In this document: positions 1-64,000 of the stretch, piece by piece | Numbering within the stretch: the stretch's first letter is position 1 | Layout: each line of letters begins with the position of its first letter | From: Verrucomicrobiia bacterium | GTDB lineage: Bacteria > Verrucomicrobiota > Verrucomicrobiia > Verrucomicrobiales > DEV007 | Reading direction: 5' to 3' | Length of the DNA stretch: 64,000 bases | Assembly: GCA_030427505.1 (NCBI GenBank) | Contig: JAUICH010000003.1 | Span: 186,001-250,000, forward strand | Translations under genes and position numbers: made by a program | The notes under the pieces: model-generated | Seen by the model: the letters and a program-made list of their open reading frames with translations, nothing else | The model's database searches: none | What the model was told of the DNA's origin: nothing

Positions 1-1085
1 AAGACCAAGTCCGTGTCAGGTAGCGCGAGGGGTAAGTCTTTGTCCAGGCGCAGGCGCCCGTCTTCGCGAACGAGCCGGGTTTCGGCGTCCTTGAGCAGGG
101 TCCCCCGCAGAGTGATGCCGCTGAGATCCACGCCTTCCGTGTCCAGTTTGTCCAAGGCCGCCTGGAGTTTTTCCAGAATCGGGAAGGTGTTCAGCTCCGA
201 ATCCTTGGCGATGATGAGATCGCACACCCAGGACGGGTCGGCATTTCCGGTGTGGACGTCGAAGGGGTTCAGCGTGCCGCTGCCTTTAACCGCCATGTTA
301 ATGTAGCGGGTCGCGGCGTCCCGGGAGTCGAGGAAGAGGTTACCGTCGAAAATGAAGTTCGCCTGATTGTGACCGGCCAGTTTCTTCGGATCGACGTCGA
401 TGTCAGTGAGTTTCAGATTCAGGTTTTCGATCTGAAGCAGAGACCCGCTGCTTTCCAGCTTAGCTTTCAGGTTTCCGTTCCGGATTTCCACGATTCCCGC
501 CATCAGGGACATGGCCAGGTCATCGGCGGAGACGGTGTCCACCTCTTCCAATTCCGCCGCGATTGCCGCGGGCTCTTCCTTCACGGCGGGCTCCGGCGTT
601 TCGGCCAGGTTTACTTCCACTTCCGGATCCGTGGCCTTGTCCGGCGCGGGATTGGCCGGCGGATCGAACAGGCGCTCCATGGTGGAAGTGCCGTCCGTGA
701 GGATGCGGGTATCGACCGTCAAGTCCTCCACGATGAGCTGGCTGATATTGAGCCGGCGCTTCAGCAAGTCCCCTGGCGCCACTTCCAAGACCACTTTACT
801 GCTGGAAAGTTCCGTGGATTCGAGGCGTGGGCGTTCTCCCAGGGGTGTGCCCTTGTCCGCGTACTCATCCCGCTGCGCCAAGGCGACGCCTTGAAGCTCC
901 ACGCCGGTGTTTCCAAAGAGACGCACCTCGATGGAATCCACCTGAGCCCGGCAGTTCCAAGTCTGCTCCATTTGCCGCACCAGGAAATCCGGATTGGCAT
1001 AACCAATCAGAACATAGCGGGCGACGAACACGCCCGCCACGGCCAAAATTATCAATACAAGAAGGATCGCGAGAAGTTTCTTCAC
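1..1085 (-). CDS. AsmA-like membrane-anchored protein (3' end beyond window)
   Basis: This reading frame starts with GTG at 1085 and stays open to the window edge, giving 361 visible codons. The N-terminus (about residues 3-25) is one hydrophobic segment after two lysines, so the protein is probably held in the inner membrane with the rest in the periplasm. The following region, with alternating short beta-type stretches such as RVDSIEVRLFGNTGVELQG, resembles AsmA/DUF748-type proteins, which shape the outer envelope or carry lipid between membranes. Residues of about 170-205 form an acidic Pro/Glu-rich linker. An AAGG stretch lies about 9 nt before the GTG. It follows the NHL gene by 54 bp on the same strand. 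The family call rests on overall appearance; the C-terminal half, where AsmA is best conserved, is missing. Confidence 0.6.
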   Translation of the reverse strand, partial: MKKLLAILLVLIILAVAGVFVARYVLIGYANPDFLVRQMEQTWNCRAQVDSIEVRLFGNTGVELQGVALAQRDEYADKGTPLGERPRLESTELSSSKVVLEVAPGDLLKRRLNISQLIVEDLTVDTRILTDGTSTMERLFDPPANPAPDKATDPEVEVNLAETPEPAVKEEPAAIAAELEEVDTVSADDLAMSLMAGIVEIRNGNLKAKLESSGSLLQIENLNLKLTDIDVDPKKLAGHNQANFIFDGNLFLDSRDAATRYINMAVKGSGTLNPFDVHTGNADPSWVCDLIIAKDSELNTFPILEKLQAALDKLDTEGVDLSGITLRGTLLKDAETRLVREDGRLRLDKDLPLALPDTDLV

Positions 1086-1139
1086 GTCCCTACCTTAGAC
1101 AGGCTTTCTCCGGGAGAAAAAGGATTTCTCGCGACAACC

Positions 1140-2243
1140 TCAATCCGTCAGGCGGAAACGCAGCACCCGGTTGTTGTAGCTGTCGGACACGTAAAGGAGG
1201 CCATCAGGACCGATACGGACCCCATGGGGCCGGTTCAGTTGCACCTCCGACGGTGGTCCGCCAATGCCTGCGGTGCCCTTCTTCTCCGGCACTCCGGCTA
1301 CGTGGTAGATCTTCCCCTCTCCTGGCACGTAGCGCCGGATCAGATGGTTCTCCGCGTCGGCGATAATGACATCTCCATTCGGCGCCATGCAGAGGTGCTT
1401 GGGTCCGTTCATGGTGGCCAGCAGGGCATCGCCCCCGTCTCCGGTGGCGCCTTTCGCTCCGCTGGCGTTGACGACGGTTTTGATCTTACCCGTCTTGGCC
1501 TCCACGACCCGCAGGGCGTGTCCGTTCCGGCTCAGAATGTAGATATTCTCGTCATCGTCCACCGTCACGGCGCGCGGATTGATCAGCGGCGCTTCCAGCG
1601 CCGGGGTGCCGTCTTCCGGCAGGCCTTTCTCTCCGCTGCCCACCACCGTTTCAATGATGCCCGTGGAGAGGTCGATAACGCGGATGCGGAGATTCGGCAG
1701 GTCCGCCAGGTAGAGCCGGGTGGCGTCTTTGTTCAGAGCGCAGGAGTAAATGCCGCCCAGTTTCGCCTCCGTGGCGGGTCCGCCATCTCCGGAAAACCCG
1801 GCCACTCCGGTCCCGGCAAAGGTAGTGATGATGCCGGTCTTGCCATCCACCTTGCGGATCCGGTTGTTCCAGGTATCCGCCAGATAGACATCGCCTTCCG
1901 GGGTAACGGCAATGTCGTGCACGCCGTTGAAAACCGCGCCGCTGACCGGTCCGCCGTCTCCTTCCGAGATATCGCCATCCTTACCGGAGGTCTGGCTCAG
2001 CTTTCCTCCGAGGAAGGAAAACTGGCCCGCGGTGTCGATCTTAAAGAAGCGGTTCCCGTCCTGGAACTCGATGCCGTAGAGGTTACCAGCTCCATCGAAC
2101 CCGGTGCTGAAAGGCACCAGAATGGCGGGCGTAGCCGGTTCGCCCGCCACCAGTTCCACCACGTCCGGCTCCGCGGCGGTTGCCAGACCGGCAGCCGCCA
2201 AGGAGAGGAACACGCCATCAATCAGGCCGGAAAGCCGTTTCAT
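1140..2243 (-). CDS. Secreted NHL-repeat beta-propeller protein
   Basis: A 367-residue protein with a signal peptide (about residues 1-23, cleaved after TATA) and five or six NHL-type repeats. Blades are recognisable by recurring AGTGVAGFSGDGGPA-like and NNRIRKVD-like stretches (GDGGP at several places, VYLADTWNNRIRKVD, LYLADLPNLRIRVID, LYVSDSYNNRVLRF). NHL propellers are binding scaffolds; some bacterial ones are secreted lyases or sugar-binding proteins, but no catalytic residues can be assigned here. The start is only 9 bp after the end of the DUF1080 gene, so the two are almost surely co-transcribed. Pairing of NHL/PQQ-like propellers with DUF1080 proteins is common in Verrucomicrobiota and Planctomycetota, where both are thought to serve polysaccharide breakdown. 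The substrate is unknown. Confidence 0.85.
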   Translation of the reverse strand: MKRLSGLIDGVFLSLAAAGLATAAEPDVVELVAGEPATPAILVPFSTGFDGAGNLYGIEFQDGNRFFKIDTAGQFSFLGGKLSQTSGKDGDISEGDGGPVSGAVFNGVHDIAVTPEGDVYLADTWNNRIRKVDGKTGIITTFAGTGVAGFSGDGGPATEAKLGGIYSCALNKDATRLYLADLPNLRIRVIDLSTGIIETVVGSGEKGLPEDGTPALEAPLINPRAVTVDDDENIYILSRNGHALRVVEAKTGKIKTVVNASGAKGATGDGGDALLATMNGPKHLCMAPNGDVIIADAENHLIRRYVPGEGKIYHVAGVPEKKGTAGIGGPPSEVQLNRPHGVRIGPDGLLYVSDSYNNRVLRFRLTD

Positions 2244-2252
2244 GGCCAGGGG

Positions 2253-3128
2253 CTACTCGTTGGCGTTCAGATCCAATTCGCGCACCCAGATATTTCTATA
2301 ACGCACTGGGTTGCGGTGGTTCTGGAGTTTGATGCGCCCTTTGGGATCGTGCTGTACGTATTCCGCCACCTTTTTATGACCGCTGGCGCCCAGATAGTCT
2401 TGGTGATGGTGAGTCAATACTCCGTTTTGCAACACGGTGATGTAGGCCCGCTTACTGAGATTGCCTTTGCTGTCCCACTGCGGCGCTTCAAAAATAATGT
2501 CGTAGGTCTGCCATTCGCCCGGCTTCCGGCAGGCGTTTACCAGCGGCGGTTTGTAACCGTAAATGGCCGAGGCCTGACCGTCGGCATAGGACTTGTTTTC
2601 AAAAGAGTCCAACACCTGAAGTTCGTACTGTTCGAAGAAGAAAATGCCGCTGTTCCCCCTACCCTGGGAGTTGCCCACTACCTCGGCGGGAGAAGCCCAC
2701 TCAATGTGTAGCTGGATGTCGCCAAACGCCTGCTTCGTGAAAACGTCATTGCCCTTCCCGGTTTCCGGCTGAGAAACTTCCATGTAGCCGTCCTTTACAA
2801 TCCAGTCCGCTTCCGAACCGTCTGCCTGGGTGAAGGCGGACAAGTCCGTGCCATCAAAAAGCACGATGGCGTCGGACGGCGGATCGCCGTAGGCGGCTCC
2901 GGGTGTCACGACTTCCGGGCGGGGCCGCATGTCGTCATGCACGCGCCATTTGCCACCGGGCAGAAAGGGCGTGTCGGTGTAGCCCGTGGGGTGCTCTTTT
3001 ACTTCCGGCTTGGCCGGTTTTTCGGCCTTGGCTTCGGGCTCGCTCTTCGCTTTGTCGTCCGCGCCAAAGGCGACCATGGTCAAGGCCGCGCCCGCGGTCA
3101 CACCGAGGATCAGGAGGTTTTTTCGCAT
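2253..3128 (-). CDS. Secreted DUF1080 (3-keto-disaccharide hydrolase domain) protein
   Basis: A 291-residue protein. Residues 1-23 form a signal peptide, residues 24-46 a charged Lys/Glu/Ala linker, and about 85-287 one DUF1080 domain with the typical FDGTDLSAF, GNSGIFF, QVLDSF and GEWQTYDI stretches. DUF1080 is a concanavalin-like jelly-roll fold; some members hydrolyse 3-keto-glycosides. The domain is very frequent in Verrucomicrobiota and Planctomycetota. The gene leads an operon with the NHL protein 9 bp downstream. It is divergent from the MFS transporter at 3300 with a 171-bp space that must hold both promoters; no clear -35/-10 pair was picked out. The fold assignment is firm, the substrate is not. 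Confidence 0.9.
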   Translation of the reverse strand: MRKNLLILGVTAGAALTMVAFGADDKAKSEPEAKAEKPAKPEVKEHPTGYTDTPFLPGGKWRVHDDMRPRPEVVTPGAAYGDPPSDAIVLFDGTDLSAFTQADGSEADWIVKDGYMEVSQPETGKGNDVFTKQAFGDIQLHIEWASPAEVVGNSQGRGNSGIFFFEQYELQVLDSFENKSYADGQASAIYGYKPPLVNACRKPGEWQTYDIIFEAPQWDSKGNLSKRAYITVLQNGVLTHHHQDYLGASGHKKVAEYVQHDPKGRIKLQNHRNPVRYRNIWVRELDLNANE

Positions 3129-3299
3129 AGGATTTCAGGAATTTGAGCCAATGCTTACACGAGAGGCTCCGCGCAATCAACCCATGGTTGCCGCCGCAAT
3201 CGCGTGGGCGAAAGTGCCGGGCGCTGACAGGTATTGCGGTTCGAAGCGTCTGCCTGCTTTTGCGCCGCTTCTGTTGCTCCCGCTCCCCACTCCTCCTGA

Positions 3300-4520
3300 A
3301 TGAGTTCTCCGTCCTCCAACCGCTGGCGTCAGGTCTTTGTGATCGCCGGGATTCTGATGGTCGCCTTGAACCTCCGGCCCGCGATCACGTCGGTGGCGCC
3401 GCTGGCGGAACGGATGCATGCCGGTGGGCTGAGCCGGCAGACCATCGGGCTGATGACGACTATTCCGCTGATTCTCTTCGGCGTGGCGGGTCTCTGGGCC
3501 GGATGGGTGGGACGGCGGATCGGCTTTGCCCGGGCCCTGGGCGCCGGACTCTTGATCTTGTGCTTCGGCTGCCTGCTGCGCTCCGTCCCCGGACCGGGCG
3601 AACCCGTTTGGCGCATGGCGGGAACCGTCTTGATTGGCGCGGGCATTGCCCTGGGGAACGTCCTTCTGCCGGGCGTCGTAAAGACCCGGTTCCCGAATCA
3701 CCTGGGCCCGATGACCAGTCTCTACTCCACAGGTTTGAACCTGGGGGCCGCCCTGGGGTTCGCCGCCTCGGTTCCCCTGGCGGAAGCTCTACCCGGTGGC
3801 TGGCCGTCCTCCCTGGCCGCGTGGGGTGGCATGGCGCTACTGACGCTTTTCATCTGGTCGCCCCAGATGCTTCCTCAACCGGCGCGCCGTCCGCCCACCC
3901 ATCCCCTGGCGAGCATCGCCGAGCTGTCGCGGCAGCCGCGCGCCTGGCAGATCACCGCCTACATGGGGCTCCAGTCCATGGTGTTCTATGCCGCGGCGGC
4001 CTGGCTGCCGACCGTGCTTCAGGGACGCGGCCTGTCGGAAACCGCGGCGGCCCACTGGGTGACCTACATGCAGATCCTGGGCTGCGCCGCCAGCCTCCTG
4101 GTCCCCACCCTGGCGGGCCGGGTGAAATCACAGAGCCTTTGGGCTTTCGGCTGTGTCTTGACCAGCGGACTGGGCTTGACGGGAATCCTGACACTACCCG
4201 CGCAGTGGACGGGACTGGCCGTCCTGGTCTTGGGGCTGGGAGTGAACTCCTCCTTTGGGTTGGCCCTGCTCCTCATCGCCGTCCGCAGCCGGGACGGAGA
4301 TACCGCCGCCGGCTTGTCTTCCATGGCCCAAGCCGTGGGCTACCTGATAGCGGCGCCCGGCCCGTGGCTGGTCGGCTGGTTGTTTGAGAGCACGGATAGT
4401 TGGGCGGTCGCGCTCGGTTTCGTGATCGTGGTGGCGGCGGTCGCTTCCGCCATTGGCCTGTTCGCGGGCCGGCCGGGAAACCTCGCGCTTAGAAATGGGG
4501 AGACTCAAGTATCCGTTTAG
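3300..4520 (+). CDS. CynX/NimT-type MFS transporter
   Basis: A 406-residue inner-membrane protein with about 12 hydrophobic segments. The first, with GILMVALNLRPAITSVAPL, is the signature of the CynX/NimT branch of the major facilitator superfamily (cyanate or 2-nitroimidazole transporters of E. coli). Length and the mid-protein loop (about residues 190-210, QMLPQPARRPPTHP) fit the family. The substrate cannot be read from the sequence and no cyanase gene is nearby. The stop codon TAG lies inside the left arm of the inverted-repeat element at 4517-4851, so the original C-terminus may have been altered by an insertion. The start ATG gives the expected short cytoplasmic N-terminus. Confidence 0.88.
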   Translation: MSSPSSNRWRQVFVIAGILMVALNLRPAITSVAPLAERMHAGGLSRQTIGLMTTIPLILFGVAGLWAGWVGRRIGFARALGAGLLILCFGCLLRSVPGPGEPVWRMAGTVLIGAGIALGNVLLPGVVKTRFPNHLGPMTSLYSTGLNLGAALGFAASVPLAEALPGGWPSSLAAWGGMALLTLFIWSPQMLPQPARRPPTHPLASIAELSRQPRAWQITAYMGLQSMVFYAAAAWLPTVLQGRGLSETAAAHWVTYMQILGCAASLLVPTLAGRVKSQSLWAFGCVLTSGLGLTGILTLPAQWTGLAVLVLGLGVNSSFGLALLLIAVRSRDGDTAAGLSSMAQAVGYLIAAPGPWLVGWLFESTDSWAVALGFVIVVAAVASAIGLFAGRPGNLALRNGETQVSV

Positions 4521-4851
4521 CGAGCCTCCCCGGCCTGGAAGGCCGGCCGCGCAAAGCGAATGGGCTTCAGCCCTGGAAATTCCGCCCCCTGGAAGTCGCG
4601 GGCTGAAGGCCCGCTCGCGAGCGTGGAGAGACGTTTGAGCCCGCCGGTTTCAGATGGGTCCAAGAGGCCTGGGTTTGGACCTTCAGCCCTCATGTGATGC
4701 GGGATACACGATGAGCGATGCGCGGAGCAGGCCACCTTCGCGAGAGGGGCCTCTCATTACGAGAACGGTTCTCCGCGCCGGAGAAGGAAATTTTTCCCTC
4801 AGAGCACGGCGCGCGGCGCGGCTGCCTTGGCGGATCGGGGAGGCTCGCTAA
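4517..4851. mobile_element. 335-bp element bounded by 16-bp perfect inverted repeats
   Basis: The left arm TTAGCGAGCCTCCCCG (4517-4532) is repeated in perfect inverted form at 4836-4851. The interior has further short palindromes, such as a GGGCTTCAGCCC-type hairpin and its inverted match GGGCTGAAGGCCC. No convincing reading frame is present. Size, terminal repeats and lack of coding capacity resemble a MITE or large REP-type element. It fills the gap between the MFS gene and the hydroxyacid dehydrogenase gene, and the two convergent genes may use its hairpins as terminators. No target duplication was established. Confidence 0.55.
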
Positions 4852-4907
4852 GCGGATATAGCCTCATTGAGGCTCCTGCCCCGACAAGCCGAGGCGATTG
4901 GCTCTCT

Positions 4908-5903
4908 TCAGTTTACCACGTTGCGTAGCGGTTCGCCGCGTAGCGCGCGTAAAGCGTTTTGACTGCCCTTCCGGCGGAATTCGGCTATGCCTTCCTCACA
5001 ATAGAACGCGGCGTGAGGATTCAGGATGAGCCGCTCGTGCGCGGGATGAGCCGGGTCCCGCCAGGAACGAATGAGGCGGCTTTCCGGGTCCGGCGGTTCG
5101 GTCTCCAGAACGTCGATTCCCGCTCCCGCCAAGCGCCCGCTCTCCAAAGCGGAAAGCACGGCGTCCATGGCGACGAGATCGCCCCGCGCGGTGTTCACCA
5201 AAAAGCCTCCCTCTGGCATCGCGGCCAGTTCCGTTTCTCCGATCAGGCCCCGGGTCTCTTCCGTCAGCGGACAATGCAGAGACAAGGCATAGCTGCGTGT
5301 GAGGAGTTCCTCCAGAGTATCGACGCGCGTCACGCCGATGGCCTTGTCCCGGCCGTCCGGCACGTAGGGATCGTGGAACAGGACCTCCATGCCCAGGGCC
5401 TTGGCCCGGAGAGCCGCCGCCGTTCCGATCCGGCCCAGACCCACCACGCCGAACACTCTCCCGCGCAGCCGGCCCAGGGGAACCGCATGGCGGTAGGTCC
5501 AGTCTCCCGCGCCTGCTTGAAGCCGCCGGTTCAGCAGATGAATGCCACGGCTCAGGGTCAGCAGCATGCCAATGGCCGTGTCAGCCACTTCTTCCGTGCC
5601 GTAGTCCGGCACATTGACCACCGGGATGCGCCGGGCTCTCGCGGCCTGGATATCCACATTGTCAAAACCGACTCCGGGCCGGGCGATCAGCTTGCAGTTT
5701 TCCAGGCGCCCGATGGTCTCCGCGCCCAGTTTGATCAAGTGGTACACCATCAGGATGTCCGCCTGCTCCACCTGCCCGGCCAGCTCAGCCTCGCTCTTAG
5801 CCTCCAGGGCACGGACTTCCGCCGCGCCGCCAAACACCGCCCGCTCGATATCCAGCGGTTCGGTGATGAAATCGGTAATGATGACTTGGGGGTGGCGGCT
5901 CAT
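4908..5903 (-). CDS. D-isomer-specific 2-hydroxyacid dehydrogenase (CtBP-like)
   Basis: A 331-residue NAD-dependent dehydrogenase. The Rossmann nucleotide loop is VVGLGRIGTAA (about residues 152-162), the conserved arginine is in NTARGDL, and the catalytic histidine is in LNPHAAFYCEEG near the C-terminus, as in the C-terminal-binding-protein-like subgroup. It should interconvert a 2-oxoacid and a D-2-hydroxyacid; the exact acid is not evident. It lies 29 bp downstream of an RraA-family gene on the same strand, suggesting a shared role in oxoacid metabolism. Confidence 0.88.
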   Translation of the reverse strand: MSRHPQVIITDFITEPLDIERAVFGGAAEVRALEAKSEAELAGQVEQADILMVYHLIKLGAETIGRLENCKLIARPGVGFDNVDIQAARARRIPVVNVPDYGTEEVADTAIGMLLTLSRGIHLLNRRLQAGAGDWTYRHAVPLGRLRGRVFGVVGLGRIGTAAALRAKALGMEVLFHDPYVPDGRDKAIGVTRVDTLEELLTRSYALSLHCPLTEETRGLIGETELAAMPEGGFLVNTARGDLVAMDAVLSALESGRLAGAGIDVLETEPPDPESRLIRSWRDPAHPAHERLILNPHAAFYCEEGIAEFRRKGSQNALRALRGEPLRNVVN

Positions 5904-5932
5904 GGGGTGCGGGATTTACCGCCCGGATCAAA

Positions 5933-6694
5933 TCACCACTCGCCCAAATTCCCAAACTTTTCTTTGGCCCGTTTCCCAAACTCCGCTCCGGCGGCGTCGA
6001 TTTGAGCCAGGAGCGCATCCGTGGTGAGACCCGATCCCGACCGGGCGGCGGCGATGACGGTCTGACATTCGTTGCTATCCATGAAACGCGCGGCTTCCAG
6101 CAGATGCGTTTCTTCGCCTTTGGGAATCGCCAGAAAGCCGTGCTTGTCCGCGTGGATCAACTGACCCGGCTGGATTCTCTGACCAAAAACCTCCACTTCC
6201 CCGCCCCACTCCACGGGATGCACATGGGCGTGTCCCACACAGAAGCGGCGGGCCAACGCTTTGAAGCCCGCGTTTGTCATTTCATCGACGTCGCGAATGG
6301 CGCCATCGGTGATGGTGCCCACGCAGCCCAGGGCCCGGTGAATATTGGAATTTACCTCGCCCCAGAACGAACCTATCACAGCGGGTTTGTCGAGGTCCTG
6401 CACCACCACGATCTTTGGTCCCGGCTGAGAAGCGATGTATTTCCGGTATTCCGGCCAGCCATCCGGGCGACTTTGCCGGTGCGCGGGATTGGAAGGCTCA
6501 ATCTTCACCGTAACGGCCCAGCCCACCATGGGACCCATTTGCGGCATGAAGTCGGTGGGTTCTTCCAGATTGATCCCCTCCCGGGTCATGTCCGCCTGGG
6601 TGATCTGTTCCCACCCGTTGTAGATCGTCGGCGTGTTCCAGCGTTTCAGTTCCAGCAGATCGGAGTGCGACAGAGCAAGGGGTTCGGATTCCAT
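5933..6694 (-). CDS. RraA-family aldolase/decarboxylase-like protein
   Basis: A 253-residue member of the RraA / 4-hydroxy-4-methyl-2-oxoglutarate aldolase family. Visible family signatures are RWNTPTIYNGWEQ near the start, VVQDLD, GEVNSNIHRALGCVGTITDG (divided Gly-rich loop), AIRDVDEM and GQLIHADKHGFLAIP. Enzymatic members split or decarboxylate oxoacids such as oxaloacetate; RraA itself regulates RNase E. The Arg-Asp of IRDVDE is the usual catalytic site, so an enzyme is more likely. The ATG at 6694 was chosen because a longer frame to 6901 would overlap the divergent peptidase gene and adds no family sequence. It is followed after 29 bp by the dehydrogenase gene. Confidence 0.82.
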   Translation of the reverse strand: MESEPLALSHSDLLELKRWNTPTIYNGWEQITQADMTREGINLEEPTDFMPQMGPMVGWAVTVKIEPSNPAHRQSRPDGWPEYRKYIASQPGPKIVVVQDLDKPAVIGSFWGEVNSNIHRALGCVGTITDGAIRDVDEMTNAGFKALARRFCVGHAHVHPVEWGGEVEVFGQRIQPGQLIHADKHGFLAIPKGEETHLLEAARFMDSNECQTVIAAARSGSGLTTDALLAQIDAAGAEFGKRAKEKFGNLGEW

Positions 6695-6794
6695 GAGTAG
6701 GTAGCCGGTATCTGTATCGAATTCCGGCGGGCGCTCAACTGTCGTCCGCTGGTATCGAGACCGGACCAGTTGCGGGTTCGGGCCCGGATTGTGA

Positions 6795-7904
6795 ATGAGC
6801 TTCCCAGTTTCCGAAGAAGCTGTCACCCTTCCGAACGTGGCCGAACCCCCGCTGACAGAGAAAGAAAGCAGTCCTTCAAATGGAAAACCAAAGCGCCGCA
6901 AGACGCCTTGGCCCTGGCGGGTCTTCCGGTCCTTACTCCTTCTGGCTTTTCTGTTAGCTTGTCTGTGGTTCGTGATTACTCAACCCGTGATAGGCCGAAG
7001 CTCGCCCTCCCGCCTTCAACCCAGCCCGGAACGGATGGAGGCGGACGTGCGGATGCTTTCCGAAACGCTGCTGCCGCGCAGCGCGGCGGAACCGGAGAAT
7101 CTGAAGAAAGTGGCGGACTTCATAGCCGGTCAGTTCCGCGCCGCCGGACATGAGGCCAGATTGGAACCCTTTGAGGTAGAGGGTGCTACTTACTTCAACG
7201 TGGTCGCCAACCTGGGACCCGCCGGCGGCGAGCGGCTCGTGATCGGCGCTCATTACGACGCTTACAGCCAGTTACCGGGCGCGGACGACAACGCCAGTGG
7301 CGTGGCGGGCCTCCTGGAAGTCGCCCGGCTGCTCGAGAATCGTCCGCTCAGCCAGCCCGTGGAGATGGTGGCCTACTGCTTGGAGGAGCCGCCCCACTAT
7401 GCCACGGAGAACATGGGCAGCGCCCGCCATGTCCGGCGTTTGAAAGAAGAAGGCACTCCGGTGAAGCTCATGATCTGTCTGGAAATGATCGGCTACTACA
7501 CGGACGAAAAGGACTCCCAGGGATTTCCCGTCCCGCTGCTGCGGTTGTTCTATCCTTCCCGGGGCAACTTCATCGCCGTGGTGGGCAAGTGGGGTCAGTG
7601 GGGACCGGTGCGAAAGGTCAAACGGGCCATGAAAGGCGCGACGGAATTGCCGGTGTATTCCATTAATGCCCCGGCCAAACTGCCAGGGATCGATTTCTCG
7701 GATCACCGGAACTACTGGGCCGCGGGGATACCCGCCGTGATGATTACGGACACGGCCTTCTACCGGAACGAAAACTACCATCAACCCACGGACACCTGGG
7801 ACACCCTGGACTACCCCCGCATGGCCCAGTGCGCCGCCGCCGTAACGGAAGCCGTCCTGGCCTTGGCGGGTGGGCCGGATGATGGGGCGAAGGAGCTAGA
7901 CTAA
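6795..7904 (+). CDS. Membrane-anchored M28 family zinc aminopeptidase
   Basis: A 369-residue protein with a charged N-terminal tail, one transmembrane helix (about residues 44-63) and an M28 peptidase domain from about residue 80. Zinc-site signatures are IGAHYDAY (His and the following Asp), GADDNASGVAGLLE (bridging Asp), CLEEPP (Glu pair: general base and ligand), LEMIGYY and the late DFSDHRNY histidine. M28 enzymes remove N-terminal residues or act as carboxypeptidases. The single anchor puts the catalytic domain in the periplasm. It is divergent from the RraA-family gene. The substrate is unknown. Confidence 0.88.
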   Translation: MSFPVSEEAVTLPNVAEPPLTEKESSPSNGKPKRRKTPWPWRVFRSLLLLAFLLACLWFVITQPVIGRSSPSRLQPSPERMEADVRMLSETLLPRSAAEPENLKKVADFIAGQFRAAGHEARLEPFEVEGATYFNVVANLGPAGGERLVIGAHYDAYSQLPGADDNASGVAGLLEVARLLENRPLSQPVEMVAYCLEEPPHYATENMGSARHVRRLKEEGTPVKLMICLEMIGYYTDEKDSQGFPVPLLRLFYPSRGNFIAVVGKWGQWGPVRKVKRAMKGATELPVYSINAPAKLPGIDFSDHRNYWAAGIPAVMITDTAFYRNENYHQPTDTWDTLDYPRMAQCAAAVTEAVLALAGGPDDGAKELD

Positions 7905-8009
7905 TCTGCTACACCGCTTGTCACGATTTTCATCTATCCGAAAGTGGGGGTTCTGTTGGCTGCCGTAGCTTTTCTACCTCTCCAGTTCTTGCTTTCTCTT
8001 TGATTCTCC

Positions 8010-8621
8010 ATGCCAGCCACCGATGAGACAGACCCCGTGGCCATCCGGAAGAGGGACTTGCGTCAGCAGATCCGGGCGGCTTTGCGGGAGATTCCGTCTG
8101 AAGCGCGGCACGAACGCTCCAACCGGATTCTCGATTTTCTCGCTTCGCTAGAGGAATACCGGGATGCCCGGACGGTGCTTTGTTTCGCGGGCTTGGCTCT
8201 GGAACCCAACCTGCTGGGTCTTTTCCGCTTGCCAAGCAAAAGACCGCGGCTGGTCTTCCCGAGGGTGAACGGAGATGCGCTCGATCTTTATGAGGTGTCT
8301 TCGCCGGAAGCCTTGGCGAAAGGCGCGTTTGGAGTCCGCGAGCCGATGCCGGAGGCCTGCGAACGGGTCCGGCCAGAAGAGATCGATCTCTGTCTGGTTC
8401 CGGGCGCGGCCTTCGATCCCGTTACTGGCGCTCGACTGGGAAAAGGAGGGGGCTACTACGACCGGTTTCTACCTTTCATTCGAAAGGAGGTTGGCAGGAT
8501 TCACGTCTTGGGTATTTGCTATACCGACCAGTTGGTGAAAGAATTACCTACTCAAGCACACGACATCCCGGTCGATGCGATCCTTTCTGAGGATGGTATC
8601 GTAAGGACTGAGAGCCACTAG
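8010..8621 (+). CDS. fau: 5-formyltetrahydrofolate cyclo-ligase
   Basis: A 203-residue enzyme that uses ATP to turn 5-formyl-THF into 5,10-methenyl-THF, returning stored folate to one-carbon metabolism. The N-terminal KRDLRQQIRAAL and the C-terminal signature GKGGGYYDRFLP (about residues 147-158), which holds the ATP-binding Lys/Gly loop, are diagnostic. Length fits the family. It stands alone between the peptidase gene and a MITE, whose left end begins 18 bp after the stop codon. Confidence 0.93.
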   Translation: MPATDETDPVAIRKRDLRQQIRAALREIPSEARHERSNRILDFLASLEEYRDARTVLCFAGLALEPNLLGLFRLPSKRPRLVFPRVNGDALDLYEVSSPEALAKGAFGVREPMPEACERVRPEEIDLCLVPGAAFDPVTGARLGKGGGYYDRFLPFIRKEVGRIHVLGICYTDQLVKELPTQAHDIPVDAILSEDGIVRTESH

Positions 8622-8639
8622 CCGCCCCGCCCGTAGTTC

Positions 8640-8856
8640 TAGGCAGTGTGGACAGATTGGAGAACGGACCGGAAATGAAGAAAGGGAAAGAGAACTCAGC
8701 GCCGCGAAGCGGCGAATACCAAGAGACGCGGCCCATTCTTCGCCTGGCTGCGTTCCCGCTCACTCTATTGGGGGTAGGCCCAATGCCATTCGCGGCGCCT
8801 TGCCAGACAAGAAATGGCCTCGCGCCGCTCCGCCCCCAGTTTGTCCACACTGCCTA
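8640..8856. mobile_element. MITE copy 1 (217 bp, IS5-type ends)
   Basis: The element starts with TAGGCAGTGTGGACA and ends with its inverted form TGTCCACACTGCCTA, with CTAG across both outer boundaries. Internal sequence (an AGCGCCGCGAAGCGGCG hairpin, then GCCTGGCTGCGTTCC, then TTGCCAGACAAGAAATGGCC) is shared with the copies at 52863-53061 and 58622-58820. It has no transposase. The ends match the terminal repeat of the IS5-family remnant at 53064, which could have moved it. Short frames across it are repeat-encoded and not genes. Confidence 0.8.
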
Positions 8857-8867
8857 GTCTCAACGAA

Positions 8868-9701
8868 ATGCCTGCCGCCCCCTTTGAAAATCCCGAGCCC
8901 CCGGTGGCCCTGACGATTGCGGGTTCGGATTGTTCGGCGGGCGCGGGTCTCCAGGCCGATTTGAAGACTTTTTCCGCGCACGGGGTGTTCGGTCTGACGG
9001 TGGTCACTTCCGTGGTGGCGGAGATTCCCGGCAAGGTTGTCGCCGTGGAATGCGTCACGCCGGAATTGGTCATCCAGCAGATTGAAGTGCTTGCCAACGC
9101 TTACCCACTGGGCTCGATCAAGACGGGCATGTTGGCGAACCGCGCGATTGTGGAAGCCGTTGCCGATACGCTGCGCCGGTCTGCTTCCAACATTCCGCTG
9201 GTGGTTGACCCGGTGATGATCGCTTCCTCCGGAGACCGCTTGCTGGAAGAGGACGCCATCGTGAGTTACCGCGAGCAGTTGCTTCCCTTGGCTGCCCTCA
9301 TTACGCCGAACCTGAACGAGGCCGTGGAGCTGTTTGGCCAGCCCATTGAGACTGAAGCCGCCATGGCGAAAGCGGCCCAGGTCCTGGCGGAGACCTACCA
9401 AACTTCCGTTCTACTCAAAGGCGGCCACCTGAGTGGCGAAGAGGTGGTGGATCTGCTGTGGGACGGCGCCGAAATGCACCGCTTTGCGGCTCCGCGAGTC
9501 GAGAATGTCGAAACTCACGGCACGGGCTGCACGCTGTCCGCCACCATCGCGGCCGGGCTAGCAAATGGCTTGTCCCTGCCGGAGGCGGTGGGCGGCGCCA
9601 AACGCTACATCACCGCCGCGATCTCCCAGTCGCTCGGCTGGCGGAATCCCGGGCAGGCCGGGATAAACGCGTTGAACCACTTTCCACCGGGGTTAGATTG
9701 A
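8868..9701 (+). CDS. thiD: Hydroxymethylpyrimidine/phosphomethylpyrimidine kinase
   Basis: A 277-residue ribokinase-fold enzyme that phosphorylates HMP and HMP-P in thiamine synthesis. Diagnostic stretches are [19 protein letters not shown] near the N-terminus, [28 protein letters not shown] and the anion-hole motif HGTGCTLS with the catalytic Asp-equivalent region late in the protein. The ATG at 8868 was chosen over one at 8814 because the latter lies inside the MITE and adds no family sequence. The MITE ends 11 bp upstream, so the insertion has replaced whatever lay immediately upstream of the gene. No other thiamine gene is present. Confidence 0.93.
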
Positions 9702-9712
9702 CGGTCAGTTTG

Positions 9713-11014
9713 ATGAACGGCTCGATCTTCTGGCGTATTCTTGTTTTCTGCCTTTCGCTTTTCGCGGGCCTTTCCGTGTCGCTCGTGGCTCAAGAAACCG
9801 AGGAGGACTCCAGCCTCCCCTCCTCCGGGGCGGATCCGAGCACCCGGCAGATCGTCAATCAAATGCCTCAGGCCGCGCTGCAGGAGGCTTTCCGCCTGCT
9901 GCGTTCCGAATACATCCGGCGGGACACCTTTACCTATGAGGAACTGAACCGCGCGGCGCTGGAGGGACTGCTTTCCCGGATGGAGTTTGGCGCCATGCTG
10001 CTGACGGAAGATCAGCGCGCCAGCCAAAATTCCCCCTACCCTTTCTTCGCGCAAAAGATCAACGCGAATATCGGCTACGTGCGTTTTGGCCGATTCGAAG
10101 CCGACGAGGTGGAGAAGTTGGACGCGGCGCTGGAGGAGTTTGAGAAAGCCAAGATCGAGCACCTGATCCTGGATCTGCGCTCGCCCCAGTCCAAATCGGA
10201 CCTGGAAACGGCGGCCCAGCTTTTGGGCCGGTTTTGCGATTCCGGCGAGCTTCTGTTCAAGATTCAGCGCCCCGGTGACGACAGGCCCCGCCTGTTCCTG
10301 GCTGACGATCACGCGAAATGGGATCGGCCGCTCCTGGTCCTGATAGACGCGGAGACTGGGACGGCGGGCGAGACCATGGGCGCGGTGTTGAAGTTGAAGA
10401 CAGACGCGCTTCTCATCGGCCAGCCCACGATGGGCCTGACGGTGGAATACCGCGACGTCCCGCTGGGCGATGGCCGCATCCTCCGCTACGCGGTGGCGGA
10501 GGTGATTTTGCCCGACGAAACCCCTATTTTCGGCCACGGCCTGACGCCCGATCTTCCCGCGCCGACGCCCACCAAGCAGAAACGCCGGATTTTTGCCGCC
10601 ACGAAGACTGAAGACCTGAAAGAATTCTTGTTCGACCACCAGCGTCCCAGGCTGAACGAAGCGGCGCTGGTGGCTGGCATCGACCCGGAACTGGACTTCT
10701 ATCTGGCGGAAAAGACTGGCAAGACCAGCCGGTATGATGATCCGCCGCTACAAGACCGGGCGCTGCAGCAGGCGGTGGATCTGATCGAAACGGCGGAGTT
10801 TTTCTCTTTGGATCATCCCGCCGCGGCAATAGAAGAGCCAGAGCCGCCCAAGAAGCCGAAGGAAGAAGAAGCCGCACCGGCTCCGGGACTGAAGGAACTC
10901 AAGCCAGCTCCGAAAAAGGAAACTCCCGAATCCCCAGAGAAAGAAGAGGCGCCGGACAAAGCGCCTAAAGACGCGGAGAAACCCGGAAGCGAACCTTCAA
11001 GCGAATCGGAGTAG
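9713..11014 (+). CDS. Secreted S41-protease-like protein lacking catalytic Ser/Lys
   Basis: A 433-residue protein with a signal peptide (about residues 1-25). The core (about residues 100-290) has the C-terminal processing protease (S41) fold: IGYVRFGRF, HLILDLRSP, LLVLIDAETGTAGETMGAVLK and LIGQPTMGLTVEY. In active S41 enzymes the third and fourth stretches carry the Ser of a TASASE-type motif and the Lys of a GxxTFGKG-type motif; here the positions read TAGE and TMGL, so both appear to be lost. The PDZ domain also seems absent. The last 75 residues are a Pro/Lys/Glu-rich tail. It is probably a binding or regulatory pseudoprotease. It starts 11 bp after thiD and may be co-transcribed. Confidence 0.75.
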   Translation: MNGSIFWRILVFCLSLFAGLSVSLVAQETEEDSSLPSSGADPSTRQIVNQMPQAALQEAFRLLRSEYIRRDTFTYEELNRAALEGLLSRMEFGAMLLTEDQRASQNSPYPFFAQKINANIGYVRFGRFEADEVEKLDAALEEFEKAKIEHLILDLRSPQSKSDLETAAQLLGRFCDSGELLFKIQRPGDDRPRLFLADDHAKWDRPLLVLIDAETGTAGETMGAVLKLKTDALLIGQPTMGLTVEYRDVPLGDGRILRYAVAEVILPDETPIFGHGLTPDLPAPTPTKQKRRIFAATKTEDLKEFLFDHQRPRLNEAALVAGIDPELDFYLAEKTGKTSRYDDPPLQDRALQQAVDLIETAEFFSLDHPAAAIEEPEPPKKPKEEEAAPAPGLKELKPAPKKETPESPEKEEAPDKAPKDAEKPGSEPSSESE

Positions 11015-11041
11015 GTTGGTTCGGCCAGTCCGCTGGGGCCG

Positions 11042-11503
11042 TTAGCCGTTCTTTCTCCGGCGTTTATCAATCTCCCGCCGCATCTGCCCCAGGGCCAGTT
11101 CTACCTGACGGCGCAGGGACTGGGCGGACATCACCTCCGCCCCGAGCGAGACCACGGTATCCTGCTCGGCCAGGTCGTCCGTGGCCACGACGAGGCGAAA
11201 TTTCTTGGCGTACTTGGCCGCCAACCGCTCGATGACGTCGTCCGCGGTGTGGGAAGAATCCGTGCGAATGACCTGGATTCCCTCCGGTTCCTGGCGGTTT
11301 TCGGGTTGTTTACCCCGTCCGTCGAACACCACCACCACCCGTTCGCCCGTCCAGTCCTGGTAGGCGTGGAGGAGACGCTCCAGCTCCGTATGGGCAAGCC
11401 CTTTTCGCTGGCGGTGCAGTTCCAGCAAGTCCGGCCAAGCGTGGATGATGTTATTGCCATCCACCAGCAGGACCGTGGTGGCGGACGATGCCGAGGCGCC
11501 CAT
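11042..11503 (-). CDS. NYN-domain ribonuclease, YacP/Rae1-like
   Basis: A 153-residue single-domain protein of the NYN_YacP family (PIN-like fold). The nuclease Asp cluster is visible as LLVDGNNIIHAWP (residues 13-25), VVVVFDGRG and the late VVATDDLAEQD; THSADDVIERL-like sequence follows the family. Bacillus subtilis Rae1 (YacP) cuts mRNA in the ribosomal A site. Length fits. It is convergent with the S41-like gene, 28 bp away. The family call is firm; the ribosome-linked role is carried over from Bacillus. Confidence 0.85.
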   Translation of the reverse strand: MGASASSATTVLLVDGNNIIHAWPDLLELHRQRKGLAHTELERLLHAYQDWTGERVVVVFDGRGKQPENRQEPEGIQVIRTDSSHTADDVIERLAAKYAKKFRLVVATDDLAEQDTVVSLGAEVMSAQSLRRQVELALGQMRREIDKRRRKNG

Positions 11504-11534
11504 GTCCTTCCCTGTCTCTTATCCGGGAAGCGAA

Positions 11535-11570
11535 GTCAAAAAAAGAAACGGGCGCTTCATGGAAGCGCCC
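11535..11570 (-). terminator. Rho-independent terminator of the histone-like gene
   Basis: A 9-bp perfect stem (GGGCGCTTC at 11550-11558 with GAAGCGCCC at 11562-11570) has a 3-nt loop. On the minus strand it is followed by a T-rich run opposite the A-rich 11538-11549. It sits 30 bp past the stop codon of the gene at 11600-11923. Confidence 0.8.
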
Positions 11571-11599
11571 GGCGGAAAACTAGACTTTGAACCCGTTGA

Positions 11600-11923
11600 C
11601 TACTCCTCGGAATCGTCCGTGGAGTCAGCCGCGGCTTTCTTGGCGGCCTTTTTCTTGGCAGTCGCCTTCTTCTTAGCGGTCTTCTTTTTGGCCACCTTCT
11701 TAGTCGCGGACGCCGAACTCTCTTCGGGAGTAGCGGCAGCGGCGGTTTCTTCCACCTCTGGCTTTTCCTCAGCCGGAGCAGCGGCCTTGGCCGGCTTGGA
11801 GCTCTTGGAATCTTTGGTCTTGGCCTTTGCCAGGCTGATCTTGGCCTTGGCCTGCTCCTTCTTCCGCTTCAGGTAGTCCTTCCGGCGCCGCTTTTTGATT
11901 TCTTTGTTGTACTGCTTACCCAT
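11600..11923 (-). CDS. Small Lys/Ala-rich histone H1-like basic protein
   Basis: A 107-residue protein in three parts: a very basic N-terminus (MGKQYNKEIKKRRRKDYLKRKK), a central Ala/Glu/Pro/Ser linker (about residues 40-72), and a C-terminal run of KKA/KKTAKK repeats (about 73-97) ending in an acidic tail. The repeats resemble histone H1 and the bacterial Hc1/AlgP-type proteins, which bind DNA without sequence specificity. Such proteins with a conserved GKQYNKEIKRRRR-like head are, from memory, common in Verrucomicrobiota. A clear terminator follows. Function as a nucleoid or RNA-binding protein is an inference. Confidence 0.75.
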   Translation of the reverse strand: MGKQYNKEIKKRRRKDYLKRKKEQAKAKISLAKAKTKDSKSSKPAKAAAPAEEKPEVEETAAAATPEESSASATKKVAKKKTAKKKATAKKKAAKKAAADSTDDSEE

Positions 11924-12422
11924 AACCGCTGTAAGATGTCCGCCCTCGGGGTGGCGGGAACGGTTAGATACGTGGCAAATGATTTACTTGCAAGAGGAAA
12001 TCAGACTGCCGCGGAGCGGGTTTTTCATAGAATCTTGACCTTTCAAAAAACCTAGAAAAAGCTTGCACTGCTTCTATTCCAACCTCATTAGTATCGAAGA
12101 ACTCTGAGACAGTTCGCCTCTCGGAAGTCCCACTACACTTCGTCCACGTTGTGGGAGCTTTTCAGCAAGCCAGTACGGCCCAGCCGTTTGTTTCCAGAAG
12201 CAACCGTTCAGTGGCACCCCTCGGTTTTCGCCGCCTCATTTTTGACTTTGGCCCGAAAAGAGGATCGCCGCACGACAAACAGGAAATCGCTCCTGGCGGG
12301 GTTTCTCCATCCATTCCATTTACAGAATCCACTTTTTACTCAATCCCCACGAGTACCGGTGACTTTCCAACGGCACCTGAGCGTGCCGCTTCCTAATTTC
12401 CGTTCCACACTTCCTCGATTGC
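11924..12422. other. Gene-poor 499-bp interval between histone-like gene and yebC
   Basis: No convincing reading frame is present; two short frames at about 12150 have random composition. The stretch near 12000-12110 is comparatively AT-rich and probably holds the promoters for the two divergent genes. A weak inverted repeat (CCCAC...GTGGG near 12130-12155) is the only structure noticed. No tRNA or known small RNA was recognised. Confidence 0.5.
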
Positions 12423-13184
12423 ATGGCTGGACACAATAAGTGGTCGAAGGTAAAGCATATCAAAGCCCGGGTAGACGCCAAGAAGGGCAAGATTTTCAGT
12501 AAGCTGGCCCACGAGATTACCGTGGCGGCCAGGGAAGGCGGTGGCGGCGACGTTGCTCTGAATGCTCGCCTCAGGCAAGCCATCGACGCGGCAAAAGCCC
12601 AGAGCATGCCCAAAGACAACATCGAGCGCGCCGTGAAGCGCGGCACGGGTGAGCTGGGCGGCAACGACATCGAAGAAGTATATTACGAAGGGTATGCGCC
12701 CGGTGGCGTGGCCATGCTGGTCCATGTGGCCACGGACAACCGGAACCGTTCCGCGGCGGACGTGAGAAACCTTTTCAACAAGAACAACGGAAGCATGGGA
12801 ACCTCCGGAAGCGTGACTTATCTCTTCGATCTATGTGGAGAGATCCGGCTTTCCGCCGAAGACCTGGACGCGGACGGCGCGGTCATGGCCGCGCTGGAAG
12901 CCGGGGCGGAAGACGTTATCCACGAAGAGGAAGAACACCTCATCCGGACTCCGGCGGACCAACTGAACATCACCGCCAATAGCTTGCGGGACCGGGACCT
13001 CCGCATTCTTTCTCAGTCTCTGGTTTATGTGCCGCAGACGGAAATCGAAGTAGCGGAACCGTCGATTGCGTCCCAAGTCCTGAGACTTTACGAAGCTCTG
13101 GACGACTACCAGGACACCCTGAGCGTTTTTTCCAATTTCGACATTCCCGACGCGGTCATGGAGACCGTGATGCAGCCTAACTGA
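12423..13184 (+). CDS. yebC: YebC/PmpR family protein
   Basis: A 253-residue protein with the invariant N-terminus AGHNKWSKVKHIKARVDAKK and the NPRLR-like ALNARLRQAIDAAKAQSMPK helix of the YebC family. Family members were long called transcription regulators; recent work shows that YebC proteins help ribosomes through proline-rich stretches. The second half (residues 85-250) keeps the usual three-domain layout. The start is unambiguous because the conserved head begins at the ATG. rho follows after 109 bp. Confidence 0.95.
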   Translation: MAGHNKWSKVKHIKARVDAKKGKIFSKLAHEITVAAREGGGGDVALNARLRQAIDAAKAQSMPKDNIERAVKRGTGELGGNDIEEVYYEGYAPGGVAMLVHVATDNRNRSAADVRNLFNKNNGSMGTSGSVTYLFDLCGEIRLSAEDLDADGAVMAALEAGAEDVIHEEEEHLIRTPADQLNITANSLRDRDLRILSQSLVYVPQTEIEVAEPSIASQVLRLYEALDDYQDTLSVFSNFDIPDAVMETVMQPN

Positions 13185-13293
13185 TCTGCCTTCCCCCCTC
13201 TCTCTCCTATCGCACATCTACTCATTTCTGAATTAGCCGCCGGATAGCCCAAATTCAACCGGCGCCAGGAGAACTTCCCAGAGAATCCATTTC

Positions 13294-15075
13294 ATGAACG
13301 ACCGACACGACGATCTCCCGGTGTCAGCCGACAGCGAACCTAACAGGGCCGCCAAAGAGCGCCAGCCTGTCAGCCCGGCCGATCCTCAACCCAGCCAGGA
13401 GCCAGCGTCCCCCTCTTCCTCTTCTTCCATGACAGAAAATTCTTCCGCCAAGATGGAGTCCGATTCTTCGGCTCAGGCCGCCGATCCCGCCGCGGACTCC
13501 TCTTCCGCCACCAAGATGGCTCCCTCCGGCGAATCCTCTCGCGGCCGGACTCCGAAAACTCGCCGGGCGCCTCGTCAGCCCGCCGGCACCAGCGGCAGGA
13601 GAGGGAAAGCCAAAGAGGCCGGTTCTCCTTCAGAGGAGGCTCCCCAGACAGAGAAATCGAATGGCGTCGCGGAATCGGTCGACTCAAGCCAATCGCCAGC
13701 CCCCCAAGCGGAAGCTGGCGATCATGGTTCTTCCCGGTCTTCAAAGGAGAACTCGCGGGAAGGAAAAAGGAGTGCTGACGGTCAATCTTCCACCCGGGAC
13801 GACCGGGACGAATCCAGGGATTCCGGCGCCCCTTCCGACAGAGGAGGCCCGGACCGGGGAGACCAGCACCAGGATCATGGCGGTGGAGGCAAGAAAGGCC
13901 GCCGCAACCGCCAGCGCAACCGCCAGCGCCGCAAAGAAAAGGAAGTGCCCGCCGGCCCCCCCGTGGAGACGGAAGGGCTCCTCGAAATTTCCGGAAAAGG
14001 ATTCGCGTTTCTCCGGCAGCGAGAACGGAATTTCCAACAGTCCCCCAGCGACGTGTTCGTAACGCCAGAGATCGTGCGAAACTTCGGTCTCCGCGACGGT
14101 GTCTGGGTTCGCTGCCTGGCGCGGGAAGGAAACCGCGGGCCGCAGTTGACGGAGATTCTGGACATCAACGGCCGCGAGCCGGACGCCTACAGGACCTTGC
14201 CCTACTTCGAGGAACTGACCGCGATCAACCCTAACAAGCGCATCAAACTCGAAACGATTCCCGAGCGCTACACCACCCGCGTCATCGACCTGATGACGCC
14301 CGTGGGCCGGGGCCAGCGCGGCCTGATCGTGGCCCCGCCACGCACCGGCAAGACCACGCTGCTCCAACACATGGCCCAGGCCATCCTGGAGAACTATGAC
14401 GACACCATGAAGCTCATGATCGTCCTGGTCGACGAACGGCCCGAGGAGGTCACCGATTTCCAGCGGGAGATCCCGGAAGCGGAGATCATGGCCAGCTCCA
14501 ACGACAGCGACGTGCGCAACCACATCCGCATCGCGGAATTGGCCATCGAACGCGCCAAGCGCCTCGTCGAAGCCGGCGAACACGTCTTTCTGCTCCTGGA
14601 CTCCATTACCCGGCTGGCCCGGGCGTATAACAATGCCACCAAGGGCAAAGGCCGCACCATGAGTGGCGGTATTGACGTCAAAGCCCTGGAGATGCCGCGC
14701 AAGCTGTTTGCCGCCGCCCGGAACACACGGGAGGCCGGTTCGCTGACCATCCTGGCCACGGCCCTGATCCAGACCAACAGCAAAGCGGACGAACTGATCT
14801 TCCAAGAATTCAAAGGCACCGGCAATATGGAACTGGTCCTCGACCGGGCCATCAGCCAGCAATACATCTACCCCGCGGTCGATATCCACAAGTCCGGCAC
14901 GCGGCGGGAGGAATTGCTCATTCCCGGACACCAGTTGGAAAAGGTTTACATCATCCGGCGCGGTCTGGCGGGACACAAACCCATCGAAGCCATGGAACGT
15001 CTGCTGACTTTCCTGGAACGGTTTTCCACCAATGCCCAGCTCCTGATGGAGATCAAGGCCACGGCTGCCGCCTGA
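13294..15075 (+). CDS. rho: Transcription termination factor Rho with long N-terminal extension
   Basis: A 593-residue hexameric RNA helicase that ends transcription. Residues 1 to about 225 are a low-complexity Ser/Pro/Glu/Arg extension ending in an Arg-rich patch (GRRNRQRNRQRRKEK), typical of high-GC and Verrucomicrobiota Rho proteins and likely to add RNA binding. The RNA-binding cold-shock-like domain follows (EGLLEISGKGFAFLRQ). Then come Walker A APPRTGKTT (about residues 347-355), Walker B HVFLLLDSITRLAR (about 430-443) and the R-loop KGRTMSGGIDVKAL. The stretch after Walker A that reads STFDEP in E. coli reads SSNDSD (about 401-406), placing Ser where the catalytic Glu211 stands. Confidence 0.96.
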   Translation: MNDRHDDLPVSADSEPNRAAKERQPVSPADPQPSQEPASPSSSSSMTENSSAKMESDSSAQAADPAADSSSATKMAPSGESSRGRTPKTRRAPRQPAGTSGRRGKAKEAGSPSEEAPQTEKSNGVAESVDSSQSPAPQAEAGDHGSSRSSKENSREGKRSADGQSSTRDDRDESRDSGAPSDRGGPDRGDQHQDHGGGGKKGRRNRQRNRQRRKEKEVPAGPPVETEGLLEISGKGFAFLRQRERNFQQSPSDVFVTPEIVRNFGLRDGVWVRCLAREGNRGPQLTEILDINGREPDAYRTLPYFEELTAINPNKRIKLETIPERYTTRVIDLMTPVGRGQRGLIVAPPRTGKTTLLQHMAQAILENYDDTMKLMIVLVDERPEEVTDFQREIPEAEIMASSNDSDVRNHIRIAELAIERAKRLVEAGEHVFLLLDSITRLARAYNNATKGKGRTMSGGIDVKALEMPRKLFAAARNTREAGSLTILATALIQTNSKADELIFQEFKGTGNMELVLDRAISQQYIYPAVDIHKSGTRREELLIPGHQLEKVYIIRRGLAGHKPIEAMERLLTFLERFSTNAQLLMEIKATAAA

Positions 15076-15120
15076 TCTCCCCCCGGCTGGACCGTTTCCT
15101 GCGATCCTATTGACGCTCGT

Positions 15121-15660
15121 ATGGCAACGACTCCTTCCGGCGGTAAATCCAAGCGTGTTCAGGTAGACGAAGTCCTGCCCCCCCTCTCCGGACCGGGTGC
15201 CAGCAAGGCATCCCGCGTGGCCGCGAAGGTTCTGGACGACCTGATCCGCATTCCGGGCACCAACTTTCGAATCGGGCTGGATCCCATCATCGGTCTTCTG
15301 CCCGGTGGCGGAGACATCATGACAGCCATCGGCGCCTGCATCCTCGTCGGCGAAGCGGGAAAGAAGGGGCTCCCCTTCCGGCTCATCTGGAAAATGGCGG
15401 GAAACATTGCCCTGAACGCCGCCGCCGGCGCGATACCCGTGGCGGGAGATGCGTTTTCCGTCTGGTTCAAATCCAACTCGCGGAACTACCTCATGCTCCG
15501 GCGTTACCTCGATACGCACGGCTCCGATGAATCAAAAGGCTCCTGGTGGCCGCTCATTCTCATATTAACCGTTCTGCTGGGCCTGATGGCGCTCAGCTTC
15601 ACGGTCTGGATTACCATCTGGGGAACAGTCTTCATGTTCCTGTTTGGCGGCGGCAAGTAG
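15121..15660 (+). CDS. DUF4112 membrane protein
   Basis: A 179-residue protein of unknown function. The DUF4112 core (about residues 25-140) shows DDLIRIPGTNFRIGLDPIIG, LLPGGGDIM, and AGAIPVAGDAFSVWFKSN, and the C-terminus is one hydrophobic helix (about 145-175). It starts 45 bp after rho on the same strand and may be read through from it. DUF4112 proteins occur in many bacteria without a defined role. Confidence 0.85.
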   Translation: MATTPSGGKSKRVQVDEVLPPLSGPGASKASRVAAKVLDDLIRIPGTNFRIGLDPIIGLLPGGGDIMTAIGACILVGEAGKKGLPFRLIWKMAGNIALNAAAGAIPVAGDAFSVWFKSNSRNYLMLRRYLDTHGSDESKGSWWPLILILTVLLGLMALSFTVWITIWGTVFMFLFGGGK

Positions 15661-15703
15661 TGGCCGCGCCGAACGCTGCCGCCTCGTTCGTTCCATGTCA
15701 GAT

Positions 15704-16591
15704 CTAACCTAACCAATCCACCAAATTTGCCGTCATGCTCTTGGCCTGCTCGCCGTAGCCGCCGCCGAAGATGTGGAAGTGGTTCAGGACGTGGTAGAGG
15801 TTGTAAAGTGTCTTACGCTGCTTGTAACCGGCGTCCAGCGGCCAGGTTTCCTGGTAGCCTTCATAGAAGGCGGGCCCAAAGCCGCCGAAGAGTTCGGTGA
15901 ACGCCAGATCCGCCTCCCGGTCTCCGTAGTAGACGGCGGGGTCGAAGAGAACGGGATTTCCCTTTTCGTCAAAGGCCGCGTTGCCGCCCCAGAGATCGCC
16001 GTGCAGGAGAGAGGGTTCGGGATCATAACTCGCAAAGAAGGCATCCAAATTTTCGAGCAGTGTTTCGCTGCCACGAATACTCAGCCCTTTTCGCTCAGCC
16101 AGTTTCAATTGATACTCCAGCCGGCGGTTGCCATAGAAGGCGATCCAACTGCTCTCCCAGGTATTGATCTGAGGGGTCTCGCCAATGGTGTTGTCGCGGT
16201 GCCAGCCGAAACGCCGATCCTCAGACAAGTAGCGATGCAGTCTTGCCAACTCCGCCCCCATCCGCCGCTGGGAGGCCGCATCCCGGCGAGAACTCAGTTT
16301 CAGGGCTTCCAGGCACAGAAAGGAAACCCCAGCCACCGCGCCATGGCAGATCACGCCGGGAACGCGAATTGCCTCGGCCTTGGCCAATTCCTCCAGCCCC
16401 TCCGCTTCCGCGGCAAACATATCCGCCCGGTCTCCGCGGTTTACTTTAACGAAGAACCTGATACCCCCGGACGCTTCCAGCAGGTAGGCCGCGTTGATGC
16501 ATCCGCCCCCGATGGAGCGCGGCGCAGCCCGTCTGACGGCATCCAGACCGGTGGCCTCGGCAATGACTTCGAGAATTCGCGTCCACTCCAT
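15704..16591 (-). CDS. Fructosamine kinase family protein
   Basis: A 295-residue kinase of the fructosamine-3-kinase family, which phosphorylates sugars attached to amines and so helps remove glycation damage. The phosphotransferase motifs are SLLHGDLWGGNAAF (catalytic HGD, about residues 195-208) and VLFDPAVYYGDREADLAF (metal-binding Asp of the DFG-equivalent, about 215-232). The N-terminus SIGGGCINAAYLLE is the glycine loop. It is 41 bp upstream, on the same strand, of nothing obvious; the phosphatase gene at 16632-17117 precedes it by 40 bp, so the two may form an operon. Confidence 0.88.
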   Translation of the reverse strand: MEWTRILEVIAEATGLDAVRRAAPRSIGGGCINAAYLLEASGGIRFFVKVNRGDRADMFAAEAEGLEELAKAEAIRVPGVICHGAVAGVSFLCLEALKLSSRRDAASQRRMGAELARLHRYLSEDRRFGWHRDNTIGETPQINTWESSWIAFYGNRRLEYQLKLAERKGLSIRGSETLLENLDAFFASYDPEPSLLHGDLWGGNAAFDEKGNPVLFDPAVYYGDREADLAFTELFGGFGPAFYEGYQETWPLDAGYKQRKTLYNLYHVLNHFHIFGGGYGEQAKSMTANLVDWLG

Positions 16592-16631
16592 GGCGGCACC
16601 AACTTCGGACGCCGGACCTGACGATGCCAGT

Positions 16632-17117
16632 TTAAATGAAGCCGTGCTTTCTTAAGAAACCCTGGCACGCATCCTCCAGGAGATCCATGACCTTTTCAAA
16701 ACCCTCTTCCCCTCCGTAGTAGGGGTCGGGAACGACTTGGGCATTCTCATGAGCTTCGCAAAATTCGCAGATCCGGTGAATGCTGGCCGTGACTTTATGC
16801 TGAGCCGCCAGCCGATTGACGTCTTCCAGGTTTTCGAAGTCCGCCACCAGGATGTAGTCAAAGGCGGTCAGGTCGGATGGTTGGATCTGGCGGGCCCGCC
16901 CTGACAAGCGGATGCCCCGTTTCGCGGCGGCCCGGGTCATTCGGCTATCGGGAGAGTTGCCGGTATGAAAACCGGTCGTCCCGGCGGAGTCGCATTCCAG
17001 GGAATGGCCCAGTCCATGCTGCCCGATAAGATGGGCCATGGTCCCTTCCGCCGCGGGCGACCGGCAAATGTTTCCCATACAGACAAATAAGATTTTCTGA
17101 TTGCTCCTCTGGCTCAT
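16632..17117 (-). CDS. Low-molecular-weight protein tyrosine phosphatase
   Basis: A 161-residue phosphatase. The P-loop CMGNICRS (CX5R, about residues 13-20) gives the nucleophilic Cys and the Arg, and the general acid Asp lies in VPDPYYGGEEGF near the C-terminus. DSAGTTGFHTG is the usual second conserved stretch. Length is normal. It precedes the fructosamine kinase gene by 40 bp; a pairing of LMW phosphatase with fructosamine kinase genes is known in bacteria and may reflect linked removal of sugar-phosphate adducts. Its start is divergent from the phosphodiesterase gene. Confidence 0.92.
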   Translation of the reverse strand: MSQRSNQKILFVCMGNICRSPAAEGTMAHLIGQHGLGHSLECDSAGTTGFHTGNSPDSRMTRAAAKRGIRLSGRARQIQPSDLTAFDYILVADFENLEDVNRLAAQHKVTASIHRICEFCEAHENAQVVPDPYYGGEEGFEKVMDLLEDACQGFLRKHGFI

Positions 17118-17199
17118 CGGTGGTTACAAGAAAGCGCAGCTAAGCGCTCCCAGGGCGCCAAGACAAGTTCGAAGCGAAACCAAAAATCCGGCAGCCGCC

Positions 17200-18585
17200 T
17201 TGCAACGCCTCGCTATCATCAACGTTGTCGGCCTGACGAATCGGCATATTGGGGATTCTACGCCAAAGATTTCCGCGTTTGTTTCCCGTAAAGAAAACCG
17301 TCTGGCCCGCATCCGGCCAGACGTGCCCGCGGTGACCTGCTCCGCTCAGGCGACTTATCTTACCGGATTGATTCCCCGCAATCACGGCATTGTCGGGAAT
17401 GGCTGGTATGACCGGGAATATGCGGAGCACCGCTTCTGGAAACAGTCCAACCGGCTGGTCCACGGAAAGAAGCTCTGGGAAGCGATCCGGGACATCGATC
17501 CCCACACCACTTGCGCGAATTTGTTCTGGTGGTTCAACATGTATTCCACCGCGGACATCACCGTCACTCCCCGGCCGATCTATTGTGCCGATGGGAAGAA
17601 GGTGTTCGACATTGCATCCACGCCGGCGGAGGTTGCGAACACGCTGAAGAAGCGGATCGGGCGGTTTCCGTTCCAGCATTTCTGGGGCCCCATGGCCGAT
17701 ATCAAGTCGTCCGAGTGGATCGCCAAGGCCGCGCAGTGGGTGGAGCAGCACTATCAGCCCCACATCAAGCTGGTCTACCTTCCTCACCTGGACTACAACC
17801 TGCAGCGCTTGGGGCCGAACGATCCCGCCATCGAACAGGACCTCCAGGAGATCGACGCGATTGTCGGAAACCTGATTGAGTATTTTGAAGAACGTGCCAC
17901 GAAGGTGGTCTTGTTATCGGAATACGGCATCACCCCGGTGGATCGCCCGGTGCACTTGAACCGGATCTTTCGCGAGCATGGCTGGATCTCCATCAAAGAA
18001 GAACTGGGCCACGATACCCTGGACCTGGGGGCCTGTCAGGCCTTCGCGATCGCGGATCACCAGGTGGCTCATGTCTACGTGAACAATCCGGCGATTCACG
18101 ACAAAGTGAAGGCGGTGCTGGAGGCCACGGACGGCGTGGAAGAGGTGATCGGCGGGCAGATGCTGCACTTCAGTGGATTGAATCATTCCCGCGCCGGAGA
18201 CTTGGTCGTGGTCAGCGACGCGCGGAGTTGGTTCACCTACTACTTCTGGGAGGATGACCGTTTGGCGCCCGACTACGCGCGGACGGTGGACATTCACCGC
18301 AAGCCCGGTTACGACCCGGTGGAGCTGTTTTTCGATCCCAAGGTTTCCATGCCCAAAGTGAAGGCCAGCCGCAAAGTCCTGGGCAGCACCATGGGCTTCC
18401 GGACCCTGATGAATGTGGTCCCTCTGGACGCGACTTTGGTGAAAGGGTCCCATGGCAGGGTCCCGGAGAACATGGACGACTGGCCGCTTCTCATCGGCCA
18501 TCTGCCCCAGCTTACGCGGCTTGACATGATCCAGGCCAAGGAAGTCTATGGGCACCTCTATCAACGGTGTCTCACGGACGAGTGA
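17200..18585 (+). CDS. EboF-like alkaline phosphatase superfamily phosphodiesterase
   Basis: A type I phosphodiesterase/nucleotide pyrophosphatase family protein of 461 residues. INVVGLTNRHIGD (metal-site Asp missing its usual spacing), PAVTCSAQATYLTGLIPRNHGIVGNGWY (nucleophile Thr/Ser region), LPHLDYNLQRLG, LLSEYGI and GSHGRVPE are its conserved points. The sequence matches, from memory, the phosphodiesterase EboF encoded in ebo clusters, which are thought to export polyprenyl or scytonemin-type precursors. No other ebo gene is visible here. The frame opens further up to 17101, but no ATG exists; the TTG at 17200 fits the family N-terminus and avoids overlap with the phosphatase gene. Confidence 0.8.
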   Translation: MQRLAIINVVGLTNRHIGDSTPKISAFVSRKENRLARIRPDVPAVTCSAQATYLTGLIPRNHGIVGNGWYDREYAEHRFWKQSNRLVHGKKLWEAIRDIDPHTTCANLFWWFNMYSTADITVTPRPIYCADGKKVFDIASTPAEVANTLKKRIGRFPFQHFWGPMADIKSSEWIAKAAQWVEQHYQPHIKLVYLPHLDYNLQRLGPNDPAIEQDLQEIDAIVGNLIEYFEERATKVVLLSEYGITPVDRPVHLNRIFREHGWISIKEELGHDTLDLGACQAFAIADHQVAHVYVNNPAIHDKVKAVLEATDGVEEVIGGQMLHFSGLNHSRAGDLVVVSDARSWFTYYFWEDDRLAPDYARTVDIHRKPGYDPVELFFDPKVSMPKVKASRKVLGSTMGFRTLMNVVPLDATLVKGSHGRVPENMDDWPLLIGHLPQLTRLDMIQAKEVYGHLYQRCLTDE

Positions 18586-18739
18586 TCTCTTCCCTCTGCC
18601 GGAAGCCCGGCTCAGCCTAACGAATAAGGCAAGATTCCGTTCTTCGCGTGGGAATGCCTTTTACTCCCAATCGAATTTGTCACCCAGGCATCAGCCGTTC
18701 CACCTTGACACTCCGTGGCACTGCTGAAATCTTGTTAGC

Positions 18740-19042
18740 ATGTCAATCGACGAAACGGTAGACATCAACATCAATAAGGAGGCTCCCATTGGCCAAGGTT
18801 CGGCCATTGCCATTACGAACTGCCCCGCCTGCGGTTCCACCGATCTGACGGAAGGCAGGCGCGTTTCGATCCTGGGTTACATCATGATCGGCGTGGGCGC
18901 CACGGGAGTGCTTCTGAGTCTGGTGTTGACCGTGGTCTACGTGGGGTTACTCACGCTCATTCCCGCCATCCTCCTGACGATCGGGGGCGCCTACATCAAG
19001 GAGCCTTATCATCACTGTGAGGAGTGCGGAAAAGAGTTCTGA
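18740..19042 (+). CDS. Small membrane protein with split zinc ribbon
   Basis: A 100-residue protein. A CPACGS pair (about residues 28-33) and a CEECGKEF pair at the very C-terminus (about 93-100) would form one zinc ribbon, and two hydrophobic helices (about 46-66 and 67-85) lie between them. Both ribbon halves would therefore be on the same, probably cytoplasmic, side. Function is unknown. It stands alone between the phosphodiesterase gene and mdh. Confidence 0.7.
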   Translation: MSIDETVDININKEAPIGQGSAIAITNCPACGSTDLTEGRRVSILGYIMIGVGATGVLLSLVLTVVYVGLLTLIPAILLTIGGAYIKEPYHHCEECGKEF

Positions 19043-19095
19043 GATTAGCCCCTGAGCTTGTTTAGTTCCTCCTCCCTTCCGGGAAGAGGAGACCG

Positions 19096-19134
19096 AAAAA
19101 TTTGGGGAAGGCACCGCTTGGCGCGCTTCCCCAA
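19096..19134 (-). terminator. Rho-independent terminator of mdh
   Basis: A 9-bp perfect stem TTGGGGAAG (19102-19110) with CTTCCCCAA (19126-19134) is followed on the minus strand by a run of T opposite 19096-19103. It sits about 60 bp past the mdh stop codon. The gene at 18740 ends only 54 bp to the left, so the hairpin may serve both. Confidence 0.75.
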
Positions 19135-19193
19135 GGATCATTCAATTCGCCAGTTCGTTCGCGGCTCGATTGATTGGAACCGCTTTGGCGGGA

Positions 19194-20180
19194 TTAGCCA
19201 GGAATCAGGTCTTTCACCACGTCACGTTCTTCCTTGAGTTCGGCGATGGTGGCGTCGATCCGGCTCTGGCTGAACTCGTTCACGGGCACGCCCTGAACGA
19301 TTTCCCAACCGCTGCCGGTGGAACGAACCGGGAAGGAGGTCATGAGACCTTCTTCGATGCCGTAGCTGCCATCCGAGCAGACCGCCACGCTGGTCCAGTC
19401 GCCCTCCGGCGTCGGATTCGTCAGGCTGATGACGGTGTCCACCACGCCATTGGCGGCGGAAGCGGCGGAGGAAAGGCCACGGGCTTCGATGATGGCGGCG
19501 CCCCGCTTCTGGACGGTCTCGATGAAGGCGCCCTGGAGCCAGGCTTCGTCTTCGATCACTTCCGGCACGGGTTTGCCGCCGATCTTGGCGTTGTAGAAAT
19601 CCGGATACTGGGTGGCGGAGTGGTTGCCCCAGATGGCCATGTTGGTCACGTCCCGGGAATGAACCCCCGCCTTTTGCGCGAGCTGTGTCTTGGCGCGGTT
19701 TTCATCCAGGCGAGTCATGGCGAACCAGCGGTCGCTGGGCACGTCCTGACCGTTGCTCATCGCGATGAGACAGTTGGTGTTGCAGGGGTTCCCCACCACC
19801 AGCGTGCGCACGTCCGAAGCGGCGTTCTTCGCGATGGCCTGACCTTGGCCGGTGAAGATCTTGCCGTTGATGCCGATCAGGTCCTTCCGCTCCATGCCTT
19901 TCTTCCGGGGCACGCTTCCGACCAGCAGAGCCCAATTCACGCCGCTGAAGCCCTCGTCCAGGCTGGCCGTGGGGGTAATGCTTTCCAGGAGCGGGAACGC
20001 GCAGTCGTCCAGCTCCATGACCACCCCTTCCAGGGCCTTCATGGCGGGTTCGATTTCGATCAAACGCAAAGCGACTTTCTGGTCCGGGCCGAACATGGCG
20101 CCGGAGGCAATGCGAAAGAGGAGAGAATAGCCGATCTGGCCAGCGGCTCCGGTGACAGCGACACTAATGGTGGAACTCAT
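19194..20180 (-). CDS. mdh: Malate dehydrogenase
   Basis: A 328-residue NAD-dependent enzyme of the TCA cycle (malate to oxaloacetate), of the cytosolic-type malate dehydrogenase group. Visible are the nucleotide loop [19 protein letters not shown], the VGNPCNTNC strand, [12 protein letters not shown] with substrate-binding Arg, and the active-site His in [12 protein letters not shown]. Length is typical. The malQ gene precedes it on the same strand by 51 bp. It joins sdhCAB at 26.8 kb as the TCA genes in this window. Confidence 0.95.
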
Positions 20181-20231
20181 GAGATTGGGAAATTCGGATG
20201 GAATCGGCGGAATTGAGGCCGAAAGGATTCT

Positions 20232-22610
<2,379 letters not shown>

Positions 22611-22644
22611 CTCGGGACTTACCGCATCGTCCCACGGAAAGAAA

Positions 22645-24663
22645 TCACCAAGTTCCCACGTTCCACCCTTCCATGAGGTCTTGCGGGATGTCTTCGATGA
22701 ACCGGGAAGGTTTCTGGAGGACTTGGCCGTCGTAGGCATTGTGCCAGATTTGCGGGTAGGTAAGGTAAAGTTCGTCTTTGGCACGCGTGATCGCGACGTA
22801 GAAAAGGCGGCGCTCTTCTTCCAGTCCGGTTTGGCTCTCATCGTCTTCGTCTAGTACTCGATTGTTCGGAAACATGCCGTCCGTCAACCACACGACGAAA
22901 ACGGCTCGCCATTCCAGGCCTTTGGCCTGGTGGACGGAGGAAAGGCACACCGCTTCGGTGTCCCGCTGCCGCATACTGGTGGTCTCGTTGTCCACGCTGG
23001 ACAAGAGGGATAGCTGGGAAAGAAACTCTTCGATGTCGGAAAACTGCTCGCCATACTGCTGGAGTTGATCGATGTCCTGGCGGCGGCTCTCATAATTGCT
23101 GTACTTACTGCGCAAGTAGTCGTCATACACCCCGCCCAGGATGGAGGGAATCATTTCCCGTGGCGAACGCGGTTTTCCCTCCGGGTCCAACAACTCGTCC
23201 AGGGTGTAGCCCAACTGCTCCCACGCTTTTCGCCCTTTGGCCGGAACGGAGAAGGTTTCGAGGTATTGAAAGAAGCCGGGAATCACTTCCAGGTGGCTGG
23301 CTTCGCAGGTAACCCATTGGTTCCAAAGCTTGTCCGCACTTTTCGCGCCAATGCCGGGCAGCATACGCACCAAGCGCTTGAAGGCCACCTCGTCCTGCCG
23401 ATTCACGGCAAACTTCATGAAGGCCGCCACGTCCTTGATGTGCGCCTGCTCGAAAAACCGGAGCCCGCTGGTGATGACGAAGGGGATGCCGCGCTTCGTC
23501 AGTTCCATCTGGATCTCCATGGAGTGAAAGTGCGCCCGGTAGAGAATGGCCATCTCGTCCAGCTCGATACCCTCGTCCCGCAGCTCCAGGATGCGCTGCG
23601 CGACAAAGGCGGCCTGGGTGCTGGGGTCGGCCAGGGGCACCAGACCGGGAAGCAGTTCGGTGATCTTCCGGTGGGGGCGCAGTTCTTTGTGATACTGCTT
23701 GGTGTTGCCGCGAATAGCGCTATTCGCCAAGTCGAGAATCTCCGGAACGCTCCGGTAGTTGGTCTCGATCTTAAAGACCTGAGCGCCCTCGTAACGCTCC
23801 GGGAACTCCAGGATGTTCCGGTAGTCCGCCCCGCGCCAGGAGTAGATGGATTGCGCGTCGTCTCCCACCACGGTCACGTTTTTGTGTTTCGCGGCGAGGA
23901 GATCGATGAGTTGGGACTGAATGTGGTTGGTGTCTTGGTATTCGTCCACCAGCACGAACTGGAACTGGTTCTGATAGACCTCCGCCAGGTCGGGATTTTC
24001 CTCCAGCAAGACCAGCGTCTTCTGCAGCAGATCGTCAAAATCCATGCAGTTGGTGTCCTGCTTCTTCCGCTCGTAGGCTTTGGCCATTTGGGCGATCTGC
24101 CCGTGGAGGTGATCGAAATACGGGTACCGGCGCTCCAGAAGGTCTTTCAGCTTTTCCCCGGTGTTCTGGGCCAGGCTGAAAATGTCCGCCAGGACTTCCG
24201 GCTTGGGAAAACGGATGGCCTTGGTGTCCAGGTCGCTCTCCCCAATCACGGAGTTGAGCAGGTCTTTCTGGTCCTCCCGGTCCATGATGGAAAAGCTGCG
24301 CTTGAAGCCCAGCCGGTCCGCGTGGCGGCGCAGGATGCGGTTTCCGATGGAGTGAAAGGTGCCGCCCCACAGTTCGTTCGTATCCAGCGGCAGCAGCGCC
24401 TCCACCCGCTCCAGCATTTCCCGGGCGGCCTTGTTGGTGAAGGTCAGGAGAAGGATGTTCTTTGCCTCGATTCCATTGTCCAGCAGGTAAGCGACCCGGT
24501 AGGTCAGGGTCCGGGTCTTGCCGCTGCCCGCGCCCGCAATGATGAGGGCGGGTCCGGGTGGTGAAGTGACGGCGGCGTATTGTTGCTCGTTCAGTTCCGC
24601 CGCGTAGTCGATGCCGCTGCCGGACTCGCGGGGCGTGCGCTGAAGCGTGTAGGAACGGGCCAT
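22645..24663 (-). CDS. UvrD/PcrA-type ATP-dependent 3'-5' DNA helicase
   Basis: A 672-residue superfamily 1 helicase. Walker A is IIAGAGSGKTRTLTYR (about residue 45), Walker B VDEYQDTNHIQ (about 240), motif III GDDAQSIYSWRGAD and motif V VHQAKGLEWRAVFVV; motif VI reads LFYVAITRAKDELYL. It should unwind DNA in repair or replication restart. It is 50-60 residues shorter than PcrA/UvrD because the C-terminal tail that contacts RNA polymerase is missing. A TTG three codons upstream could be an alternative start. It ends 34 bp before the malQ ATG. Confidence 0.92.
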   Translation of the reverse strand: MARSYTLQRTPRESGSGIDYAAELNEQQYAAVTSPPGPALIIAGAGSGKTRTLTYRVAYLLDNGIEAKNILLLTFTNKAAREMLERVEALLPLDTNELWGGTFHSIGNRILRRHADRLGFKRSFSIMDREDQKDLLNSVIGESDLDTKAIRFPKPEVLADIFSLAQNTGEKLKDLLERRYPYFDHLHGQIAQMAKAYERKKQDTNCMDFDDLLQKTLVLLEENPDLAEVYQNQFQFVLVDEYQDTNHIQSQLIDLLAAKHKNVTVVGDDAQSIYSWRGADYRNILEFPERYEGAQVFKIETNYRSVPEILDLANSAIRGNTKQYHKELRPHRKITELLPGLVPLADPSTQAAFVAQRILELRDEGIELDEMAILYRAHFHSMEIQMELTKRGIPFVITSGLRFFEQAHIKDVAAFMKFAVNRQDEVAFKRLVRMLPGIGAKSADKLWNQWVTCEASHLEVIPGFFQYLETFSVPAKGRKAWEQLGYTLDELLDPEGKPRSPREMIPSILGGVYDDYLRSKYSNYESRRQDIDQLQQYGEQFSDIEEFLSQLSLLSSVDNETTSMRQRDTEAVCLSSVHQAKGLEWRAVFVVWLTDGMFPNNRVLDEDDESQTGLEEERRLFYVAITRAKDELYLTYPQIWHNAYDGQVLQKPSRFIEDIPQDLMEGWNVGTW

Positions 24664-24773
24664 CTGGGGCAAAAAAACGGGAAACCTTGGAGAGGCTGAT
24701 AATCTGAGCCTTCCGCCAATCTAGCGGCGGCGCCTCTCAACGCAAGGATTCGCCGAAACGAACCGGCCAGGCT

Positions 24774-24938
24774 CTACCGCGACTCGTGTTCTTTCTCCTC
24801 GTCGGGTGTCTCGAACTCAAACCCGTGAACCTTCTCCGTCTCGCCGGGAGTCTTCAGCACCCGGAAGATGCACCAGAGAAACAGTGTGGTCACCGTACCC
24901 ACGGAGAGAATCATGATTATCCAGCCGCCTGCGTTCAT
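24774..24938 (-). CDS. Small membrane subunit of the Na+ symporter (MetS-like)
   Basis: A 54-residue protein with one N-terminal transmembrane helix (about residues 5-26) followed by LKTPGETEKVHGFEFETPDE and a charged tail. It lies 18 bp downstream of the SNF-family transporter on the same strand, exactly where MetS-type small subunits accompany methionine/alanine importers of the same family. Short length and the charged tail match those accessory subunits. Confidence 0.72.
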   Translation of the reverse strand: MNAGGWIIMILSVGTVTTLFLWCIFRVLKTPGETEKVHGFEFETPDEEKEHESR

Positions 24939-24956
24939 CGCTTCTTTCTCCTTCCG

Positions 24957-26666
24957 CTAAGCTTCTTCCGATTCCACTTCCCCCGGGATCGGTCCCTTAT
25001 ACGCCGAACTCCGGGAAACCAATACCGCCACCAGCAAGCCTACCATGATGATGAGCACCACGCTCATCCAGGCTACTTTGTTTGGTTCCACGAAGAGGTC
25101 TTTTACGTAGCCGCTGACCCCCGCTTTGCCTGAATTGAAAATATTCTGCGCCACCCACATGGCAAAGATGATTAGAAGAAAGGAGGGGGTCAGATACTTC
25201 ATCACGAAGCGGAAGATTCGCGGAATTTTCATGGCGGCTCCGCGTTCCGCTTCCTTCAAGCCGCGATCCACGCCAAAGATCCAGGAGAAGATGATGATCT
25301 GAATGGTGGCCAGCACAAAGATGAGAAAGGTGCCCACCCAGAAGTCCAGCGTGTCCAAAGCCTTGGCGTCTTTGCTGAACCAGACCACGAACATGACCCC
25401 TACCCCAGTGATGAAGCCCAATAGAGCGACCGACATCTTCCGGGTGATGCCCATGGCTTCTTCCAGGAAAGCGATGCCGGGCTGAAGCATCGACAGCGAA
25501 CTGGTCACCGCCGCCAGGAAGAGCAGGAAGAAAAACAGGAACCCAAAGATCGCGCCACCCGGCATTTCGGAAAAGACCATCGGCAGCACGTTGAAGCCCA
25601 GGTCGAAGGTGCCCTGACCGGACACGCCGCTGATGCCGAGGAAGGCAACACCCGCCGGAAGAGTGATGAGTCCACCCAACGCGACCTCGCAGAACTCGTT
25701 GGCGCTGGTGGCCGCCAGCCCGCTGAGCACTACGTCATCCTTTGCCTTCAGGTAGCTGGAATAAGTGACGATGACGCCAAAGCCCACGGAGAGCGAAAAG
25801 AAGATCTGTCCCGCGGCCGCCAGCCAGAGCTGCGGATTGAGCAACTGCTCCCACATGCCCTTCTTCTCGATGGTGGCGCCGGCGGCTTCTTTTTCAGCGA
25901 TGGCCACGTCTCCAACGATCTCCGTTCGGATCTCTTTTCCGTCCGGACCTTGCTCGACGGCTTCCACCTTGGTGGGGTTCCACATGTATCCCAAGCCGTT
26001 GGCGACGTTATTCTGTGGCTCGGCGGGATCTGGCGCTCCCAAGGTCAGCACGCGCACCAGGATGATGACAGCCAGCACGATAAGCGTGGGCATGGCGAAC
26101 TTGCAGAACCACTCGATGCCCTTGGCGATTCCCATGTAGATGAGGAGAAAATTGAGAACGAACACGAGGATCAGATAGCCCATTACCTTCTTGATCCCGA
26201 AATGAAGCGCGCCGCCATCTTCGCCATAGCCGATGAATGTCTTCCAAAAGGCTCCAGCGTCGTCGCCGGCCTCAAACTGAATGTTCCCCGCCAGGAAGTT
26301 GACCGCGTATCCCAGGCACCACGCTTCGATGTAAACATAGTACATGTAGATCACGACGGGGATGATCACGCCGATGACCCCGGCATAGGCGCCCCAGCCT
26401 TTTCCGCTGACACAGCGGAAGACACCCGGACAGGAGTTGAACTTTCTCAGCCCCCCGTAGCGGCCCATGGTCCACTCCGCCCAGCAGATGGGCAGGCCGA
26501 TGATGAGCAAAGAGACGAAGTAGGCCAGCATGAACGCGCCGCCTCCGTACTGGGCCGCCTGACCCGGAAAGCGCAGAAAGTTTCCCAGTCCCACCGCGCT
26601 GCCGGAGACGGCCAGGATGACCCCCAGACGTGTGGACCAACTCTCTTGAACGCGTGGTGCTTCCAT
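24957..26666 (-). CDS. Neurotransmitter:sodium symporter (SNF/NSS) family transporter
   Basis: A 569-residue inner-membrane protein with 11 to 12 helices of the LeuT fold. TM1 carries the Na+/substrate signature GSAVGLGNFLRFPGQAA (about residues 21-37), and ICWAEWTMGRYGG follows TM2. A long loop (about residues 205-270) after TM6 carries charged sequence not seen in LeuT. Substrates of this family are amino acids; the MetS-like partner points to methionine or alanine. The ATG at 26666 was chosen over a TTG further up, which adds no family sequence. It is divergent from sdhC. Confidence 0.9.
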   Translation of the reverse strand: MEAPRVQESWSTRLGVILAVSGSAVGLGNFLRFPGQAAQYGGGAFMLAYFVSLLIIGLPICWAEWTMGRYGGLRKFNSCPGVFRCVSGKGWGAYAGVIGVIIPVVIYMYYVYIEAWCLGYAVNFLAGNIQFEAGDDAGAFWKTFIGYGEDGGALHFGIKKVMGYLILVFVLNFLLIYMGIAKGIEWFCKFAMPTLIVLAVIILVRVLTLGAPDPAEPQNNVANGLGYMWNPTKVEAVEQGPDGKEIRTEIVGDVAIAEKEAAGATIEKKGMWEQLLNPQLWLAAAGQIFFSLSVGFGVIVTYSSYLKAKDDVVLSGLAATSANEFCEVALGGLITLPAGVAFLGISGVSGQGTFDLGFNVLPMVFSEMPGGAIFGFLFFFLLFLAAVTSSLSMLQPGIAFLEEAMGITRKMSVALLGFITGVGVMFVVWFSKDAKALDTLDFWVGTFLIFVLATIQIIIFSWIFGVDRGLKEAERGAAMKIPRIFRFVMKYLTPSFLLIIFAMWVAQNIFNSGKAGVSGYVKDLFVEPNKVAWMSVVLIIMVGLLVAVLVSRSSAYKGPIPGEVESEEA

Positions 26667-26781
26667 GGCCGGTTTGATAGGAAAATTTTCTGGGAGGCGC
26701 AACCTTCAATCAACAACAAGACAAAAACGATTGTCCCATCTCCTTGCAATTGGCCGCCGTAATGCTTAAAGAATTCCGCCA

Positions 26782-27483
26782 ATGAGTCCTCTGGTCTCCA
26801 CCATCTGTCAGTTCTGGTCGTCTTCCATCGGTAAGAAAGTTGTCGTCGCCCTCACGGGAATCGTGCTCGTGGGGTTCTTGGCGGGACATCTTGCCGGGAA
26901 CTTGCTTGTCTACGTCGGCCGCGAAGCCACGAATGATTACGCTGAGTTTCTGATGCATCTGCTTCACGGCGCGGGCATCTGGATTGCGCGTGCGGTCTTG
27001 TTGACGTGCTTTGTGCTTCATATCGTGGCGACCATTCAGTTGACCCGCAGCAATCGTGCCGCCCGCGCCGATGCCTACGAGGTAAAAACCAGCGTCAGAA
27101 CGACCCTGTCTGCCCGGGTCATGATCTGGTCCGGCTTGACCATCCTGGCTTTCGTGATCTTTCACCTCCTTCACTTCACCGTGCGGATCGATCAGGGCCT
27201 GGCGGATCTGCGCGATCCCCTGGTGGACCGGCACGACACCTACGGCATGGTCGTTCGCGGCTTTCAGAATGTGCCCGTCAGCCTGTTCTACATCGTGGCG
27301 CTGACGCTGCTGTGTTCCCACCTGAGCCACGGAGTCGCCTCCATTTTCCAGACCCTGGGGCTGCGGTCGAAGAAGACCCGGGGGGCCATCAAGGTCTTCA
27401 GTTGGATTTACGCCGCCATCATCTGGCTGGGCTTCATCTCCATTCCCATTTCCATCATGCTGGGGCTGGTTCACTTTGACTGA
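26782..27483 (+). CDS. sdhC: Succinate dehydrogenase cytochrome b subunit
   Basis: A 233-residue membrane protein with five hydrophobic helices, of the one-subunit type found in Bacteroidota, Chlorobiota and Verrucomicrobiota. Conserved His residues in HLAGNLLVYVG, VLHIVATIQL, FHLLHFTVR and HLSHGVASIFQTLG can bind two haems b. It anchors SdhA and SdhB and passes electrons to the quinone. It leads the sdhCAB operon, 45 bp before sdhA, with a space of 115 bp to the divergent symporter gene. Confidence 0.92.
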   Translation: MSPLVSTICQFWSSSIGKKVVVALTGIVLVGFLAGHLAGNLLVYVGREATNDYAEFLMHLLHGAGIWIARAVLLTCFVLHIVATIQLTRSNRAARADAYEVKTSVRTTLSARVMIWSGLTILAFVIFHLLHFTVRIDQGLADLRDPLVDRHDTYGMVVRGFQNVPVSLFYIVALTLLCSHLSHGVASIFQTLGLRSKKTRGAIKVFSWIYAAIIWLGFISIPISIMLGLVHFD

Positions 27484-27528
27484 TTTATCTGGTCCGTTTC
27501 CTTTTCCCTTTTCGCGCTACCTACGATC

Positions 27529-29481
<1,953 letters not shown>

Positions 29482-29527
29482 TCGAATCTTTTTCTTATCC
29501 TAATCTCTGAGCTAACCGAGCATCGCC

Positions 29528-30280
29528 ATGAATCTCACGCTTAAAATCTGGCGCCAGGAAGGTCCGGATGCCAAGGGCCAAATGCAAACCGTCGAGGCCC
29601 GGGACATTCCCGAGGAAGCTTCGTTCCTGGAGATGCTCGACATCGTGAATGAACGCATCATCGAAGAAGGCGGAGATCCCGTTCAGTTCGATCACGATTG
29701 CCGCGAAGGGATTTGTGGAACGTGTTCCCTGACCATCAACGGCGTGCCTCACGGCCCGGACAATGGCGTTACCACCTGCCAGCTTCACATGCGGAAGTTC
29801 CGTGACGGGGACACCATTTGGATCGAGCCGTTCCGCGCCAAGGCTTTTCCGGTGGTTCGCGACCTGGTGGTGGACCGCTCTGCTTTCGACCGCATCATCG
29901 CGGCGGGCGGTTACATTTCGGTCCGGACCGGCTCCGCGCCGGACGCCAACGGGTTGCCGATCGAAAAAGATCACGCGGACCAGAGTTTCGACGCCGCCAC
30001 CTGTATCGGCTGCGGCGCCTGCGTGGCGGCCTGCCCGAACGCCAGCCCCATGCTGTTCGTCGGCGCCAAGGCCTCGCACCTGAATCTCCTGCCCCAGGGC
30101 AAACCGGAACTCGACATTCGCGTGCTGGCCATGGTCCGGCAGATGGACGCGGAAGGTTTCGGCAATTGCACGAACCACTACGAGTGCGAAGGCGTCTGCC
30201 CGAAAGAGATCAGCGCGGACGTCATCGCCCGTCTGAATCGCGAATATGCCTGCGCTTCGGTGAAGGAAGGCGTGGCGTAA
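29528..30280 (+). CDS. sdhB: Succinate dehydrogenase iron-sulfur subunit
   Basis: A 250-residue protein with three cluster sites: the [2Fe-2S] site [15 protein letters not shown] (about residues 58-72), the [4Fe-4S] site [15 protein letters not shown] (about 158-172), and a final cysteine group [14 protein letters not shown] (about 214-227). It carries electrons from SdhA to the haem subunit. It ends the sdhCAB operon. Confidence 0.95.
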
Positions 30281-30287
30281 GTATTGC

Positions 30288-30360
30288 GGCCCAAAGGCCG
30301 CCCGCACGAAGCGAAGGCCTTCACTTTGTGCGACCGGACTTCCAGTCCGGCGTAGCTCTT
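30288..30360 (+). terminator. Possible hairpins after sdhB
   Basis: Two hairpins follow the sdhB stop codon: GCGGCCCAAAGGCCGC at 30288-30303, and CCGGACT with AGTCCGG around 30335-30352. Neither is followed by a clear T-run, so they could serve as a Rho-dependent or weak terminator, or be short scattered palindromes. The sequence around them also has a GGCCTTCAC-type palindrome. Confidence 0.35.
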
Positions 30361-30412
30361 AATGGTCCGGGAGAAATTCTGGCGTCCCCCTATTGGTTCT
30401 CTAATTCACCCC

Positions 30413-30862
30413 CTACTCCACCTGACCGATGGCCTGGCTTCTGGGAGTCTTCAGTACCAGCCATAGCACCGCCACCAGCCCCGCCAGGATCAGGCCGTTT
30501 TGGATCAGGTGCGGCAGATAGTCGCCGGTCTTTTTTCCACCGCCGAAGCATCCGCATTCGATATCCAGTCCCCGGTACCAAGCCGACGACACGGCCACGG
30601 AGAAGACGGATATCATGCCGATGAGAAGGACCAAGGCGCCTGATTTCAGACGGTTCACAATGAGAGCCAGCCCACAGAAGATTTCCAGCCAGGGCAGTCC
30701 CACCGCCAGAATGGCGGGCGCTGGATCGTGCAGCCACGTGAACTGATAGGCGCGGATATTGAAGACGAAAAGAGCGGGGTCGCTGAGCTTTTCCACGCCG
30801 GCGAAAATGAACAGTCCGCCGAGGATCCATTGCAGCCCCCACATGATCCACTTGCCTTTCAT
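30413..30862 (-). CDS. MauE/DoxX-type membrane protein
   Basis: A 149-residue protein with four hydrophobic helices. The CGCFGGG motif (about residues 104-110) and the LGLPWLEIFCGLAL-like helix are typical of the MauE/DoxX-like family, whose members feed redox or handle disulphide chemistry at the membrane. The ATG at 30862 was preferred; a TTG start at 30910 would add 16 residues but would sit close to the divergent gene. Its exact role is unknown. It converges with sdhB. Confidence 0.75.
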   Translation of the reverse strand: MKGKWIMWGLQWILGGLFIFAGVEKLSDPALFVFNIRAYQFTWLHDPAPAILAVGLPWLEIFCGLALIVNRLKSGALVLLIGMISVFSVAVSSAWYRGLDIECGCFGGGKKTGDYLPHLIQNGLILAGLVAVLWLVLKTPRSQAIGQVE

Positions 30863-30931
30863 GGGCTTACTTAAGAAGCGTCCGGGAAGAAACTCTAGAA
30901 AAATGCTCAATTTCTGTTAATCTTCATTCCC

Positions 30932-31885
30932 GTGAAGCGACGCCACTTTATTGGGATCGGTCTGTCCGCGGCGATTCCCACGCTGTCTTCCGCGGGCGAA
31001 ATTCCGCGCCTGCCTCTATCCACTACCTTCAAGGGGCAGGACAAATTCCAGGACATGGTCCGGAGAGCCGCGCGTGAAAGCTGGCGGGAACTGCCTATCG
31101 GGGAGCGGATGATCAAGTTCGCCCGGGAAATGCGTGGCACCCCCTACAAGAGTTACACGCTGGAGATAGACGACCGAATCGAGGCGCCTTCCGTGAACCT
31201 TTACGGCTTGGATTGCTGGACCTTTTTCGAGATCAGCCTGGGGCTGGCCCGGATGATTGGCCAGACGGACCGCACCGAGTTTACGCCGCGGGATTTGCTC
31301 TATCAGATCGAGTTCACCCGCTACCGGGCCGGCTGCTGCCGGGGGCACTACCTGGATCGCATCCACTACTTGGCGGAGTGGTATGTGGAAAACGACGCCC
31401 GGGGCACCTGCGACAACATTACCCGGAACCTGGGTGGCGCGGAGCGTATCCATGATCGCCAGTGTCAGGAGATGACCAAGCTCTGGAAAAGCTACCGTTA
31501 CCTCCGCAGCAATCCGTCTTTGCTTGAGCCCATGGGCGATCTCGAACGGAAAATTTCCGCGCTGAAGGTTTACTACATTCCCAAAAGCCGCGTCGCCAGG
31601 ATTGAGCCGAAGTTACGCAACGGCGACATCCTGGGCATTGCCACCAATCACACCGGCGGCTTCTGTTCGCATGTGGGGCTGGCGGTCAGGACTGGCGATG
31701 GGGTGATGCGCTTCATGCACGCGTCTTCCAACTACAAGCGCGTCGTCATCGACAAGTCCGTGTCCGGCTACCTGAACGAATTCAGCAGCCACGCGGGAGT
31801 GATCGTGGGGAGACCGCTGGAGGTTTCCAAGACGGTCATGGAACGCCACGTGTATCTCGACAATCTCCGGAAACTCACCGCCTGA
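30932..31885 (+). CDS. DUF1460 (N-acetylmuramoyl-L-alanine amidase-like) protein
   Basis: A 317-residue secreted protein. The N-terminus MKRRHFIGIGLSAAIP looks like a Tat or Sec signal with a twin-Arg. The DUF1460 fold (NlpC/P60-like) has its catalytic Cys in GLDCWTFFE (about residues 90-98) and the His in GFCSHVGLA (about 243-251). DUF1460 enzymes cut peptidoglycan amides. Its start is GTG at 30932, divergent from the MauE-like gene. A 7-bp stem at 31880-31901 follows the coding end. Confidence 0.78.
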   Translation: MKRRHFIGIGLSAAIPTLSSAGEIPRLPLSTTFKGQDKFQDMVRRAARESWRELPIGERMIKFAREMRGTPYKSYTLEIDDRIEAPSVNLYGLDCWTFFEISLGLARMIGQTDRTEFTPRDLLYQIEFTRYRAGCCRGHYLDRIHYLAEWYVENDARGTCDNITRNLGGAERIHDRQCQEMTKLWKSYRYLRSNPSLLEPMGDLERKISALKVYYIPKSRVARIEPKLRNGDILGIATNHTGGFCSHVGLAVRTGDGVMRFMHASSNYKRVVIDKSVSGYLNEFSSHAGVIVGRPLEVSKTVMERHVYLDNLRKLTA

Positions 31886-31901
31886 AGTTTTTCTCAGGCG
31901 G
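31880..31901. terminator. Short hairpin between convergent genes
   Basis: CGCCTGA and TCAGGCG form a 7-bp perfect stem with an 8-nt T-rich loop, spanning the TGA stop of the DUF1460 gene. It may stop transcription from both convergent genes. No clear T-run follows it on either strand. Confidence 0.4.
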
Positions 31902-31929
31902 CGGACCGGCCTTGGTTTACTGAGCCCAG

Positions 31930-32880
31930 CTACTTACCTCCGAAGGCCGCTTCCAGATTGTCGATGTTTCCGTTCATCACGGAAAGCCAGTCGCCACTGT
32001 CCGGCACGTTGCCGCAGGGATCGAAGACCACGCTGTCGACCCCAATCTCTTTCAGCTTGGCCACGGACTCCGCCGCGGGCTCCCCTTCCCAGACCATCCA
32101 CTTGGCCGGGTGCTTGGCGAGGATGTCTTGAAGCCCTTTCATTTGATCCGCATCCGGCACGGTCTCCGGTTCCCAGAGCACGGCTTCCAGATTGATGGCA
32201 TACTGACGAGCCCAATACTGATAAACCGGATGGGACGCCACGAGGGGCTGAGTGCCAATCTTGCCCGCCGCCGCCCGCATGCGCTGTTGCAGGGCTTCGA
32301 GGTCTTTCTTCAGGGCTTCGAAATTCGCGTCCAGCTGATCCTTCGCGTCAGGCAATAGATCAACGAGCGCATCCCGCGCAGCCTGGGCCTGTGCCAGGGC
32401 TTGGGTAAAGTCGATCCAGGTCGTGAAAGCCGTGCCAGAGTGAGAATGTTCCCCGCCCGGTCCGTGGCTGTGGGTCACGGAGGATTGGACGACAATAAAC
32501 GAATCGGCAAAGGCTTTTGAGGTATCGACCTCCGTCTCGGCGGGCAGGGTGACCTTGTCCGTCCACTTCGCGTAAGTCGCACCGTTCAGGAGGATCAGGT
32601 CCGCCCCCTGATAAGCAGCGATTTCCTCATCTCCCGGTTGCCAAAAAGCCGGATCTTCATCTCCCGGCGCTGGAAATACGACGGTAGCCAGGTCGCCCGC
32701 GATCCGGCCAGCGAAATACTTCAGGGGATAGTTTACCACATACACTTCCGGCTTGCCCCCTGAGGCGGAGCTGGCACCGGAAACGCCCGTTTCGCAGGAA
32801 TCCGAACAGCCGGAGAGAGTCAACGCGGCGGTGAGCATCGCCACGGAAAACGCGGAAGCAAGAGATCGGGAGATTTTCAT
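31930..32880 (-). CDS. ZnuA-like metal-binding lipoprotein of an ABC system
   Basis: A 316-residue lipoprotein: the signal peptide ends in the lipobox LSGC (about residues 22-25). The fold resembles the ZnuA/TroA substrate-binding proteins, with VVNYPLKYFAGRIAGD near the start, a His-rich stretch THSHGPGGEHSHSG (about residues 137-150), SHPVYQYWARQY and VFDPCGN. The DPHxWLSP motif of ZnuA, which gives a metal ligand, is replaced by TAFTTWIDFTQ, so metal coordination must differ. It is the last gene of the operon, 54 bp after the permease gene. Zinc is the likely cargo but is not proven. Confidence 0.78.
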   Translation of the reverse strand: MKISRSLASAFSVAMLTAALTLSGCSDSCETGVSGASSASGGKPEVYVVNYPLKYFAGRIAGDLATVVFPAPGDEDPAFWQPGDEEIAAYQGADLILLNGATYAKWTDKVTLPAETEVDTSKAFADSFIVVQSSVTHSHGPGGEHSHSGTAFTTWIDFTQALAQAQAARDALVDLLPDAKDQLDANFEALKKDLEALQQRMRAAAGKIGTQPLVASHPVYQYWARQYAINLEAVLWEPETVPDADQMKGLQDILAKHPAKWMVWEGEPAAESVAKLKEIGVDSVVFDPCGNVPDSGDWLSVMNGNIDNLEAAFGGK

Positions 32881-32934
32881 TTTGTGAGAGGGGGGATGAA
32901 GGTCAGGAAACTCAATTGCAGGAAGTGGTAAGTG

Positions 32935-34119
32935 TCAACCTCCCACCAGTGACTTCACCGCCAGAGGAGCCATCGCCTGCAACAAAATCAAAAGCAACGC
33001 GGCCAGAGCCAGGCTGGCACAAAGCACAAAGCCGCCTTCAAATGCCACCAGGAAGCGGAGCGACACCGGATCCGCCCCTATCTGGCGCAGGCTGTGGAAC
33101 TCCTTCTCGCGAAGGCGGTTTGAAAGGAGAAACACCAGCCAAGCGATTACAAAGGCCGCGATTCCCACCAGCGCCAGCGCGGCGACCACGATGTTCCGCA
33201 CCTGAAACACGGTGGCGAACAGGTCATCCATGACGGCGGAGGGAACGATCAATTGATTCCCCTTCTCCGCGTCCTGATAGCGGCCAAGCAGGATGGTGCG
33301 GGTCTTTTCGCTGCCCGGCGCCACGATGGCGGCCGTGATGGGAAACGTGTCAGGATCTCCATGAAAATGGAAGGACCCGATGTTTTCTTCCGTCACCTCG
33401 TTGTATTCCAGCACGGAGGCGTTGAAGACCACGTTGTCTCCTTCGTCCTTCAGGATCTCCGAGGCCTGGGCATCCTTCACCTTCTCATGACCGTGAGCCA
33501 GCCCTTCGATAACCCAGGTGGTCTTCAGGTCCGTGAAGATGGCGCTGTCGTCCGGGCCACCATTGGAGGCCAGCACGCCGGTTACCCTCATCTTCAGCGG
33601 ATACACTCCCGCGATGTCGAACATCGCTTCCGGGGAAGAAATCACATGGTCTCCGGGTTTTATCCCCTTCTCCCTGGCCAGCTTGGCGCCCACCACGCAA
33701 TCACCCAGGCGCGTCATGAACTGCCCCTCCACCACACCCAGATTCCGGAACCGGAAATAGTCCAGCGTGGTGCCGACAATTCGCGCGCCTTGGGAATGAT
33801 AACGCGCATAGATCGGGATGATACGGGTCTGGTTATCCAACCTCGCGGCGGAGGCCTCTCCCATCGTGAACCGGGTGATACCCGGTTTGGAGTAGTAAAG
33901 CGCATTGAACACCAGTTCCAGCGGGCTACCGGGTGCTCCCAGGAGCAATGGCGTGGTATCGGCGCGGGACCGCAGGTGCGTTTCGGCGGACTTCACTACC
34001 ACGCCAATGGCGGCGGGCAGGAAGAAAGCCAGCCCGATGGAACCCGCGAGCAGGAACGTTTTCAACGGACGGCGTTTCAGATACCGCAGGCCCAGATAAA
34101 AAGCTCCGCCCAGGTTCAT
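32935..34119 (-). CDS. FtsX/MacB-type ABC permease
   Basis: A 394-residue permease with the MacB-type layout: one helix (about residues 21-44), a large periplasmic domain (about 45-300), and three helices (about 310-390). This class carries out mechanical work on periplasmic proteins or lipids, not solute import. The periplasmic part holds His pairs: LAHGHEKV and FHFHGDPD. Its ATG overlaps the ATPase stop codon in an ATGA junction, so the two are translationally coupled. Confidence 0.85.
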   Translation of the reverse strand: MNLGGAFYLGLRYLKRRPLKTFLLAGSIGLAFFLPAAIGVVVKSAETHLRSRADTTPLLLGAPGSPLELVFNALYYSKPGITRFTMGEASAARLDNQTRIIPIYARYHSQGARIVGTTLDYFRFRNLGVVEGQFMTRLGDCVVGAKLAREKGIKPGDHVISSPEAMFDIAGVYPLKMRVTGVLASNGGPDDSAIFTDLKTTWVIEGLAHGHEKVKDAQASEILKDEGDNVVFNASVLEYNEVTEENIGSFHFHGDPDTFPITAAIVAPGSEKTRTILLGRYQDAEKGNQLIVPSAVMDDLFATVFQVRNIVVAALALVGIAAFVIAWLVFLLSNRLREKEFHSLRQIGADPVSLRFLVAFEGGFVLCASLALAALLLILLQAMAPLAVKSLVGG

Positions 34120-34823
34120 GCCACACCCCCTTCCCTGGCTGGAGGTATTTGATCCGGTTGCGGCTCGTGGATCAGCATCTTGGGAAGCTCCACGGTGCGG
34201 TCGAACCCTTCCAGGATGCTGTGGTCATGCGTCACCATCACCAGCGTGGCGCCAGCTTCCGCGGCCTGTTGGCGCATGAGAGCGATGATGCGCTCCTGAT
34301 TGTCCGGGTCCAGGCTGCCGGTCGGTTCGTCCGCCAGGATCAGCTTTGGCCGCGTGACCAGCGCCCGGCAAAGCGCGACGCGTTGCCTTTCACCTTGTGA
34401 AAGCTCGTGAGGGTAACGTTTTAGATAAGCGCCAATGCCGGTTCCTTCCGCCAGAGCGCCGGCTCGTTCTCTTGCCTCCCCGTCAATATTGAGGGCGGAA
34501 GATATGCGGTAAGGTAGCAATATGTTGTCCCGCACCGTCAGGTAGTCCAACAACTCGAACTCCTGAAACACCAGCCCGATGGTCCGGATGCGGAATCGCT
34601 GACGGGCTTTCTGGCCTAGTCGATTGACGGCTTCACCACCGGCCCGCACGTCTCCGGACTGTGGCAGCAGGATGCCGGAAATGAGACGGAGCAGCGTGGT
34701 CTTTCCACAGCCACTGGGGCCCACCACGGCGACCGTCTCTCTCTCCGCCACTTCCAGAGAGGGTAAGTGGAAGGAAAAGGACTCGCCTGGATAGCGAAAC
34801 TGTAGGTCCCGGCAGGCGATCAT
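34116..34823 (-). CDS. ABC transporter ATPase (LolD/MacB-type)
   Basis: A 235-residue ATPase. Walker A is VVGPSGCGKTTLL (about residues 33-45), the signature is LSQGERQRVAL, Walker B is LILADEPTGSLD and the His switch is VMVTHDHS. The Q-loop reads VFQEFELLDYLTV as in LolD-type ATPases. It overlaps the upstream gene by four bases (ATGA at 34820-34823) and the permease gene likewise. A longer frame to 35051 was rejected because it lies within the upstream gene. Confidence 0.9.
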   Translation of the reverse strand: MIACRDLQFRYPGESFSFHLPSLEVAERETVAVVGPSGCGKTTLLRLISGILLPQSGDVRAGGEAVNRLGQKARQRFRIRTIGLVFQEFELLDYLTVRDNILLPYRISSALNIDGEARERAGALAEGTGIGAYLKRYPHELSQGERQRVALCRALVTRPKLILADEPTGSLDPDNQERIIALMRQQAAEAGATLVMVTHDHSILEGFDRTVELPKMLIHEPQPDQIPPAREGGVA

Positions 34824-36103
34824 TTCTGTTCCTGCAAGGATTTTACCACCTGCTCCAGCCGTTCCTCTTTTTCCATCTCCAGCGCGGTCAGTTTCCACTG
34901 GCCCTCGACAGGATGAACCGTCAGGTCCGCGAAGTAACGGTTCACCCGGTCGTGAGTGTGCCCCCAGTGAGTCACCTCGCCCACGGCCACCCATTCGCAG
35001 GCGGCCACGAACCCCACTTCTCCGCCTGGCGCCGGGTCTTCCACTTTGCAATCCCGGAGATCCACGTTCTGAATGCGGACCCGCGCACCGCCTTGGTTTT
35101 CCAACTCCAGAGAGCGCCGCACTTCCAGGTATATCTGGGTGAGCAGTTCGCCCTCGGCGCTGCGATCCAAGGTGTCGTAAATGTCCGACTCCTTCCGGTA
35201 ATCAAAGGAATGGTAGATGTTGCGCAGAAGGGCGTAAACAATCTCATCCGCCTCTTCATCCGTGACCGGCTCGACCACGGAGGCAGGGGTTCCCAGGGGT
35301 ATCCGCCCCACGTTCCACAACACCACGCCGCCCGCGACGCCCGCCAATACCACCAGCCCCAGCCAGGCCGAGGCCTTTTCTTTTCTCACCAGAGCCGTCA
35401 GCCCCGCAATCGCGGCAACCAGCAAACATCCCGCACCGAGCGCGGGAAATGTCGGCACGGGCACTTCCTCCAGGTCCGGCGGCGCGGGCAGCTTGAGCAG
35501 TTCCGGAGTCACTACGGGTGCTTGCCGCGTCCACTTGACCTTTCCCCTGCCCGGATACAGTTCGAAACGCTGCATCTGGTCTCTCACGCCGACGTCCAGA
35601 ATGGCAGGATCGGTGCCAGGCGGAAAAACTTCCCAGATGACTTCAATCAATTCCGGAGGGCCATCGGTGGCGGCGCCATAGGTCACCCCCACCAGTGCGT
35701 CACCCAGCGGAATCAGGTCCCGCTTGTCTTCCACCAGTCCCAGGGTCTCGCTTCGCGCGATGAAGTGGATGCTCTCCAACTCCATGCTGAGGGGAAATCC
35801 ATCCACCGATACCGGACTCTTCCCATCCAGATAAGCCGTGATCATCCTCTTGAGCACTTCGCGCTCATCCGCGTCGATCTCGGCAAAGCGGACCGGATCG
35901 AATCCCAACAACCCATCCAAGGCCGCGAGGGTCAGCACATACTCTCTTCGGATCTGAAACGGTTCCGCCGAAACATACCCATGCACCGGGCTGAGCAGCG
36001 TCTGGCCCTGGACGGGTGCCATGGACCCCAGGAAGAAGCCAACCAAAAGCAGTGAGGCCAAGAGCCCCGGCTTCGATTGCTGGATCTTCTTCCAGGTCTT
36101 CAT
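34820..36103 (-). CDS. Unknown membrane protein leading the metal-type ABC operon
   Basis: A 427-residue protein with a signal peptide (about residues 1-33), a periplasmic domain (to about 215), two hydrophobic helices (about 218-237 and 243-263), and a C-terminal domain. A His-rich stretch THWGHTHDR (about residues 375-383) fits metal binding. No family was recognised. The four-base overlap with the ATPase gene shows it belongs to the system. I cannot say whether it is a substrate partner or an assembly protein. Confidence 0.7.
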   Translation of the reverse strand: MKTWKKIQQSKPGLLASLLLVGFFLGSMAPVQGQTLLSPVHGYVSAEPFQIRREYVLTLAALDGLLGFDPVRFAEIDADEREVLKRMITAYLDGKSPVSVDGFPLSMELESIHFIARSETLGLVEDKRDLIPLGDALVGVTYGAATDGPPELIEVIWEVFPPGTDPAILDVGVRDQMQRFELYPGRGKVKWTRQAPVVTPELLKLPAPPDLEEVPVPTFPALGAGCLLVAAIAGLTALVRKEKASAWLGLVVLAGVAGGVVLWNVGRIPLGTPASVVEPVTDEEADEIVYALLRNIYHSFDYRKESDIYDTLDRSAEGELLTQIYLEVRRSLELENQGGARVRIQNVDLRDCKVEDPAPGGEVGFVAACEWVAVGEVTHWGHTHDRVNRYFADLTVHPVEGQWKLTALEMEKEERLEQVVKSLQEQK

Positions 36104-36134
36104 GGATGGATGTCGCGGACGAAAAGCTGAAACC

Positions 36135-37175
36135 TCAGGGACAGGGATTGGGGAAGCGGGCGTGTACTTCGTCGATGCGCTTCAGGACTTCCCCGCTGAG
36201 CTGAATATCGATGCTCCCAATATTGGACTTCAACTGTTCCATGGTGGTCGCGCCGATAATGTTGGAAGCCACATGGGGCTGGGCGGTCACCCAGGCCAGG
36301 GCCATTTGGGCCGGATCAAGACCAGCTTCTTGGGCAATCTTCACATACTCCGCTGAAGCTTCGTCCGCGTTCGGCGTGTTGTAGCGCACAAAGCGTTCGA
36401 ACAGCGTGATGCGCGCGCCGGGCGGGCGGGCTCCGTTGAGGTATTTTCCCGACAGCTTACCAAAGGCCAGCGGCGAATAGGGCAGCGAACGAATGCCTTC
36501 TTGGTGGCAGACTTCCGAGAGCCCTCCATCGAAAGTCCGGTTCAGGAGGCTATACGCGTTCTGAATGGTGATCATCCGGGGATAGCCCTTCTCCTCCGCC
36601 ACGCGCAGAAACTTCATGGTTCCCCAGGGCGTCTCATTGGAGAGGCCAAAATAGCGGACCTTTCCGGTCTTCTGAATGTCCGCCAGCACCTGGAGAGTCT
36701 CTTCGATCGGCACGGAATCATCCACTTCCGGCGCTTCGTAGTCCCGCTGCCCGAACAGGGGCGCCTGCCGGTCCGGCCAGTGCAGTTGATAAAGGTCTAT
36801 GCGATCGGTCTGAAGCCGTTTCAGGCTGCCTTCCAAGGCGATCTCGATGTTTTTACGGTCCAGGCGGGCTTTCCCGTCCCGGATGTGTGGGGCATTCACG
36901 GCGGGTCCCGCCACCTTCGTGGCCAGGGTGACTTGATCCCGGGTCTTCCGCGCGGCGAACCAGTTTCCAATGATCCGCTCGGTTTCGTGACAGGTTTCCG
37001 GCCGGGGCGGCACCGGGTACATTTCCGCCGTGTCGAAAAAATTCACGCCCTGCTCCAGGGCGTAGTCCATCTGCTCGTGCCCTTCGGCCTCCGTATTCTG
37101 CTCGCCCCAGGTCATGGTGCCCAGGCAGATCGCGCTCACGGTGAGGTCGCTGTGGGGAATTTTGCGATACTCCAT
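36135..37175 (-). CDS. tas: Aldo/keto reductase, Tas-like
   Basis: A 346-residue NADPH-dependent reductase of the AKR12/Tas branch, the same length as E. coli Tas. Conserved points are ICLGTMTWGEQN at the N-terminus, the catalytic Asp/Tyr stretch FFDTAEMYPVPPRPET, the Lys in ATKVAGP, the His in YQLHWPDR, YSPLAFGKLSGKY and IIGATTMEQLKSNI. It precedes the metal-type operon by 31 bp on the same strand and could be read through into it. The natural substrate is unknown. Confidence 0.88.
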   Translation of the reverse strand: MEYRKIPHSDLTVSAICLGTMTWGEQNTEAEGHEQMDYALEQGVNFFDTAEMYPVPPRPETCHETERIIGNWFAARKTRDQVTLATKVAGPAVNAPHIRDGKARLDRKNIEIALEGSLKRLQTDRIDLYQLHWPDRQAPLFGQRDYEAPEVDDSVPIEETLQVLADIQKTGKVRYFGLSNETPWGTMKFLRVAEEKGYPRMITIQNAYSLLNRTFDGGLSEVCHQEGIRSLPYSPLAFGKLSGKYLNGARPPGARITLFERFVRYNTPNADEASAEYVKIAQEAGLDPAQMALAWVTAQPHVASNIIGATTMEQLKSNIGSIDIQLSGEVLKRIDEVHARFPNPCP

Positions 37176-37644
37176 CGCCCATCACTGTGGGACAGAAGGC
37201 CCACCTTGTCAGGCGGATTTAAAGGAGATCCATCGGCGGAAAAGCAGTCGAATCAAGCCGGACCGTCTGGTTCCATTTGCTTCAAGGCTAACGCAATAGG
37301 CTGGGCTATCCTGTTTCCGTACAATATAAGAGCCCCGGTCAGACTGTGCATCCGGGGCTCTTATCTGGTCTAATAAAAATCCTTGCCGCAGACCAGGTGA
37401 CGGTGGCCATTGAGAATCGGCCAGCCTTCTCCGGTTGCCCGCTGTTACGGGACCGAACCGCGGCCGCGCCGTTTCATCCTCTATTCCCTATCTAAGCAAG
37501 TGCCGGGCCACTTTTCCGGTTTCGCATTTCTTCAGAAGCACAAACAACCCGGCAACAAATTAGCGTATTCAATCGCGGATCGGGCGGATCTTGCTTCCTT
37601 TCCCGATGGCTCTGAGAGTTACGCCAAGCCGGCCGCGCTCATAT
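37176..37644. other. 469-bp gene-poor interval with perfect 12-bp hairpin
   Basis: No convincing gene is present. TAAGAGCCCCGG and CCGGGGCTCTTA at about 37327-37363 form a perfect 12-bp stem with a 13-nt loop, but no T-run follows it directly. The stretch 37385-37460 holds further stem-forming sequence (GGTGGCC with GGCCAGCC, and CCCG with CGGG around CTGTTA). It could be the 5' region of a small RNA or a leader. No known riboswitch fits. Confidence 0.4.
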
Positions 37645-38583
37645 CTACAAGGTTTCCTGAAACCAGGTATCGATGTCCGCGACAATGCCGGTGAACCACG
37701 GCAACCGGTTCCAACAACCGTGCTTGGCGTTCTTAACCACAATAAGATCCGTTTTCACACCCAGGGTGCGGAGCTTTTCCCGGGTGGCTTCGTTGCGCTC
37801 CGGACTGTCCATGTCTCCGCAGATGAACAGCATGGGGCCGGTTTCCGCGCTCACTTGGTGAAAAGGTGACGCCAGTTTGTAGAGATCGGGAGCTTCGTCA
37901 TAGGTCTTGCCAAACCAGTGATTGGCGTTGGAGTTTTCCGGATCGTTCCGCGACTTTTCCAGCACGCTACCGCTGGTCAGGTCCAGCGGACCGGCCATGA
38001 CCACGGTGGACTTGACCCGGGACGACACGCCGGGGTTTCCGCCTTCGCCTTGCAAAGCATCCATCTTGTCACTCACCGCCATCAATCCCACGAGGTGACC
38101 GCCCGCGGACCCGCCCACGGCGCCAATGCGCTCGGGATCGATGCCATATTTGTCCGCGTTCGCCCGGAGGAAGCGCACCGCCGCGTTGCAGTCGTGAATA
38201 CCGGCAGGGAACAAGGCTTCACCACCCAGGCGGTATTCAATCGCGGCGGTTACATACCCGCGAGACGCCAGGGCGATGGCCAGAGCGCGAAATTTCGATT
38301 TGTCTCCCTTGAGCCATCCGCCGCCGTGAACCACCACGATGGCGGGCCTTTTTTCGCTGCTGACTTTTTCCTTGGGAGAAAAGAGATCCAGGTGCATCTC
38401 GCGGCCGCCATAGGCGGCATAGACGATGTCGAGTTGCTCGGTCAGATTGTCTGGTAGTTCCGTGCTGGGCGCGCTGCTTTGGGCGTTCTTTCCCTGGGCG
38501 AAAAGGCCCGGAACCAGGGTCAACCAGACCAGTGCAAGCAAGCATTGGAAGAGGGGCATCGTAGGCAGGGGTCTTGTCTTCAT
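37645..38583 (-). CDS. Secreted alpha/beta hydrolase (esterase/BD-FAE-like)
   Basis: A 312-residue enzyme with a signal peptide (about residues 1-29). The oxyanion stretch VVHGGGWLKGD (about residues 82-92), nucleophile GGSAGGHLVG (Ser, about 154-163), Asp in FICGDMDSP and His in NAKHGCWNR form the usual triad of the bacterial carboxylesterase/BD-FAE group. These act on acetylated sugars or short esters. The ATG at 38583 was chosen because GGAAAGGAG lies 3-12 nt upstream, and the longer frame crosses the divergent gene. It is divergent from ggt. Confidence 0.86.
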   Translation of the reverse strand: MKTRPLPTMPLFQCLLALVWLTLVPGLFAQGKNAQSSAPSTELPDNLTEQLDIVYAAYGGREMHLDLFSPKEKVSSEKRPAIVVVHGGGWLKGDKSKFRALAIALASRGYVTAAIEYRLGGEALFPAGIHDCNAAVRFLRANADKYGIDPERIGAVGGSAGGHLVGLMAVSDKMDALQGEGGNPGVSSRVKSTVVMAGPLDLTSGSVLEKSRNDPENSNANHWFGKTYDEAPDLYKLASPFHQVSAETGPMLFICGDMDSPERNEATREKLRTLGVKTDLIVVKNAKHGCWNRLPWFTGIVADIDTWFQETL

Positions 38584-38704
38584 CGCTCCTTTCCTAACAG
38601 CCGGGGCGTAGCGAGGCAAAAGCGCAATCACGTCCGCACCATCGCGGAAAGACCTGGGACCGCGCCCGATTTTCCGCTGGTTTTCATGCCCGGCCCGGCA
38701 CAGG

Positions 38705-40534
38705 ATGAAGCTTCCTATGCGACTCTCCCCCACCCTGGCGGCGCCCCTTCTCTCAGTTTCCTTCAGCGCCCTGTCTCTGGCGACGCCCGGCGCGCTCCTG
38801 GCCCAGCAAACGGATGAAGCCATCCTGGCGGGCAGTCCCATCTTTTCCCCCACGGAAGGCTATGGCGGCATGGTAGCCAGTCAGGAGGCCCTGGCCACGC
38901 GGGCCGGGGTGGATGTTCTGCGGGAGGGAGGCAACGCGGTGGATGCCGCCGTCACTACCGCCTTCGCCCTGGCGGTCACCCTGCCCCGGGCCGGAAACCT
39001 GGGTGGTGGCGGTTTCATGCTGGTCCACTGGGCGGAAAGCGGCCAGACCATCGCCATCAACTTCCGGGAAACCGCGCCGGCTGCCGCGCACCGGGATCTG
39101 TTCCTGGACGCGAACGGGGAACCGGACGAGCAAAAGTCCCGCTTCAGCGCCCTGGCCAGCGGTGTGCCGGGCAGCGTGCGCGGCCTCTGCGACACGCTGG
39201 AACGCTACGGCACCATCTCCCTGGAGCGGGCCCTCCGGCCCGCCATCGAGCTTGCGGAAGGAGGCTTCGCCGTCACGCCCGATCTGGCGGACAGTCTGGC
39301 GAGCGTTCGCAAGGCGATGTCCGCGCACCCCGCCTCGAATGCCGCTTTTTATAAACCTGACGGCACTCTCTACAAACCGGACGAAATCCTCCGGCAACCA
39401 GACCTGGCCCAGACGCTTCGACTCATCTCCCAAAACGGACCGGACGGCTTCTACAAGGGCGAAGTCGCGGACAAGCTGGTGGCTTATCTGAAAGAGAAAG
39501 GCGGACTCATCACCCACGAAGACTTGGCGGCCTACCGGCCGGTCTTTACCGAGCCGGTCATGACCAGCTACCGCGGCTATCAGATTGCCGCCATGCCGCC
39601 CCCCAGTTCCGGCGTGTTTGTCCTGCAAATTCTGAAACTCCTGGAGCCCTTCGATCTCCACGCCTCGGGTCCCAATTCCGCTCAGACCATTCATCTTTTC
39701 GCGGAAGCCAGCAAACGCGCCTTTGCTGACCGCACCCAGTACCTGGGCGATCCGGCTTTCACCAAGGTGCCGGTGGAGGGGCTTCTTTCCGGTGACTACC
39801 TCAAGGAGCGACAGGCGGAAATCAATCCTGACAAACCCACTCCGGCGGATGCTATCTCCCATGGAACTCCGGCGGCAGACCGCGAGAGTCCGCAGACCAC
39901 GCACTTCAGTGTCATGGACGCCCAGGGAAATGCCGTGGTCGTGACGACGACCATCAATTTCAGCTATGGCAGCCGCCACATGGCTCCGGGAACTGGTTTT
40001 CTCCTGAACAACGAAATGGACGACTTTGTCAGCAAGCCGGGCGAGCCAAACGCCTTCGGTCTGCTGGGCGGGGACGCCAACGCGATCGAACCCGGCAAAC
40101 GCATGGCCAGTTCCATGAGCCCCACCCTGGTGTTCAAAGAGGGTAAGCCCTGGCTGGCCACGGGCAGCCCCGGCGGCAGCCGCATCATCACCACGGTGGC
40201 TCAGATGCTGATCAACGTGATCGACCACGACATGAACGTGGCCGAGGCCGCCGCCGCCCCAAGGGTGCATCACCAGTGGCAGCCGGACTACCTGCGCATC
40301 GAACGCGGCCTGAGCCCGGATACCGTCCGGCTGCTTGAGGAGAGAGGTTACGTCGTTAAGGTAGAGGCCACCATGGGTTCGACGCAGAGTATCCTCACGG
40401 AAAACGGACGTCTTTTCAGCGGGGCATCCGACCCACGCCGCCCAGGAGCCGAGACCGAGGCGGTGTCGCTCTCCCCCGTGAATCTGACTCCGCCGAAAAA
40501 ATCCGCGCCCGTGGCCAAACCCGTTGCCCGTTAA
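38705..40534 (+). CDS. ggt: Gamma-glutamyltransferase
   Basis: A 609-residue periplasmic enzyme that splits and transfers the gamma-glutamyl group of glutathione. A signal peptide ends near residue 34. The proenzyme cuts itself before the Thr of SPQTTHFSVMD (about residue 398). Other conserved points are GNLGGGGFMLVH and the second-subunit GSPGGSRIITTV. Length fits (580-610). The C-terminal 30 residues are a Pro/Lys tail beyond the family. A small membrane protein gene follows after 42 bp. Confidence 0.94.
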   Translation: MKLPMRLSPTLAAPLLSVSFSALSLATPGALLAQQTDEAILAGSPIFSPTEGYGGMVASQEALATRAGVDVLREGGNAVDAAVTTAFALAVTLPRAGNLGGGGFMLVHWAESGQTIAINFRETAPAAAHRDLFLDANGEPDEQKSRFSALASGVPGSVRGLCDTLERYGTISLERALRPAIELAEGGFAVTPDLADSLASVRKAMSAHPASNAAFYKPDGTLYKPDEILRQPDLAQTLRLISQNGPDGFYKGEVADKLVAYLKEKGGLITHEDLAAYRPVFTEPVMTSYRGYQIAAMPPPSSGVFVLQILKLLEPFDLHASGPNSAQTIHLFAEASKRAFADRTQYLGDPAFTKVPVEGLLSGDYLKERQAEINPDKPTPADAISHGTPAADRESPQTTHFSVMDAQGNAVVVTTTINFSYGSRHMAPGTGFLLNNEMDDFVSKPGEPNAFGLLGGDANAIEPGKRMASSMSPTLVFKEGKPWLATGSPGGSRIITTVAQMLINVIDHDMNVAEAAAAPRVHHQWQPDYLRIERGLSPDTVRLLEERGYVVKVEATMGSTQSILTENGRLFSGASDPRRPGAETEAVSLSPVNLTPPKKSAPVAKPVAR

Positions 40535-40576
40535 TTCTTTTTCCTAACCCTCACTCTGCATCTTCAACTCCTGGAA

Positions 40577-40951
40577 ATGAAAACTTTGTTCCTCATACTC
40601 GGCGCCGCGGTAGGTGGCGTGGCCGGTTACTTCTTGTATATCTGGATTGGTAACCAGGGGCTCCGGGCTCCGGTCATTCCAGGAGCGATGATCGGCTTCG
40701 GCGCCGCGCTGGCCCGCTACCGTTGTGTCTGGCTATCCCTGGCCTGTGGGCTGGCGGCCCTGGGCATGGGGATCTTCTGCGAGTGGAAATTTTACCCCTT
40801 TTCCGCCGACCAAAGCCTTTCCTATTTCCTTTCTCACTTGAGCGACCTAAAGACGGTCGTCATCATCGGGATTTGTCTGGGTGGCGTTCTGGGATTCTAC
40901 CTTCCCTTTCGTAGCGGCCCCAAGGTTGCCAAGGTTTCATCCGCAAGTTGA
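40577..40951 (+). CDS. Small membrane protein, unknown
   Basis: A 124-residue protein with four hydrophobic helices (about residues 3-22, 30-48, 51-68 and 92-112) separated by short loops. No motif was recognised. It starts 42 bp after ggt, with GGAA just upstream of the ATG, and may be co-transcribed with it. It converges with the ElyC-type gene. Confidence 0.65.
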   Translation: MKTLFLILGAAVGGVAGYFLYIWIGNQGLRAPVIPGAMIGFGAALARYRCVWLSLACGLAALGMGIFCEWKFYPFSADQSLSYFLSHLSDLKTVVIIGICLGGVLGFYLPFRSGPKVAKVSSAS

Positions 40952-40972
40952 AGCCGAATCGGGCTGCTTCCG

Positions 40973-41851
40973 CTACTGGCCACCGCCGTCCGGAGTAGCC
41001 GATTGCGGTGGGGTCTTGCAAAGCTGGCCCCGCATTCTGGACCACAGCATGCCGAGGTACTCGTGCAGGGCGGTATCCACCCGGTCCAGGTTGGAAAGCT
41101 TGGGCACGAAACTACCAAAGCCGATTCCCCGGTGACGGTTCACGGGATCGGTCCGGATATCCGCGGGAGCGGCGGTAGGTGTCAGTCCACTCGCTTCAAA
41201 AAGAGCCATCGCCCGCGGCAGGTGACTCGCGGAGCTTACCAGGACAAAGCTCTTTCCCCGGAGCCTCTCCTTCAGGAGACGCACATGGTCCGGGGTGTCC
41301 CGGGCCTCGGTTTCTATCTCGATCTGGCCGCCTTCCATTCCTAACAAAACGGCCACGTTCGCCATGACTTCAGACACGGGGGGAAATTCCTCCCGAGCCT
41401 TCCCGCCCGTGAAGACCACCCTTGCCTCCGGGTAGGCTTTGTGCACCCGCACGGCTTCAGCCACCCGCGCCAAGGTGACGCCGGTCAACTGGGATGTCAG
41501 CGGCTTGGCTTCATCATATTCATAGCCTTCGGAAAGCACCACGATGTAGGCCGGATCTTCCGCCATCGCGGATTCATCGGTCAATTTCAGGGGAGGATAG
41601 CGTTGCTCCAGGGGCTTCAACAAGGCGGTCGAAACCGGATCGATGCTGAACAGGTAGAGCAACGCGATTGCCAGGCCCACACAAGAAAGCCCGGCCCGGC
41701 GCAGAAAGGGAATGTGCCGGGGAGGTTCGTCCCAGCCTCTTCTCCGGACACAAAACAGCAACAGGACAAAACCCAGGCAGAGAATCTCCAGCAGAAAAGG
41801 AACCGGCTGCAGAAATACCGCGATTGCTTTCTTCAACGCAAAGCCATCCAT
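40973..41851 (-). CDS. ElyC/SanA/YdcF-family DUF218 protein
   Basis: A 292-residue membrane protein with two N-terminal helices (about residues 10-33 and 50-68) followed by a DUF218 domain: YIVVLSEGYEYDE, VVFTGGKARE, EARDTPDHVRLL and VLVSSASHLPRAMALFEASGL, with HLPRA the family signature. ElyC and SanA affect envelope integrity and polyprenyl-carrier metabolism. The ATG at 41851 was chosen; a GTG at 41905 would add 18 residues. It follows the unknown 227-residue gene by 84 bp on the same strand. Confidence 0.85.
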   Translation of the reverse strand: MDGFALKKAIAVFLQPVPFLLEILCLGFVLLLFCVRRRGWDEPPRHIPFLRRAGLSCVGLAIALLYLFSIDPVSTALLKPLEQRYPPLKLTDESAMAEDPAYIVVLSEGYEYDEAKPLTSQLTGVTLARVAEAVRVHKAYPEARVVFTGGKAREEFPPVSEVMANVAVLLGMEGGQIEIETEARDTPDHVRLLKERLRGKSFVLVSSASHLPRAMALFEASGLTPTAAPADIRTDPVNRHRGIGFGSFVPKLSNLDRVDTALHEYLGMLWSRMRGQLCKTPPQSATPDGGGQ

Positions 41852-41935
41852 ATGGTCGAAAGGATAATCCAGCGCCCCAGCCTCAGCCAGTGGCAATACA
41901 GACACGCGCCAAATGACATGGCTTCCGTGTCCTTC

Positions 41936-42619
41936 TCACTGGATTACGTCCATCTGGACCAAAGGTATGTAGACATCAATCCGTTCCTGCTTGAGGCCGT
42001 AGTGGTCGATGAAGCGCCGGCGCACTTCATTCACGTTCAAGCCCAGGGCAATCTCCTCGTTGTCGATCGAGATCGTGGAAACGAAACCTTTCCTCAAAAC
42101 CAGCGACAAGTGATCGCTTTCCCAGGCTTCGTCCACGTCCAGATTTACCTCGTTGTTCAACCACCTGGACGAAGAGGCCATCGGCATGGAGACCAGCGAG
42201 GGCGATACGTTGCGCCACCGCTCCTCCAGGCCCACCCAACGCGGAAACCCCAGGGTAATCACCCGCTCACCCTGAAATGACATCAAGAGCGGACTATCCA
42301 GAGGAATACGCTCGTGAACGATCTCGCCGCTGTCGTCCCGATAAACGTAGCAGACCTTCTGGGCGCGCCATTCCCCGCTCAGACGCCCGAGATGCTGGCG
42401 AAGGGTCCAGCGAATCCGGAATCTTTCCAATGGCGAATAAAAGGCCGTGACCCCCTTCAAGACCGGCTCCCGCCAGGAGTCTGGCAGCCATTCGGTCAGC
42501 ACCCCGTCAAACTGATACTGCCGGGTATCTCCTCCACCGACGAAGTAAAGGAAGCTCCCGATATATACCAATCCGAGCGCAAACAAACCCAACCCGGACC
42601 TCAAGAGAATCTTTTTCAT
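41936..42619 (-). CDS. Unknown single-helix membrane protein
   Basis: A 227-residue protein with a hydrophobic N-terminal helix (about residues 9-29) and an extracytoplasmic domain. It has no recognised motif. It precedes the ElyC-type gene by 84 bp on the same strand and may serve the same envelope role. Confidence 0.65.
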   Translation of the reverse strand: MKKILLRSGLGLFALGLVYIGSFLYFVGGGDTRQYQFDGVLTEWLPDSWREPVLKGVTAFYSPLERFRIRWTLRQHLGRLSGEWRAQKVCYVYRDDSGEIVHERIPLDSPLLMSFQGERVITLGFPRWVGLEERWRNVSPSLVSMPMASSSRWLNNEVNLDVDEAWESDHLSLVLRKGFVSTISIDNEEIALGLNVNEVRRRFIDHYGLKQERIDVYIPLVQMDVIQ

Positions 42620-42701
42620 ATGGTAACTCGCCTGGTGGTTGGTGGTCTGCCCGAGCTTCCGGATCCGGGAAAGGACGTAAGAAGCCCCACGGGTCTAAAT
42701 T

Positions 42702-42740
42702 TTTGCGATTTATTACAAATACCATAAATATTAGCGCAAC
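42702..42740 (-). promoter_or_regulatory. Candidate sigma70-type promoter for the 41936-42619 gene
   Basis: On the minus strand, TTGCGC (42739-42734) and TAATAA (42715-42710) are separated by 18 bases in a markedly AT-rich stretch, about 80 bases before the start codon. This is a reading of two boxes by eye only. Confidence 0.35.
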
Positions 42741-42776
42741 GTAGATAAATTTCAAGGGTAGATGGGGATCTGAAAC

Positions 42777-42797
42777 CCGTGTGCCCGCCGCACACGG
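42777..42797. other. Perfect 8-bp hairpin
   Basis: CCGTGTGC and GCACACGG form a perfect stem around a 5-nt loop in the gap between the 69-residue gene and the envelope gene pair. It could be the terminator of the minus-strand gene at 42881, although a T-run is lacking. Confidence 0.35.
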
Positions 42798-42880
42798 TCC
42801 GATTCCTGCGGTGCTTCCGCGGTTCCCTTAAGGAACTTTCGCTTCAACGTCCGGAAAACCCGAGATTTTCGGATTTTCCT

Positions 42881-43090
42881 CTAGGATCTTGGCTCGGAAC
42901 TAAACACCCCGTGGGAGTAGAGGTGCGCATCCTGCTCATTTGTCGCGGAGGCCTGGAGCAGCCATTGGTTCCAGACCTCATTCAATTCCTCCCAAGAAAG
43001 TTTTTTTAGATCTAAATCTTCTTCGCTGAGGAAGTGGTCGGTTTCCGTGGAAACATTCAGAGCTCCCGCGTTGGATTCTTCGGCAGGCAT
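42881..43090 (-). CDS. Small acidic protein, unknown
   Basis: A 69-residue acidic protein with LSEEDLDLKKLSWEELNEVW and a C-terminal SHGVFSSEPRS. A good ribosome site (AAGGAAG, about 7 bases before the ATG at 43090) and helix-forming composition support a real gene. From memory, short proteins with SWEEL and a SHGVF tail are found in other Verrucomicrobiota. Function is unknown. Confidence 0.6.
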   Translation of the reverse strand: MPAEESNAGALNVSTETDHFLSEEDLDLKKLSWEELNEVWNQWLLQASATNEQDAHLYSHGVFSSEPRS

Positions 43091-43174
43091 GTTTTCGCTT
43101 CCTTGGTGACGATAGCGTGAGCATCAATCAGCGGCAAGCCTTCGATTCTTTCGCGAACTTTGGGCCAATGTTCC

Positions 43175-43879
43175 CTACTCCGGCCCCCCGTAGCGATAGT
43201 GCCCGACCACTTTCCATTGGAGGACTCCGTAGTCGAGTTCCGGTCCGCCGCCGATGTTGTGCACGAACCAGGCTTGTTCGGTCTGTCTGCCTTTGGGAGG
43301 TTCCACCACGATGCCGATGTGCCAGAGGTTCCGGCCATTCAGATCCCAGGTCACAAGGTCGCCCGGGCGGTAGTCCGCTTCGTCTTTTGAAACAGGCAGG
43401 GACGCGCCCCGCCTTTTGAAGAAGGTTTCGAGATTCGGCACCCTGCGGTGGTCGATGTTGGTGTCCGGGCGGCTCAGTCCCCACATCTTTGGGTAGGCGG
43501 AGAAATTCGCCTTCATGTCTTCGTGGACCAACTGCTGGAGGTCGATCCCCAGCTTGCGGTAGCTGCGGACGACCACGTCCGTACACACGCCGGTGTCCGC
43601 AGGCACGTCGCCCCCTGGGTAGGGAATGGAAACGTAGGCGGGATCGTAGCGCACGGTCTGCTGGGTGCGCTCCCAGGCAGCGGCGGAAAGCCGGTCGAAG
43701 AATCCCTCCCCGCCGGATGGCGGCGGGACCACCGCGTCTACATTCGACGCTTCATCTACGACAGCGTTCTCTTCCGCCCCGATGCAAAAGAGCCCGGCAG
43801 AGACCGCGGTAATTACAGCCGCAATCCCCAGATCCTTCCAAACGGCCAAAGCCCTATTGCCAAAAGCAGACACGCTCAT
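43175..43879 (-). CDS. DUF1287 family protein
   Basis: A 234-residue exported protein with an N-terminal hydrophobic segment (about residues 16-33). The DUF1287 domain, an NlpC/P60-like fold, shows TGVCTDVVVRSYRKLGID (nucleophile Cys), the downstream LWHIGIVV (His) and FVHNIGGGPEL. YPGGDVPADTGVC is the usual lead-in. These proteins are thought to be peptidoglycan or amide hydrolases. Confidence 0.85.
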   Translation of the reverse strand: MSVSAFGNRALAVWKDLGIAAVITAVSAGLFCIGAEENAVVDEASNVDAVVPPPSGGEGFFDRLSAAAWERTQQTVRYDPAYVSIPYPGGDVPADTGVCTDVVVRSYRKLGIDLQQLVHEDMKANFSAYPKMWGLSRPDTNIDHRRVPNLETFFKRRGASLPVSKDEADYRPGDLVTWDLNGRNLWHIGIVVEPPKGRQTEQAWFVHNIGGGPELDYGVLQWKVVGHYRYGGPE

Positions 43880-43935
43880 TCCCTGAATACGGCCAAACCA
43901 ACGAGCATCTTTCTTTTTTCACGACTCTTTGGGTC

Positions 43936-45132
43936 TCACTTCCACCCCACGGCGTCCCGGACTTTCACGAAGGCTCGCACCGCTTCGTCCAGGTCGGCCT
44001 CCGTGTGAGCGGCGGAAACCTGGGTGCGGATGCGGGCTTTCCCTTCCGGCACCACGGGAAAGAAAAAGCCCATGGCATAGACTCCGTGGTCCAGCAAACC
44101 GGCGGACGCCTCCTGCGCGACGCGGGCCTCGCCCAGCATGATGGGCACGATGGGATGGGCTTCGCCTCGCGAAATGGAGAAGCCCTCCTCCAGCAGGCGC
44201 TGGCGGTAGTAGTGGGTGTTTGCCCAGAGGCGATCCATCAGTTCCGTGGAGGCGGACACCATCCCCAGGGCCTTCAGCGTGGCGCCGCAAATGGCTGGGG
44301 CCAGGCTGTTGGAAAAAAGGTAAGGACGGGAGCGCTGGCGAAGCAGCTCCACGATTTCCCGGCTGGCGCTGACGTAGCCGCCGCTGGCGCCGCCCAGGGC
44401 TTTGCCAAAGGTGCCAGTCAGAATGTCCACCCGCCCCAAGCAGTTCCGGTGTTCGTGCGTGCCGCGCCCGGCCGCTCCCAGGAAACCGGTGGCATGGCAG
44501 TCGTCCACCATGACCAGGGCGTCGTACTTTTCCGCCAGATCGCAAATGGCATCCAGCCGCGCGATGACGCCGTCCATGCTGAACACTCCATCGGTGGCGA
44601 TGATGATGTGCCGGGCACCGTCCTCTCGCGCCTGCTTGAGCTGAGTTTCCAGGTCAGACGGATCGTTGTTCCCGTAGCGATAGCGCTTTGCCTTACACAG
44701 CCGCACGCCATCGATGATGCTGGCGTGGTTCAACTCGTCACTGACGATGGCGTCCTCCGGTCCCAACAACGGTTCGAAGACGCCGCCATTCGCGTCGAAA
44801 CACGCGGCATAGAGAATGGTGTCTTCCGTGCCGAGAAACTCCGATACGGCTAGCTCCACTTCCTTGTGAATTTCCTGCGTGCCGCAGATGAACCGCACGG
44901 AGGACAGGCCGTAGCCCCAGCGCTCCAGCGCTGCTTGAGCCGCCGCCATGATATCCGGGTGGTTGGACAGCCCCAGATAGTTGTTGGCGCAAAGGTTGAT
45001 CACCTCGCGCCCATCCGCCAGACGGATACGGGCCGCCTGTTGGCTGGAGATGAGCCGCTCTTCCTTGTAGAGGCCGTTCTCGCGAACGCGGCTCAGTTCT
45101 TCAGTCAGAAAAGCGCGAAAGGAATTTTTCAT
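43936..45132 (-). CDS. kbl: Glycine C-acetyltransferase (2-amino-3-ketobutyrate CoA ligase)
   Basis: A 398-residue PLP enzyme of the alpha-oxoamine synthase family, converting 2-amino-3-ketobutyrate and CoA to glycine and acetyl-CoA. Visible are [28 protein letters not shown], and the PLP Lys in [14 protein letters not shown]. Length is exactly that of E. coli Kbl. It follows tdh by 31 bp, the standard threonine-catabolic pair. Confidence 0.95.
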
Positions 45133-45163
45133 GGGGGAATTGTTCGGTGCGTTCTGTAATGAA

Positions 45164-46192
45164 TTACGTCCAGTCCATCACCACCTTGCCACTCTGTCCG
45201 CTTCTCATGACAGAAAACGCTTCCTGGAAGTCAGAATAGGAAAAGCGGTGGGTAATGACCGGCGAAATGTCGAGTCCGCTCTGGATCATGGCGGTCATCT
45301 TGTACCAGGTCTCATACATTTCCCGGCCATAGATACCTTTGATGGTCAGCCCATTAAAGATGACCTTGTCCCAGTCGATGGCGGCGGGTTCGGGGAAGAT
45401 GCCGAGCAGCGCCACCTTTCCGCCGTGGCAGGCGTTTTCCAGGATATCCGTCAGGGCCCCGGGAGCGCCGGACATTTCCAGGCTGACGTCAAAGCCTTCT
45501 TTCATGCCCAACTGTTCCTGCGCGGCCCGGACCGTTTCTCCCTTGCCGAGATTCACCGTGACCGTGGCGCCCATCGCCCGCGCGAGGTCCAGGCGATAGT
45601 CGTTGAAGTCGCTCACCACCACATGGCGGGCTCCGGCATGCTTCGCGATGGCGGTGACCATGATGCCGATGGGTCCCGCGCCCGTGATCAGCACGTCTTC
45701 CCCCAGGACATCGAAGACCAGTGCGCTGTGCACCGCGTTCCCCAGAGGATCGAAGCAAGAAATCTGCTCCATCGGGATGCCGGGGTCCGCGTGCCAGACG
45801 TTCGCCATGGGCACGCTGATGAATTCCGCGAAAGCGCCCGGCCGGTTCACACCCACGCCCTTGGTGTGCGCGCAGAGGTGACGGCGGCCCGCCAGGCAGT
45901 TCCGGCAATGACCACACACGATGTGGCCCTCCGCGCTGACGATCTCTCCGGGGTGGAAGTCGTGTACGTTGCTGCCCACTGCCTCGATCTTCCCCCCAAA
46001 CTCGTGCCCCACCACCATGGGCACCGGGATGGTCCGCTGGGCCCAGGCGTCCCAGTTGTAGATGTGGACGTCTGTCCCACAGATGGAGGTTTTCTCCACC
46101 CGGATCAGCACGTCATTGATTCCGATTTCCGGCTCCGGCACGTCTTCCAGCCAGAGCCCCTCCGTTGCCTCACGTTTTACGAGAGCTTTCAT
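45164..46192 (-). CDS. tdh: L-threonine 3-dehydrogenase
   Basis: A 342-residue zinc-containing medium-chain dehydrogenase that oxidises threonine to 2-amino-3-ketobutyrate. The catalytic zinc ligands are in [13 protein letters not shown] and [12 protein letters not shown], the structural zinc Cys group is [15 protein letters not shown], and the NAD loop is [15 protein letters not shown]. Length matches E. coli Tdh. kbl follows after 31 bp. Confidence 0.95.
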
Positions 46193-46351
46193 TCAGGGGT
46201 ATTGAGAGAGGTTACTGCTGCTCATTCTTCATACGCGGCGCCGGGCCTTGGCACAATTGCGTATGACGCGCTTTCCCATAAATACTGGACGATTCCACCG
46301 CCCTGACACAGATTGAGGGATTCGAAAAACGTAAAATCCCGAGACGAACTC

Positions 46352-47692
46352 ATGAGCGACACGAATCAACCCTCTTCCCCAGCCACCCCCACCAGCCGCC
46401 GTCACTTTTTGAAAGCCGCCGGCGCCGCCGCCGTTACGGGCGCGGCGGTCTCCCAGATTGCCTTTCCGACCGTCACCTTTGGGGTTCCTAATGACAAGAA
46501 GCTCAAGATCGGCCTGATCGGCGCGGGAGGACGCGGGACCGGCGCCGCCGCCCAGGCGCTGACCGCGGACGACAACGTGGAACTGACCGCCATTGGCGAC
46601 CTCTACCAGCAGAAGATCGTCCTGCAGATCCGCCAGCTCGCCGCCGCCGACCCGAAAGCGGCCGCCAAGCTCAACCTGGGGAACAACATTTTCGCCGGTC
46701 TGGACGCCTACAAGCAGGTCATGGACACTGGAGTCGATATCGTGCTCCTGACCACGCCTCCCGGCTTCCGGCCCACGCACTTCCGGGAAGCGGTGGAACG
46801 CGGCATTCACGTTTTTGCCGAAAAACCCTGCGCTTCCGATGTGGAAGGGGTAAACAAATTCCTGGAAGCCGGAAAACTGGCCCGGGAAAAAGACGTCTCC
46901 GTGCTGGCGGGATTTTGCTACCGTTACAACGACGCGGCCCGCGAACTCTTCAAGCGCATCCTGGACGGTGAGATTGGCGACGTGCATAGCATGCATTCCT
47001 TCTACTACGCGGACATCGCGAAGCCCATGCCCCCGGCGGAAGACCGCCCGGCTGGCATGAGTGACGTGGAATGGCAGTTGAAGAACTGGTACAACTTCAC
47101 CTGGCTCAGCGGCGACGGCCTGGTGGAACAGGGCATCCACAACGTGGACCGCGTGCGCTGGGCCTTGAACGATGCCATGCCCGTTAAGGCCTATGGCTCC
47201 GGCGGCCGGCAGCGGCCCAATAACGAGGGCAACATCTACGATCACTTCGACGTGACCTATGAGTTCGAAAACGATGTCCGCGCTTTCGTGGCCTGGCGTC
47301 AATACATGCCCGGCACCTACAACACGACCGTCGATTATATCTACGGCACCAAGGGCATGGCCTCCTTCAGCCACTTGGGCGGTGAGATCAAAGGCGAAAA
47401 TAATTGGAAGTACCGCCGCCCTCGCGAGCCGAGAAACATGTATCAGATCGAGCACAACGAGTTCTTTGCCGACATCCGGGAAGGAAAACGCCACGCCGAC
47501 GAAGAGTGGATGGCGGACTCCACCCTGATGGGCATCATGGGCCGCATGGTCTGCTACACCGGTAAAGACCTCAGCCTCGAGGACGTGAAGACCAGCGGCG
47601 AAAACCTCGTCCCTGATAACCTGACTTGGGACAGCGAACTGCCCATCCGCCCGATGGCGATTCCAGGCGTGGCGGAAACACAGAACGTCTGA
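46352..47692 (+). CDS. Tat-exported Gfo/Idh/MocA oxidoreductase
   Basis: A 446-residue NAD(P)-dependent sugar oxidoreductase exported by the Tat pathway: the twin-Arg signal is SRRHFLKAAGAAAVTGAAV (about residues 15-33). The nucleotide loop GLIGAGGRGTGAAAQAL follows at about 52, and the catalytic Lys is in FAEKPCASDVEG. Such exported oxidoreductases are numerous in Verrucomicrobiota and Planctomycetota. The ATG at 46352 was chosen over a TTG at 46313, which adds no signal-peptide sequence. A strong terminator follows. Confidence 0.88.
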   Translation: MSDTNQPSSPATPTSRRHFLKAAGAAAVTGAAVSQIAFPTVTFGVPNDKKLKIGLIGAGGRGTGAAAQALTADDNVELTAIGDLYQQKIVLQIRQLAAADPKAAAKLNLGNNIFAGLDAYKQVMDTGVDIVLLTTPPGFRPTHFREAVERGIHVFAEKPCASDVEGVNKFLEAGKLAREKDVSVLAGFCYRYNDAARELFKRILDGEIGDVHSMHSFYYADIAKPMPPAEDRPAGMSDVEWQLKNWYNFTWLSGDGLVEQGIHNVDRVRWALNDAMPVKAYGSGGRQRPNNEGNIYDHFDVTYEFENDVRAFVAWRQYMPGTYNTTVDYIYGTKGMASFSHLGGEIKGENNWKYRRPREPRNMYQIEHNEFFADIREGKRHADEEWMADSTLMGIMGRMVCYTGKDLSLEDVKTSGENLVPDNLTWDSELPIRPMAIPGVAETQNV

Positions 47693-47757
47693 CGGCGCCG
47701 GATCGTGTTGTGGGCCGCCGCGCCTCCAACCGGTTACATGAACCAAGCACTCGAAGA

Positions 47758-47784
47758 ACGCGTCCCGGATGGGGCGCGTTTTTT
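47758..47784 (+). terminator. Rho-independent terminator of the Gfo/Idh gene
   Basis: ACGCGTCCC (47758-47766) pairs with GGGGCGCGT (47771-47779, one G-T pair) around a 4-nt loop, followed by a run of T from 47779. It is 65 bp past the stop codon. Confidence 0.85.
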
Positions 47785-48091
47785 GTATCCCCATGAAACC
47801 CGTGCCGCCAGCCTCCCTCTGGCCTCCCTTCTCCCCCCTCTGTCTCTCCCGCCGCGCGGATGAACGTGTCTGTTTTGGGTAAGAAGCCGCATAAGACTTG
47901 CTTCCAGTACACCCATCCGCTCACAAAACCTTTACAATATAGTCTTTGCGAAATTTCCGGGAATTATTTAAGAGTCCCTAAGTGAACCGGCTCCACTCAC
48001 TTCCATCCATCACGCCCGCGCCGTTTTCACATCACGCCAGTTAGTGGTTACGGGCGTATCGCAAACTTACAACGCCAATCCGCTGCTCAAC
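47785..48091. other. 307-bp intergenic region upstream of the two-partner secretion pair
   Basis: No gene is seen. A relatively AT-rich stretch about 47925-47975 may hold the promoter for the secretion operon; TTGCGA and TAAGAG near 47947-47975 are separated by 17 bases, but the match is weak. Confidence 0.4.
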
Positions 48092-49816
48092 ATGCACGCC
48101 CGGAAAATAGTAGCTGGCACCGCTTCTCTCCTGATTGTCGCCTTTCTAGCCGTGGTTTCAGTGGCGGCGCCGGGCCCAATGGTGGTGGAATCGCTACGGG
48201 GAATCGTCCTGCTTTCTTCCGCTGATGAATTGGCTCAGCCGCGCGATCTCCCCGAAGGCGGCATTCTCCTGGTGAATCTTCCCGCTCCCAAGCCGGACAA
48301 GCTGAAATCGGAGCTGACCCATTTCCTGGACCAGCCGCTTTACCTTGAGACGATTGAAGAAGTTCGCCGCCGGATTATCAATCACTACCGGGGACAGGAC
48401 CGGCCCGTGGTAAATGTGGCGGTACCCGAACAAGACATCACGGAAGGCGTCCTGTCGCTTATCGTGACGGAGGGCCGCCTGGGGAAGGTGCGCACGGAAG
48501 GAAACACCCACTTTTCCGGCGGCTTGTTTGAGTCCCATTTGCCGCTGAAGCCAGGAGATCCCATCCGCGAAAGCAAGATTCTCGAATCCGTCGACTGGTA
48601 CAACCAAAATCCTTTCATCTCCACGACCGCGATTTTCACACCCGGCGACGAACCTGGCGAGACCGACCTGTTGCTGGAAGTGGAGGATTCTTTTCCCTGG
48701 ATGTTACACTTGGGATATGAGGATACCGGGAACGACGTGACACGGGACGAGCGTTGGTACGCCGGCCTGACCTGGGGGAATGTTCTGGGGTTGGGACATA
48801 CCTTGCGCTACGAGTTCCGGTCCAGCTTTGACGTGCAGACACTGAATTCCCATCTGCTCACCTACCGCGCTCCCCTGCCCTGGCACCACACGCTGTTTGC
48901 CTACGGGCAAGTGGCCTCATCTTCGGGAGCGAAGCTATTCGATGACTTTTACATTGAGGGCGACGGCGTTCAGGCGGGCCTGGAATATTCCTTCCCGCTG
49001 CCGGACTTGGGCCCGGTCGAACACGAAGCGTTCCTTGGATTCCAATACAAACAGTACGACAACGCCATTCTCTTTGGCCAGCCGACGGTGTTTTCCAGCG
49101 AGACGGAGGTTCTTCAATTCCCCTTCGGCTATCGCGCTTGGGCCGACCACCTGGGAGGACGAACTCAGTTCGACGCCTCGGTCTTCTGCAGCCCCGGAAA
49201 CCTGAGCGACCTGAATACGGACGAAGAGTTCGACAATTCCCGTATTGGCGCGGAAAGCGACTACGTGTATGGCACTCTGGGCCTGCGCCGGGCGCAGTCT
49301 CTGCCTGGGGACTGGCTGTTGCTGTTCCGGGTTCAGGGCCAGTGGACCACTGCCAACCTCTTACCCAGCGAGCAGTTCCCCTTTGGCGGGTATAACAGTG
49401 TTCGCGGATATGAGTATGGGGAAGTGCGCGGAGACAGCGGTTTCACGGGTTCCCTGGAATTGCGCGCGCCTTCCTTCTCCTTGGGAGACCTCTTTTTTGG
49501 CGATTCCATCAAATCGGCCGTTCCCGGTTCCGGAAGCAAAGAGCCGGTGGTGGACATGGAAACAGCCAACCACTGGGCCAGCAACTTGGGAGAAATGCAG
49601 TTTCTGGCATTCTTTGACTACGGCTTGGCTTCCATCTACGAACCCCTTCCCGGCGAGGATGACGAAATCTCCCTGGCGGGGGTGGGTCTCGGGTTTCGCT
49701 ACATCCTGAGCCCCACCCTAACCTTACGTTTTGACTACGGCTGGCAACTTGAAGACACCGGCTTCAACAACCGCTACGATTCCCGGGCACACATCGGCGT
49801 CAGCGCCAAGTTTTAG
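48092..49816 (+). CDS. TpsB-type outer-membrane transporter (ShlB/FhaC/HecB family)
   Basis: A 574-residue outer-membrane protein of the Omp85 superfamily that secretes its TpsA partner. A signal peptide ends near residue 25. Two POTRA-type domains follow (VVNVAVPEQDITEGVLSLIV, then GRLGKVRTEGNTHF), and a C-terminal 16-strand barrel begins near residue 200. The lid-lock motif reads GGYNSVRGYEYGE (about residue 428), with the conserved VRGY. The protein ends in F, as barrel proteins do. The ATG at 48092 was chosen over a GTG at 48044. It is followed after 35 bp by the partner gene. Confidence 0.88.
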   Translation: MHARKIVAGTASLLIVAFLAVVSVAAPGPMVVESLRGIVLLSSADELAQPRDLPEGGILLVNLPAPKPDKLKSELTHFLDQPLYLETIEEVRRRIINHYRGQDRPVVNVAVPEQDITEGVLSLIVTEGRLGKVRTEGNTHFSGGLFESHLPLKPGDPIRESKILESVDWYNQNPFISTTAIFTPGDEPGETDLLLEVEDSFPWMLHLGYEDTGNDVTRDERWYAGLTWGNVLGLGHTLRYEFRSSFDVQTLNSHLLTYRAPLPWHHTLFAYGQVASSSGAKLFDDFYIEGDGVQAGLEYSFPLPDLGPVEHEAFLGFQYKQYDNAILFGQPTVFSSETEVLQFPFGYRAWADHLGGRTQFDASVFCSPGNLSDLNTDEEFDNSRIGAESDYVYGTLGLRRAQSLPGDWLLLFRVQGQWTTANLLPSEQFPFGGYNSVRGYEYGEVRGDSGFTGSLELRAPSFSLGDLFFGDSIKSAVPGSGSKEPVVDMETANHWASNLGEMQFLAFFDYGLASIYEPLPGEDDEISLAGVGLGFRYILSPTLTLRFDYGWQLEDTGFNNRYDSRAHIGVSAKF

Positions 49817-49851
49817 CGTCTGAATTACTCTAACCAGAATCTTTGGCTGAT

Positions 49852-52767
49852 ATGATGACTAGAGGGATAAGAATCTGCGTACTGCTGTTTTCGCTCTCGT
49901 TGTGGCCGGCAACCGCTCTCAAGCTTACGGCAAATCCTTCGGGAGAAGCCGTAAGTGCTGGTACCGCTGAGTTCGACCGCTCGATGGACGGAGTTCTCTC
50001 CGTTACCGCCAGCGACCGCTCCATCATCTCCTGGCAGGACTTCTCGATTAACGCGGGTGAATTGACTCAATTCCTCCAGCCCGGCACGCAGGCGTCTGTC
50101 CTCAACCGGGTGACCGGCGGCATCCCATCCTCGCTCCAGGGCAGCCTCCAAGCCAATGGACGCGTCTTCCTCATCAACCCAAACGGCGTCTTCGTGGGGC
50201 CCGCGGGCCGGATCGGTACCGCCGGTTTTCTGGCTTCCACTCTGAACGTGAGCGACGCGGAGTTCCTCGCCGGAGGAGATCTGAACTTTTCCGGCGCCTC
50301 AACGGCCAAGGTGACCAATCTCGGCACCATCAACGCCGCCAGTGGAGACGTCTTTTTGATCGCCCGGCAAGTAGAGAACGCCGGCACCCTCTCCGCCCCG
50401 AACGGGACGGTGGGACTCGCCGCGGGGACGGAAGTGCTCCTCCGCCAGGCGGGCGAGGAACGGCTCTACGTGAAACCCGCTTCCGGTGGCGCCGCGGGCG
50501 GAACGGGGGTGGACAATTCCGGAACGGTCCGGGCCGCGACGGCTGAGCTTCAGGCGGCGGGCGGCAATGTCTATGCTCTGGCCATTCGCAACAGCGGCGT
50601 CGTCGAGGCCACGGCAGTCGCCAACCGGGGCGGACGGGTTTACCTGACCGCCACGGGCGGGAACGTGGAAAACACAGGCACGATCAGCGCCACCAATGGG
50701 ACTTCCGGAGGCTCCGTCACCGTCCGGGCGGGTAAGATCTTGCAGAGCGGAGAGATCCGCGCGGATGGGCAGCCGGTCGTAACCGGCGTGGAAGGTGACA
50801 CCGGCGAAACGGAGGAAGAAACCACCACCGATCCGGATGCAATGCCGGAAACAGACGGCACGGAGGACGCCGCGGTCGCTGAAAATGGCGGCCGGGTAGA
50901 ACTGCTAGGCTCAGAACGCGTGACCCTGGCGGCGGGTTCTGTCACTTCAGCCCAGGCGGGCGCATTCGGAACGGGCGGAGAAGTTTACGTTCGCTCCATG
51001 GACTATGAGACTTCCACCGTCTATTTCCTGGAAGACTCCAACATCTCCGCCGCTGGCGGCAGCGAAGGCGGGGACGGTGGTTTCGTGGACGTTTCGGCAC
51101 GGGGCGGCATCTGGTTTGAGGGGAATTTCGACCTCGGCGCCGAGGAGGGTTACCGGGGCGGCAGCCTGTTGATCGATCCCACCAATGGGGTGATTGAAAA
51201 TACCCCCGCCGGTGGCCGTTCGCTGGTAGGCACCGCGGACACGGACTGGGACCCCTCCAGTTCGACTACCGGCCTTCAGCAACTGGCCTTCGATGAGTTG
51301 GTGGGCACTCCGGGCGTTTCCCTGGATCCCCGGGCAGGCGGCAGTTTTTCCGGCGGCCGCTTTGGGAATGATTCCACGATCTCTCTTCAGTTCACGGGAG
51401 ACTTTTCCGTGAACGATCCGTTTGGAATCGACACCGCCACTGGCGCCACAGGAGTGAACCTCCTGGTCGAGGCGGCCAACATTTACATCAATGAGTATGT
51501 GACCGGAAGCGATGGAGGATTTCTTTCTTTTAATGCCTCTGACAAGATCGAGATCGACAATGATGTGTCGGCCCTGGGTACCTACACTCCCGGGACTGAC
51601 ATCCTGCCTCCGGTGAAGTTTCCGCCCAGCAGTTCCGGAGTGGATCCAGCTACTTGGGACCCTGCCTACCAGATTGAATTTCAGGCCCTGGGCGAAAATT
51701 CCGTCACCCCCGGCACATTTGACACCGGCGAGTTCGTCATCGCTGGCGAATCCGTGATCTCCACGGAAAGCGGAGGCATCCGGATCAATGCCCTGGAGAT
51801 CGATGTCTCCGGCGGAACTTTCATCGATTCCGGAGGCGAATTAGTCATTGGCGGCGAAGCGCCGGTGACGGGCTACGATCCTTTCCCCGGGACAGGCGAC
51901 CTGCGAACTGGAAATCTGAGCAACATCAGTATCGATAGTGCGACCATTTCTTCCAAAGGCAGCAGTCCCAACCTGCTACCCGCGCAATTCATGGATTCTC
52001 CCCCTGTCAACCTGGCCATCCTCGGGGGTACCGTGACCATTCAGTCCGCCGAAATTATCAACGAGTTGGCGGGTGGCGCGATCTACATCCGGTCCACGGT
52101 TGATCCCAACGAAAAGTCGCCGCCCACCAATACCCTCGTCTTCACCAGCAAGATAAACAGCCGCATGAGTGAAACCAATGTGAAGGCTGATGGCGACATC
52201 ATTTTCGACGTAGAAAGGAACGCGAGCTTTGAAATGAACGAGATGGATGAGTTGTCCATTACCTCCGCAAACGGTGACATCATCATCAATACCCAAAGCG
52301 AATACCGGCGCCCGGACATCGATCTAACGTTAGGGGAACTGATCATTTCCGGTGTGGTGAACATCGATGCCCCGAACGGGCGGCGCCTGTTCTATGTCCC
52401 GGCGCCCGGAGACGTTACCTATAACACCACCGCGGGACCGAGCGTACCACCAGACAGTCAATACGATACCTACTTTGGCGAAGCCCTCTTCTTCTCGGGG
52501 GACGGCATCGTTTACCGTACTCAGGCTCCCACCAGCAGCGGATCGGGCTCGGGAGGAAATGGCATGACGGCGCCACAGACCGTCTTTTTCGGTGGATCGG
52601 GAGGTCCCGACGAAGAAGAGGAAACCATGATGACCACTCCGTTCGTCTTTCCGAGATCCGGTGAAGTCGAGGAACAGGAGCAGGCTTCCGTCGATCAGGG
52701 GACGCAGGAAGGCGAAGAGGACGACGGCAATTCCCAAGAAAAAGTCGAGTATTCAGATCAGGAGTAG
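49852..52767 (+). CDS. TpsA-type exoprotein with filamentous hemagglutinin N-terminal domain
   Basis: A 971-residue exoprotein. A signal peptide (about residues 1-22) is followed by the TPS secretion domain (about 25-250), including VTGGIPSSLQGSLQANGRVF and NPNGVFVGPAGRI (about 109-121). Further beta-helix repeats follow. A second TPS-like stretch reads YRGGSLLIDPTNGVIEN. The C-terminal 60 residues are acidic (EEEE and EEDD runs) and seem to lack a membrane anchor. The ATG at 49852 was preferred; a TTG at 49843 would add three residues. Ligand and target are unknown. Confidence 0.85.
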   Translation: MMTRGIRICVLLFSLSLWPATALKLTANPSGEAVSAGTAEFDRSMDGVLSVTASDRSIISWQDFSINAGELTQFLQPGTQASVLNRVTGGIPSSLQGSLQANGRVFLINPNGVFVGPAGRIGTAGFLASTLNVSDAEFLAGGDLNFSGASTAKVTNLGTINAASGDVFLIARQVENAGTLSAPNGTVGLAAGTEVLLRQAGEERLYVKPASGGAAGGTGVDNSGTVRAATAELQAAGGNVYALAIRNSGVVEATAVANRGGRVYLTATGGNVENTGTISATNGTSGGSVTVRAGKILQSGEIRADGQPVVTGVEGDTGETEEETTTDPDAMPETDGTEDAAVAENGGRVELLGSERVTLAAGSVTSAQAGAFGTGGEVYVRSMDYETSTVYFLEDSNISAAGGSEGGDGGFVDVSARGGIWFEGNFDLGAEEGYRGGSLLIDPTNGVIENTPAGGRSLVGTADTDWDPSSSTTGLQQLAFDELVGTPGVSLDPRAGGSFSGGRFGNDSTISLQFTGDFSVNDPFGIDTATGATGVNLLVEAANIYINEYVTGSDGGFLSFNASDKIEIDNDVSALGTYTPGTDILPPVKFPPSSSGVDPATWDPAYQIEFQALGENSVTPGTFDTGEFVIAGESVISTESGGIRINALEIDVSGGTFIDSGGELVIGGEAPVTGYDPFPGTGDLRTGNLSNISIDSATISSKGSSPNLLPAQFMDSPPVNLAILGGTVTIQSAEIINELAGGAIYIRSTVDPNEKSPPTNTLVFTSKINSRMSETNVKADGDIIFDVERNASFEMNEMDELSITSANGDIIINTQSEYRRPDIDLTLGELIISGVVNIDAPNGRRLFYVPAPGDVTYNTTAGPSVPPDSQYDTYFGEALFFSGDGIVYRTQAPTSSGSGSGGNGMTAPQTVFFGGSGGPDEEEETMMTTPFVFPRSGEVEEQEQASVDQGTQEGEEDDGNSQEKVEYSDQE

Positions 52768-52862
52768 CTTGTAGAGCAACGCCGGATTCCTTCACTCCTG
52801 CTCACTTCTTGCCGGCAGTCCGCAAAGATCTTGCTCTCCCTCTTTTCGAGACCCTCTAAAGA

Positions 52863-53061
52863 TTAGGGTGTGTGGACAAATTGGCGGACTGCCCGGCGCG
52901 AGGCCATTTTTCGGCTGGCAAGGCGCGCCGAACGCCGTTGGGTGACCCCAATAGAGCGAGGCGGAACGCAGCCAGGCGTAAAATTCGCCGCTTGCGGCGC
53001 TGATTCTGACTTCCTTTTTCATCTATTCCGGGCGGTTCGGGAATTTGTCCATACACCCTAA
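52863..53061. mobile_element. MITE copy 2 (199 bp)
   Basis: Starts TTAGGGTGTGTGGACAAAT and ends ATTTGTCCATACACCCTAA, an inverted repeat with one mismatch. The interior is a near-perfect inverted copy of the element at 58622-58820. It directly abuts the IS5-type remnant at 53064. The MKKEVRISAASGEFYAW-type reading frame inside is repeat-encoded. Confidence 0.85.
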
Positions 53062-53063
53062 TA

Positions 53064-53219
53064 TTAGGCAGAGTGGACAAATTCAGATTTGGTCCAATCG
53101 ACGAGGGCAGAGAGGGTTACGAAGCCGATGTAGGTTTCGGCGAGTGGTCACGCGCCGGTAGGATTTGATCCGGCAAAAGAAATTCTCCACCACCGAACGC
53201 TGTTTGCTCAATTGCTTGT
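53064..53219 (-). pseudogene. 3' remnant of IS5-family transposase
   Basis: On the minus strand, 53219-53064 encodes KQRSVVENFFCRIKSYRRVTTR, then, after a frameshift, AETYIGFVTLSALVDW, ending EFVHSA and a stop. This is the C-terminal end of an IS5/IS4-type DDE transposase (the VENFFCRIK stretch includes the catalytic Glu). Its terminal repeat, TTAGGCAGAGTGGACAAATT, is nearly the same as the MITE ends at 52863 and 8640. The element is broken upstream of about 53219 and cannot be active. About 11 bases seem to be missing at the frameshift. Confidence 0.8.
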
Positions 53220-53280
53220 CATATTAGAAGGGGAAACAAACATGGGCTCGGCATTCTAGAAAAGGCCCGGTTGGTTTGGA

Positions 53281-53898
53281 ATGGTATTCGGAGCGTCCTT
53301 GATCCTGGCCGGCCTTTCCACCGCTACCGCTACCGCTTCCGAACACACCATTTATGTCATTCAGCGCACCATGCACCTGGGCTTGGTGCTGCCCACGGCA
53401 GAGTTTTCCCGGGCCCAATGGCCCGTGTCCGATGAGGTCCTGCAATGGAAATACGTGGAACTCGGCTGGGGCGACGAAAAGATCTACCGCAGCCAGTGGA
53501 ACCAGCAGACCATGATGCTGCAACTCAGGGCCCTGGCGGTCCCCACGAATGCGGTTCTGCTTTACCTCGGCTACAACGCCGAACCGGAAAGTCTGCCATT
53601 CTATCAGAAGGTCTTTAAATACCGCGTATCTGGCGAAGCTTTCGCGAGGCTTCTCGGCTACATCCGCGAAAGCCATCAGCAGGATGCCTCCGGTAACTTC
53701 GAACTGGTGGAAAAAGAGCGAATGGTGCCGGTCTTTTTCTATGCGGCAACCGGCCAGTATATCCGCACGAACACCTGCAATACGTGGACAGCAGGTGCTC
53801 TGGAAAGCGCCGGAATCATCAGCCCTCCAAAGAAAGCGCCCGTCACGGCCAAACAAGTGCTGAAATTGCTCTCAGCCGGGGGATTGTCCGCCGATTAG
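53281..53898 (+). CDS. DUF2459 family exported protein
   Basis: A 205-residue protein with a signal peptide (about residues 1-20). DUF2459 signatures are IYVIQRTMHLGLVLP, YVELGWGDEKIYRS and NTCNTWTAGALESAGI. It lies between the IS remnant and rpoA. Function of DUF2459 is unknown; some relatives are lipase-like or peptidoglycan-associated. The insertion scar removes what lay upstream, and no clear promoter was seen. Confidence 0.78.
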   Translation: MVFGASLILAGLSTATATASEHTIYVIQRTMHLGLVLPTAEFSRAQWPVSDEVLQWKYVELGWGDEKIYRSQWNQQTMMLQLRALAVPTNAVLLYLGYNAEPESLPFYQKVFKYRVSGEAFARLLGYIRESHQQDASGNFELVEKERMVPVFFYAATGQYIRTNTCNTWTAGALESAGIISPPKKAPVTAKQVLKLLSAGGLSAD

Positions 53899-54016
53899 CC
53901 CTTTTCGGGAGTATTCGGGGACTGGGACTCCAGAAAAATCCCAGTTTACAAAATCGTAATACAGGCTTTATTGCCGCCCTCCGAGCGAAGACAACCCGCC
54001 GTAGGTCCCTGTGTTC

Positions 54017-54042
54017 CGGTCCGAGCCTTGATTTTCGGACCG
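54017..54042 (+). promoter_or_regulatory. Hairpin in the rpoA leader
   Basis: CGGTCCGA (54017-54024) and TCGGACCG (54035-54042) form a perfect 8-bp stem, 46 bases before rpoA. In other bacteria the alpha operon leader is bound by ribosomal protein S4; a link here is only a possibility because rpsD is not nearby. Confidence 0.35.
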
Positions 54043-54087
54043 CGAAAAATCGCTCCTCAGGGGTAACCCGGCCAATACCTGTATCAT

Positions 54088-55164
54088 ATGTCAGTAAAAC
54101 TGAATCGGTTCGAAATGCCGAATCGGCTCCAGAAGGATGAGTCGACGGCCACTGAAACCTACGGCAAGTTTACCGCCGAACCTTTCGAAGGCGGTTACGG
54201 TCACACCGTTGGAAACTCCCTGCGCCGCGTGCTGCTCTCTTCCCTGGAAGGCGCCGCCATCACGTCGGTGAAGATCACGGGAGCCCAGCACGAGTTCACC
54301 TCGCTGCCTGGCGTCGTGGAGGATGTCACGGAAATCATCCTGAACCTGAAGAACATCCGCTTCCGCCACTTCGAAAACAAGGAGCCCGCCACCCTGACCA
54401 TCTCGGTGGACAAAGACGGCCCGGTGACCGCGGCGGATATCGACGAAATCTCTCAATACGAAATAGTCAATCGCGACCAGCTCATCTGCACGCTGGACCG
54501 GAAGACGAAGTTCACCATGGAAATGGAAGTGCGCGTGGGCCGTGGCTTCAATACAGCGGACGACAACAAGCACCCCGACACCCCGATCGGTGTCATCCCG
54601 ATCGACTCAATTTTCTCTCCCGTTCGCCGCGTAAAGTACGCCGTGGAGAACACCCGCGTCGGTCAGCGCACGGACTACGACAAGCTGGTCATCGACATCT
54701 GGACGGATGGCCGCGTCGAGCCGCCGGACGCTCTGCTCCAGGCTTCCGCTATTCTGCGCCATCACCTGGACGTGTTCGTCAATTACGACGACAGCCAGGT
54801 GGAATTCGACACCGCTCCGGAAGCGGAATCCGAAGAAAACGCGGAACTGAAGAAGCTGCTAAACATGAGCGTGAACGAAATCGAGCTGTCCGTGCGTGCC
54901 GCGAACTGCTTGAACAACGCCAACATCACGACCGTGGGCCAGCTGGCCATGAAGTCCGAGGCGGAAATGCTCAAGTACCGGAACTTCGGGAAGAAGTCCC
55001 TCAACGAGATCAAGGACAAACTGCACGAACTGGGCCTGTCCCTCGGCATGCAGTTCGACCCCAGCCTGCTGGAAACCCCTTACGGCGGACCGCTCCTGGG
55101 CAGCGACAAGTCCTCCGAAGGTCCCGGCTTGGCGGCTCTGATCAATCAGAACCTGAACGGTTAA
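54088..55164 (+). CDS. rpoA: DNA-directed RNA polymerase subunit alpha
   Basis: A 358-residue subunit that dimerises to build RNA polymerase. The N-terminal domain shows EGGYGHTVGNSLRRVLLSSLEGAAIT, and the C-terminal domain (about 265-325) holds the DNA-contacting SVRAANCLNNANITTVGQLA and NFGKKSLNEIKDKL. rplQ follows after 92 bp. The usual upstream neighbours rpsM, rpsK and rpsD are absent, so the alpha operon is broken here. Confidence 0.97.
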   Translation: MSVKLNRFEMPNRLQKDESTATETYGKFTAEPFEGGYGHTVGNSLRRVLLSSLEGAAITSVKITGAQHEFTSLPGVVEDVTEIILNLKNIRFRHFENKEPATLTISVDKDGPVTAADIDEISQYEIVNRDQLICTLDRKTKFTMEMEVRVGRGFNTADDNKHPDTPIGVIPIDSIFSPVRRVKYAVENTRVGQRTDYDKLVIDIWTDGRVEPPDALLQASAILRHHLDVFVNYDDSQVEFDTAPEAESEENAELKKLLNMSVNEIELSVRAANCLNNANITTVGQLAMKSEAEMLKYRNFGKKSLNEIKDKLHELGLSLGMQFDPSLLETPYGGPLLGSDKSSEGPGLAALINQNLNG

Positions 55165-55256
55165 TCCACCTCTCTACTGTATATCATCAACCCAACCTCC
55201 CGGTTTTCGCGTAGAGTCGCGGGGACCGGGCGGAAAAGACTCAAGGAGAATCGGTC

Positions 55257-55694
55257 ATGAGACACCGGCGTAAGACTGTAAAACTACAACGCCCCGCCGA
55301 CCACCGGCGGGCCCTGCTGTCCAATCTGGCCAGCAGCCTCATCACGCACGGCCGCGTGCGCACCACTTTGGCCAAGGCCAAAGCCCTGCGCCCCGTGGCG
55401 GAACGCATGGTCACCCTCGGCAAGAAAGCCGACGCCACGGATGACGCGGCGAAGAAAGTGCACTACCGCCGCCAGGCGATTGCTTTCCTCGGCCAGAAAG
55501 ACGTGGTGAAGAAACTCTTCGAAGAAATCGCCCTCGCGTCCTCGGACCGTCCCGGCGGCTACACGCGCATCACCAAACTCGGCGCCCGCCAGAGCGACTC
55601 CGCTCCCATGGCTTACATCGAGTGGGTGGACGCCTACACCGGCCCCGGCGAAGAAGAGGACGAGGAAGAAACCGCCGTGGCGGAGAGCAAGTAA
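55257..55694 (+). CDS. rplQ: 50S ribosomal protein L17
   Basis: A 145-residue protein: MRHRRKTVKLQRPADHRRALLSNLASSLI at the start and GGYTRITKLGARQSDSAPMAYIEWV later are L17 signatures. The last 20 residues form an acidic tail. A ribosome site AAGGAG precedes the ATG. A strong terminator follows 45 bp later. Confidence 0.97.
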   Translation: MRHRRKTVKLQRPADHRRALLSNLASSLITHGRVRTTLAKAKALRPVAERMVTLGKKADATDDAAKKVHYRRQAIAFLGQKDVVKKLFEEIALASSDRPGGYTRITKLGARQSDSAPMAYIEWVDAYTGPGEEEDEEETAVAESK

Positions 55695-55738
55695 GGGACC
55701 GGTTTCGGGTTCTAAAATTACGGGAAATTCTTTCTCAA

Positions 55739-55771
55739 AAAAGCCGCGCTGGAATTTCCGGCGCGGCTTTT
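55739..55771 (+). terminator. Rho-independent terminator of rplQ
   Basis: AAAAGCCGCGC (55739-55749) pairs with GCGCGGCTTTT (55761-55771), an 11-bp stem ending in T-rich sequence. An 18-base piece of it (55747-55764) is exactly repeated at 56631-56648. Confidence 0.9.
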
Positions 55772-55800
55772 GTTGTTCCGGGGAAAAAGAATCGCCCGGA

Positions 55801-56490
55801 CTACCACCCCTTCCCCGGTTTTGGGAAGAGAGCTTTCAGCTCGTCATACGTCCTATCGGTGATGACTTCGCCATCCAATGGAATCTTGATTCCCGGACCG
55901 TCCTGGGAAGCGAAGCAAGCGGCCGTGTATTCCGGCTCGAAAGCGGGACCTTTCGGTTCGATCTCCACCACGTAGCCCTGTCTTTTGTGACGGTGGATCA
56001 CAAACTCCGTGGCTGGAAATAGACGGGGCTGATTCAAGTCATCGTCGGGAGGGCTCTCCTCGATGGCATCGTAATCATAGAGATACTGCCCTGACAGATA
56101 CAGCACGGAACCATCTTCCAACTCGATGTAGTAGTGCGTCCCCTCGTCATTGTATTCCTCGACCTCGAAGGCGCGCCTTGCCCGGAATTCATCTGAAACA
56201 ATCTGCCCCTTCCTGCGCAGAGATTCGAGGGTCAGGTCCTTGTACTTGGGACCCAAGATCCCAAATGGAGTCGACTCCCCACGGGCGAGTACCACGGTAG
56301 CCACTTCGGCTCCAACTACCAAGGCCACTATTCCGATGGGAACCAACAGCCATGGTAGGTGCCATTTCTCTGGAAGGATCTCCGCGACTCCATAGACCGT
56401 CACCCACACCAAGGTGATGACAAACAACGAGCCCACTATCAGCTTCAGAGCGCAGCCCAATGGGCCGAATGGTTTCTGGGTGGCAGGCAT
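55801..56490 (-). CDS. Unknown two-helix membrane protein (islet gene A)
   Basis: A 229-residue protein with two N-terminal helices (about residues 13-38 and 46-70) and a soluble C-terminal domain. No motif was recognised. It lies between the rplQ terminator and the oldest mnmE 3' fragment and appears lower in G+C than its neighbours by eye, consistent with acquired cargo. Confidence 0.6.
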   Translation of the reverse strand: MPATQKPFGPLGCALKLIVGSLFVITLVWVTVYGVAEILPEKWHLPWLLVPIGIVALVVGAEVATVVLARGESTPFGILGPKYKDLTLESLRRKGQIVSDEFRARRAFEVEEYNDEGTHYYIELEDGSVLYLSGQYLYDYDAIEESPPDDDLNQPRLFPATEFVIHRHKRQGYVVEIEPKGPAFEPEYTAACFASQDGPGIKIPLDGEVITDRTYDELKALFPKPGKGW

Positions 56491-56532
56491 GACAAGTCTC
56501 GGCTCTCCGCCGAAATCTATCCGAAACGCTCT

Positions 56533-56627
56533 CTACTACCCAATGCAGAAAGTAGAAAAGATCTCTCCGGAAACTTCTTCCTCGTCCGCTTTATCCACCA
56601 CCTCGCCCACGGTGTCGAGGGTGGAAG
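56533..56627 (-). pseudogene. mnmE 3'-end fragment, copy 1 (about 95 bp)
   Basis: On the minus strand this reads LDTVGEVVDKADEEEVSGE then IFSTFCIG and a stop, against LDAVGEVVGKADVEEILGE and IFSTFCIGK in the intact gene. The terminal core is CTACTACCCAATGCAGAA on the plus strand, two mismatches from the intact end. Beyond 56627 the sequence changes abruptly to a copy of the rplQ terminator. Confidence 0.85.
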
Positions 56628-56630
56628 TCA

Positions 56631-56654
56631 CGCTGGAATTTCCGGCGCAGCTTT
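56631..56654. repeat. Duplicated piece of the rplQ terminator
   Basis: CGCTGGAATTTCCGGCGC is identical to 55747-55764, and after one changed base GCTTT also matches. The pieces are 884 bp apart in the same orientation. It lies immediately after mnmE fragment 1 and marks a duplication junction. Confidence 0.75.
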
Positions 56655-56714
56655 CTGATATAGTCCGGAGGTTGTTCGAATCACCCCATTTTCGACCTGA
56701 GGAGTAATAAAGCC

Positions 56715-57794
56715 CTACTCAGTGCCTTCGGCAGGTTTGGGCTTGCGCCCCTCGCCACGACCAGAGGGTGGTTTGTCGATTGCATCGTGCTCCAGCTTTC
56801 TGAACTCGGAAAGAAAGCCACGGGCACCATCTGAAAGTTTGGCGAAATCCGCGTCACTGATCTTTGCCACCGCTTCTATAAGCGCCTCTCCGGAGCCGTT
56901 CACCACGATGGCTCTTCTGATCTCAGGAGAAATCTCCAGAATCTCGTTCTTAACGGTCCCGGCCAACTTGTCAAAGCGATCGCGAAGGCCCTCGACCTCT
57001 TCATCCAGAACCTGCTCTTTCGTGTGAAAGATGGTGTGAAACACTTCCTGAAGTTTCAAGATCGCCTCCCGGCTGAACATGCCCACCAGGGCCCCGGCGG
57101 CCGCCAGTCCCCAGCGGTTGATTCCTCCGCCACCACCATCAGCCGAACCATCGTCGGCACCCGTGATGAAGACCAATCCACCTGCGAGCACGAAATAAAA
57201 CACCAACCCTAACAAAAGTCCCATTAAGGGACGGGCCAGGTAGTAAGGGACATAAGCGGTGTCGAAGTCCCGCTTGGTGCTGGCATGCATGAGGTAGGCG
57301 TTGATAGTTGAAATACACGCGCCCACCGCGCCCGCAAACATCGTCGTAAGGGCATTGTTCACATCCGAAGCGGGCGTTCCGCCTGGCTTTGCCGCAAACC
57401 AGGAGGGTGGGTTCAGCACGGCAAAGAAACCAGCCAACGAAAGACCCGTGCAAACAGCCAGCCAAAGCGCCACCACCTTCGTTGCCCCGTGGGGAAACTG
57501 ATGACTAAAGTGGCTTTCGGGCTCTGGAGGAATAACTTCTCCTCCCCCCAACTGAAAGAGGCTGCCCGGTCGAAAAACGGTAATTTTGATGAGCCATAGC
57601 CCCAAGAGCAGCAAGACCAGAGCGCTCAGCTTCCAACTATATGCAAAGGGGAATTTCCAACCTCTGGCTTCTGAAAGCGTGATGTTCCCAATCTTGAAAA
57701 TCGATTCCAGTCCACACAAAAAAATGGTGGCCAGCAGTACCCAGAAAAAGGACGATCTGACACATCTCTCCAGTCTCGTTGCCTGTTCGCTCAT
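56715..57794 (-). CDS. Unknown polytopic membrane protein (islet gene B)
   Basis: A 359-residue protein with about five helices (about residues 15-32, 52-70, 105-127, 140-160 and 183-207, with a weaker one near 225-243) and a cytoplasmic tail of about 110 residues. The tail has DEEVEGLRDRFDKLAGTV and ends Pro/Lys-rich. No family was recognised. A ribosome site AAGGGA precedes the ATG at 57794. It lies between two mnmE fragments. Confidence 0.65.
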   Translation of the reverse strand: MSEQATRLERCVRSSFFWVLLATIFLCGLESIFKIGNITLSEARGWKFPFAYSWKLSALVLLLLGLWLIKITVFRPGSLFQLGGGEVIPPEPESHFSHQFPHGATKVVALWLAVCTGLSLAGFFAVLNPPSWFAAKPGGTPASDVNNALTTMFAGAVGACISTINAYLMHASTKRDFDTAYVPYYLARPLMGLLLGLVFYFVLAGGLVFITGADDGSADGGGGGINRWGLAAAGALVGMFSREAILKLQEVFHTIFHTKEQVLDEEVEGLRDRFDKLAGTVKNEILEISPEIRRAIVVNGSGEALIEAVAKISDADFAKLSDGARGFLSEFRKLEHDAIDKPPSGRGEGRKPKPAEGTE

Positions 57795-57882
57795 TTGGTT
57801 TTCCCTTTAAACTGTCCGAATCTATTTCTTTTTTGACTGAGATTCGCCCGGTTTCCAATCTTTTTCTTGCTTATCTACTATA

Positions 57883-57915
57883 AGCAGAAAGCCGCGCACA
57901 TGCGCGGTTCATTTC
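57883..57915 (-). terminator. Possible terminator beyond mnmE fragment 2
   Basis: CCGCGC and GCGCGG around ACAT form a 6-bp stem at about 57891-57906, next to the stop codon position of mnmE fragment 2. No strong T-run was seen on the minus strand. Confidence 0.35.
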
Positions 57916-57916
57916 T

Positions 57917-58171
57917 CTACTTCCCAATACAGAAAGTAGCGAAAATCTCTCCAAGAATCTCTTTCACATACGCTTTCCCCACGACTTCGCCGGCGGTGTC
58001 GAGGCCGGAGCGAAGTATTATCGCCACGATCTCTGGTGACTCCTGGCGGCGAATTTGAGCCTCTGCCATTGTTAGATATTTTTCGACCCCACCAGGCAGT
58101 TTTTGTGGCCGGCGTTCACGGCAATCATTTCGGAATTCCAGGCCGCATTGCGGCTAATGGAGCCCGGTCAC
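57917..58171 (-). pseudogene. mnmE 3'-end fragment, copy 2 (about 255 bp)
   Basis: On the minus strand, after one frameshift, this reads AAWNSEMIAVNAGHKNCLV and then EAQIRRQESPEIVAIILRS, ending IFATFCIGK and a stop; it matches the C-terminal 85 or so residues of the intact MnmE. Its terminal core CTACTTCCCAATACAGAA (57917-57934) is identical to the intact gene's end. It is longer and less decayed than copy 1. Confidence 0.88.
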
Positions 58172-58223
58172 GATTTGAAGAGATAGCGCTGAATACAGCG
58201 TGTTAGGTACGCGTCTCAATTGA

Positions 58224-58613
58224 ATGCAAATCTCAAAAGGAAAACCGCTTACCCTTGCAGGCTGCGCTTTCGGCATTATCGCTCTCTGGTCTCCCTTTTT
58301 CACCGGATGGTCCCAAGAGAAGGTAGAGATCACGAATAATCGATACGACCCTGTTCCGGTTACGCTTCAAGTTCCCAGTGGAGGCTCCCAGTTTCTGGCA
58401 ACCCATGGAGACACACTTCTCGTCGAGGAAAAAGCTGACTACGGTCCGTTGAAGGAGAGATCTCGCTATGAAACGATCTCCTTTGCGGGTGGAATTGCTT
58501 CAGGCGTAACCATCCTCGAACTGAAAGGACACTGGGCAAAACTGAGTCATCACGACGGCGGCTCCAAGGGACCGTTGTGGGTCAATATCAGCCAAATTTA
58601 TTGGGTGAAATGA
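58224..58613 (+). CDS. Unknown exported protein (islet gene C)
   Basis: A 129-residue protein with a signal peptide (about residues 1-30, GWSQ) and a small secreted domain with VEITNNRYDPVPVTLQV and LKGHWAKLSHHDGG. No family was recognised; an SH3-like fold is possible. It lies between mnmE fragment 2 and MITE copy 3. Low G+C by eye suggests acquisition. Confidence 0.6.
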   Translation: MQISKGKPLTLAGCAFGIIALWSPFFTGWSQEKVEITNNRYDPVPVTLQVPSGGSQFLATHGDTLLVEEKADYGPLKERSRYETISFAGGIASGVTILELKGHWAKLSHHDGGSKGPLWVNISQIYWVK

Positions 58614-58621
58614 TGACTCAT

Positions 58622-58820
58622 TTAGGGCGTATGGACAGATTCCCGAACCGCCCGGAATAGATGAAAAAGGAAGTCAGAATCAGCGCCGCAAGCGGCGAAT
58701 TTTACGCCTGGCTGCGTTCCGCCTCACTCTATTGGGGTCACCCAACGGCGTTCGGCGCGCCTTGCCAGCCGAAAAATGGCCTCGCGCCGGGCAGTCCGCC
58801 AATTTGTCCACACACCCTAA
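58622..58820. mobile_element. MITE copy 3 (199 bp)
   Basis: Starts TTAGGGCGTATGGACAGAT and ends ATTTGTCCACACACCCTAA. It is the inverted version of the copy at 52863-53061 with very few differences, so both moved recently. It sits 8 bp past the stop of islet gene C and 56 bp before mnmE. Its internal MKKEVRIS-type frame is repeat-encoded. Confidence 0.85.
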
Positions 58821-58876
58821 TGATTCGCTTCGGCGGCACACATCCGAGCTATCTGGGCCGCCGGTGATTCTTCCCT

Positions 58877-60298
58877 CTACTTCCCAATACAGAAAGTGGA
58901 GAAAATCTCTCCGAGAATCTCTTCCACGTCTGCCTTCCCCACAACTTCGCCCACGGCGTCGAGGGCGGAGCGGAGTTCGATGGCCACGATTTCTGGCGGA
59001 TCCTGGTGGCGAATCTGGGCCTCCGCCGCGGTCAGAAATTCTTCGGCGCGCACCAGGCAATTTTTGTGGCGGGCATTCACGGCGATCATTTCGGAACTCC
59101 AGGCAGCGCCACCGCTGCTAAGTTCGGCTACGATCCGGTCGCAGAGCGCGCTTTGGCCTTCCAGTGTCTTGCAGGAAAACGGGACCTCCAGGACTTCGGC
59201 ATAGCCGGCTTCTGATTCACTGTTTCCGCTCCCGTTGCGCCAATCCGGATGGACACCGAGGTCCAGCTTATTGAGCACCCGAATGTGGTGGGCTCCCGAT
59301 GGGACGGAGACAGGTTGCAGCCCCTGAGCTTCGCGCCCCAGGCTGGCGTCCACGACTTCCAAAATGAGTTCCGCCGTTTCGATCTGGCGGCGGGCCCGAT
59401 CAATCCCTTCGCGTTCGATGGCGTCTTCAGACTCCCGCACCCCCGCCGTATCCACCAGCCGGAGCGGAATACCGCGCAGGTTGATCACTTCCTCGATGGT
59501 GTCCCGCGTGGTTCCCGCGGTCTCGCTGACGATGGCGCGTTCGAATCCTAACAAAACATTCAAAAGACTCGATTTCCCAACATTCGGAGCACCGCAGATA
59601 ACGGTGCGAACCCCTTCCCGGAGAATGCGCCCTTGGTCGGCTGTATCCACCAGATCCTGGATACTCGCCGTCACCACGTGAATCCGTTCCGCCAAATGCT
59701 GCCCGGTTTCCGGATCGATGTCTTCTTCTGGGAAGTCGATGTAGGCCTCCAGATGCGCGACGATGGAGATCAGGTCTTCGCGAATGCCCATGAGCCGTTC
59801 GCCCAGGCGACCGGCCAGTTGCTCGTTGGCGGCTCGCAAGGCCAGCTCCGTCTGCGCGGAGATCAGGTCCATCACCGCCTCCGCTTGGGTCAGGTCCATT
59901 TTTCCGTTCAGAAAGGCTCGCTGGCTGAACTCCCCCGGCTCCGCCGAGCGCGCCCCACAGGCCAACAACCGTTCCAGGACCAGCCGCGTCACCAGCACCC
60001 CGCCATGGCCGCTGATCTCCACCAAATCCTCCCCCGTGTAACTATGCGGATCAGGGAAAAAGGTGCACAGAATCTCATCAATCACTCCGCCATCGGCGGC
60101 CACGATGGAACCGAAGGTAGCGCGGCGCGGCGTGAGCTTCGCTATTGAAACCTTCGCCTCTCCCCCACCCTGACGTTTCACGCGAAAGGCCTGACTCACC
60201 ACCTCAGCCGCCTGGGGGCCGGAGACCCGGATCAAGGAAATCGCCCCCTGCCCAAAGGGCGTGGCAATCGCGGCGATGGTGTCGGGGGGAGCGGTCAT
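58877..60298 (-). CDS. mnmE: tRNA modification GTPase MnmE
   Basis: A 473-residue GTPase that, with MnmG, modifies the wobble uridine of tRNAs. The tetrahydrofolate-binding N-terminus is MTAPPDTIAAIATPFGQGA. The G domain has G1 GAPNVGKSSL, G2 TAGTTRDTIEE, G3 DTAG and G4 NKLD; the catalytic Cys is at the C-terminus in FCIGK. The ATG at 60298 was chosen because the longer frame adds no family sequence. Its last bases, TTCTGTATTGGGAAGTAG, match the SGI1 attachment core in 17 of 18 positions (core recalled from memory). Confidence 0.96.
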   Translation of the reverse strand: MTAPPDTIAAIATPFGQGAISLIRVSGPQAAEVVSQAFRVKRQGGGEAKVSIAKLTPRRATFGSIVAADGGVIDEILCTFFPDPHSYTGEDLVEISGHGGVLVTRLVLERLLACGARSAEPGEFSQRAFLNGKMDLTQAEAVMDLISAQTELALRAANEQLAGRLGERLMGIREDLISIVAHLEAYIDFPEEDIDPETGQHLAERIHVVTASIQDLVDTADQGRILREGVRTVICGAPNVGKSSLLNVLLGFERAIVSETAGTTRDTIEEVINLRGIPLRLVDTAGVRESEDAIEREGIDRARRQIETAELILEVVDASLGREAQGLQPVSVPSGAHHIRVLNKLDLGVHPDWRNGSGNSESEAGYAEVLEVPFSCKTLEGQSALCDRIVAELSSGGAAWSSEMIAVNARHKNCLVRAEEFLTAAEAQIRHQDPPEIVAIELRSALDAVGEVVGKADVEEILGEIFSTFCIGK

Positions 60299-60350
60299 GG
60301 ACGTTCGCCCGTTTGGTGAGCCATGGAACGCCGCTGGGGTTGGCAGGCGA

Positions 60351-60495
60351 AGACAGGGAGACAAGGGGACAGGGAGACAAGGAGAAAGCTGACGCCAAAA
60401 TATTCCGCCCTCTTCCTAGCTAACGTCCCCACAAGTCTCTTCATCGCCGATGGATCTTTCTATCCCTGTCTCCTTGTCTCCCCCTCTCCCTGTCT
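60351..60495. repeat. Long imperfect inverted repeat of GACAGGGAGACAAGG-type units
   Basis: 60351-60384 has GACAGGGAGACAAGG twice in tandem; 60464-60495 carries the inverted form. The arms of 32-34 bp flank about 80 bp of unrelated sequence between mnmE and hisC. No gene was seen. It resembles a scattered extragenic repeat. Confidence 0.6.
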
Positions 60496-60529
60496 GGGAA
60501 CCGGCGAACGCTACTCCCCATCCCGCCCG

Positions 60530-61645
60530 CTACCCCTTTCCGAGTACATCCCGTAGCACCACAATACAGCGCTCATTCTGCTCGGGCGTGCCAATGGAAA
60601 TGCGGACCCATTCGGGCAGCTTGTAGGCGCGCATGGCGCGGACGATGACGCCCTGTTTCAGCATGTCTTGAAAGACCTGGTCGCCGTCGCCGACTTTTAC
60701 GAGCACGAAGTTCGCGTAGCTGGGGACGTATTCCAGACCCATTTCATCAAAGCTTTTCTGGAGATAGTCGCGGCCCTGGTCCGTGATCTCCTTGGTCTTG
60801 TTCTGGTGATCGTCGTCCAGCAGGCCTGCCAGCGCGCCTTCCTGGGCAATGGCGTTCGCGTTGAAGGGCTGACGCACTTTTTGCAGAATCTCGATCAAAT
60901 CCGCCGGTCCCAGGCCGTAGCCGATCCGCAGGCTGGCCAGCCCCTGGATCTTGGAAAAGGTCCGCATCACAATGGCGTTCCGCCCTTCCCGGACGTACTT
61001 CAGCGTGTCCGGCGGGGTGTCCAGAAATTCGTAGTAGGCCTCGTCAAACACCACCGTCACGTGGTCCGGCACCTTGTCCATGAAACGGTCGATGGCGTCC
61101 TGATCCACCAGCGTCCCAGTCGGATTGTTCGGGTTGGCGATGAAGACTTCTTTCGTCTTTGGCGTGATGGCCGCCGCCATGGCATCCAGGTCGTGCACGA
61201 AGCCGGGGTCCGGCACCTCGATGGTGTTCGCGCCGAAAAGCGTGGCCATCAGCTTGTAGACCACAAAGGCATGCTCCGCGGCAATGATCTCGTCTCCCGG
61301 GTTCAGAAACGCCTTTCCGATAAACTCGATAATCTCATTGGAACCATTACCTAAGATGACGTTTTTACGTTCCAGGCCGAATTTATCCGCGATGGCCGTG
61401 CGCAGCTTGTAGCCGCCGCCGTCGGGGTAGAAATGGGCCCGCTGTATCGCTGCCTGCATCGCTTCCACCGCTTTTGGCGAGGGCCCCAGCGGATTCTCGT
61501 TCGACGCCAGCTTGATGATTTCCTCCGGCTGTAAACCCAGCTCCCGGGCCGTTTCTTCGATCGGCTTCCCGGGGTCATACGCCACCAGACCTTCCAACCA
61601 AGGATGCGCTTTTTCCCAAATCGACATGTCTTTTTCAGTGCTCAA
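60530..61645 (-). CDS. hisC: Histidinol-phosphate aminotransferase
   Basis: A 371-residue class I/II aminotransferase in histidine synthesis (imidazole acetol phosphate to histidinol phosphate). Visible are IKLASNENPLGPSPKA, GNGSNEIIE, NPNNPTG, VVFDEAYYEF and the PLP Lys in RTFSKIQGLASLRIGYG. The TTG at 61645 was chosen because GGGAG lies 6 bases upstream; an ATG six codons further on is the alternative. Aromatic aminotransferase activity is possible too. No other his gene is present. Confidence 0.9.
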   Translation of the reverse strand: MSTEKDMSIWEKAHPWLEGLVAYDPGKPIEETARELGLQPEEIIKLASNENPLGPSPKAVEAMQAAIQRAHFYPDGGGYKLRTAIADKFGLERKNVILGNGSNEIIEFIGKAFLNPGDEIIAAEHAFVVYKLMATLFGANTIEVPDPGFVHDLDAMAAAITPKTKEVFIANPNNPTGTLVDQDAIDRFMDKVPDHVTVVFDEAYYEFLDTPPDTLKYVREGRNAIVMRTFSKIQGLASLRIGYGLGPADLIEILQKVRQPFNANAIAQEGALAGLLDDDHQNKTKEITDQGRDYLQKSFDEMGLEYVPSYANFVLVKVGDGDQVFQDMLKQGVIVRAMRAYKLPEWVRISIGTPEQNERCIVVLRDVLGKG

Positions 61646-61849
61646 AGTGAACTCCCTTCTCAGGCTCCGGCCACTGCGTCAGGCGCTGGTGAAAGAGAGG
61701 GCCGTAGGTTCCGATGGAGCTGCTTCAAAGTCAACGTCCGGCGCGCAAGAGTCCCGGATCTGGCAATCAGAAAAAGAGCGCGTGGAAAACACGGTGCAGA
61801 AACTTTCTCGTCGCCCAGATTGAAAATCGATCCTGGCGATTGTGTCTCG

Positions 61850-62200
61850 CTATGGCGCCAGGCATTGATCCGCTGGATGGACGGCGTTGAGGGGGAGTGG
61901 AAGGATAGTCACTTTTCTCGATGCCACCTTGTCACTTGGATGGCTTTCGCCGGGCACAAGGGGCAAAGTATAAAACCGAATCGCGGATCCGTTCTTTAGA
62001 ACGTAATGCTCCCACTGTCCCGTCCCGTCGTAGGTTTCGATATCGTGAGCGTCCACTTGATCGCGCCACCCCTTTTCCCACTCCCCTCGCAATTGGAACT
62101 GCTCTGGTTTCGATGTTTCAATTGGCTTCAGATTCGTAACACAAGCGGTGAGGTATAAGAGTAAAATTGTGATACTGATGACCGGAAAGGACAGTTTCAT
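61850..62200 (-). CDS. Small lipoprotein, unknown
   Basis: A 116-residue protein with a lipoprotein signal (LYLTAC, Cys at about residue 20) and a small secreted domain with WEKGWRDQVDAHDIE and YVLKNGSAIRFYTLPL. No family was recognised. The ATG at 62200 was chosen over a TTG five codons further up. It stands alone. Confidence 0.65.
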   Translation of the reverse strand: MKLSFPVISITILLLYLTACVTNLKPIETSKPEQFQLRGEWEKGWRDQVDAHDIETYDGTGQWEHYVLKNGSAIRFYTLPLVPGESHPSDKVASRKVTILPLPLNAVHPADQCLAP

Positions 62201-62270
62201 CACCAAGACTTGCAATTGTCGGCACCAGAATGCGGTCTCACTCTGAATTTACCAGGAGGTCCGGCCAAAG

Positions 62271-63563
62271 CTACTCCGCTGGTAGAGAATAAGGAAGATC
62301 CGGCGGTCTCTGTTCGAGACTACCCCTGACCGTGCCCGTCAGCCAGTTGCGAATCGCCTTGAATCCCCGCGCCAGCGAGGAATCCCTGACCTCTCGAATA
62401 GACAGCGCCGCGGCTACCGTTTCTTCACTGCCCCGGTACCTGGGCAGCATCATGACCACCATGTTCTCCCTGGGATCTTCCGCGCCTTTCGGGCACCAAA
62501 GGGACGGAAAGAGCAACCCCCTGGAGAGCGTGATGGATTCCGCCGGTACCTCCACCACCTTTCTGGGACCCAAGAGAAGCGGGCGGTAGCTGAGCTGTAA
62601 CCGGCCGCTTTCAGGATGAAGGCAGAGACGGCCATAGGTCCGCGCCGGAACCCGGTTTACTTTCTTAGCCAGGAAGGCATGCGGCTCCGCGTGGTTGGCC
62701 TTTTTCCGTCCCAGCCACGGCAGTAGCACGTCCAGCCCGAAAACGGCTCCGAAGACACTCAGACGGAAGGCCCAGGGAGCGATGAGAAACGCGATTCCGA
62801 TATAGGTCAGCGACACGGCGGCACCGAACAGTGGATGGATCACCGCGGAAGCCACCACGGAACCGAGCAGGACGCCTTTGAACAGCTTCAGGAGACTGTC
62901 GATGAATCCAAACGGGCAGAGCAGGATGAGCACATTGATGGCATGAGAAGACAGCCACACCAAGACAAAGGCCGTCAGAAACAGTGGGAGCAGCAGGATC
63001 CGAGCATCCACTTGAATAGCGGCAATGGTGAGCGGCGCGGCCGTGTCCCACTGCATGGCGCCGGGCGGGGAACCGGGGTCTCCCGCCTGGAGATAGCCAG
63101 ACAGCTGTGCCACCACGAACGGCACAAAGGCGGCACCGGCCACCACGGCGCTGAGCTTGTCTTCAAACACTTCCAACACGTCGAAAGGCTTCTTCAGGAT
63201 GAAGGGCGCACCAGTGCCGAGAATATCCTTCAGCAGACAAAGCGCGATCACCGCCAGCCCGATTCCCCAGGCCCAGGGCTGACAAAACCAGGGCAGGTTC
63301 CCCCGCTCCGCCTCCGGGGTGCGGAAATATTTCCAGGCTCCCAGGCCGCTCACCCCCATCAGCGGAGAAATGGCTACCCCGGTAACCTCGGAAAGGCTCC
63401 GCGCCAGTTCCACCCCCGGAAGATACTCCCCCAAGTCAGCCGGTCCGGCTTTCGAGGGACCGGCTGGTTCCGGCGGAATATCCGCCACCGTCACTTGGGG
63501 GGTGCTCAAGAATGAAAAAACTCCGAACACCCATAGGACAACCAATACCTTCCCCTGTTTCAT
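62271..63563 (-). CDS. Exported polytopic membrane protein, unknown
   Basis: A 430-residue protein with an N-terminal signal (about residues 1-28), a Pro-rich segment, and about six helices (within residues 85-300), followed by a C-terminal domain (about 300-425) that carries RLCLHPESGRLQLSYRPLL and VEVPAESITLSRGLLFPSLW. No family was recognised. The ATG at 63563 begins the signal peptide; the longer frame adds 26 residues of unlikely sequence. It is divergent from the regulator gene at 63708. Confidence 0.7.
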   Translation of the reverse strand: MKQGKVLVVLWVFGVFSFLSTPQVTVADIPPEPAGPSKAGPADLGEYLPGVELARSLSEVTGVAISPLMGVSGLGAWKYFRTPEAERGNLPWFCQPWAWGIGLAVIALCLLKDILGTGAPFILKKPFDVLEVFEDKLSAVVAGAAFVPFVVAQLSGYLQAGDPGSPPGAMQWDTAAPLTIAAIQVDARILLLPLFLTAFVLVWLSSHAINVLILLCPFGFIDSLLKLFKGVLLGSVVASAVIHPLFGAAVSLTYIGIAFLIAPWAFRLSVFGAVFGLDVLLPWLGRKKANHAEPHAFLAKKVNRVPARTYGRLCLHPESGRLQLSYRPLLLGPRKVVEVPAESITLSRGLLFPSLWCPKGAEDPRENMVVMMLPRYRGSEETVAAALSIREVRDSSLARGFKAIRNWLTGTVRGSLEQRPPDLPYSLPAE

Positions 63564-63707
63564 CTTTGTGGACTTCAAATTCAGGATCGAGGAATCCGGG
63601 CTAACGATCAAGTAGGAACTGAGCCTCCCCTGCCCCGGCATCCGACTGCCGGGAGAATTTCACGAGTCTTGCCAACTCCGCGCTTCGCCCCCTATCCTGG
63701 GAACGCC

Positions 63708-64000
63708 ATGGCTCGTATCGTTTCCCTGCACCGCCCATCCATCGACGGCGTCGCGGAGTTGGTGAGTGGCGGCATTTCGGACAATTCCAATCCAGGCCAT
63801 CCGCCGCACTGGCACTCGGAATGGCAGGTAGTGGTCGTGACCCGGGGCGACGGGTGGGTCCGCACTCAAGGCACGCGGCACGGCACTCCAGGCCATTCTC
63901 TTTTTCTGATCCCGCCAGAGGTCGTGCACTCCAACAACGTGCTCGAAGCAGGTTGTGACTTTCAGTCCATGCTGATCGAACCGGAGTTCTTCGAGTCCAC
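63708..64000 (+). CDS. AraC-type regulator or cupin protein, N-terminal part
   Basis: The frame is open from ATG at 63708 to the window edge (97 codons). The visible portion is a cupin-like AraC_binding domain: HPPHWHSEWQVVVVTRG, then SLFLIPPEVVHSNN. An AraC family DNA-binding domain would be expected beyond the edge. It is divergent from the preceding membrane protein gene. Confidence 0.72.
   Translation, partial: MARIVSLHRPSIDGVAELVSGGISDNSNPGHPPHWHSEWQVVVVTRGDGWVRTQGTRHGTPGHSLFLIPPEVVHSNNVLEAGCDFQSMLIEPEFFES

Follow-up and report, generated by a model that had tools for sequence, protein, structure and literature searches.

Displaced mnmE 3' ends in a Verrucomicrobiales genome as probable scars of one-sided homologous recombination

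Why should the end of a single housekeeping gene occur three times in a row, with unrelated genes in between? The question is raised by the mnmE locus in a 64,000-nucleotide stretch of DNA (the window) from a bacterium of the order Verrucomicrobiales. A sequence-only reading of the window had suggested that small islets integrated there serially, each replacing the 3' end of mnmE and pushing the old end away. We compared the locus with related genomes, resolved its junctions where possible, and scanned for the same structure at other genes.

Three mnmE ends and the genes between them

A repeat search of the window returned one family of 95-nt direct repeats, starting at 56531, 57915, and 58875 (spacings of 1384 and 960 bp). 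This confirms the three tandem mnmE 3' ends, in the same orientation, that the sequence-only reading had described. The features of the locus are the following.

55257-55694, plus strand: rplQ (ribosomal protein L17), the convergent neighbor
55741-55782, plus strand: T1, the original terminator copy after rplQ, from a direct and inverted repeat search
55801-56490, minus strand: cargo ORF of 229 aa, no known family, partial homologues in two other genomes
56531-56625, minus strand: fragment 1, a displaced mnmE 3' end (93-nt gap-free alignment, 81%), last Lys codon now TAG
56625-56668, no strand assigned: T2, a copy of the rplQ terminator region directly against the inner end of fragment 1, a putative recombination junction
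56715-57794, minus strand: cargo ORF (359 aa) with hydrophobic segments and no known family; homologues in G139 (42%) and, weaker, in G154 and G018
57915-58195, minus strand: fragment 2, a displaced mnmE 3' end (82% over 57915-58146, weaker to about 58190), one frameshift
58224-58613, plus strand: cargo ORF of 129 aa with a signal-peptide-like start, no known family
58622-58822, no strand assigned: MITE with inverted ends TTAGGGYGTRTGGACANATT, second copy near 52856-53050
58877-60298, minus strand: intact mnmE (trmE, tRNA modification GTPase), stop codon at 58877-58879, identified by its translation and by orthologues in relatives

The order is mnmE - (MITE, 129-aa gene) - fragment 2 - (359-aa gene) - T2|fragment 1 - (229-aa gene) - T1 - rplQ. 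Both fragments thus lie between rplQ and mnmE, in the orientation of the intact end, and the mnmE reading frame is complete through FCIGK-stop, leaving the gene intact. Fragment 2 matches mnmE across 233 nt at 82% identity, with a weak match onward to about 58190 (E = 2.4e-60 at the DNA level in the genome search), and fragment 1 matches across 93 nt at 81%, without gaps. In both, the match extends two or three bases past the stop codon and then breaks off. The inner limits differ, giving repeat lengths of 93 nt and of 233 to about 270 nt. Fragment 2 is longer yet frameshifted, and in fragment 1 the last lysine codon has changed from AAG to TAG. A profile of the last 45 mnmE residues gave 9e-19 and 9.5e-11 for the displaced ends in the 6.4-Mb genome, in which the mnmE end matches well above chance at exactly three places (the intact end and the two fragments). 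The fragments had been described as increasingly decayed away from mnmE; this holds for their length (from 233 to 93 nt) but not for nucleotide identity, which is about equal (82 and 81%).

The 129-, 359-, and 229-aa ORFs have no accepted Pfam, NCBIfam, or PADLOC family, in agreement with the earlier description of genes without a recognized family. The two larger ones (359 and 229 aa) are rare accessory genes with few homologues within the family. Comparison with relatives, named earlier as a check on serial insertion, shows rplQ and rpoA directly behind mnmE and convergent with it in G008, G145, and G192, across a gap of roughly 180 to 470 bp. The cargo of the window was therefore gained within the mnmE-rplQ gap.

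The MITE noticed earlier is borne out by its inverted ends and its many genomic copies: Exact matches to its terminal 21-mer number 14 in the genome and near matches (up to 2 mismatches) about 33, and a variant end (GTGTGGACAAATTGGAGAACG) occurs at roughly 30 further places. A three-copy repeat elsewhere in contig C43 was rejected as a set of gene ends, its members being MITE copies. Upstream of the rpoA-rplQ region, a 974-aa ORF (window 49843-52767) resembles a filamentous haemagglutinin-type secreted protein, a name given by eye from its sequence.

The mnmE end as a possible attachment site

Islands related to SGI1 attach at the 3' end of trmE through 18-bp att sites and encode an integrase, and in Gammaproteobacteria unrelated islands are known to target mnmE (PMC9035990). 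Small integrative islets could have used the mnmE end in the same manner, with a replacement end arriving in each islet and an integrase acting in trans. The targeting of mnmE by those islands speaks for such islets, as do the abrupt stop of all homology at the stop codon and the likeness of the last 18 bases to the SGI1 core. An intact mnmE fits such integration and the displacement model described below alike. Tandem arrays of elements occur at this gene end among SGI1-related islands, comparable with the tandem tails here, and the tails are not confined to the window. An mnmE C-terminus was present in 273 genomes of the order, and in four of these (G000, which is this genome, G030, G124, and G157) displaced mnmE ends lie downstream on the same contig.

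The resemblance to a core site, however, has a simpler source. The 18 bases are TTC TGT ATT GGG AAG TAG, the codons for Phe-Cys-Ile-Gly-Lys-stop, and this FCIGK-stop terminus is common to nearly all relatives. The likeness to the SGI1 core therefore follows from protein conservation, and the proposal that the 18-mer is an SGI1-type attachment core falls with it. A gene-end repeat that resembles a known attachment core can be nothing other than conserved codons, a caution that extends beyond this locus. The repeats moreover differ in their inner ends and are 93 to about 270 bp long, against a core of 18 bp, and none of the 18-bp att sites, integrase, or many further island genes of SGI1-related islands is present in the window.

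The absence of an integrase noted before was upheld by a motif scan, which found none in the window and none downstream of mnmE in about 138 other loci. Integrases beside mnmE in other genomes, which the sequence-only reading had pointed to as a check, were likewise not found: A tyrosine recombinase lay downstream of mnmE in 0 of the 139 loci scanned (1.83 Mb), using a strict motif with a sensitivity of 7 of 10 for the known integrases of G030. The only credible motif in these loci belonged to a XerC/D-like ORF upstream of mnmE on a Bacteroidales contig. Two further observations, described below, count against the islets as well, namely that the tip of the neighboring gene lies inside the joints and that unrelated genes carry the same structure. 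We consider integrative islets very unlikely, and SGI1-style site-specific integration is not supported as an explanation of the window. What stands of the serial scheme is that successive acquisitions displaced the old ends and left the gene intact; what does not stand is site-specific integration, given the unequal repeats, the lack of an integrase, and the involvement of other genes.

Junctions and divergence of the displaced ends

The joint at fragment 1 is informative, and it is absent from the earlier reading. The rplQ terminator recurs directly against the inner end of fragment 1 (56625-56654, 27 of 30 positions identical), and the 17-nt core of this terminator occurs at only two places in 6.4 Mb, T1 and T2. 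An equivalent joint exists in G124, where the order is mnmE - esterase gene - [gyrB tip | 124 bp mnmE tail] - 396-aa ORF - gyrB-like gene. In its close relatives G102 and G152, the order is mnmE - another ORF - esterase - gyrB. The G124 stretch from the esterase to the fragment equals the esterase-gyrB spacer of G102 and G152 up to the gyrB tip, where the mnmE tail begins, and the joint falls on a GCCGCC microhomology common to both partners. Both joints thus consist of the tip of a convergent neighbor followed by an mnmE tail, as expected from the out-of-register joining of two alleles with different cargo.

Such a joint was resolved in only two of eight cases; the tip of the far-end neighbor was sought beside fragment 2 and beside the copies in G030, in G157, at the sulfatase gene (below), in G006, and in G087, and none was found there. 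The inner end of fragment 2 shows nothing recognizable. A 41-bp repeat beside the G030 fragment was considered as a neighbor tip and rejected as a dispersed sequence (five exact copies of its core). Across the fragments, the inner end varies from about 67 to 270 bp from the stop, and the outer end is always the stop codon.

We find it likely that at least two rounds of one-sided homologous recombination left stacked scars at the locus, by a process known as homology-facilitated illegitimate recombination or sequential displacement. The serial displacement of ends is supported because fragment 1 abuts a copy of the rplQ terminator, forming a neighbor-tip|mnmE-tip joint. At the outset, mnmE and rplQ would have been close convergent neighbors, and different strains would have gained different accessory genes in the gap between them. 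DNA with the structure [mnmE 3' end - other cargo - (rplQ terminator)] would then have entered the cell from a relative. At one end, a homologous crossover would have occurred inside mnmE; the far end would not have paired with its counterpart beside rplQ and would have been joined illegitimately inside the resident mnmE tail. The outcome would be an intact mnmE with the incoming tail, then the incoming cargo, then the cut resident tail as a downstream fragment, and two such events would yield the order now seen. We infer both this direction of transfer and this succession of events. The old 3' end does lie downstream in the same orientation with new DNA between, and a far-end joint by illegitimate or microhomologous joining, variable in position, is visible in the unequal inner ends, in the GCCGCC of G124, and in T2|fragment 1. 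Transformation may have been the route of entry. The genome encodes comEC and dprA (ComEC and DprA families), which is compatible with transformation and lends it weak support; E. coli in the control set has both genes too.

The process has precedents. Sequential displacement of type VI secretion effector genes has been described in Vibrio cholerae, for which homology-facilitated illegitimate recombination was proposed (Kirchberger et al. 2017, PMC5361080), and the same process was proposed for orphan Rhs 3' ends (PMC5361080). There, as here, a conserved part of a gene anchors the incoming DNA and the far end is joined illegitimately, which moves the old 3' end and the genes downstream of it further away, and repetition builds an array. 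The anchor in V. cholerae, however, is an effector gene, immunity genes are retained, and selection is obvious, whereas in the window a housekeeping gene serves as anchor, for cargo of no known function. In the laboratory, homology-facilitated illegitimate recombination has been observed in transformation of Acinetobacter, Streptococcus, and Pseudomonas (cited in PMC6382021) and in E. coli conjugation (PMC3240628). Those cases also combine a homologous crossover at one end with a short-homology joint at the other and insert foreign DNA. They are experimental events, whereas ours are deduced from old genomic scars.

The same joint could have arisen within one genome, if the stretch running from the mnmE tail through the rplQ terminator was doubled in tandem and cargo was later gained or lost in the copies. 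Tandem duplication predicts the T2|fragment 1 joint exactly. It also suits G124 and G157, where synonymous divergence is absent and decay alone separates the fragment from the intact end (2, 5, 2 and 3, 3, 4 differences at the three codon positions, respectively). The two intervals of the window, however, share only their tips and hold unrelated cargo, and those of G124 contain different genes, one of which is the normal neighbor in relatives.

Divergence between intact and displaced ends bears on the same choice. In G030, the differences at codon positions 1, 2, and 3 number 3, 2, and 19, a third-position excess over a null of fragment decay plus synonymous drift of the gene (third-position share assumed to be 0.46; p = 0.001), and the only clear case. 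Because the G030 copies differ mostly at synonymous sites, both tails must have evolved as coding DNA in different lineages before they met, which speaks against duplication in one genome. Synonymous divergence is suggested in G048 (4, 2, and 12). For the two window fragments (9, 8, 23 and 5, 3, 10; p = 0.10 and 0.28 against the same null), the third-position excess is suggestive and also compatible with copies that were identical when displaced. On balance, we regard tandem duplication as unlikely.

For one-sided recombination, the source of the DNA can be narrowed somewhat. The three window tails are closer to one another than to any relative compared, and any donor was therefore probably a congener; for the same reason, polarizing donor and recipient by similarity to relatives had no power and was abandoned. 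No allele that could have served as donor, with this cargo next to mnmE, came to light in the genomes searched, none of which was of the same genus.

Elsewhere in the survey, G048 and G162 each have one displaced mnmE end that lies elsewhere than downstream on the same contig, and 79 further mnmE loci (Verrucomicrobiota and other phyla) yielded no convincing displaced ends. A second mnmE tail in G156 was rejected as an assembly effect of two overlapping contig ends. In G169, a second C-terminus resembling that of mnmE (C13, L079, 6833-6946) lies on a different contig, within a 435-aa open frame, and is a paralogue or contamination.

Displaced ends at other genes

The scan for displaced ends of other genes covered 880 kb of the 6.4-Mb genome and 551 ORFs in the neighborhoods of relatives. 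In this genome, the only other gene found in the 880 kb encodes a sulfatase; its last 103 bp are repeated 1.4 kb further downstream, with a 250-aa ORF in between (contig C51, 142754-146012; locus L123, 2754-6012); the intervening ORF is coiled-coil-like. Most of the copied stretch is nearly identical, and the homology breaks inside the stop codon (TAG versus TGA). Among the relatives, a 338-aa gene of G006 (L043, 4993-6009, minus strand) has an 87-bp displaced 3' end (90%) 3.7 kb downstream, and a 411-aa gene of G087 (L241/L093) has one of 130 bp (90%) 1.17 kb downstream that ends at the stop codon. The G006 copy, near 1206-1277 of L043, shows several differences at synonymous sites. Displaced 3' ends are not specific to mnmE.

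This generality would also fit an unrecognized mobile element or recombinase that places small cargo at gene 3' ends and copies the end. In favor of such an element, several unrelated genes have displaced ends of about 90-270 bp that are set apart by unrelated ORFs; the predominance of 3' over 5' ends at high identity and the break within the sulfatase stop codon, in a copy nearly identical over most of its length, also agree with it. Yet the tested cargo ORFs have no common family, the lengths vary, microhomology accounts for the G124 joint, and 5' displacement would be selected against because the gene loses its promoter. We judge such an element highly improbable. Equally improbable, in our estimate, is a dedicated, so far unrecognized insertion process in Verrucomicrobiales that would target gene 3' ends precisely, set small accessory genes there, and restore the end with every insertion; if real, it would amount to cassette-like arrays without an integron.

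The process is more likely of a known kind, and it is unusually legible here, at a housekeeping gene. The displaced 3' ends of such genes preserve a legible record of one-sided recombination and illustrate a way in which single accessory genes may be gained by bacterial genomes with no mobile element involved. A simple test, comparing the last 45 residues of each gene with its surroundings, allows such ends to be counted across genomes. Among them, mnmE may be somewhat over-represented, a difference that we do not regard as established because mnmE ends are unusually conserved, so that old fragments of them are more readily recognized, and the present case was chosen for having them: Tandem copies were found at about 0.2% of other genes (about 3 in 1250), compared with 1.5% of mnmE genes (4 of 273).
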